Source: a virus
Reading direction: 5' to 3' (one strand)
DNA length: 26,877 nt
Virus record (IMG/VR): IMGVR_UViG_3300030118_001149
Location: 1,723 to 28,599 of that record
Part shown: piece by piece, positions 1 to 26,877 of the stretch
Layout: every line of letters begins with the position of its first letter
How positions within the stretch are numbered: the stretch's first letter is position 1
Notes under the pieces: generated by a model
What the model was told of the DNA's origin: nothing
What the model saw: the letters and a program-made list of their open reading frames with translations, nothing else
Database searches by the model: none
Program-made: the position numbers and the translations under genes

Positions 1-1
1 C

Positions 2-241
2 GGTAACACAATAGACCTTCACATCGGTTACGAAAACACTGTTGGAGAGAATGGATCGTTCTACCTACAAGGTGGCCCTAGCTTTATTAATGGTACGGGA
101 GATTCTGACACTAAGCTTTCTGGTAAAGTTGGTGGTGGATACGATCTAAGCGATAAGTTAAATGCTTATGGTGAGTTCGCTGTTGTAACAGATGACGTTA
201 ATACATACGGAACTAAGGTTGGTCTTAAGTTTTTGTTTTAA
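2..241 (+). CDS. Outer-membrane beta-barrel protein, C-terminal part (5' end outside window)
   Basis: The open frame enters from the left edge and ends at TAA 239-241, giving the last 79 residues of a larger protein. What is visible is alternating polar and hydrophobic strands rich in Gly, Tyr and Asp, such as VGGGYDLSDKLNAYGEFAV, and an extreme C-terminus KVGLKFLF. A terminal aromatic residue on a last amphipathic strand is the usual recognition signal of outer-membrane beta-barrels assembled by BAM. The strand pattern resembles small OmpA/opacity-type porin-like barrels. The role in a phage is unknown: it could alter the envelope of the infected cell or belong to a virion adhesin. The barrel class is fairly likely; the exact family cannot be fixed from a fragment. 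Confidence 0.6.
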   Translation, partial: GNTIDLHIGYENTVGENGSFYLQGGPSFINGTGDSDTKLSGKVGGGYDLSDKLNAYGEFAVVTDDVNTYGTKVGLKFLF

Positions 242-266
242 GATTATTTAGATACTTTAATAGTTC

Positions 267-295
267 TTGTCATCATACTTAACGTAAGATATAGA
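267..295 (+). promoter_or_regulatory. Candidate sigma70-type promoter upstream of the 329-1266 gene pair
   Basis: A TTGTCA element (267-272) is followed after exactly 17 bases by TATAGA (290-295), in the 87-base gap between the beta-barrel gene and the next start at 329. The match to TTGACA/TATAAT is good but AT-rich DNA gives chance hits, so this is only a candidate. Confidence 0.35.
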
Positions 296-328
296 GGTGC
301 AATAGCCATTACAGACACAAAGGTTATA

Positions 329-586
329 ATGGTAACAGGCACTAATGCCTTTAAAAATGCATCTCTAATCATGTTAAATAAAATTTCTTCTATTCTTTCC
401 ATTTTATCATTTTTAATTTCCTTAACAACTATTGGGGCTGGCTATACTGCTTACAAATGGGTAACAAGTCCAAATTTTGAAAAGATGATGATGGAAAAAG
501 TTATGGGCAAAGTATCAGGACTTATGCCAAAAGCTTTAGATAATGCTTTACCTAGCAGTACTGGTATTTCTATACCTAAGTTTTAG
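329..586 (+). CDS. Small membrane-anchored hypothetical protein (85 aa)
   Basis: An 85-residue protein with one clear hydrophobic stretch at about residues 16-45 (ISSILSILSFLISLTTIGAG), followed by a soluble tail rich in Met and Lys. I chose the ATG at 329 because AAGG lies six bases upstream; an internal ATG at 371 would give a 71-aa form starting right at the membrane segment. Its stop TAG (584-586) overlaps the GTG start of the next gene by one base, so the two are translationally coupled and probably function together. No family is recognised. A membrane-anchored virion or lysis accessory is possible but is a guess. Confidence 0.6.
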   Translation: MVTGTNAFKNASLIMLNKISSILSILSFLISLTTIGAGYTAYKWVTSPNFEKMMMEKVMGKVSGLMPKALDNALPSSTGISIPKF

Positions 587-1266
587 TGCCTGATATAAAA
601 TTACCAAAGATTACGATACCAACTGTAGATATCCCTTCTGTACCTTATTTCACTCAAAACGTATTAACTGGAATTAAGCCAGCTTGTGATCTTATAGATA
701 GAGATTTAGAGATAACACAAAATCCAACTATTGTATTTCATAACCGAAAGCAATATGCAACATGCCCAGAGGTTTTTGTGCAAGAAAACACAGAGACAGG
801 AACACCAAGAAAAACAGCAACAAAACCTGTAAAAAAAAATTATCAACCTATTATTTATGATCCAGAAGATACGATTGAAGCTGAATCAAGTTCTGAATAT
901 GAAGGCAAATTAAAGCTTGGTAATTTTAATATTTCTGCCATAAATAAAAAAGAAAAATCCGAGGTAGAATTACCGCCCTGTCCAGACTTATCAAGAGTGT
1001 TGCCAGTTGGAAGTTTTACATCAGATTTAAGGACAGAACGTATAAAAGAATATAAAAGAGCAGATAATGGATATGATTGCGTACCAATCCTTGAAGAAGT
1101 CACTTTCATTAAATCGGTATTACCAACGCCTGCTGCTGCTCTTAATGTTGTTGCTGTGTCTTTCATTGCTGCCAGTACTCCACTTCTTTTACCTATCGTG
1201 AAATCTGCAAGTAAAACAGCTTTTAAGAAAATTTTTGCTAAATTTAATAAGAGCAAGAAGGATTAA
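586..1266 (+). CDS. Hypothetical protein with repeated IPxxxIP-type N-terminus and C-terminal hydrophobic segment (226 aa)
   Basis: Starts at GTG 586, which overlaps the upstream stop. The N-terminus is a proline-spaced amphipathic run (KLPKITIPTVDIPSVPYF), the middle is polar with scattered Cys residues, and residues about 183-207 form a hydrophobic Ala/Val/Leu stretch followed by a very basic tail (KSASKTAFKKIFAKFNKSKKD). This layout suggests a protein docking on a membrane with its basic end cytoplasmic. From memory, proteins with similar N-termini occur in T4-like marine cyanophages next to structural genes, but that recollection is unchecked. The gene is followed by an intrinsic terminator at 1337-1371, so the 329-1266 pair is the end of a transcription unit. 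No enzymatic motif is visible. Confidence 0.65.
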   Translation: MPDIKLPKITIPTVDIPSVPYFTQNVLTGIKPACDLIDRDLEITQNPTIVFHNRKQYATCPEVFVQENTETGTPRKTATKPVKKNYQPIIYDPEDTIEAESSSEYEGKLKLGNFNISAINKKEKSEVELPPCPDLSRVLPVGSFTSDLRTERIKEYKRADNGYDCVPILEEVTFIKSVLPTPAAALNVVAVSFIAASTPLLLPIVKSASKTAFKKIFAKFNKSKKD

Positions 1267-1336
1267 GGGTCTGTGTTCGGCTTGCTCATAAAATATTTTT
1301 AGTTAAGATAAGCTTGTTCCAAAAATAAATCAAATC

Positions 1337-1371
1337 AACCACCTTTTTCTGGGTTATTAGGTGGTTTTTTT
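1337..1371 (+). terminator. Intrinsic terminator ending the 329-1266 unit
   Basis: A perfect 8-bp stem, AACCACCT (1337-1344) with AGGTGGTT (1359-1366), encloses a 14-base loop and runs directly into seven T (1365-1371). It lies 70 bases after the stop codon at 1266 and just before the promoter of the ncRNA gene. Confidence 0.85.
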
Positions 1372-1376
1372 ATGAA

Positions 1377-1404
1377 TTGACTTGTCTAGCAATGATGCTA
1401 AAAT
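1377..1404 (+). promoter_or_regulatory. Promoter of the three-hairpin ncRNA
   Basis: TTGACT (1377-1382), 16 bases, TAAAAT (1399-1404). The expected start of transcription, about seven bases after the -10, falls at 1409-1411, which is exactly where the first perfect stem of the structured region begins. It sits right behind the terminator of the upstream unit, so it would make an independent transcript. Confidence 0.6.
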
Positions 1405-1425
1405 ATATGAGCATCGCAATCTGAA

Positions 1426-1475
1426 AGCCCCCACTGATTGAAATAAAGGTGGACGTGTAGCCCAGAACCGATGCT
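1426..1475 (+). repeat. Repeat copy 1 within the ncRNA (hairpin 1)
   Basis: Begins AGCCCCCAC and contains GGTGGACGTGTAGCCCA (1448-1464), then ends CCGATGCT. Copy 2 at 1565-1608 has the same blocks in the same order, with a shorter centre. Confidence 0.8.
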
Positions 1476-1546
1476 CTAATCATCACTTACCTGTAAACCT
1501 CCATGCCGTTGTATGGGTAGCGAGTTCAGGGCTGATGATTACTAAT

Positions 1547-1617
1547 AAGCATTACATTCTTGCCAGCCCCCACCTGAAAGGGTGGACGTGTAGCCCAAGA
1601 CCGATGCTTATTTTTTT
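1547..1617 (+). terminator. Hairpin 3 plus U-run, probable 3' end of the ncRNA
   Basis: The outer stem 1547-1552/1604-1609 is followed after one base by seven T (1611-1617). It overlaps the stop codon of the convergent minus-strand gene (1608-1610), so it could also act as a barrier between the two convergent transcripts. Confidence 0.55.
1565..1608 (+). repeat. Repeat copy 2 within the ncRNA (hairpin 3)
   Basis: AGCCCCCAC followed by GGTGGACGTGTAGCCCA (1581-1597) and ACCGATGCT. It differs from copy 1 in a central loop shortened to GAAA, while the flanking paired segments are kept, as expected for duplicated RNA domains. Confidence 0.8.
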
Positions 1618-2246
1618 GTCTTTATTTCGTGTGTATGAGGTAATATCTGGTCTGGCTTGACCGTTAGTACAATATTTTTACAAGAAACTGCATCATCACC
1701 AACAAACTTTGCGCCACTGAGCAGCATTTCTTTGCATACTCTGAGCCTATTAAGATTAACCTCTAATTTTTTAGCTTGTAAAAGAAACTGTTGATATTTT
1801 CTATATGTTTCAGCCGCTAACAAGCACTCATCATTAAAGCGTTTCCCTAGTGGTATTTGTAAATTTATAGTCATTCCATAACTTACATTAACATTAGTCT
1901 GGTCTAACCTAGGCTGCTCTGCTACGTACAATATCTTGCCAGCATTTAACAATTCACCTGTCTCACTATCTTTAGCTGTGTCATAAATATTAGTTCTAGT
2001 AACTGTGCTTTTAGGAGTATTATAAAATTCTCCCATAGTTACAAAAGGATTAAATGAAAGAGTTGGTAATTGACACTGTATGCCATTTGAAAATCTATGA
2101 GTAGGGAAAGATCCTGATATCTGTTGGAAACCCTGATTCACTATAGTATTGCTCGAACTTGACTGAGGATTAGAAATTGTGGTGTTAGCTAATACGGGAT
2201 TAAAGCAAAATAAAGCTAGTTGAACAAGGTAACTTGTTCTGTAAAT
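1608..2246 (-). CDS. Secreted hypothetical protein, start codon non-canonical or missing (about 212 aa)
   Basis: The downstream part is clearly coding: a soluble protein with regular composition from NTTISNP to KTKK. Just before it is a good signal peptide (LVQLALFCFNPVLA, cleavage before NTT), but no ATG, GTG or TTG lies in frame next to it. The nearest in-frame ATG is at 2384, deep inside the upstream gene, and would add 46 very basic residues that look like an out-of-frame shadow of that gene. I place the start at ATT 2246-2244, which gives a 20-residue signal peptide (IYRTSYLVQLALFCFNPVLA) and a 31-base overlap with the upstream gene. A ribosomal frameshift from the upstream frame or a sequencing error would also explain it. 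The mature protein is likely exported to the periplasm or beyond; the family is unknown. Confidence 0.6.
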   Translation of the reverse strand: MYRTSYLVQLALFCFNPVLANTTISNPQSSSSNTIVNQGFQQISGSFPTHRFSNGIQCQLPTLSFNPFVTMGEFYNTPKSTVTRTNIYDTAKDSETGELLNAGKILYVAEQPRLDQTNVNVSYGMTINLQIPLGKRFNDECLLAAETYRKYQQFLLQAKKLEVNLNRLRVCKEMLLSGAKFVGDDAVSCKNIVLTVKPDQILPHTHEIKTKK

Positions 2247-2647
2247 GTTTCTATTGTTTGTTGCCGATTTATTATGCTCACAGCGTCTAAGCCAGAATTT
2301 TCTACATGCTCGATTAAGCTGAAATCTGAACCTTGATCGACTATTTCCCATTTTGGTAGTGTTGTTAAATCTGGGCTTATCCATTCAAAAGTAACATTCC
2401 CATTCCCTGTATTCTGGCTAGTTGTATAAATTGCGTCTGGACTGATGTACGACCCTTCAGAAATTTTTATATTATGTCCAGAAACACTATAAATATAGCC
2501 TGTATTATAGTTCTCAGTAATTATTGTTTCATTAATGGTTGAAGTACTTCTTGACGAAGATTGCATCTGATTTGAATTATATCGAGGTGTAGTTCCATAA
2601 GCGTTAGAACTTAGCAGAGATAAAAATATAATTACAAGCCATTTCAC
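2216..2647 (-). CDS. Secreted hypothetical protein (143 aa)
   Basis: Starts at GTG 2647-2645, three bases after the stop of the gene before it (2649). Residues 1-18 (MKWLVIIFLSLLSSNAYG) are a textbook signal peptide with a likely cut after AYG. The mature part is rich in Ser, Thr and Asn with beta-type alternation and a Ser/Thr-rich N-terminal segment. There are no cysteines, so it is not an Rz1-type lipoprotein. It is the second of three consecutive secreted proteins on this strand, which argues that they form one exported assembly. No family is recognised; surface fibre or curli-like parts were considered but nothing specific supports them. Confidence 0.7.
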   Translation of the reverse strand: MKWLVIIFLSLLSSNAYGTTPRYNSNQMQSSSRSTSTINETIITENYNTGYIYSVSGHNIKISEGSYISPDAIYTTSQNTGNGNVTFEWISPDLTTLPKWEIVDQGSDFSLIEHVENSGLDAVSIINRQQTIETFTEQVTLFN

Positions 2648-2648
2648 T

Positions 2649-3167
2649 TTAGTCTATTCCGAGGGTTATGGTTTGTTGTACTGTAGCAGTGGACCCAGCC
2701 CCCATCGACGAGACATCTAATGTTGGGTCAGCACCAGCATCTAATGTTATTGTCACTGAACCTACATCACCACCTGACACCAAGGTATATTCTCCAAGTA
2801 AATTCAAACTGCTAACTCCATTTGTAATACTGGATGTTGTAGTAGATGTATTATCGCCTTGAATGTATGATTCTGTTAAACTAAATGGATTTGCACTATT
2901 TTGAACAGTATAGCTAGTGTCCGCACTTATAACGGGAATACCATTAGCAATACCATTACTACTTAAATTAAGCGATCCTATGCCCCCTGCTGTGCCGTCA
3001 TTTGGAATAATATTTGTACCTGAGACACTTATAGAGGTTGGGATTCTATTAGCCGTTACAGAAGCCCCAACTGTTTGAACTTGAGCAGAAGTTTGAAAAG
3101 TTTGTGTTATATCGCAATATGCTGCGGGCGTAAAAGCCAACAACAATAATGGAAATAGTTTTTTCAT
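2649..3167 (-). CDS. Secreted Ser/Thr/Gly-rich beta protein (172 aa)
   Basis: A signal peptide MKKLFPLLLLAFTPAAYC is followed by DITQTF. The cysteine at residue 18 could be a lipobox-like cysteine (AAYC), so a lipoprotein is possible, although the -1 Tyr is poor for that. The remaining 150 residues are low in charge and rich in Ser, Thr, Gly, Asn and Val, as in exported beta-rich or fibre-forming proteins. The start overlaps the upstream stop as ATGA (3167-3164), so it is coupled to the membrane protein gene 3164-3562. Its function is unknown; the most that can be said is that it is exported and probably extracellular or periplasmic. Confidence 0.7.
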   Translation of the reverse strand: MKKLFPLLLLAFTPAAYCDITQTFQTSAQVQTVGASVTANRIPTSISVSGTNIIPNDGTAGGIGSLNLSSNGIANGIPVISADTSYTVQNSANPFSLTESYIQGDNTSTTTSSITNGVSSLNLLGEYTLVSGGDVGSVTITLDAGADPTLDVSSMGAGSTATVQQTITLGID

Positions 3168-3562
3168 TTTTTTTCGTTATCTAAAATTAATTTAACAGGT
3201 GTTTCAATTCTAACTAATTGTGTATTACCTAGCACTTCTTGTAATTCAGCTTTTACTGTTTTACCGTTTTTAGCTTTCTCTGAGCCTTTTTGTGTGATAG
3301 AAGCTCCAAAAGAACTTGCTAGCCCTACAAAAACAGATGCAATAAAAGTTGGATCTATTTTCTGTTGCGGTATGCCTAGCTTACTTAAGTCTAAGTATGA
3401 AAGGCTCAACATTGCTGTAGCCCACACCAATAATATAAGTCTTACCGCTAGTGATACAAACTCGAACTGTTCTTCTCGATCTGGTACTGCTTCTTGCAAC
3501 TTAAACCAGACACTTTTTTTTTGATCTTTTGGATCTTTTATGTCTTTTTGTTGATCTGCCAT
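3164..3562 (-). CDS. Two-helix membrane protein, holin-like (132 aa)
   Basis: I start at ATG 3562-3560 (MADQQKDIKD) because the longer frame upstream runs into the divergent gene and looks non-coding. A charged N-terminus with KSVWFKLQEAVPDREEQFEF precedes two hydrophobic segments, about residues 41-60 (SLAVRLILLVWATAMLSLSY) and 72-90 (PTFIASVFVGLASSFGASI), then a basic cytoplasmic-type tail. Two transmembrane segments, small size and a charged tail fit a class II-like holin or related membrane protein of tailed phages. No endolysin is adjacent, so this role is inference. It heads the minus-strand set of exported proteins and is coupled to the next gene by an ATGA overlap. Confidence 0.6.
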   Translation of the reverse strand: MADQQKDIKDPKDQKKSVWFKLQEAVPDREEQFEFVSLAVRLILLVWATAMLSLSYLDLSKLGIPQQKIDPTFIASVFVGLASSFGASITQKGSEKAKNGKTVKAELQEVLGNTQLVRIETPVKLILDNEKK

Positions 3563-3655
3563 ATAAGAAAGACTACTTAGTGTGTGAGGATGGGTCTGAA
3601 GTAGCCTTATGGCAAATTTAGCAAATATTGATATGTTTGGAAAGAAACACAATTT

Positions 3656-3940
3656 ATGAAACAAATAATTAAAGCTTTGCAATCAAAAATGACTCTTGAA
3701 GAAGAGTTTGAATTAGAAAAACAAATACAAAAAATAAATAAAGAAGAAAATGTAGATGAATTAAGAATATTTGCTATTGAGTTATTAAGAACTGGTTGTA
3801 AACAAGGACATTTTATTAGTATGGCTTTAGAAATAATTTGTGATCAACAGGACTTAATTTTTAAATACGAAAATAAATTAAATAAAAAAAAAGCGACCTT
3901 TTGGGATCGCATTAAATATATTTTATTTGGTAAAGATTAA
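3656..3940 (+). CDS. NblA/Ycf18-like phycobilisome-degradation adaptor (94 aa)
   Basis: Residues 12-60 follow the NblA pattern: MTLEEEFELEKQIQKINK, a short turn, then ELRIFAIELLRTGCKQGHFISMAL. In NblA the equivalent blocks are a (L/V)(T/S)xEQxFxLxxxxxQV helix and a second helix ending (I/V)E(L/V)xRQxMxxENxxK. NblA binds phycobiliproteins and brings the ClpC protease to the phycobilisome, so degradation frees amino acids; some freshwater and marine cyanophages carry functional copies. Two features differ. The usual QxMxxEN stretch is replaced by TGCKQGH, and there is a basic 30-residue C-terminal extension (KKKATFWDRIKYILFGKD) not found in classic 55-65 aa NblA. The gene stands alone on the plus strand between two minus-strand units. 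Similarity was judged by eye. Confidence 0.5.
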   Translation: MKQIIKALQSKMTLEEEFELEKQIQKINKEENVDELRIFAIELLRTGCKQGHFISMALEIICDQQDLIFKYENKLNKKKATFWDRIKYILFGKD

Positions 3941-4116
3941 GGAACTAAATCTTTATCGCTAATATCAAACCATGTTGCAGATTCAATTACTTCCCCTGTA
4001 GATTTATTAGTTTTTAAAGTTTCACAAAACTCAAAGGTTCTTTTTGAGTCAGGACTGTAATAAATCTGACCTATATACGGATTATTTGGAAATTTCACAA
4101 TAAGCCAATTTGTCAT
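3937..4116 (-). CDS. Small hypothetical protein (59 aa), last gene of the early operon
   Basis: Reads MTNWLIVKFPNNPYIGQIYY to SDKDLVP. The ATG at 4116-4114 overlaps the stop of the preceding gene by one base (TAATG), and the stop TAA 3939-3937 overlaps the 3' end of the convergent NblA-like gene by four bases. It has a soluble, mixed alpha/beta composition with many aromatics. No family is recognised. The tight coupling to the SSB-like gene supports it as a real gene at the end of the recombination operon. Confidence 0.6.
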   Translation of the reverse strand: MTNWLIVKFPNNPYIGQIYYSPDSKRTFEFCETLKTNKSTGEVIESATWFDISDKDLVP

Positions 4117-4457
4117 TAGAAAGGAATATCAGAGGGCAATTCAGATTGATTTGCTTTTACATTTATAGTTCTCTCTGATGCTGGTTTTGGGTTTAAAGGC
4201 TGTATTCTTCCAGAATTGCCCCACATACCGCCCCAAATAGAAAAGCCATCAATTTCTGTAAATTCTGACTTGTTTTTATAAATACGAATTGTAGTATTTT
4301 CTTGAATAGCATTATCAGCCATAGTTTCTAACCATTTTGCCATTTTTAATGCTTCTTTTGTAGAAATATCAATAATAAGATTTTTTTCTGGTGCATTTTC
4401 TCTAGTACTGTTGTTGTCAACAATTCTAAATTTTGCGTTAAAAGCTGCGTTTGTCAT
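4116..4457 (-). CDS. Small protein with SSB-like C-terminal tail (113 aa), candidate ssDNA-binding or recombination accessory protein
   Basis: I choose the ATG at 4457-4455 (MTNAAFNAKF); the stop of the gene before it ends one base away (TAATATG), a typical coupled arrangement. The last residues are ELPSDIPF. An acidic or Asp-containing tail ending DIPF is the conserved protein-docking tip of bacterial and phage SSBs (E. coli SSB ends DDDIPF). The body is beta-rich with aromatic residues (FSIWGGMWG), and it follows an exonuclease and a Rad52-type annealing protein. I infer a single-strand DNA binding or SSB-mimic protein of the recombination module. No clear OB-fold motif can be read by eye, so the function stays tentative. 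Confidence 0.5.
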   Translation of the reverse strand: MTNAAFNAKFRIVDNNSTRENAPEKNLIIDISTKEALKMAKWLETMADNAIQENTTIRIYKNKSEFTEIDGFSIWGGMWGNSGRIQPLNPKPASERTINVKANQSELPSDIPF

Positions 4458-4458
4458 A

Positions 4459-4683
4459 TTAAAAAGAGTTGATAGGTGTAATGTTGTTTGTTTCTTCCCA
4501 GACCAAAAGATCATTTAGAGGGTATCTTGTTCGGGGTTGCCCTTTTGCAACTTCTGATACTTTTAAAGTGTAGTAAGGTGGCCCCCAATTTTTCCACCGC
4601 CATGCTTTGATGGTTATTGGATTCTTGCCGTATCTTTCAGCAAGTTGTTCTGTTGTTAAATATCTAGTTTCTGTAATGTTCAT
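4459..4683 (-). CDS. Excisionase/MerR-like helix-turn-helix DNA-binding protein (74 aa)
   Basis: Residues 8-35 (YLTTEQLAERYGKNPITIKAWRW) form a winged helix-turn-helix of the kind in phage excisionases and Cox-like regulators (HTH_17/MerR-like), followed by the expected wing with RYPLNDLLVWEE at residues 53-64. Start ATG 4683-4681 overlaps the previous stop as ATGA. Proteins of this size act as DNA-bending architectural factors in excision or as transcription regulators. Since no integrase is visible in the window, a regulatory role within the early operon is as likely as excision. Confidence 0.65.
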   Translation of the reverse strand: MNITETRYLTTEQLAERYGKNPITIKAWRWKNWGPPYYTLKVSEVAKGQPRTRYPLNDLLVWEETNNITPINSF

Positions 4684-5309
4684 AAATTATTGTCAAGTTG
4701 TTCTTTTTTAATATTAATTTGTTTATTTAATTCTGTATATTCATTTTGAGTAAGTTTGCCCTGTGTATATCTAACTTCAACATTTTGACCATGCTCCATA
4801 AGGGTTTCTATCGTTTCCGCTTTCTGTATAGCATTTGAAGCTAGTACAAAGATTGTTTCTGCTGGTGCGGCTGATCTATCTTTCTGGGCTGCTTTAGCTC
4901 CTTTTTTGCCGTCATATAAAGACAATCCAAACTGATAACCAAACTGCATTAAGGCACGTTTTCTAGCGTCTGATTCAGCCTCTTTAATTGCTGATTCATG
5001 ATTATCGCCTATGCCACTCTTTTGGCGGCCATGCCCTGCTCCTGTACCTTCTCTGATTATATCTCCTACTGTCACTCTTACCTTTGCTATATAAGTGACA
5101 GCAGTTGGTTCACATACAACACAAGTAGTTTCTAATGTTTCTGAAGACCAACCATCAAAGCCAAAAATGCGGTTGGCTTCATCTATAACATGCCAGCTTT
5201 CAACATAGGCAAGCTGAAAAGTACCGCTTCTATTGCCGTCTCTAGTTTCAACATTTTTAGGGTTAATAGGTTGCTTTAATAAATCAACCTGTTCTTTTGT
5301 AAATGCCAT
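4680..5309 (-). CDS. Rad52/Rad22-family single-strand annealing protein (209 aa)
   Basis: The Rad52-family core is easy to see: YVESWHVIDEANRIFGFDGWS at residues 35-55 and HESAIKEAESDARKRALMQF with GYQFGLSLYD at residues 104-133, matching the family pattern KEAxTDAxKRALxxFGxxxGxxLYD. These proteins form rings that anneal complementary single strands and, with a 5'-3' exonuclease, drive phage recombination. The preceding gene on this strand is that exonuclease, only two bases away. I start at ATG 5309-5307 (MAFTKEQ), just after the exonuclease stop; an ATG four codons upstream overlaps it. The C-terminal third is helical and variable, as usual in the family. Confidence 0.88.
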   Translation of the reverse strand: MAFTKEQVDLLKQPINPKNVETRDGNRSGTFQLAYVESWHVIDEANRIFGFDGWSSETLETTCVVCEPTAVTYIAKVRVTVGDIIREGTGAGHGRQKSGIGDNHESAIKEAESDARKRALMQFGYQFGLSLYDGKKGAKAAQKDRSAAPAETIFVLASNAIQKAETIETLMEHGQNVEVRYTQGKLTQNEYTELNKQINIKKEQLDNNL

Positions 5310-5311
5310 AA

Positions 5312-6133
5312 TTAAATCCATTTTGGTGGGGTGAGGGTTTTGATTCCATCTGGCTCTTGATCGCTATGACCAGCCCAGATACCAGATTCTTGGGCTTGTT
5401 TGATTTGCTGTAATGTTTGCTCCTGTAGCTGAAAGCCCTTTTCAATAAAACTTCCAGATAATTCATAGACCGCAACTGTGTAAGGAAATACTTTTTCTAC
5501 AGCAATAAAAACAAATTTCTTACAGCCAGTTCCTTGCATATAGTGAGCCGCTTGCAAATGGTAAAAAAATGAACAGATAGTTCTTGTAAACTTATCTGGT
5601 GACGCACCGCCTTCACCTGTAGTTTTAAGATCTATCACCATATCATCAACAACATAATCACAACGGCATTTGCATTGCAGACCTGTTGCCTTATGTGTCC
5701 ACCAGTAAGATTGCTCAGATGCACCCTTAATATCATTAATTAGATATTTAGAAACAAAAGCATCTTTTTCTAATGACTTTCTAATTGATGCAACAGTGTC
5801 AAATTCTGATGAGGTATAAGTTTCAATCCCTCTTGTCTGAAAAGCAAAAGCAAGTTCTTTACCTTTTTTTGTCCTTTTATCGTCAAGTAGTTGATAGCAA
5901 TTAGCAAAATCTTTTGGCTCAAGTATTGCTTTATGAAACATAGATCCAAATTTCATTGCTGGTGTTGCAACTCTTGGAGGGTTATCTGTTGCATATTTGT
6001 ATGTATGAAAAGCCTGTAAGCCATTACTTACGGCATATTTTAAGTCAGATGCAGCAATAGCCTTATCTGCCCTATATACGCTTTCTAGGACGTTATGCCC
6101 TTCAATGCGTGTTGTAGTTTTTAATGATTCCAT
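5312..6133 (-). CDS. PDDEXK-family exonuclease, RecE/YqaJ-like (273 aa)
   Basis: This is a PDDEXK nuclease of the kind that resects DNA ends for phage recombination. Visible motifs are GSMFHKAIL (His67, the N-terminal helix of RecE-like nucleases), Glu140, CDYVVDDMVIDLKTT (Asp159, Asp168, Lys170; the D-x-K catalytic core) and YHLQAAHY (Gln194 and Tyr198, the QxxxY motif). The size fits the RecE C-terminal nuclease domain or phage DUF3799-type exonucleases. It would act 5' to 3' on double-stranded ends, leaving a 3' strand for the adjacent Rad52-like protein. No strong Shine-Dalgarno precedes the ATG at 6133. A hairpin with a T-run lies just upstream (6135-6166), so expression may depend on read-through. 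Confidence 0.88.
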   Translation of the reverse strand: MESLKTTTRIEGHNVLESVYRADKAIAASDLKYAVSNGLQAFHTYKYATDNPPRVATPAMKFGSMFHKAILEPKDFANCYQLLDDKRTKKGKELAFAFQTRGIETYTSSEFDTVASIRKSLEKDAFVSKYLINDIKGASEQSYWWTHKATGLQCKCRCDYVVDDMVIDLKTTGEGGASPDKFTRTICSFFYHLQAAHYMQGTGCKKFVFIAVEKVFPYTVAVYELSGSFIEKGFQLQEQTLQQIKQAQESGIWAGHSDQEPDGIKTLTPPKWI

Positions 6134-6134
6134 T

Positions 6135-6166
6135 TGTTAAAATAAAAATGCAAAGGAGGCTTTGCA
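6135..6166 (-). terminator. Terminator-like hairpin between the small early genes and the exonuclease gene
   Basis: Read on the minus strand: TGCAAAG, loop CCTC, CTTTGCA (6166-6149), then TTTTTATTTT. The stem is a perfect 7 bp with a tetraloop. It sits inside what otherwise looks like one operon, so it may be an attenuator or processing site that lowers downstream expression. Confidence 0.5.
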
Positions 6167-6175
6167 GTGTGGATG

Positions 6176-6205
6176 CTTCCAGAGATCAGGGGTGGTTTCT
6201 GGAAG
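6176..6205. repeat. Perfect 8-bp inverted repeat overlapping a gene end
   Basis: CTTCCAGA (6176-6183) pairs with TCTGGAAG (6198-6205) around a 14-base loop; on the plus strand it is followed by TCTTTTTTTG. It lies at the 3' end of the 94-aa gene and next to the hairpin at 6149-6166. No plus-strand gene reads into it, so with its neighbour it may form a tandem hairpin in the minus-strand transcript. Confidence 0.5.
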
Positions 6206-6470
6206 TCTTTTTTTGTTCTGATTGAAATTTAATAAATTCAGAATTGGGAACTACTATTGATTCCCACTTAGCAACAGTTTCATAATTACCCCAGTAAGGC
6301 CAAGTCGGAGAAGTGGAGTTTTTCTCAACTTCCCATGTACCGCTAAATTTACGCTGCCTGATGTTTTCTCTACTAAAAACATTGCGATCAATTTGAAAAT
6401 TAATTTCTCGCATAATATCCCATAAAGAACACTCATCATTTGTGTAGATGGTTATTGTGTGTTTTCTCAT
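6186..6470 (-). CDS. Hypothetical early protein (94 aa)
   Basis: Starts at ATG 6470, preceded by a strong Shine-Dalgarno AAGGAG at ideal spacing, and overlaps the previous gene stop as ATGA. The protein is soluble and rich in Trp (SGTWEV, SPTWPYWGNYETVAKWES), with a charged C-terminus. No domain is recognised. Its place among small early genes close to the divergent promoter suggests a host-takeover or regulatory role, but nothing in the sequence specifies it. Confidence 0.65.
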   Translation of the reverse strand: MRKHTITIYTNDECSLWDIMREINFQIDRNVFSRENIRQRKFSGTWEVEKNSTSPTWPYWGNYETVAKWESIVVPNSEFIKFQSEQKKTSRNHP

Positions 6471-6631
6471 AGATCTCCTTTCTTTAGTTCCATAATCATG
6501 AACAACATATTGTCCAAAGCAGCTAAAGATAATTTTTCACCTTTGACTACCTGATTAAGTTTTTTTTGTAAATAGTCCAAATAATAAAATTTTTTTTCTT
6601 TAGTAAGTTTTTTTGTTTTTTGTTGAGTCAT
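6467..6631 (-). CDS. Small lysine-rich hypothetical protein (54 aa)
   Basis: MTQQKTKKLTKEKKFYYLDY then a helical segment ending MELKKGDL. The start ATG 6631-6629 has GGAGG five bases upstream and overlaps the previous stop (ATGA); its own stop overlaps the next start (ATGA). The basic N-terminus and amphipathic helix fit a small protein that binds nucleic acid or another protein. No family is recognised. The coupling on both sides is the evidence that it is real. Confidence 0.6.
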   Translation of the reverse strand: MTQQKTKKLTKEKKFYYLDYLQKKLNQVVKGEKLSLAALDNMLFMIMELKKGDL

Positions 6632-6780
6632 TTTCCCTCCAAGTAATTAAGTCGTTGTTTAATTTCTTTTAAGTGATCGTTAATTTCAAATAAAGCAATT
6701 TTCATGTAAGTAACTAATTTGCCTTGCTTTTCTAATTCAACAAGCCTTTGATTGATTCTTTTAACTTCAAAGTTGCTCAT
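6628..6780 (-). CDS. Small coiled-coil-like hypothetical protein (50 aa)
   Basis: MSNFEVKRINQRLVELEKQG through KEIKQRLNYLEGK: the whole protein reads as one or two amphipathic helices with heptad-like Leu/Ile spacing. GGAG lies eight bases before the ATG at 6780-6778. It overlaps the neighbours by ATGA at both ends. Its role is unknown; a small oligomerising regulator or adaptor would fit the composition. Confidence 0.6.
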   Translation of the reverse strand: MSNFEVKRINQRLVELEKQGKLVTYMKIALFEINDHLKEIKQRLNYLEGK

Positions 6781-6917
6781 TGTTTTTGCTCCAAGTAAGA
6801 ACACGCAGACTGCACTTGAAACACCTCACAATCTCTGACTGTCATATCGTGCAATGTTGATGACATTGAGGTGAATAGCAGCCCTGAGGCTGCCATTAGC
6901 ATTAAGAAATTACTCAT
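6777..6917 (-). CDS. Small exported or membrane peptide (46 aa)
   Basis: MSNFLMLMAASGLLFTSMSS is a hydrophobic, signal-peptide-like N-terminus, and the remaining 26 residues contain two Cys (DCEVFQVQSACSY), which could form a disulphide if exported. It is ATGA-coupled to the genes on both sides. Small exported phage peptides often act in lysis timing or superinfection exclusion; either role here is only a possibility. Confidence 0.55.
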   Translation of the reverse strand: MSNFLMLMAASGLLFTSMSSTLHDMTVRDCEVFQVQSACSYLEQKQ

Positions 6918-7345
6918 GAATACCACCTCTCTGCCCAACTAAACTGAACACCTAGTTTTTCTAGCTTGTCAATTATTCGTCTAGCTGCTGCTGCAACCTT
7001 ACCGCCATACTGCGGGCTATAGTCTTCTGCCCTGTCCATTGTGCTGCCAGATATGCAGTCATCAAGAACTACTTTGTCATACTCAGATAGTTTGTCTGGC
7101 AAGTATTTAGTTTTGCCTAATGAATGGATAGTAGTGTGCAAAGAATACCAGATTTCATCTTCTGGATAAACTTTACGTTCAACACCTTCCCAGACTTCAG
7201 TAATAATTCTGTTTGTCTTATTGTAGTCACCAAATTCGGCAACCTTTTCATCTGTGTAAAATTGGCATAGACATTCAACTATGCAATCTTCGGGTCTGTC
7301 AGTAATAATCTCTGTTTCAAGATTAGTAAACTTTGTTTTGGTCAT
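6914..7345 (-). CDS. Hypothetical early protein (143 aa), first gene of the leftward early operon
   Basis: I start at ATG 7345-7343 (MTKTKFTNLETEI), about 35 bases downstream of the predicted transcript start of the promoter at 7388-7416; the longer frame upstream would run across that promoter. AAGG lies nine bases before this ATG. The protein is acidic with mixed alpha/beta composition and a helical C-terminus (KVAAAARRIIDKLEKLGV, ending WAERWYS). No domain is recognised. Being promoter-proximal in the early operon, it is probably one of the first phage proteins made. Confidence 0.7.
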   Translation of the reverse strand: MTKTKFTNLETEIITDRPEDCIVECLCQFYTDEKVAEFGDYNKTNRIITEVWEGVERKVYPEDEIWYSLHTTIHSLGKTKYLPDKLSEYDKVVLDDCISGSTMDRAEDYSPQYGGKVAAAARRIIDKLEKLGVQFSWAERWYS

Positions 7346-7387
7346 TTGAAATACCTTGCGAAAGAACGGCCTGTCGGCCTTACTATT

Positions 7388-7416
7388 AATATATATGATA
7401 TGTAGTGATACGTCAA
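7388..7416 (-). promoter_or_regulatory. Leftward early promoter
   Basis: On the minus strand TTGACG (7416-7411), 17 bases, TATATT (7393-7388). Transcription would start near 7381, about 35 bases before the ATG at 7345. GTATC occurs just before and just after the -35 element, so a repressor site may overlap it. Confidence 0.6.
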
Positions 7417-7458
7417 GATACATATTATATTATTACTATTTCATAACATTTTTAATAT

Positions 7459-7494
7459 ATTAAGTATCAGATTTGCATTATTAAGTATTTAGAT
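7459..7494 (+). repeat. Two direct repeats, candidate operators in the divergent control region
   Basis: ATTAAGTAT occurs at 7459-7467 and 7480-7488, 21 bases apart (two helical turns), each followed after one or two bases by AGAT. The second copy lies between the -35 and -10 of the rightward promoter, where a bound protein would block RNA polymerase. Confidence 0.45.
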
Positions 7495-7501
7495 ATATTA
7501 T
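7473..7501 (+). promoter_or_regulatory. Rightward early promoter
   Basis: TTGCAT (7473-7478), 17 bases, TATTAT (7496-7501). It drives the gene starting at 7550, leaving a leader of about 40 bases. It faces away from the leftward promoter within one 204-base AT-rich gap (7346-7549), which otherwise holds no gene. Confidence 0.6.
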
Positions 7502-7549
7502 ATATACATACCCAGACATGGGTTCTATTTACAACACTTCGCAAAGCAA

Positions 7550-8548
7550 ATGACTTTCAAACTTCCAACAACACTAGTTAATCACTTAGAGCAAGAGATA
7601 TATGAAAAACTTGAATCTGCTGTTGAGCTAAGAGCCGCAGAATGGAATGGCGACTGGGCAGCCAGAGAGCAGAGAGGTGAAAAATATCACTTCTATATGA
7701 TCACTAAATGGGTCAGAGGTGAGGCAAAAGAAGTTGAGAAAAAGATCAACTGGCACAAGCACGTTGGTGGTTTACTTAATATCGAGTTTTTCCAGACTGA
7801 ACCAGAGCATGAGTATGACACACCATACACTGATTACTACAGACCAAAGAACTGCACAGTAAATTATGAAGCTTGCAAAGAAAATGCAAAAGCTCAAACA
7901 AGACACAGTGTTGGCCTTTTAGAGAGCAGAATCAATGGCCACCTTGCAGTAACTGACAAGATTACTGACATCAACCTTGCACTTGGTAATGGTTACTTCA
8001 TCGAGGGCTTTGTAATTGGTAATACTGATAAAGGCGAAGAGTTTCAGATCTTTACTAAAATGATTTGGAACTACCGCTACGGAGCTAACTCAGCAAACGG
8101 TTACCTTACACAGTATGTTCAATTCAGAAGTGACAGAAGAGGAGCTAGACAGGAAGGCAAGACAGTTCTTCAAAGACTTACTGAGCAAGAAAAGCAAGCC
8201 AAGGCAGATGCTAAGCAAGCTGAGTTGGTTGCTAAGAATGAGGCTAAGTGGGAAAGATTTGCAAAGCTTCCAGATCAGATCGACAGATGGGCTAACAAAG
8301 AAATCAAAAAGCTTGCTAAGGAGCTAAGTCCAGAAGGCATACAGGCTGCTAAAGAACGCACTGAAGCTAGATTTCATGGAGTTACATTTGACAGAGACTG
8401 GTATATTCATAACCTTACTAAAGAGCTTGAAGTCGTTGAGCATTACAAAAAGCAAGTCCAAGCATACCTAAACAATGAGGCAGCAGTAAGAGAACTATTT
8501 AGCCTTGACTGCAACAACAGAGAGCATTTCAAAGCTGCTATCTGGTAA
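7550..8548 (+). CDS. Hypothetical protein made from its own promoter and terminator (332 aa)
   Basis: No known domain is recognised. Residues 1-190 are mixed alpha/beta with many Trp, Tyr and His; residues about 205-260 are a charged, Ala/Lys/Glu-rich coiled coil (RLTEQEKQAKADAKQAELVA) and the remainder is helical. Codon choice is unlike most neighbours, with more C-ending codons (AAC, TAC, TTC, ATC), as in strongly expressed genes. The gene has its own promoter (7473-7501) and a strong terminator (8559-8586), so it is transcribed mainly alone. These points suggest an abundant early protein. What it binds or does cannot be read from sequence. Confidence 0.8.
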   Translation: MTFKLPTTLVNHLEQEIYEKLESAVELRAAEWNGDWAAREQRGEKYHFYMITKWVRGEAKEVEKKINWHKHVGGLLNIEFFQTEPEHEYDTPYTDYYRPKNCTVNYEACKENAKAQTRHSVGLLESRINGHLAVTDKITDINLALGNGYFIEGFVIGNTDKGEEFQIFTKMIWNYRYGANSANGYLTQYVQFRSDRRGARQEGKTVLQRLTEQEKQAKADAKQAELVAKNEAKWERFAKLPDQIDRWANKEIKKLAKELSPEGIQAAKERTEARFHGVTFDRDWYIHNLTKELEVVEHYKKQVQAYLNNEAAVRELFSLDCNNREHFKAAIW

Positions 8549-8558
8549 ACCACTACTA

Positions 8559-8586
8559 ACCCCACCTCAACTGGTGGGGTCTTTTT
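8559..8586 (+). terminator. Strong intrinsic terminator after the 332-aa gene
   Basis: ACCCCACC (8559-8566) pairs with GGTGGGGT (8573-8580) around a 6-base loop, followed by CTTTTT. The GC-rich 8-bp stem begins 11 bases after the stop codon. Confidence 0.9.
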
Positions 8587-8593
8587 AAAAACA

Positions 8594-8620
8594 CCTATTT
8601 ACCCTATTTACCCTATTTAG
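8594..8620 (+). repeat. Three tandem 9-bp repeats upstream of the 227-aa gene
   Basis: CCTATTTAC at 8594-8602 and 8603-8611, then CCTATTTAG at 8612-8620, twelve bases before the ATG at 8633. It fills the gap between the terminator and the gene, so it may be a binding site or a translational control element. Confidence 0.75.
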
Positions 8621-8632
8621 TAATTTTTATCT

Positions 8633-9316
8633 ATGAGAAAAACATTAGCAGACCTCAGAGGCAAGCTTGTCGCTTGGAGGGGTTGGGAAACCAGTCAGAG
8701 GCACAACAGAACATGGATTTGTATTTCTAAAGCTTATGTAATTAGATGGGATAGAAATGCTGCAATACAGAAAATTGTAGAAAAAAAAGGTGGTTTTTAT
8801 ATAGATCACTTTTGGTTATCTGGTGACAAAGAAAAACTTAAACCTCAAACAATAAAGCTTTACGACAAAGTAGGCGGTGTTGGTATTGTGAGGTCGTATA
8901 TGAGGAAAAACGGGTCTATTGACTACACAATAAAAATGCCATCTGACTTATGGAATGTAGAAGAGTTTATTGATTTATACAATGATGAATATAAGATGAC
9001 AACACCTAAACAAAAGATAGATAGAATAAATGAAGGTTTAAAACATATAGAAGACCATGAAAAATATGATGAGCATATTTTATATGGTTTGACCAGATCA
9101 ATAAGCAGTTTAAAAAATGAACTTTTAGAGGAAAAAAGATATATTGAAAATTCTGTTGAGGCAACAGAAAAAGCATTAAATACAGCAACCATGAATGGAA
9201 AATGCACAGACCTCAATTTATTTAGAAAACAAAAAAAACAAAAATCAAAGGGATTTGGATTTAGTTCTAATGTGAAAGAAGAGGCAATCCCACCTTATGA
9301 CGATCCGCTATGGTGA
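8633..9316 (+). CDS. Hypothetical protein (227 aa)
   Basis: The N-terminal half (MRKTLADLRGKLVAWRGWET to about residue 110) is basic and aromatic-rich and could be a small beta-type nucleic-acid-binding domain. Residues about 120-185 are strongly helical with coiled-coil character (KIDRINEGLKHIEDHEKYDE and SISSLKNELLEEKRYIENSV). The C-terminus has a lysine cluster and ends PPYDDPLW. No family is recognised. It is separated from the 332-aa gene by a terminator and three 9-bp repeats, so it may have separate control. Confidence 0.7.
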   Translation: MRKTLADLRGKLVAWRGWETSQRHNRTWICISKAYVIRWDRNAAIQKIVEKKGGFYIDHFWLSGDKEKLKPQTIKLYDKVGGVGIVRSYMRKNGSIDYTIKMPSDLWNVEEFIDLYNDEYKMTTPKQKIDRINEGLKHIEDHEKYDEHILYGLTRSISSLKNELLEEKRYIENSVEATEKALNTATMNGKCTDLNLFRKQKKQKSKGFGFSSNVKEEAIPPYDDPLW

Positions 9317-9331
9317 TGTTATATATGTCTT

Positions 9332-9496
9332 ATGGACATATCTGTGCGACTTAGGGCTGATGATTGCTTGAAGCTTAAGCAATTTCTTAGTAAAAACCCA
9401 TCTACTAAATCACTTGGCCCTTATCCAGAACATTTAGATTCTGGAACTATAGCTAGAATTTGTTACGGTTTAGAAAATGCACTAAACAAACTTTAG
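9332..9496 (+). CDS. Small hypothetical protein (54 aa)
   Basis: MDISVRLRADDCLKLKQFLS to ENALNKL. It starts at ATG 9332-9334, 15 bases after the upstream stop, on the same strand. The composition is soluble and helical with no repeats. No Shine-Dalgarno is evident, which is common in this window. The stop codon (9494-9496) overlaps an inverted repeat arm (9495-9501). No family is recognised. Confidence 0.5.
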   Translation: MDISVRLRADDCLKLKQFLSKNPSTKSLGPYPEHLDSGTIARICYGLENALNKL

Positions 9497-9606
9497 TCGG
9501 GTGGCCTGACGATCTATTCCAAGAGGATCTGAAAGCTATAAAAAACCTATCGCAACACGTAGGAAAAGCAGGGCAGTCATGCGAAGGGCTGATGTATCTC
9601 CCGACT
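9495..9606. repeat. Seven-base inverted repeat enclosing a hairpin-rich intergenic stretch
   Basis: AGTCGGG (9495-9501) and CCCGACT (9600-9606) frame about 100 bases holding GATC/GATC, CCTA/TAGG and CAGTC/GGCTG potential stems. It spans the convergent ends of the plus-strand 54-aa gene and the minus-strand 106-aa gene. The middle hairpin is a minus-strand terminator; whether the rest is one RNA structure is unclear. Confidence 0.4.
9540..9563 (-). terminator. Intrinsic terminator of the RusA operon
   Basis: On the minus strand CCTACG pairs with CGATAGG (one bulged base; 9563-9546), followed by six T (9545-9540). It lies 14 bases after the stop of the last gene of this unit (9577). Confidence 0.65.
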
Positions 9607-9897
9607 TAACAACAATTCTTCTTCATAAGCCTTGATCTCTTGCATATCAAAATCTTTTACCTGTAAATTAGTAATTCTTGAAATCTGATAATTATGTTTC
9701 ATAATCTTTTCCCTGATATAGTCAGTAATCCATTTACCGTCATTTACTGTTAAATCTGCCCTAAAATCTTTTGTTATATAAACCTTATGATCCACTCCAC
9801 GTAAATCTATATCTAACAATTTTTTTACTAATATTTTTTTTCTGTTTTCTTTTAAAAAAAGTAATTTCTTTCCTGATGGTCTCTCAACTCTTTTCAT
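9577..9897 (-). CDS. Basic hypothetical protein downstream of RusA (106 aa)
   Basis: I start at ATG 9897-9895 (MKRVERPSGKKLLFLKENRK); a TTG four codons upstream is a weaker alternative. The start lies inside the end of the RusA gene (14-base overlap), so the two are coupled. The N-terminal half is very basic, suggesting nucleic-acid binding; the C-terminal half is helical and acidic (DMQEIKAYEEELLLSREI). No family is recognised. It may be an accessory of the resolvase or of replication. Confidence 0.6.
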   Translation of the reverse strand: MKRVERPSGKKLLFLKENRKKILVKKLLDIDLRGVDHKVYITKDFRADLTVNDGKWITDYIREKIMKHNYQISRITNLQVKDFDMQEIKAYEEELLLSREIHQPFA

Positions 9898-10345
9898 AAT
9901 TTTGATCAATGGTAGTAATTTTTATGGTTGCACCAGCTTGTGATTCTAGTTGACAATATTTCTTTTCAGCAACAATTTTAACCACCTGTTTATCGTCAGC
10001 AAACGCTGATCCTGTTAAGCCATCAAGTAAACCTCGGCACAGTTTATCAATGTCACCTTTATGTTTTGATGTTACAAATTTTGGAGCATCTTGCCTTAAA
10101 AGTTTTTTTGAGTCATAGTGAAGCTTCGGACGTTTAAAGTAAAACGTAACTTCTATTGAAACTGGTTCTTCAATAATCCCGTCAACACAAACCAACTTCG
10201 CCATAATACCAACCTGATCACGCCATGACTTCAAGCGTTTACAGGTGTCAATCATCATCGGTTGCCCTTTTTTATTTTTTCCTACAAATTTTTTACTGCC
10301 CTGTGGTGCAGCTTCAATCTTTTTAATCGTTATCAAATATTCCAT
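9884..10345 (-). CDS. rusA: RusA-type Holliday junction resolvase (153 aa)
   Basis: RusA enzymes are small dimeric nucleases that cut Holliday junctions with Mg2+. The family signature is plain at residues 95-121: HKGDIDKLCRGLLDGLTGSA followed by FADDKQV, equivalent to the PDxDNLxKxxLDALxGxxxxDDxQV motif. Asp98/Asp100, Asp108 and Asp117-118 sit at the metal-binding positions, and KRPKLHYDSKKL at 71-82 fits the usual basic loop. The C-terminus is the expected beta strand. With the exonuclease and Rad52-like genes it completes a recombination toolkit. Its ATG (10345-10343) is head-to-head with the initiator gene, two bases apart, and neither has a visible Shine-Dalgarno. Confidence 0.88.
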   Translation of the reverse strand: MEYLITIKKIEAAPQGSKKFVGKNKKGQPMMIDTCKRLKSWRDQVGIMAKLVCVDGIIEEPVSIEVTFYFKRPKLHYDSKKLLRQDAPKFVTSKHKGDIDKLCRGLLDGLTGSAFADDKQVVKIVAEKKYCQLESQAGATIKITTIDQNYEKS

Positions 10346-10347
10346 AA

Positions 10348-11115
10348 ATGAGTTTTATCCCAGAAAATACACCATTTATAGCACTACCTACATCTTTAAA
10401 AGGTAAAGTAACCCCGCACCAGCTTACAGTCTTATGGGTCTTACAAAGTTATTACCCAAATATCTGGCCTAGTTATCAGACCATTAGTAAAGATGCAATG
10501 ATGTCCAGAGACAAAGTTATCAAGACTGTTGCAGAATTAGTGGAACTTGATTTGCTGCAAAAGCAGTACAGGATTGATGAGAAGGGGCAAAGAACCAACT
10601 GTTATAGAGTAACAATCTGGCAACATTGCAAAGCACTACCAGTTACAGATCCCAGTATTCATGCGGGGTCGTTGATACATACTACCCCAGTCGCTGACAA
10701 CTACCCCCCCAGTCGTTCACAGCGACCCCCCCAGTCGTTGAGAGCGACCCTAACTAAAACAAAGATAACTAAAACAAATAACTATAAAACTAATAAAAGT
10801 TTTTTTCTTGAAAATTTTGATACCTTTTGGAAAGCGTACAAAAGCATACCTACATCAATGCGTGTTGTATCGCAATCCAGAAAGCTCGCAGAGGCGCAGT
10901 TTATGAAATTAAGTAAAAACATACAGACAAGACTCTTACAATGCCTTGAAGCCGATATAAGAGCCAGATCAAAGCAATTAAAGTCTGATAACTTCACTCC
11001 ATTGTTTCCTGATTGTTTCAGATGGATTAAAAACGGACAGTATGAACAATACTTAGAGTTGCCAACTGTAAAGAAAACAGCTACGTTTAAAAAACCTAAA
11101 AACACCCCTTTTTAA
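10348..11115 (+). CDS. Lambda O-like replication initiator with N-terminal winged helix (255 aa)
   Basis: Residues 15-75 read as a winged helix-turn-helix of the HTH_36/phage initiator type: LKGKVTPHQLTVLWVLQSYY, then PSYQTISKDAMMSRDKVIKT and a wing to YRVTIW. Residues about 108-150 are a Pro/Ser/Arg linker encoded by iterons and a Lys/Thr/Asn-rich run. Residues 155-240 (ENFDTFWKAYKSIP to FRWIKNGQYEQY) are a helical domain commonly found at the C-terminus of phage replication proteins, presumably recruiting the helicase or loader. The gene contains its likely origin, exactly the arrangement of lambda gene O. No DnaB or DnaC homologue is adjacent, so it probably recruits host helicase. Confidence 0.75.
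   Translation: MSFIPENTPFIALPTSLKGKVTPHQLTVLWVLQSYYPNIWPSYQTISKDAMMSRDKVIKTVAELVELDLLQKQYRIDEKGQRTNCYRVTIWQHCKALPVTDPSIHAGSLIHTTPVADNYPPSRSQRPPQSLRATLTKTKITKTNNYKTNKSFFLENFDTFWKAYKSIPTSMRVVSQSRKLAEAQFMKLSKNIQTRLLQCLEADIRARSKQLKSDNFTPLFPDCFRWIKNGQYEQYLELPTVKKTATFKKPKNTPF
10664..10751 (+). repeat. Four iterons with exact 22-bp period inside the initiator gene
   Basis: The core GTCG(T/C)T begins at 10668, 10690, 10712 and 10734, so each unit is 22 bases. The last three units start CCCAGTCG, and units 3 and 4 end AGCGACCCC/T with partial dyad symmetry (GTCGTT against AGCGAC). Unit 1 (10664-10685) is degenerate. Because 22 is not a multiple of three, the repeat is read in different frames, so it is selected as DNA and not as a protein repeat. 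Confidence 0.85.
10664..10812 (+). other. Putative replication origin (iterons plus A-rich unwinding tract)
   Basis: The four iterons (10664-10751) are followed at once by about 50 bases (10751-10800) almost free of G and C on a strongly A-biased strand, containing a direct repeat AACTAAAACAAA at 10752-10763 and 10767-10778. Iterons next to an AT-rich tract within the initiator coding region is the layout of the lambda origin in gene O, where O protein binds the iterons and the AT-rich side melts. Confidence 0.75.
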
Positions 11116-11123
11116 AACACCCC

Positions 11124-11591
11124 ATGAAAAGCTATAAACGTGCAGCTATAGACAGGGAAGTTACATTCAACATCCCTGACTACGAATGTTTTGCATGTAA
11201 CGACACAGGAATAGTCCATAACTCAGACGGGCTTGTAAACAATCATTACCCTGACTACGACATATTAGAAGACGGCAGAAGATCCACTGGTTCTGATTTA
11301 GCTCTTATCTGTCATTGTCAAAAAGCAAATACAACTTACGATATCGACGGCTCTATTATCTCTCATGGTTTCAGAACTGAGACTGGTGAGATTAAGAATA
11401 ATCTTGGTGTAGAAATTCCTATAGATGTCGCCAGAGATATACACAACATCAGAAAAAAAGGTTGGGCTAACACACAAAAGCTTATGAATAAAATTATTGC
11501 TAAAAACATTAAGCAAAAGAAAAGTAACTTACCGCCAGAAGTGCAAAAAGTTAAGGATCAATTAAGAACTTTCACTATGAAATCATTATGA
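11124..11591 (+). CDS. Protein with a CxxC...CxC zinc-knuckle-like N-terminus (155 aa)
   Basis: The N-terminus contains YECFACNDTGIV (residues 20-31) and, about 40 residues later, LALICHCQKA (residues 59-68). The two pairs CxxC and CxC, with a TG after the first pair, resemble half of a DnaJ-type or rubredoxin-like zinc site. The C-terminal 90 residues are basic and helical (IRKKGWANTQKLMNKIIAKN). It lies eight bases after the initiator gene and probably works with it, for example in helicase loading or DNA binding. No family assignment is possible by eye. Confidence 0.65.
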   Translation: MKSYKRAAIDREVTFNIPDYECFACNDTGIVHNSDGLVNNHYPDYDILEDGRRSTGSDLALICHCQKANTTYDIDGSIISHGFRTETGEIKNNLGVEIPIDVARDIHNIRKKGWANTQKLMNKIIAKNIKQKKSNLPPEVQKVKDQLRTFTMKSL

Positions 11592-11707
11592 AAACAAAAG
11601 ATAGAATTATTGCAGCAAGGGCAAGGATTCTTGAATTAAAAACACTTATAAATCTTTGGGAAAAACAAGAAAAATCGACAAAAACCAACAATTCAAGCTA
11701 CATTTAG
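11588..11707 (+). CDS. Small helical hypothetical protein (39 aa)
   Basis: MKTKDRIIAARARILELKTL then INLWEKQEKSTKTNNSSYI. It starts by an ATGA overlap with the preceding gene and ends 21 bases before the small terminase. It reads as a single amphipathic basic helix. No function can be assigned; translational coupling supports it as a gene. Confidence 0.5.
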   Translation: MKTKDRIIAARARILELKTLINLWEKQEKSTKTNNSSYI

Positions 11708-11728
11708 ACTAATAAAAACCTTAATTTA

Positions 11729-12052
11729 GTGGCTAACGGAAGAACTAGCAAGAATGAGCATGAGTTTAGAGTCAACAAAGTAGCAAAACTTTTGTCTGTT
11801 GGGACTGTCAGATCAGAAATAAGTCAATTTGCATCAACTGAATGGGGTATTACTCAAAGGTCTATTGATAGATATATCCAAGAGGCAACACTAATCTTAA
11901 AAAAAGACTTTGATATTGACAGGAGACAATTTACGGCTGAAGTTTTAGCTCAGTATGCATCACTGGCAAAAGAGGCAAGAAAAGGAGGTCAATTATCTGT
12001 TGCTTTAGGTTGCATTAACTCAATGGCTAAAGTAGCACAGGTGATGTCTTGA
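11729..12052 (+). CDS. Terminase small subunit (107 aa)
   Basis: The start is GTG 11729-11731 (MANGRTSKNEHEFRVNKVAK). Residues 1-55 include a helix-turn-helix-like DNA-recognition region (VNKVAKLLSVGTVRSEISQF then GITQRSIDRYIQEA). Residues 60-107 (RRQFTAEVLAQYASLAKEARKGG then LSVALGCINSMAKVAQ) are the helical oligomerisation segment seen in many small terminases, which pick the packaging site on the concatemer. Size, position directly before the large terminase and four-base overlap with its TTG start support the call. Confidence 0.75.
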   Translation: MANGRTSKNEHEFRVNKVAKLLSVGTVRSEISQFASTEWGITQRSIDRYIQEATLILKKDFDIDRRQFTAEVLAQYASLAKEARKGGQLSVALGCINSMAKVAQVMS

Positions 12053-13389
12053 GCATACTTTCCAGAGAAGGTTCTGTATTAGATCATATAGGCAGCCATA
12101 GTATTGATATTGATACTAATGAGCTACTAGATCGCATTAGAACAGATTTACACCCACCGCAGCAACAATTCTTTGATAATCAGTCAGAAATAGTTGGTTT
12201 ATCTGCTGGTTATGGTGCTGGCAAAACAAGAGCTTTATGTTCTATGGCAATAAAACTAGCAGCACAGAACATAGGTTATATTGGGGCAATACTTGAACCT
12301 GTCGCGCCATTAATAAGAGATATATGGATTACAGATTTTGACCAGTTTCTTGAACATTATGAAATCCCTTACAGCTTCAGAGCTAGTCCATTACCAGAAT
12401 ATACTTTGCATTTTAAAGAAGGTGACAGCAAACTTTTATGTAGAAGTTTTGAAAACTATTCAAGAATAATAGGTTTAAATTTATCTCATGTTTTGGTAGA
12501 TGAAATAGACACAGTTTCACCATCTATCTGCGATAAAGCTTTTCCAAAGATACTTGGACGACTTAGGGCTGGTAATGTCAGACAGTTCTGTGCAGCTAGT
12601 ACACCAGAAGGCTTTCGCTGGATGTATAACACGTTCGGTACAGACGAAGCAAAAGAAAGAACAGATAGGCAGCTAATCAAAATGTCCACTTACGATAACA
12701 AGTTTTTGCCATCTGATTTTATAGAACGTATGCAATCTAATTATGATCCATCCATGCTTCGTGCTTATCTCATGGGAGATTTTATAAATTTACAAACAGG
12801 ACTTGTTTATGATCGTTTTTCAAGAGAACAAAATCTAATAACAGAAAAACCAGAAATACAGATAGAACCATTACGAATTGGTATTGACTTCAACATAGGC
12901 AACATGAACGCTGTTGTTGGAATTGTAAAAGATCAAAAATTATTAATATTTGACGAAATAACTAAAGCTCATGACACAGATGCACTTGCTCAAGAAATAA
13001 AAGCCAGATACCCTTACAATAAAATATATATTTACCCAGATGCCAGTGGAGGAAACAGAAGTACAAACAGTAGCCAAACTGATATTGCCATTCTTGAGTC
13101 GTATGGGTTCAGCAATCAATCGCCACGTAGCAACCCGCCAATCAGAGACAGAGTTTCTTCCGTACAGGCTCTTTTATGTAACGGCAAAGGGGAAACCCGT
13201 TTACATATCCATGCCAGTTGCAGAAAGTTAATAGAATCAATGGAACTACAGTCATACAATGAAAAGGGAGAACCAGATAAAGAGTCTGGTTATGATCACA
13301 TGGCTGACTGTTTAGGATATTTAATTTGGAGAGAGTTCAATCCTTTGTTTGCTCGTGCAGGGCGACCAACAGGAATTAGAATATATTAA
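12049..13389 (+). CDS. terL: Terminase large subunit (446 aa)
   Basis: This motor packages DNA into the prohead and cuts it. The ATPase has Walker A AGYGAGKT at residues 53-60 and Walker B VLVDE at 148-152, with CAASTPEG (181-188) as the coupling motif. The RNase H-like nuclease has RIGIDFNIG (Asp280), YIYPDASGG (Asp331) and the distal DHMADCLGY (Asp417/Asp420), giving the metal-binding acid triad. The length is normal for the family. Start is TTG 12049, overlapping the small subunit gene by four bases. Confidence 0.95.
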   Translation: MSILSREGSVLDHIGSHSIDIDTNELLDRIRTDLHPPQQQFFDNQSEIVGLSAGYGAGKTRALCSMAIKLAAQNIGYIGAILEPVAPLIRDIWITDFDQFLEHYEIPYSFRASPLPEYTLHFKEGDSKLLCRSFENYSRIIGLNLSHVLVDEIDTVSPSICDKAFPKILGRLRAGNVRQFCAASTPEGFRWMYNTFGTDEAKERTDRQLIKMSTYDNKFLPSDFIERMQSNYDPSMLRAYLMGDFINLQTGLVYDRFSREQNLITEKPEIQIEPLRIGIDFNIGNMNAVVGIVKDQKLLIFDEITKAHDTDALAQEIKARYPYNKIYIYPDASGGNRSTNSSQTDIAILESYGFSNQSPRSNPPIRDRVSSVQALLCNGKGETRLHIHASCRKLIESMELQSYNEKGEPDKESGYDHMADCLGYLIWREFNPLFARAGRPTGIRIY

Positions 13390-13414
13390 GGACATGGTAC
13401 TATGAGGCAAAACT

Positions 13415-14830
13415 GTGTATAGCTCACTAAATATTTACAATCAGTCAATAACACAAGCTGTCACAACGGTAGCAAGTCCTAATGCGGCATATCAACGCAT
13501 GGCGCAATTCTGGGATTTGATTGCAGATTTAAAAGAAGGTACATATAAAATTAGATCAAAGCATAGAAAATATCTTCCACAGTTAGAAAGAGAGGTAGAT
13601 GACAGCTATGATCGTAGGCTTGCTAGATCAACAGTAGTTCCATATTTGCAACGAATAGAGAAAATGCTTTCTGGAATGTTAGTTAGAAAACCTGTAAGAC
13701 TTGATAATGTTTCTGATTTAATTAGGGAGCAGCTATTTGATGTAGATTTAGAAAATAATGATTTAAATGTCTGGCTATATCAAACGGCAAGAACAGTCAT
13801 ATCATTTGGTCATGTTGGAGTCTTAGTTGATGCACCAAAGGAAGGTGAAAAAGCAAGGCCATATTGGGTAACATATAAACCAGAAGATATTCTAGGCTGG
13901 AGAACTGAGATTATAGAAGGAGCAAGAGAACTAACACAGGTACGATTATTAGAAAGGGTTATTGAAGCTGATGGTAAATATGGAGAAAAAACAATAACGC
14001 AGATTAGAGTTTTAGAGCGTGGCAGATATGAAATTCATAGAAAAGACGACAAGAGGGGTGAATATAAATTGTTTGATGAGGGTGAAATGAGCCTTAAAGA
14101 CAAGATTCCTTTTGCTGTTGCCTATTCAAACAGAGTTGGTTATTTCGAGAGCCGTAGCCCTTTATATGACATAGCGGAGTTAAATCTAAAACATTACCAA
14201 ATACAATCTGATCTTGATAACATTTTGCATATAAGTTCTGTTCCCTTGCTTGCAGTTTTTGGTTATCCAAATGCAGATGAGATCACAACTGGCCCCAGTG
14301 AAGCTTTATCATTACCGCCAGAGTCCAGAATGGAATATATCAGCCCATCAGGTGATAGCTATGACAGCCAGTTTAAGAGACTTGATGACATTAAAGAACA
14401 GATAAACACTTTGTCACTAGCTGCGGTATTAGGGCAGAAGTTAGTTGGTGAGACAGCCGAAGCCAAGCGGATAGACCGTTCACAGAATGACAGTACCATG
14501 ATGGTTGTTGCCCAGCAGATGCAAGACCTAATTGATAACTGCCTTAAGTTTCATAGTGAATATCTCAATGAACCTAACGCTGGAAGCAGCTTTGTTAATA
14601 GAGATTTTGTTTCTACAAGACTAGAGCCACAAGAGATCCAGTCATTATTAGCACTATTTACCTCTGGAACTATTAGTCAGGAAACATTGCTTAATCAACT
14701 TTCGGCTGGAGAGATTCTTGGTGATGACTTTGATGTAGAGGATGAGATAGAAACCACACAGAATGGTGGCCTTACAGAAAGAGAAGCTCCAGATATAGAA
14801 GATGATGAAGAGACAGAAGAGGCGGCTTGA
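13415..14830 (+). CDS. Portal protein (471 aa)
   Basis: The portal forms the dodecameric ring at the DNA entry vertex. Start is GTG 13415-13417 with GAGG nine bases upstream. The sequence resembles DUF4055/SPP1-type portals: helical N-terminus with FWDLIADLKEGTYKIRSKHRKYLPQ, PYWVTYKPEDILGWR near residue 150, the stem-like region with LYDIAELNLKHYQIQSDLDN, and an acidic C-terminal tail (DFDVEDEIETTQNGG to EDDEETEEAA). It lies between the large terminase and the MuF-type head protein, as expected. Confidence 0.88.
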   Translation: MYSSLNIYNQSITQAVTTVASPNAAYQRMAQFWDLIADLKEGTYKIRSKHRKYLPQLEREVDDSYDRRLARSTVVPYLQRIEKMLSGMLVRKPVRLDNVSDLIREQLFDVDLENNDLNVWLYQTARTVISFGHVGVLVDAPKEGEKARPYWVTYKPEDILGWRTEIIEGARELTQVRLLERVIEADGKYGEKTITQIRVLERGRYEIHRKDDKRGEYKLFDEGEMSLKDKIPFAVAYSNRVGYFESRSPLYDIAELNLKHYQIQSDLDNILHISSVPLLAVFGYPNADEITTGPSEALSLPPESRMEYISPSGDSYDSQFKRLDDIKEQINTLSLAAVLGQKLVGETAEAKRIDRSQNDSTMMVVAQQMQDLIDNCLKFHSEYLNEPNAGSSFVNRDFVSTRLEPQEIQSLLALFTSGTISQETLLNQLSAGEILGDDFDVEDEIETTQNGGLTEREAPDIEDDEETEEAA

Positions 14831-14833
14831 TGA

Positions 14834-17161
14834 ATGAGTACACCAGAAGCATTTTTTCGTGAGACTATTGATTTAAACAGATATAGTAACGCTGTTGCAA
14901 AGGATTTTCAGAAGGCATACAATGATGTAATTTTAACGGCAGCGAAAAAACTAAAGCAAATAAATATAAGACAAGCCGAAGCTGGAGCAGGGGTTATTGT
15001 TGCACCACAGACAAGAAAAAGATTAAGGGCAATAATTCAACAGTCAAAAATAAGTTTAGATACTTGGTCAAGGACTACAACAAAGCAGATGATAAAAGAG
15101 ATTGAAGGTTTAGCGGAAGTACAGGCTGGATTCATAGAGAATGAACTTAAGAAAGTTGTAAAGTCTGGTGATGTACCAATAAATTCTGTTGCTGTTAGTA
15201 GAAAATATGCAGAATCTTTTGTAAAAACAGATCCAACACAAACAAATATTTTTACCAGTAAGGAATTTACAGAAGATGATTTTAAAAAGTTTGGTTCTGG
15301 AAAATTTGAACTTACTGCAAGACAGGGAGCAATGCAGACTCTTCCTAATGGGCAAACAGTAGAGAAAGCATTTAGAGGCATAGCAGAGAGGCAAAAAGAT
15401 GCTTTAGCAAGACATATCAGGCAAGGAGTATTTAGTGGAGAATCAACAGCAGAGATAGCAAGACGTATGGTTGGCAGACTTGAATTTGGACAGAAAGGAA
15501 GTGTAAGACAAATTGCAGCCGCAGGGGGAGAACTTACGAAACTTGCAAATTATCAAGTGCAAACAATAGTAAGAACATCTGTAAATCAAGTACAAAATCA
15601 GGCATCACAGGCGGTTTATGCAGCGAATAGTAAAGTAGCTCCTAAATATGAATATGTTGCAACTCTGGACAGTAGAACAAGTCCTATTTGTAGAAGGCTT
15701 GATGGACAGGAGTTTGCATATAACAAAGGGCCAACACCACCACAGCATTTTAATTGTCGATCTACTACTGTTCCTGTCGTTGACTTTGATGGTTTGATAA
15801 AGAAATATCCAAGCTTGGAAAAGCCACCAGTAGGCAAGGTTGTTACACGACCTACAGGAGAGGGAACTGGCAGAGTACCACAGGGAACAGCTTATGGTGA
15901 TTGGTTATTAAAGCAAGATAAAAAACTACAGGTTAAAACTTTAGGCAATGAAGGTAAGGTAAATTATTTTAAAAGGTTGGCAAAGAAGGAAGGATCAGGG
16001 CAGAAGGCCATAAGAAAACTTGTTAGGGAAGATGGCAGCGAGAGAAGTCTTAAGGACTTGCAGAGATTGTATGGCAAGCCTAGTGATATAACAATTAAGA
16101 TACCAAAGCCAAAGCCTGTAACTAAGCCAACTATCACTATTACTAATCAAGATAAGCTTGAGGAAACACTTAAAGCTGCTAGGGCTGCTGAAAAAAAAGC
16201 AAAGGCAGAACTCAAAGAACTTAAGCAACGTAATCCATTGCAACCTACAATCGCACAGTTGCAGGGCATATCAGCTAAACAGAAAATTCAACCCATAGAT
16301 GTTAATAATGCTTTTAATTTGATGGATGAAATGGAAGGATTAGCAGGGGTTAACGCTAGGAAACTTAGAAAATTTACAGAACAAAGAGAAGTATTTTGCG
16401 CTTGGACAACAGGGGCAGAAACAAGGGGCAGAGCTTATGGAAATGCAGCTAAAAAAATTGATGAAAAGATTGCTTTCCTTAAAGAAAATGCACAACTTAA
16501 ACGAAGCATGGAACTGGCTAAGAAGAGAGGACAAAAAGCTGTGCGTGATTCTGTTGCCCCTAGTGTTGACCCAATAACAAGAAGAAGCCAGTACAGTAAT
16601 TCGCAAAGAACCGCAATGGGTCTTGGAAAGATTGATGAAATACTTGAGTCAGGATTTGGAAGTAGTACAAGCTGGGGTCATGCTTACTTCACTAAATTTG
16701 TAACAACTGGTAAAACTACAGCATTTGGATATACGCTTCAAGGTGCTAATCATATTGCAATGAAGGCAAAACCTTTTCATAAGAAAATTAAAAACCTTGC
16801 AAGCATAAAAAGTGCTGTGAAGGACAGCATACAGCAAGCAGCCAAAGGAACTCCATTACAACATGTTGATGAAAATTTATATCAATGGAAAGGAAGGTCT
16901 TTAGCGTCTAAAACTGGTGATTCATGGCTTACAACTTATGTGCATGAAATGGGTCATCAGGTACATTATGCAGCTAACAGACCAGCAATGGCTGGCAAAG
17001 CTTGGATTCCAAGTAAATATGGTGGAAGCAACTATATGGAAGAATTTGCTGAAACTTTTGTTCAATATGTCTTTGATCCTGTAGAATTAAAGAGAGTATC
17101 TCCTGATGCTTATAAATGGGTAGATGATGCCCTAGCTGCCGCATTGGAGGCACCGCTATGA
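14834..17161 (+). CDS. MuF-type minor head protein fused to a C-terminal HExxH metalloprotease-like domain (775 aa)
   Basis: Residues 180-315 are a Phage_Mu_F (SPP1 gp7-like) domain: NQVQNQASQAVYAANSKVAP, then YVATLDSRTSPICRRLDGQE and PPQHFNCRSTTVPV, with the typical paired Cys. These proteins sit in the prohead and travel with the DNA. Residues 370-600 are a basic, partly coiled linker. Residues 600-775 are a second domain with YVHEMGHQVHY (HEMGH at 704-708) and NYMEEFAETFVQYVF (735-746), which together look like a gluzincin zinc site (HExxH plus a downstream Glu). It may be an injected MuF polymorphic effector or the prohead protease, since no other protease gene lies between portal and capsid genes. 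The function of the C-terminal domain is inference. Confidence 0.85.
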   Translation: MSTPEAFFRETIDLNRYSNAVAKDFQKAYNDVILTAAKKLKQINIRQAEAGAGVIVAPQTRKRLRAIIQQSKISLDTWSRTTTKQMIKEIEGLAEVQAGFIENELKKVVKSGDVPINSVAVSRKYAESFVKTDPTQTNIFTSKEFTEDDFKKFGSGKFELTARQGAMQTLPNGQTVEKAFRGIAERQKDALARHIRQGVFSGESTAEIARRMVGRLEFGQKGSVRQIAAAGGELTKLANYQVQTIVRTSVNQVQNQASQAVYAANSKVAPKYEYVATLDSRTSPICRRLDGQEFAYNKGPTPPQHFNCRSTTVPVVDFDGLIKKYPSLEKPPVGKVVTRPTGEGTGRVPQGTAYGDWLLKQDKKLQVKTLGNEGKVNYFKRLAKKEGSGQKAIRKLVREDGSERSLKDLQRLYGKPSDITIKIPKPKPVTKPTITITNQDKLEETLKAARAAEKKAKAELKELKQRNPLQPTIAQLQGISAKQKIQPIDVNNAFNLMDEMEGLAGVNARKLRKFTEQREVFCAWTTGAETRGRAYGNAAKKIDEKIAFLKENAQLKRSMELAKKRGQKAVRDSVAPSVDPITRRSQYSNSQRTAMGLGKIDEILESGFGSSTSWGHAYFTKFVTTGKTTAFGYTLQGANHIAMKAKPFHKKIKNLASIKSAVKDSIQQAAKGTPLQHVDENLYQWKGRSLASKTGDSWLTTYVHEMGHQVHYAANRPAMAGKAWIPSKYGGSNYMEEFAETFVQYVFDPVELKRVSPDAYKWVDDALAAALEAPL

Positions 17162-17349
17162 GTTACGACAGAGTAATTGAATTAATTAAAGAATTTCCTG
17201 AGAACAGAGATGTTCCCAGACTTATTCGTGTGGAACTTGATAAAGCAACAGGATTAGAGAAAATTCAAATAGAAAGAGCTACAGAGGCTTTACTAGTTGC
17301 TGCCAATACTGAAAAAGATTTTGATTTAATAGAAAAGCATTTATCCTGA
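17158..17349 (+). CDS. Small helical protein coupled to the MuF gene (63 aa)
   Basis: MSYDRVIELIKEFPENRDVP to KDFDLIEKHLS. It overlaps the MuF stop as ATGA. It is helical and overall acidic, in sharp contrast to the very basic small proteins that follow. MuF effectors with toxic C-terminal domains are often followed at once by an immunity gene, so an inhibitor of the metalloprotease domain is one explanation; a plain head accessory is another. No family is recognised. Confidence 0.65.
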   Translation: MSYDRVIELIKEFPENRDVPRLIRVELDKATGLEKIQIERATEALLVAANTEKDFDLIEKHLS

Positions 17350-17480
17350 TGCCACTTAAAAAAGGCAAATCACAGAAGGCTATATCTGCAAACATTCGTT
17401 TGTTAATGAAGGAAGGCAAAACATTAAAACAGGCACAAGCTATCGCATTATCAAGTGCTAAAAAACGTAAAAAGAAGTAA
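17349..17480 (+). CDS. Small basic phage protein, DUF6496-like (43 aa)
   Basis: MPLKKGKSQKAISANIRLLM then KEGKTLKQAQAIALSSAKKRKKK. The pattern (K)GKSxKxISxNIxxLxxxGKxxKQAxAIAxSxA is one I know from small basic proteins in many phages, classed as DUF6496-like. Its start overlaps the previous stop (TGATG). Its high charge and place in the head gene cluster suggest a DNA- or capsid-associated protein; the actual role is not known. Confidence 0.7.
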   Translation: MPLKKGKSQKAISANIRLLMKEGKTLKQAQAIALSSAKKRKKK

Positions 17481-17505
17481 AATAAAATCAGTTGCACTTC
17501 TTACT

Positions 17506-17565
17506 ATGTACGGAACACCAAAAAAAACAAAGATTAAAAAAACTAAAAAAGTTAAGAAGAAGTGA
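17506..17565 (+). CDS. Very short lysine-rich peptide (19 aa)
   Basis: MYGTPKKTKIKKTKKVKKK. Starts ATG 17506-17508 and its stop TGA (17563-17565) overlaps the GTG start of the next gene. Ten of nineteen residues are Lys. It could be a genuine tiny peptide or a leader that couples translation to the next gene. Confidence 0.4.
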   Translation: MYGTPKKTKIKKTKKVKKK

Positions 17566-17786
17566 AAAAAAGAAAGTTTAGAAAAGTAGCAAAGGATAAA
17601 AAGACTGGTGTTGCTAAGAAGTATCTTAGTGGTGCTAAAAACAAGAGTGCAAAAGCAGCAGAAATAAAACGTACATCAGCAGCATACAAGAGAGGTGAAT
17701 TTATAGACATTAAAGCAGTATCTAAATCACGAACTAATCAAGATGGCTCCAAGAAAAAAAAGCGTAAAAAAAGCTCCACCCGCTAA
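17562..17786 (+). CDS. Very basic small phage protein (74 aa)
   Basis: Starts at GTG 17562. The core KDKKTGVAKKYLSGAKNKSA followed by AEIKRTSAAYKRGE and IDIKAVSKSRTNQ is a pattern I associate with marine phage small proteins; the C-terminus is KKKKRKKSSTR. It overlaps the next gene by 44 bases, which is long for this genome, so either its C-terminus or the neighbour start is unusual. A DNA-condensing or capsid role fits the charge but is not shown. Confidence 0.65.
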   Translation: MKKRKFRKVAKDKKTGVAKKYLSGAKNKSAKAAEIKRTSAAYKRGEFIDIKAVSKSRTNQDGSKKKKRKKSSTR

Positions 17787-18006
17787 ACCTTTAAGTGCCG
17801 CAGTGGTCAAGGCACTTAAGAAAAAAGCCGAAGGTACTAAATTTACTTATCGAACACTGGCTGCTGTTTATAGAAGAGGTCAAGGGGCTTACTTGTCTAG
17901 TGGATCAAGAAATGTTCCTATGGGTGCATGGGCAATGGGCAGAGTAAATAGTTTCATTACTGGCAAAGGTGGAGCTAGAAAAGCAGATGCTGACTTAACA
18001 AAGTAA
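17743..18006 (+). CDS. DUF5824-like small phage protein (87 aa)
   Basis: Basic N-terminus MAPRKKSVKKAPPAKPLSAA followed by the conserved core TYRTLAAVYRRGQGAYLSSG then PMGAWAMGRVNSFITG and DADL. I recognise this as the DUF5824-type domain common in tailed phages of aquatic bacteria, near head genes. Its function is not established. The start is ATG 17743 inside the end of the previous gene; there is no later Met that keeps the core. Confidence 0.75.
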   Translation: MAPRKKSVKKAPPAKPLSAAVVKALKKKAEGTKFTYRTLAAVYRRGQGAYLSSGSRNVPMGAWAMGRVNSFITGKGGARKADADLTK

Positions 18007-18012
18007 ATCAAA

Positions 18013-18162
18013 ATGAAACTTACTACAAGACAAAAAAATAAATTAAAAGAACATTCTGTACATCACACAAAAGGTCACATGGAATATATGAAGCGCAAGA
18101 TGAGAGAAGGGGTTTCATTTACTGAAGCTCATAATATGGCAATGAAGAGGAAAGGCAAATGA
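18013..18162 (+). CDS. Small His/Lys/Met-rich phage protein (49 aa)
   Basis: MKLTTRQKNKLKEHSVHHTK then GHMEYMKRKMREGVSFTEAH. This pattern (LTxxQKxKLKxHSxHHxxxHMxxMxxxMxxGxSFxxAH) is one I recall from many phages and mobile elements, of unknown function. It starts six bases after the previous stop and its own stop overlaps the next start (ATGA). Confidence 0.7.
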   Translation: MKLTTRQKNKLKEHSVHHTKGHMEYMKRKMREGVSFTEAHNMAMKRKGK

Positions 18163-18788
18163 ACTTTCAATATGATCTTTTTAATGAAGGCTTTAAGACT
18201 AAAAATGCTGAAAAGCATGATTGTTTAAGGTCAAAGCAAAATGATTATCTTGACAGTCACCATCACCCACAAGAAAAAATACAGCAGCTTATCAAATTAG
18301 ATAAATATATTCGTGGTGATATTCTTGAGCTTTTCGCAGGGCAAGGCAATCTTTCAAAACATTATGAACAGAAAGGCAAGTTGTATAAATGCACAAAAGA
18401 AACTACTGGAGACAGCTTTCAGCATTTATTTGAATTAATTAACAATAAAAAAACCTTTGATGTCATTGATATTGATTCTTATGGTTATCCAAGTCAGTTT
18501 ATGGATAATGTATGGCACGTTATGAAGCCAAAGAGTTTATTGATACTTACTTTTCCTGTCATGGGTGTTCAATGTATAAATGGAATTGTTGAACAACATT
18601 TTATAAATTTCTGGAGATCAGCAAGACCTAGCACTGGTGATGTTGTCGGTGCTGTCACTGATTATGGTTTGAAGTATTGGTATTTACCAAAACTCATTAA
18701 TGTTGTAAAAATCAAACCTATCTGGAGATATGTGTTTGAATGTGAGAGAGTAAAAGCAACAGAATTTTGTAGTACAAGAAACAGATGA
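18159..18788 (+). CDS. Class I SAM-dependent methyltransferase-like protein (209 aa)
   Basis: Residues 53-65 (GDILELFAGQGNL) are motif I of a Rossmann-type SAM methyltransferase, and DVIDIDSYGYP at 101-111 lies where the motif IV catalytic loop is expected. The DIDxYGxP pattern recalls the Trm1 family of tRNA guanine-N2 methyltransferases (DIDPYG), and is unlike the NPPY/DPPY of DNA adenine or the PC motif of cytosine enzymes. Yet the protein is about half the length of Trm1. The substrate may be RNA, DNA or protein. Coupled by ATGA overlaps to basic small proteins before and after it within the head module, which is an odd place for a nucleic-acid modification enzyme. Confidence 0.65.
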   Translation: MNFQYDLFNEGFKTKNAEKHDCLRSKQNDYLDSHHHPQEKIQQLIKLDKYIRGDILELFAGQGNLSKHYEQKGKLYKCTKETTGDSFQHLFELINNKKTFDVIDIDSYGYPSQFMDNVWHVMKPKSLLILTFPVMGVQCINGIVEQHFINFWRSARPSTGDVVGAVTDYGLKYWYLPKLINVVKIKPIWRYVFECERVKATEFCSTRNR

Positions 18789-19066
18789 GTGATCCTAGAT
18801 TAAAAAGATTTGGACTTGCTGGTTTTAATAAACCAAAGAGAACCCCATCACATCCAACAAAGTCTCACGTTGTTCTTGCCAAAGAAGGTGATAAAGTTAA
18901 GCTCATCAGGTTTGGTATGCAGGGAGCAAAGAATAAACCGCCAAGAAAAGGAGAATCAGATGCGGATAAGGCAAAACGCAAGAGTTTTAAGGCTAGACAT
19001 GCTAAAAATATTGCCAAAGGTAAAATGTCAGCCGCTTTTTGGGCAGACAGAACCAAGTGGAGCTAA
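18785..19066 (+). CDS. DUF6321-like small basic phage protein (93 aa)
   Basis: MSDPRLKRFGLAGFNKPKRT then PSHPTKSHVVLAKEGDKVKL, IRFGMQGA and the C-terminal KRKSFKARHAKNIAKGKMSA with AFWADRTKW. This pattern (DPRLKRxGxxGFNKPKRTPxHPxKSHVVxA... KARHxKNIxKGKxSAAxWA) is one I know as a conserved domain (DUF6321) in phages and nucleoid-like contexts. The function is unknown. It is ATGA-coupled to the methyltransferase. Confidence 0.75.
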   Translation: MSDPRLKRFGLAGFNKPKRTPSHPTKSHVVLAKEGDKVKLIRFGMQGAKNKPPRKGESDADKAKRKSFKARHAKNIAKGKMSAAFWADRTKWS

Positions 19067-19094
19067 TATTGTTAATAATTGTTAAAATTTATTT

Positions 19095-19775
19095 ATGGCA
19101 GAAGAACTAATCAAGCCTAATCCACCTGTTAATACAGCAGAGGTTGAAGCATTAAAAGAAAGTGTAAGAAAACTTGAAGCAAATAACAAAGCATTGATGG
19201 ATCAATACGCAAAAGCGCAAGAAAAAGCAAAGGCAATACCACCTGATGTTGATGTAAATGCCTTAATAGCTTTTAAACAGCAGAAAGAGCAAGAAGAGTT
19301 AGAAGCTAAAGGCAGATATGAAGAAGCAATCGCAAAACAGGCACAGCAATATCGTGAAGCGGAAGAAGCCAAAAATAAAAAAATACAAGAACTTGAAGCT
19401 AGGCAGAGACAGTTAGAAGTTGAAGCACCAGCCGTTACAGCCCTTGCTGATGTCGTACACGATCCCCAATATGTGCTCTCACGCATTAGCAAGGAGCAAT
19501 TATCAAGAGAAGCAGATGGAACCGTAGTTGTTGTTGATGGATATAACAGAACTCCAGTTAAGGAATGGGCAATGTCACAAATGCCTCAATGGGTACAGAA
19601 GAACCCTAGACCTCAAGGAGGTGGAGCTACTACAACAAAAGTTCAAACAGAATTTGTTGCTGCTGGTGAAAAAAACCCTTTTGCAAAAGAATCTTTTAAT
19701 CTTACAGAACAAAGCAGATTGTATAGAACAGATATAAATAAATATAATATGCTCAAAAATGCTGTTAGCGGTTAA
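19095..19775 (+). CDS. Head scaffolding-like protein (226 aa)
   Basis: Immediately upstream of the major capsid gene, where the scaffold is normally found. Residues 10-110 are a long Glu/Lys/Ala/Gln-rich coiled coil (AEVEALKESVRKLEANNKAL and EEAIAKQAQQYREAEEAKNK), residues 112-160 are a small compact part, and residues 165-226 are flexible. Such proteins line the growing prohead and leave or are digested before packaging. If digestion is needed, the metalloprotease-like domain of the MuF protein is the only protease candidate in the head module. Confidence 0.75.
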   Translation: MAEELIKPNPPVNTAEVEALKESVRKLEANNKALMDQYAKAQEKAKAIPPDVDVNALIAFKQQKEQEELEAKGRYEEAIAKQAQQYREAEEAKNKKIQELEARQRQLEVEAPAVTALADVVHDPQYVLSRISKEQLSREADGTVVVVDGYNRTPVKEWAMSQMPQWVQKNPRPQGGGATTTKVQTEFVAAGEKNPFAKESFNLTEQSRLYRTDINKYNMLKNAVSG

Positions 19776-19786
19776 TATAGAACTAT

Positions 19787-19815
19787 CTAGTGTGCGCTAG
19801 TTAGGGTTTGCACCC
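19787..19815 (+). other. Two small hairpins in the leader of the major capsid gene
   Basis: CTAG (19787-19790) pairs with CTAG (19797-19800), and GGGT (19804-19807) with ACCC (19812-19815) around a TTGC loop. They occupy the 67-base gap before the capsid start at 19843 and may stabilise or control the capsid mRNA. No convincing promoter or Shine-Dalgarno is visible there. Confidence 0.3.
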
Positions 19816-19842
19816 GCAAGTGAACATATCTAATTAATTAAC

Positions 19843-20880
19843 ATGGCTACAGTGCGTAGTGATTTAATTATTCCAGAGGTGTTTACCCCCTATTTGATAG
19901 AAGCTACAACTCAAACTGATAGTTTTCTTCAAAGTGGTGTGGTGCAACCTCTAGCAGAATTAAATCTATCGTCAGACAGAGGCGGTGACTTTGTAAAGAT
20001 TCCATTTTATAAAGCAAATTTAAGTGGTGATTTTGAAGTTCTAACAGATTCAACTTCTTTAACACCTTCAAAGATTCAAGCAGATAATCAAATAGCTGCT
20101 GTTCTTCATAGAGGTAGAGCTTTTAGCTCAAGAGATTTAGCCAGCCTTGCAGTTGGTAGTAGTACTGATCCTATGGCTGCTATTGCTCAAAAAATGGCGG
20201 CATACGTCAATAACCAGAAACAGAAGGATTTATATTCTTGCTTAACTGGTGCTTTTGGTTCTATCAATAACAACTCAAGCAGTTCAGCATTGTTTGACTT
20301 AACTATTGATTCTGAGTCAGGAGATACACCTACAGCATTAAGTCCTAGACACGTTGCAAAGGCACAGTCTTTACTTGGCGATCAAGGCGGAAAGCTTACA
20401 ACAATCGCAATGCACAGCAAAGTGTATTACGACCTCGTTGAAAGAAGAGCAGTTGATTTTGTTGCAGCTACAGATATCAATGGTGGCGGTGCAACAGCTT
20501 CTGGTGGTTCTATTGAAAATGCTTTCGGGAATCCAACAGTACCAACATTTATGGGTCTCAGAGTAATTATCTCTGATGACATTCCTACAACAGGATCTGG
20601 ATCTTCTACAGAATATTCAGTATTCATGTTTACAAATGGTGCTGTTGTAACTGGTGAGCAAGCTCCGATCAGAACACAAACAGACAGAGACATCCTTGCT
20701 TTAGAAGAAGCAATGGCTGTTGATCTTCACTACATCTACCATCCAGTTGGTTTGAAGTATGCGGTGACAACTGTCAACCCAAACAGATCAGTTCTTGAAA
20801 CTGTAGGCTCTTGGTCGAAAGTCTATGAGACAAAGAATATCGGTATCGTAAGAGCTACCGTTGTATCAAATAACGACTAG
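19843..20880 (+). CDS. Major capsid protein, HK97-fold type (345 aa)
   Basis: The length, position between scaffold and decoration genes, and sequence pattern fit a HK97-fold major capsid protein without a long N-terminal delta domain. The N-terminus MATVRSDLIIPEVFTPYLIE, the middle PMAAIAQKMAAYVNNQKQKD (spine helix region), TTIAMHSKVYYDLVERRAVD and the C-terminal AVDLHYIYHPVGLKYAV with NPNRSVLET match the type common in siphoviruses of aquatic bacteria. It builds the icosahedral shell. Codon use is somewhat richer in C-ending codons than in early genes, as expected for an abundant protein. Confidence 0.88.
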   Translation: MATVRSDLIIPEVFTPYLIEATTQTDSFLQSGVVQPLAELNLSSDRGGDFVKIPFYKANLSGDFEVLTDSTSLTPSKIQADNQIAAVLHRGRAFSSRDLASLAVGSSTDPMAAIAQKMAAYVNNQKQKDLYSCLTGAFGSINNNSSSSALFDLTIDSESGDTPTALSPRHVAKAQSLLGDQGGKLTTIAMHSKVYYDLVERRAVDFVAATDINGGGATASGGSIENAFGNPTVPTFMGLRVIISDDIPTTGSGSSTEYSVFMFTNGAVVTGEQAPIRTQTDRDILALEEAMAVDLHYIYHPVGLKYAVTTVNPNRSVLETVGSWSKVYETKNIGIVRATVVSNND

Positions 20881-20888
20881 AGGTAATT

Positions 20889-21254
20889 ATGACTTCATTA
20901 TTTGACGTTACTGCTGGTTCTTTGATAGGGCCAACAACAGGCGGCACTGTTACTCAAGGAACAAGCAAATCCACGGGTGTGACCCTTAACACTTCAAGCG
21001 GTCAGATCACTATGCATGATGCGGCTCTTGCTGCTGCTGCTGAAGTATCTTTCACTGTTACAAACAGCAAGATTACCTCAACAGACGTAGTAGTTGCTAT
21101 TCATGGATCTGGTGGAACTGCTGGATCTTACTCAGTACAAGCCAATACAATAGGTTCTGGATCTTTTGCAATCACTGTATCTAATACATCAAGTGGTTCA
21201 TTAGGTGAAGCTATTGTTATTAATTTCATTGCATTAAAAGGTGCATCAAGTTAA
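20889..21254 (+). CDS. Capsid decoration/stabilisation-like protein (121 aa)
   Basis: A Gly/Ser/Thr-rich, all-beta protein directly after the capsid gene. The core VTQGTSKSTGVTLNTSSGQI then ALAAAAEVSFTVTNSKI and the C-terminal SGSLGEAIVINFIALKG match a family of small beta-sandwich proteins I know from virion gene clusters. They are plausible decoration proteins on the capsid surface; the exact role in this phage is not shown. Confidence 0.7.
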   Translation: MTSLFDVTAGSLIGPTTGGTVTQGTSKSTGVTLNTSSGQITMHDAALAAAAEVSFTVTNSKITSTDVVVAIHGSGGTAGSYSVQANTIGSGSFAITVSNTSSGSLGEAIVINFIALKGASS

Positions 21255-21400
21255 TGGGGATGTACGCATTTAGGCGTATGAGGGAACAAAATGAAGCTGC
21301 TCAAAAGGCGGCTTCAGTTTCCACCTCTAAGCCAAAACCAAAACGTAAGACAAAAAAGGAAACAACTAATGGCGATCTCAATAGTATCGACAGTCGGTAG
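21254..21400 (+). CDS. Small basic virion-cluster protein (48 aa)
   Basis: MGMYAFRRMREQNEAAQKAA then SVSTSKPKPKRKTKKETTNG. It starts by TAATG overlap with the decoration gene and overlaps the connector gene (start 21369) by 32 bases in another frame. The MGMYAFRRM(R)EQ start followed by a Pro/Lys-rich tail is typical of small proteins after capsid genes in related phages. Its function is not known. Confidence 0.6.
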   Translation: MGMYAFRRMREQNEAAQKAASVSTSKPKPKRKTKKETTNGDLNSIDSR

Positions 21401-21929
21401 TGCTACAGCTAACAGTTATGTCACATTAACTGAGGCTCAAGCTTTTATTGATGGCCTTACAGAATCTGATGACGTAGTTGCATGGGGTAACAGCACTGAA
21501 GATCAAAAAAACAGAGCTTTATTTTCAAGCACAAGAAGAATAGATAGAGAAAAATTCTTAGGAGCTAAAGCTTCTAATACACAGGCAAGAATGTGGCCTC
21601 GCAGTGGTGTAAGAGTTCCAGATCAATATACAAATTTGTATGGTTTATCTTTTCCAAACAGAATATTGGCTGATTATTACACAGACACAGAGATTCCAGA
21701 CGAGGTGAAACACGCACAGATAGAACTTGCTGTTTATCTAAATAACAATAAAGATGGTATTGGCCTAAGTGGCCTAGAAGATTTTGCAACAATGAGTGTA
21801 GGAAATATAAATATCACTCCTAATTTTTTTGGAAGAGTTGGAGTTGATCGCATACCGCCAATTATTGACCATTACTTGATAGGTCTTAGAATAGGTGGAA
21901 GTGCTAATCTATCAATCAAGAGGTCTTAA
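21369..21929 (+). CDS. Head-tail connector protein, adaptor type (186 aa)
   Basis: I start at ATG 21369 (MAISIVSTVGSATANSYVTL); the frame upstream of it is a shadow of the 48-aa gene. The pattern ANSYVTLTEAQAFI, then ALFSSTRRIDREKF and WPRSGVRV, then IPDEVKHAQIELAVYLN, is a protein family often annotated as DnaT-like. Its conserved position right after the capsid genes supports an adaptor (Ad1-type) role at the portal. The helical core is typical of connector adaptors. Confidence 0.8.
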   Translation: MAISIVSTVGSATANSYVTLTEAQAFIDGLTESDDVVAWGNSTEDQKNRALFSSTRRIDREKFLGAKASNTQARMWPRSGVRVPDQYTNLYGLSFPNRILADYYTDTEIPDEVKHAQIELAVYLNNNKDGIGLSGLEDFATMSVGNINITPNFFGRVGVDRIPPIIDHYLIGLRIGGSANLSIKRS

Positions 21930-21932
21930 CTA

Positions 21933-22166
21933 ATGGCATACGAATATCCAGCCGCAATCATCATTACTGATACAAATGCCCACACAGGCAGATTTGGGAA
22001 AGTGCATTGTTTAACAGATGCGAGTGCTACTTTTGTCGCAGAAAACATTACAGAAAATGGATCTTCAACAATTAATGGCATAACAATGAAGGCTTCAAGT
22101 GAAATTTGCGGGGTTATTACAAGTATTACTCTTGCCAGTGGTCAAGTTATAGCTTATTACTTATGA
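21933..22166 (+). CDS. Small beta-rich protein in the connector region (77 aa)
   Basis: MAYEYPAAIIITDTNAHTGR to GQVIAYYL. It is a compact beta protein ending on an aromatic strand; GKVHCLTDASATFVA and GVITSITLASGQVIAYY recall small proteins found in connector modules of related phages. Its stop overlaps the next start (ATGA). It may be a head-fibre or neck protein, but the role is not assigned. Confidence 0.65.
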   Translation: MAYEYPAAIIITDTNAHTGRFGKVHCLTDASATFVAENITENGSSTINGITMKASSEICGVITSITLASGQVIAYYL

Positions 22167-22516
22167 GCATTGCATCAGGCATTATTAAAGGTGTAAGCGC
22201 AGCAATGCGGGCTGTGGGAGGTGATATTACTTTGGTTAGGTTTACAGAAGGTACTTATGATGAAGAGTCTGGTGTTTTTTATAACAATGAAACTAAAGTT
22301 ACAATTAAAGGCACTTTAAGTAATGTTAGTAGAAGTCAAGCTAATGATTTAATAGAAGCACAGGATAAAAACTTAACTATTTCTGCTGGCGATATAAGTT
22401 TTGCACCAACCACTAAAGATAAAGTACTTATAAGTGGTATCAGCTATAGAATCATTCAAGTTAATGTAAATGAGCAAAATAATACACCACTAAGCTTTGA
22501 TCTTATTTTGAGGTAA
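22163..22516 (+). CDS. Head-closure (stopper) protein (117 aa)
   Basis: I use ATG 22163 (MSIASGIIKGVSAAMRAVGG), which overlaps the previous stop as ATGA; the longer frame is a shadow. The protein is beta-rich with ITLVRFTEGTYDEESGVF near the N-terminus and KVLISGISYRIIQVNVNE near the C-terminus, a pattern of SPP1 gp16/HK97 Hc1-type head-closure proteins. It would sit under the adaptor and keep packaged DNA in the head. Confidence 0.7.
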   Translation: MSIASGIIKGVSAAMRAVGGDITLVRFTEGTYDEESGVFYNNETKVTIKGTLSNVSRSQANDLIEAQDKNLTISAGDISFAPTTKDKVLISGISYRIIQVNVNEQNNTPLSFDLILR

Positions 22517-22518
22517 AT

Positions 22519-22890
22519 ATGGGAAGACAGATTAAAGTAGATCAGATTGATGATTTTTTTGAAGATCTTGTTGTTGATCTTGTTCAAGCTACAACTCTTG
22601 AATGGACAAAAAGGGTAAAAAAAGCTACACCAGTCAGAGTTGTTTATAAAGGAGAAGAAAAGGGCGGTGGTCAATTAAGAAATGCATGGCAAACAAAAAT
22701 TGGTAAATTTAAAGGTGAAGTTACTAACAATCTTGTTTATGCAGAGCCAGTTTGCTTTGGTGTAAATCTTCCACCGTCATGGGGAGGACGTTATAGAACA
22801 AGACAGCAAACAGTTGCTGGATTTCCGGAACTTATAGGAAAAGAGCTAGAACAATATGTTATAAAACAACTCAGAAAAGGTACAAGATGA
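22519..22890 (+). CDS. HK97 gp10-like neck/head-tail joining protein (123 aa)
   Basis: Residues 20-60 (QATTLEWTKRVKKATPVR then GGGQLRNAWQTKIG) show the TPVxTGxLRNSW-like pattern of HK97 gp10 family proteins, followed by a beta part VTNNLVYAEPV and a C-terminal helix (LIGKELEQYVIKQLRKG). These proteins join completed heads and tails. It lies between the stopper and the tail terminator, the expected place. Confidence 0.78.
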   Translation: MGRQIKVDQIDDFFEDLVVDLVQATTLEWTKRVKKATPVRVVYKGEEKGGGQLRNAWQTKIGKFKGEVTNNLVYAEPVCFGVNLPPSWGGRYRTRQQTVAGFPELIGKELEQYVIKQLRKGTR

Positions 22891-23315
22891 CTGCTACAGA
22901 TTTAAATACCGTTAGAGCTACTATCGAAACACGTTTAAGAGATGAATTTAGGACAAACGAAATAATTCCTATTATTTTCAACAATATGCCTTTTGATTCT
23001 CAAAATGTTGATAAATATATTCAATGTATTACTAGCTTTGGTCAGAGTGAATACCTTACACAAGGAAACGCTACCAGTGCAACAAATCTTGTTGTTGGTC
23101 TTACTACTTTTAATATTTTTACAGAGCAAGGGTTAGGATCTGGATCTAATTTTGCAATATGCAAAAGAATTAGAGATTTATTTAATAGGATTACCGCATC
23201 AGACGTAAGATTTGACCCGCCTGTTGGCCCTGAGATATTACAACCTAGTCCAGAAGGTAAATTTCAAACGCAAATAAGAGTAACATTTGAATTATATGAA
23301 ACATTAACAGCATGA
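22887..23315 (+). CDS. Tail terminator protein (142 aa)
   Basis: Starts with an ATGA overlap. An N-terminal helix TDLNTVRATIETRLRDEF, a beta strand region, and a C-terminal strand FQTQIRVTFELYETL fit the lambda gpU/SPP1 gp17 tail-terminator fold (DUF4128-like). Such proteins cap the tail tube and fix its end for head attachment. Directly upstream of the tail tube gene, as usual. Confidence 0.75.
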   Translation: MTATDLNTVRATIETRLRDEFRTNEIIPIIFNNMPFDSQNVDKYIQCITSFGQSEYLTQGNATSATNLVVGLTTFNIFTEQGLGSGSNFAICKRIRDLFNRITASDVRFDPPVGPEILQPSPEGKFQTQIRVTFELYETLTA

Positions 23316-23458
23316 TTGAAATTACTGAAGAAATGCTAGACGCTATTGAAGCTGTAAAAGGTAGAAGAGATCCAAAATATTGGGATCCTCGTTGCAGGAG
23401 ATATATGGAAAAACAAAGAGCAAATAAAAAAGATGAAAAAAAAGCTGAAAAAGGTTAA
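23312..23458 (+). CDS. Small charged hypothetical protein (48 aa)
   Basis: MIEITEEMLDAIEAVKGRRD then PKYWDPRCRRYMEKQRANKK and a Lys/Glu tail. It overlaps the tail terminator stop as ATGA and ends 28 bases before the tail tube gene. It is helical with a short PKYWDPR motif. Not recognised; a tail-assembly accessory is possible. Confidence 0.6.
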   Translation: MIEITEEMLDAIEAVKGRRDPKYWDPRCRRYMEKQRANKKDEKKAEKG

Positions 23459-23486
23459 TATATACTTAAATCTTTTATAAATTGTT

Positions 23487-23912
23487 ATGGCTGCTGTTAA
23501 AGGTGACGTAGGTCAAGTCAAATTTGATGATGGAGGTTCTTCCGTTAATCCTGTTTTAGGTACTAGATCATGGTCTATGTCTATTACAAAAGACACCATT
23601 GAAACAACTGTTCAAGGTGACACTTTTAAATCATTTATAGGTGGACTTATTGAAGGTGAAGGTACTGCTGAATTAGTTTATGACAATGCTGCTTCTGGCG
23701 AGACTGCTACATTTATGGATGGCATTTTAACCACTGGCGACCCTGCAACAGCTTCTTTTGAACTTTTTCCAGATAATGATTCTTCTGCTGGCACGAAAAA
23801 AATAAGCTTCAATGGTCTTATTACAAACTTTGAGCAATCTTCTTCACAAGGAGACATTAACACAATAACTATTACCTTTAAACCATCCGGACAAATTACA
23901 TCAGCAATTTAA
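23487..23912 (+). CDS. Major tail tube protein (141 aa)
   Basis: Beta-rich protein with AAVKGDVGQVKFDDGGSSVN at the start, RSWSMSITKDTIETTVQGDT and FKSFIGGLIEGEGTAELVYD in the middle, and NTITITFKPSGQI at the end. This is the usual signature of siphovirus tail-tube proteins, which stack as hexameric rings. Position before the G/GT chaperone pair and the tape measure confirms the call. Confidence 0.88.
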   Translation: MAAVKGDVGQVKFDDGGSSVNPVLGTRSWSMSITKDTIETTVQGDTFKSFIGGLIEGEGTAELVYDNAASGETATFMDGILTTGDPATASFELFPDNDSSAGTKKISFNGLITNFEQSSSQGDINTITITFKPSGQITSAI

Positions 23913-23915
23913 TTT

Positions 23916-24269
23916 ATGGCAACTGAAAGAACAGCAGATTTACTCATCAATGCATTTAAAGATGAGATGACAACCAGACGTAAATATGATTTGAAAGATT
24001 CAAATGATAATGTTTTAACAACAATATATTTTCCACCCATAACAAGATTTGATAGACAAAAAGCTCAACAACTAGCTGGAACAGATGAAGGACTAATTGT
24101 TTCAACTCAACTTTTGTGTAAAATGGCTCAAAAAGAGGATGGAACATCTGCATTTGACATGTCAGATGCACCAATTTTACAGCGATCATTACCAGAAAAA
24201 GTTTTAAATGATTTAGAGCTTTTTATGATGGATATTCAAGTTGATATTGATTCAGCAAAAAAAGAATAA
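23916..24269 (+). CDS. Tail assembly chaperone G (117 aa, zero-frame product)
   Basis: Helical protein with RRKYDLKDSNDNVLTTIYFP near the N-terminus, positioned between tail tube and tape measure as lambda gpG. It ends SAKKE at TAA 24267-24269, directly after a slippery A7 run. Such chaperones coat the tape measure protein before the tube polymerises. A fraction of ribosomes should shift to give the GT product described next. Confidence 0.8.
   Translation: MATERTADLLINAFKDEMTTRRKYDLKDSNDNVLTTIYFPPITRFDRQKAQQLAGTDEGLIVSTQLLCKMAQKEDGTSAFDMSDAPILQRSLPEKVLNDLELFMMDIQVDIDSAKKE
24257..24263 (+). other. Slippery site for programmed -1 frameshift (A7)
   Basis: A AAA AAA followed by G, in phase with the G gene codons GCA AAA AAA GAA TAA. 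A -1 shift moves reading into the T frame four bases before the stop codon. The sequence just downstream, 24264-24300, has no strong hairpin that I can see. Confidence 0.8.
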
Positions 24270-24445
24270 AAGGGGATAATTGGCTAAATTTTGAATTTTT
24301 CCTAGCAACAGAACTTGGTAAAACTTTACTTGAATTAAGAAATCTTTTAACTGAAGAGGAACTTATTTATTGGGCTGCTTATTATGAAGTTAAAATTGAT
24401 AGAGAACAAAAAGAAACGCAACGACAAAAACGGTATTCAAGGTAA
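24263..24445 (+). CDS. T extension of the tail assembly chaperone (read as GT by -1 frameshift)
   Basis: After the A7 site the -1 frame continues for 60 residues, RIKGDNWLNFEFFLATELGK to RQKRYSR, ending TAA 24443-24445. Together with the 116 residues before the shift this gives a GT protein of 176 aa. LATELGKTLLELRN and LTEEELIYWAAYYEVK are typical of T domains, which bind the tail tube protein. The segment has no own start codon or Shine-Dalgarno and lies between the G stop and the tape measure, as in lambda. Confidence 0.8.
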   Translation, partial: RIKGDNWLNFEFFLATELGKTLLELRNLLTEEELIYWAAYYEVKIDREQKETQRQKRYSR

Positions 24446-24470
24446 TATATAATAAAGGTTATTTGTTTCT

Positions 24471-26330
24471 GTGGCACAATCAACAGTTAGATTAATAGTT
24501 GATGCACAAAATGCAATAACACCATTAAAAAGAGTTAATGAACAAACAAAAAATTTAAGTAATAGTACAAATAAATTAAAAGGAAGATTAGATAAATCAA
24601 ATAGATCATTAAGAGATACTGGCAAATCAGCAAGAGTTGCTTCTTCTGGTGTAAAAACATTAACAGGGGCTTTAGGTCCTTTATTAAAAGCATTAGCTTT
24701 AGCAGCAACAGCCAGATTTATTTTTGTAAAAACTGCTGAACTTCAAACACAAAGAACTGCATTAATTCAGTTAACAGGTTCAGTTAAAGATGCTAATAAA
24801 ATTATTAGCCAATTACAGGCTTTTGGAAATGTTACTCCTTTTACTAGTAGTGAATTAATTGAGCAGTCAAAACGTTTAAAAGCTTTTGGTTTTGAAACCG
24901 AAAATTTAGTTGACACTGTTAAAAGATTATCAGATGTTGCTGGTGCAACAGGAGCAGATTTAAGTGGTATTTCAACAGCCTTTGGACAAATACTTGCTAA
25001 AGGTAAATTACAACGTGAAGAAGAACTGCAGTTATTAGAAAGAGGAGTTGATATTACAAGTGAATTAAAACGAATAACAGGATTACAAGGAGAAGCATTT
25101 GAAACAGCAATGCGTAAAGGTAAGATTGGTGCTGACCTTGTTAACCAAGCATTAATAAATCTTACAAGTGAGGGAGGGGTATTTTTTGAAGGTGCAACAA
25201 AACAATCAAAAACATTAAATGGTCAACTGTCTACCTTTCAAGATAATGTAGAAACTCTTGCAAGAATCATTGGTGAACAATTAGAACCTGCATTAATGAA
25301 AACTTTACAAACAGCAAATAAAGTATTAGGTGCAATAAATAGATTATTATCTAGCGATTTTCAAAGACAAATATCAGGTTTTAGAGCAAATTTAATTGTT
25401 CCTGGAGATACTTTAAGAGACTTAGAAAAAATTGAAAATTTTGCTAATAATATTCAACCATTAGGTATGGACGTAATGGGACTTGATCTTGCTATAAGCC
25501 AACTTGAAGGAACAAGAGATCAAATAAATTCATTAATGCAAGATATGAGTAAAAGATCAACAGTTCAAGAAGATAATCAATCTATCGAAACTAACAGAGC
25601 AATAACATCTAAAATTAATGAATTAATTAAAAGAAAAAATTTACTTTTAGGTATTACAGATGAAACTAATAAAAAAATTAAAGAAAGTAATGAATCATTT
25701 AATAATGGTTTAGAGCAAACAAACTTTTTAGTTGATGGACTTTCTCTAAGTACAGAAAAATTTGCTGATAAATTATCAAATGTAAAATCTGAAGCTGATT
25801 TATTAAAAGAAAAGTTTATGGAGATAGGTCAAGGTATAGAACAAGGTATTGTTTCAAATCTTACTGATGCAGTTATGGGTACAAAAACATTAGCTCAAGC
25901 TGCAACTAGTGTACTTAATGATCTAAAAAGAAAACTTGTTGAAGTTGCAATTCAACGTGCTGTTTCTGGAATAGGCAATTTTTTCGGAAATGCTTTAAGT
26001 GGTTTATTCGGAGGAGGAGGTGGGCATAGTTTTTTAGGCGCACCGATGTTAGCTCCAGTAAGCGGTCTTACGTTTGCTGATGGTGGAAGACCACCTGTGG
26101 GAAGAGCTTCACTTGTAGGAGAGCGTGGGCCAGAATTATTTGTTCCTCGTTCTGCTGGTACTATCGTGCCAAACAATGCAATGGGTTCTACAAGCATAGT
26201 TGTAAACGTAGATGCTTCTGGTTCGTCTGTTCAAAGTGATGGGGATGGACAGCAGTTTGGTGAGGCTTTAGCCACTGCAATACAATTAGAAATAGTTAAA
26301 CAAAAACGTAGTGGAGGTTTACTTGCATAA
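24471..26330 (+). CDS. Tape measure protein (619 aa)
   Basis: Start is GTG 24471. The N-terminus is a coiled coil (LKRVNEQTKNLSNSTNKLKG and on to about residue 55) with a hydrophobic stretch at residues 68-85 (LGPLLKALALAATARFIFVK). Residues 90-240 contain the tape-measure domain: LIQLTGSVKDANKIISQLQA, TPFTSSELIEQSKRLKAFGF, ISTAFGQILAKGKLQREEEL. The C-terminus has a Gly-rich stretch and GERGPELFVPRSAGTIVPNN, a motif common at the end of tape measures. At roughly 1.5 angstrom per residue, 619 residues predict a short tail of about 90 nm, on the low side for siphoviruses. It controls tail length and helps DNA entry. Confidence 0.92.
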   Translation: MAQSTVRLIVDAQNAITPLKRVNEQTKNLSNSTNKLKGRLDKSNRSLRDTGKSARVASSGVKTLTGALGPLLKALALAATARFIFVKTAELQTQRTALIQLTGSVKDANKIISQLQAFGNVTPFTSSELIEQSKRLKAFGFETENLVDTVKRLSDVAGATGADLSGISTAFGQILAKGKLQREEELQLLERGVDITSELKRITGLQGEAFETAMRKGKIGADLVNQALINLTSEGGVFFEGATKQSKTLNGQLSTFQDNVETLARIIGEQLEPALMKTLQTANKVLGAINRLLSSDFQRQISGFRANLIVPGDTLRDLEKIENFANNIQPLGMDVMGLDLAISQLEGTRDQINSLMQDMSKRSTVQEDNQSIETNRAITSKINELIKRKNLLLGITDETNKKIKESNESFNNGLEQTNFLVDGLSLSTEKFADKLSNVKSEADLLKEKFMEIGQGIEQGIVSNLTDAVMGTKTLAQAATSVLNDLKRKLVEVAIQRAVSGIGNFFGNALSGLFGGGGGHSFLGAPMLAPVSGLTFADGGRPPVGRASLVGERGPELFVPRSAGTIVPNNAMGSTSIVVNVDASGSSVQSDGDGQQFGEALATAIQLEIVKQKRSGGLLA

Positions 26331-26698
26331 TGGCTACATTTGATGATTTAACACTTGGTACAACTACAGGTGCAACTACTCCAACTTACAGTTCTAAGGA
26401 AACAGCATCACCGAGAAACATCACAGTTCAGTTTGGGGATGGCTATAAGTCTCGCAATACCTTTGGTCTGAATCAAAATCCTAAATTATATAGTTTGACT
26501 TTTATTGTTTCTCTTGTTGATGGTGATAAAATTTTAGCTTTTTTTGATGACAGAGCTAAAGACAGTGCAAGTTTTACATTTACACCACCAGCGACAAGCA
26601 CTGCAAAACAATTTATATGTGAAAGATATACTAGAACAAACACTTACTTAAATAGAGTTACAATACAAGCAACATTTGAGGAGGTATTTCAGCCATGA
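26330..26698 (+). CDS. Minor tail protein, lambda gpM-like (122 aa)
   Basis: Overlaps the tape measure stop by one base (TAATG). NITVQFGDGYKSRNTFGLNQ followed by YSLTFIVSLVDGDKILAFFD and the C-terminal FICERYTRTNTYLNRVTIQA fit the Phage_min_tail (lambda gpM) family, found at the tail tip next to gpL. It acts in tail-tip assembly after the tape measure. Confidence 0.82.
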   Translation: MATFDDLTLGTTTGATTPTYSSKETASPRNITVQFGDGYKSRNTFGLNQNPKLYSLTFIVSLVDGDKILAFFDDRAKDSASFTFTPPATSTAKQFICERYTRTNTYLNRVTIQATFEEVFQP

Positions 26699-26877
26699 CA
26701 ATACCAGTTGAACAGTTACAAAAATTAGATAATATAACAATTATTGAATTGTTTCAACTTAATTTAGTTTCTGGGCTTCATTACAGTACAACCGAAGTAA
26801 GTCCAATTATTACCTATAGATTTCATAATGGTACAAATGAAATTAACACAGATATTATTTGGCAGGGAAATTCATAC
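26695..26877 (+). CDS. Minor tail protein, lambda gpL-like, N-terminal part (runs out of the window)
   Basis: Starts by ATGA overlap at 26695 and is open to the right edge; 61 residues are visible. IIELFQLNLVSGLHYSTTE and ITYRFHNGTNEINTDIIW then QGNSY match the start of gpL-type tail-tip proteins (ELFxLDL... YRFHxG... IxWQGxxY). gpL proteins carry a C-terminal iron-sulphur site that would lie outside the window. Confidence 0.75.
   Translation, partial: MTIPVEQLQKLDNITIIELFQLNLVSGLHYSTTEVSPIITYRFHNGTNEINTDIIWQGNSY

Follow-up and report, generated by a model that had tools for sequence, protein, structure and literature searches.

The question raised by this locus is what kind of element occupies the space between two convergent cyanophage genes, where a segment devoid of reading frames folds into three hairpins, and why the same place in related phages holds other hairpins or nothing at all. 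The window, that is, the whole stretch of DNA that was analysed, comprises 26,877 nucleotides (positions 1,723 to 28,599 of the IMG/VR record IMGVR_UViG_3300030118_001149). A preliminary description, made from the letters of the sequence, had proposed a stand-alone structured RNA gene, and comparison with relatives now supports this proposal through folding, covariation and the association with a promoter-like sequence. In what follows, the relatives are designated by locus numbers (L003, L123, etc.) and the hairpin modules by type letters.

The putative RNA unit in the window

The elements of the locus are collected in Table 1. The unit was said to lie between convergent genes and to lack a reading frame, and indeed no ORF of at least 50 aa is present in 1372-1607. 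By direct reading of the sequence, TTGACT occupies positions 1377-1382 and is separated by a 16-nt spacer from TAAAAT at 1399-1404. Taken by itself this match is not significant (one site, against an expectation of 3.0 when the 1-kb region is shuffled), and the promoter of the window is credible only because its geometry is conserved in relatives. The terminator-like hairpin upstream of it is predicted to insulate the RNA unit from the upstream gene.

Table 1. Elements of the hairpin locus and of its flanks in the window.
Element	Position	Strand	Basis
Upstream convergent gene, phrog_570-like, cassette-site marker	586..1266	+	ORF and annotation
Intrinsic-terminator-like hairpin CCACC...GGTGG, then T7	1339..1371	+	Sequence read; kept in L123, L124 and L141
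Segment missing in the closest relatives, L123 and L124 (empty site)	1372..1623	.	Both ends in T-runs
Promoter-like TTGACT-N16-TAAAAT	1377..1404	+	Sequence; 16-nt geometry before most arrays, 0/29 array-less sites
Hairpin module 1 (H1, type A)	1409..1476	+	R1 79.7 bits; covariation; 66/68 identical to L003
Hairpin module 2 (H2, type B)	1477..1541	+	R1 27.5 bits, E 1.8e-4, outside training set
Hairpin module 3 (H3, type C), doubling as putative terminator stem	1544..1612	+	R1 82.5 bits; folding
Downstream convergent gene, phrog_848-like, cassette-site marker	1608..2384	-	ORF and annotation
T7 tract past the last module (putative intrinsic terminator tail)	1611..1617	+	Sequence; T enrichment after last modules

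H1 is closed by a stem of 8 bp (GAGCATCG/CGATGCTC) and H2 by one of 9 bp (TAATCATCA/TGATGATTA), as previously read, but the closing stem of H3, to which 6 bp had been assigned, actually has 9 bp: AATAAGCAT (1544-1552) pairs with ATGCTTATT (1604-1612), the last two U being taken from the U-run. The 3' arm of H3 is also overlapped by the stop codon (1608-1610) of the minus-strand phrog_848-like gene. The folding z of the whole unit is -2.9, with none of 200 shuffles equally good, and the single hairpins reach -3.7 (H1), -2.8 (H2) and -3.5 (H3) against their shuffles. The sequence repeat that had been noticed between H1 and H3 was confirmed; it extends over 28 nt with 93% identity (E about 1e-6 in a comparison within the window). 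The reading of 1377-1617 as an insulated non-coding unit of the plus strand with three back-to-back hairpins is thus confirmed, as far as a sequence can confirm it.

The two flanking genes are part of a set of four linked families, phrog_650, 564, 848 and 570, the first two of which are found at 2216-2647 and 2649-3167 of the window (minus strand). The phrog_848 protein has homologues in 403 phage records, almost all of them from cyanophages. Envelope or virion roles are suggested by signal-peptide-like starts. The terminase of the window is 73% identical to those of MED4-117 and MED4-184/P-HS2, and 67-68% identical to those of two Synechococcus siphophages. These identities make a picocyanobacterial host likely.

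Covariation and anatomy of the hairpins

Homologues of H1 and H3 were gathered from IMG/VR contigs and aligned by sequence alone (training set of 13 sequences). In this A/C alignment, compensatory changes are found at 6 of the 17 pairs, and pairing is kept in 98.2% of the cells. The covariance model built from it (R1) finds further members, among them H2 (Table 1) and the relatives of H2 (32.4 bits, E about 5e-6), which lay outside the training set. When type B was included, the enlarged alignment (21 distinct sequences) had compensatory changes in 11/17 pairs and 40 cells, with 98.9% of the cells paired, although these counts lean toward the model because this alignment was fitted to it. None of 500 shuffles reached this covariation, and slid controls gave 0-3 pairs. 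Judged by compensatory changes, the hairpin array therefore appears to be a conserved structured non-coding RNA, and H1, H2 and H3 can be assigned by R1 to one structural family of which H2, formerly regarded as a different hairpin, is a remote member. Both alignments also bear out the view that H1 and H3 are conserved domains whose loops vary while pairing is kept; covariation among homologues, whose lack would have spoken against an RNA gene, was found in both.

The hairpins of this family share a closing stem, P1, of 8 bp and two further stems, P2 (4 bp) and P3 (5 bp). P2 is separated from P3 by an asymmetric internal loop, which among the training sequences has an invariant AGCC on its 5' side and an invariant ACGTG followed by AGCC on its 3' side. 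The E family is separate, since the A/C model gives no match to it, and has covariation of its own (11/20 pairs). Two pairings that had been suggested on the basis of the window receive no support from the comparison. The loop insertion on which a pseudoknot in H1 depended is present only in near-identical A variants, which offer no covariation to judge it by, and the proposed GGGCU/AGCCC pairing of H2 with H1 or H3 is rejected as a conserved feature, given that A/C is found without B in 12 loci and B without A/C in 4.

Departures from Watson-Crick pairing, tallied over the A3 and A2 alignments together at pairs whose commonest form is Watson-Crick, are G-U in 19 cases and A-C in 4 when read on the plus strand. 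Furthermore, all the 138 module matches at the site (72 E, 27 A/C, 14 B and 25 F, counted with four module signatures and with near-duplicate loci included) have the same orientation. The G-U bias and the fixed orientation fit an RNA made from the plus strand better than a DNA hairpin. The motif ACCTC/ACCTCC is found in B, D, E, I and other families (5/19 representatives versus 1.8 expected); its resemblance to an anti-Shine-Dalgarno sequence is a weak hint of a possible RNA target.

The site in related phages

Relatives were located via the downstream gene (80 loci) and via module signatures. Both flanking genes are present in 161 loci, and 23 more have the downstream gene only. Folding of 118 distinct intergenic sequences, with a span limit of 115 nt, yielded 392 hairpins, from which clustering by sequence left about 20 recurring families, arranged in 64 distinct module orders. 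Both numbers are approximate: folding and single-linkage clustering were automatic and may have split or merged some families, and 'e6', 'e18', 'p8' and 't10' probably represent fragments or variants of others. The order is A-B-C in the window, A alone in L003, A-B in L183, I-E-B-A in L190, D-E-B-C-A in L004, E-F-P in L226, I-N-H-B in L356 and R-N-H-B-H in L371. Among the 80 loci selected by the gene, recognised modules occur in 33, the space is too small for a module in 39, and the other 8 are empty or truncated or contain an ORF. The RNA is thus dispensable for the phage group, since 39 of the 80 relatives could not accommodate a module. By this comparison, the place between the two convergent Prochlorococcus-type cyanophage genes is a cassette site that holds from 0 to about 6 modules. 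In T4-like cyanophages, the homologue of the downstream gene also faces a convergent gene, the two abutting, overlapping or lying a few bases apart, with no array. Some search results were discarded: a scan with the 14-mer GTGGACGTGTAGCC was swamped by chance matches, the 17-mer matches L006 and L007 were due to chance, and the gapped-pattern matches L207-L211 were coding or fortuitous.

The same site carries a 187-aa ORF of phrog_2954 in L127 (5617-6180, minus strand), L132, L143 and L167. This family belongs to the moron/auxiliary class and is annotated as ferrochelatase, and the ORF has no Pfam match. It replaces the RNA modules and, in L167, lies beside them. The presence of this ORF points to the site as a general accessory hotspot. 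The intergenic regions of L125, L167, L144 and L371 have longer and more ornate RNA-like segments (100-400 nt) between simple modules.

A -35/-10 pair precedes 63 of 104 arrays (61%), with a spacer of 16 in 58 of these 63. The criterion was at least 9/12 matches within the 60 nt upstream of the first recognised module, and the 61% is probably a lower bound because that module is not always the true first one. The pair is found at none of 29 array-less sites and in 14-18% of shuffled sequence. It is often located within the terminal part of the upstream gene (CTGACA...TAGAAT); in L144, L179, L190 and L240 that gene's stop codon and the -35 box TTGACT overlap and have bases in common (GTTGACTTGCCC). 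At the other end of the arrays, the 10 nt after last modules contain a mean of 5.8 T, versus 2.7 after internal modules. Transcription reading through from 1266, which had been considered as a possible objection to a separate gene, is made unlikely, rather than excluded, by the terminator-like hairpin at 1339-1371 and by a promoter-like sequence that comes and goes with the arrays.

Modules of type E are also found away from these flanking genes, and in L262, L274, L294, L314, L326 and L350 they have a -10-like box on one side and a terminator-like hairpin on the other. In the cultured Prochlorococcus phages MED4-117 and P-HS2, another hairpin occupies the same place (CCCTAAAGCAGCAA...TTGCATTAGGG), following TTGACT-N16-TAGAAT; in the P-HS2 record, MT490303.1, box and hairpin are located around positions 4216-4343, flanked by the same gene pair. 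Nucleotide searches among cultured phages, for which the window unit and the E-F-P array served as queries, gave chance matches or none; the close relatives of the modules that were found are therefore all uncultivated. When bacterial genomes were searched with the E pattern, 12 matches were obtained, of which one is real, a phage contig in the single-cell assembly AG-426-I04. This contig (L385) is cyanophage-like and has a P-E array, and the assembly is labelled alphaproteobacterial. The plate comes from a 'bacteria' sort gate, and such assemblies may represent infected or co-sorted cells (PMC6122165). The array of AG-426-I04 may thus reflect an infected cell, a co-sorted virus or a wider host range.

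Exchange, gain and loss of modules

H1 shares 66 of 68 nt with the lone module of L003, while four flanking proteins of the two phages are only 31-36% identical. H2 likewise has copies 97-100% identical in other phages. In general, module identity does not follow the identity of the flanking proteins (r = 0.15 for A/C, -0.07 for B, 0.07 for F, 0.07 for E and -0.05 for G), with the exception of module I, for which the two are partly correlated (r 0.54). Gain or loss has been recent as well: in L123 and L124, whose downstream proteins are 99% and 96% identical to that of the window, the entire unit of 252 bp is missing, and no target-site duplication was seen at the empty site. In L182 and L185 only a remnant is left (TTTTGTCTT), which resembles the tail of an array.

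At 4680-6133, about 3 kb from the array, the window has genes for a Rad52-type annealase and a PDDEXK exonuclease, which are a plausible engine for exchange at short homologies. Sequence comparison thus gives good support both to the RNA identity of the modules and to their exchange as units.

Comparison with known RNAs and arrays

As the preliminary description anticipated, the unit corresponds to no known phage RNA in Rfam. Scanning of Rfam 15 with cmscan at the gathering threshold gave no matches in the window or in 14 array loci; a low-threshold scan of 1300-1650 had a best E of 0.64, all its matches scoring far below the gathering thresholds, and two further arrays gave nothing up to E 0.5. 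ARAGORN found no tRNA or tmRNA genes in the window or in ten other array loci, and PADLOC recognised no toxin or defence gene among ten proteins of the window, including those of both flanking genes. No description of such arrays was found in the open-access papers that were searched.

In its organisation the array is closest to phage tRNA gene arrays, which likewise consist of tandem, co-oriented structured RNAs, 60-90 nt long and separated by short A/T spacers, whose number and order vary and which are exchanged between phages at preferred sites. However, tRNAs are cloverleaves, whereas the modules are long imperfect hairpins in which ARAGORN sees no tRNA. The ToxI arrays of type III toxin-antitoxin systems share with the present ones tandem structured RNA repeats under one promoter, but the modules described here differ among themselves (H1 and H3 are alike, and H2 is related to them by the covariance model only) and are about twice as long. 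Such a toxin-antitoxin system was rejected as a candidate, there being no toxin match in the ten window proteins and modules of 60-90 nt instead of near-identical repeats of about 36 nt; a CRISPR array was likewise rejected because the repeats are not identical and the ten proteins include no defence-gene match. Protein-sponge RNAs such as CsrB/RsmZ are comparable in that several stem-loops of a single short RNA could serve to titrate a protein. They differ in their repeated GGA apical loops, absent here, where the conserved parts are internal loops and the module families are mutually unlike. The ornate GOLLD and ROOL RNAs of Rfam (PMC12286853 for their cryo-EM) are also structured, non-coding and in some cases phage-associated, in contrast to which the present modules are small, shuffled and without Rfam match. 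Integron attC cassettes offer another site-specific array of exchangeable units with imperfect hairpins, but no RYYYAAC...GTTRRRY ends were seen by eye, selection acts on the putatively transcribed strand, and no integrase was recognised among the proteins examined. Antisense action on the phage's own genes was also discarded, since blastn of the hairpins against the window returned matches of 9-13 nt and one of 18 nt at 89%, about chance level. All in all, the arrays of swappable hairpins look like a previously undescribed RNA system, the novelty lying in the organisation.

Possible functions of the array

We are highly confident that the locus is a conserved RNA gene made of exchangeable modules. 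The fuller explanation that we favour, a trans-acting RNA of several domains in which swapped modules bind host or phage factors, is held as a whole with middling confidence. According to it, a host RNA polymerase of the sigma-70 type would begin transcription near 1410 and terminate it at the U7 tract, which would yield an RNA of about 205 nt with three domains of one structural family, perhaps cut between modules. The modules would be drawn from the approximately 20 families by lateral exchange between very divergent genomes. Each folded module, in the whole RNA or in a processed piece, would present its conserved asymmetric internal loop to a factor of the host or the phage, such as an RNA-binding protein, a nuclease, RNA polymerase, the ribosome or a target RNA, and would act in trans as a decoy or regulator, the module set being tuned to local hosts to the benefit of the phage. 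A role in trans is favoured because the unit has start and stop signals of its own and no downstream gene on its strand, and because it is inessential in the phage group and its module set turns over like accessory host-interaction genes. For the same lack of a downstream gene on the plus strand, a ligand sensor is the least likely of the functions previously put forward, the others being a protein sponge and a possible action on host RNA polymerase or on mRNA.

Some of these properties would also be expected of short selfish mobile elements, either MITE-like or propagated as hairpins through recombination of their ends and A/T spacers, with little or no benefit for the phage. The precise presence or absence of the modules, their exchange between divergent genomes, their occurrence at several sites and the neighbouring annealase and exonuclease agree with such elements, as do AAGCA...TGCTT ends (TGCTT in 9/19 and AAGCA in 7/19 representatives, versus 3.5 and 2.8 expected). 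We nevertheless consider them rather unlikely, since selection on internal RNA pairing with G-U on one strand, a fixed orientation and the co-occurrence of a spaced promoter are not accounted for, the empty site shows no duplication and no mobilising enzyme was recognised. The position of the arrays suggests instead a 3'-end device of the convergent genes, i.e. a strong bidirectional terminator or an exonuclease-resistant end that would halt read-through and stabilise both mRNAs. At this site the arrays always lie between convergent gene ends, T-rich sequence follows the last module and, in the window, the last stem overlaps the stop codon of the downstream gene. However, the upstream gene of the window has its own terminator-like hairpin, the promoter accompanies arrays only, relatives with abutting genes manage without a module, and E modules exist elsewhere; moreover, a simple hairpin would suffice, and conserved internal loops and exchange would be left unexplained. 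This device is accordingly judged quite improbable.

A special case of the favoured trans-acting RNA is an anti-defence or antitoxin-like decoy array, in which each module would mimic the RNA of one host toxin or defence nuclease and several modules would serve to match different hosts. The neutralisation of toxins by tandem RNA arrays is established for type III toxin-antitoxin systems, an analogy to which the fast turnover of differing structured RNAs at one locus, reminiscent of an arms race, can be added. Against these stand the PADLOC result for the ten window proteins and the architecture of the modules, imperfect hairpins of 60-90 nt and not direct repeats of about 36 nt, and we give this specific version the smallest chance of the explanations weighed here.

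Implications for cyanophage biology

Prochlorococcus is the most abundant photosynthetic organism of the open ocean, and we know of no established trans-acting RNA weapon of its tailed phages. We tentatively suggest that marine cyanophages possess a combinatorial RNA cassette locus, in which a fixed genomic position, served by a promoter of its own, would receive interchangeable modules for different host factors. Assembled, lost and traded in this way, the modules might by analogy constitute an RNA counterpart of anti-defence islands or integron cassettes, a parallel that we put forward with the same reserve. If their partner were a known RNA-binding protein, the array would be less novel than its organisation suggests.

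A locus that mixes about 20 structured RNA families provides in any case a large set of new RNA families, two of them with strong covariation, and represents a natural experiment on the pairing of modules with hosts. MED4-117 and P-HS2, in which the corresponding site has a promoter-like box followed by a hairpin, offer a cultured test case. Should the modules prove to act on host factors, the locus would point to new RNA targets in the conflict between phage and host.
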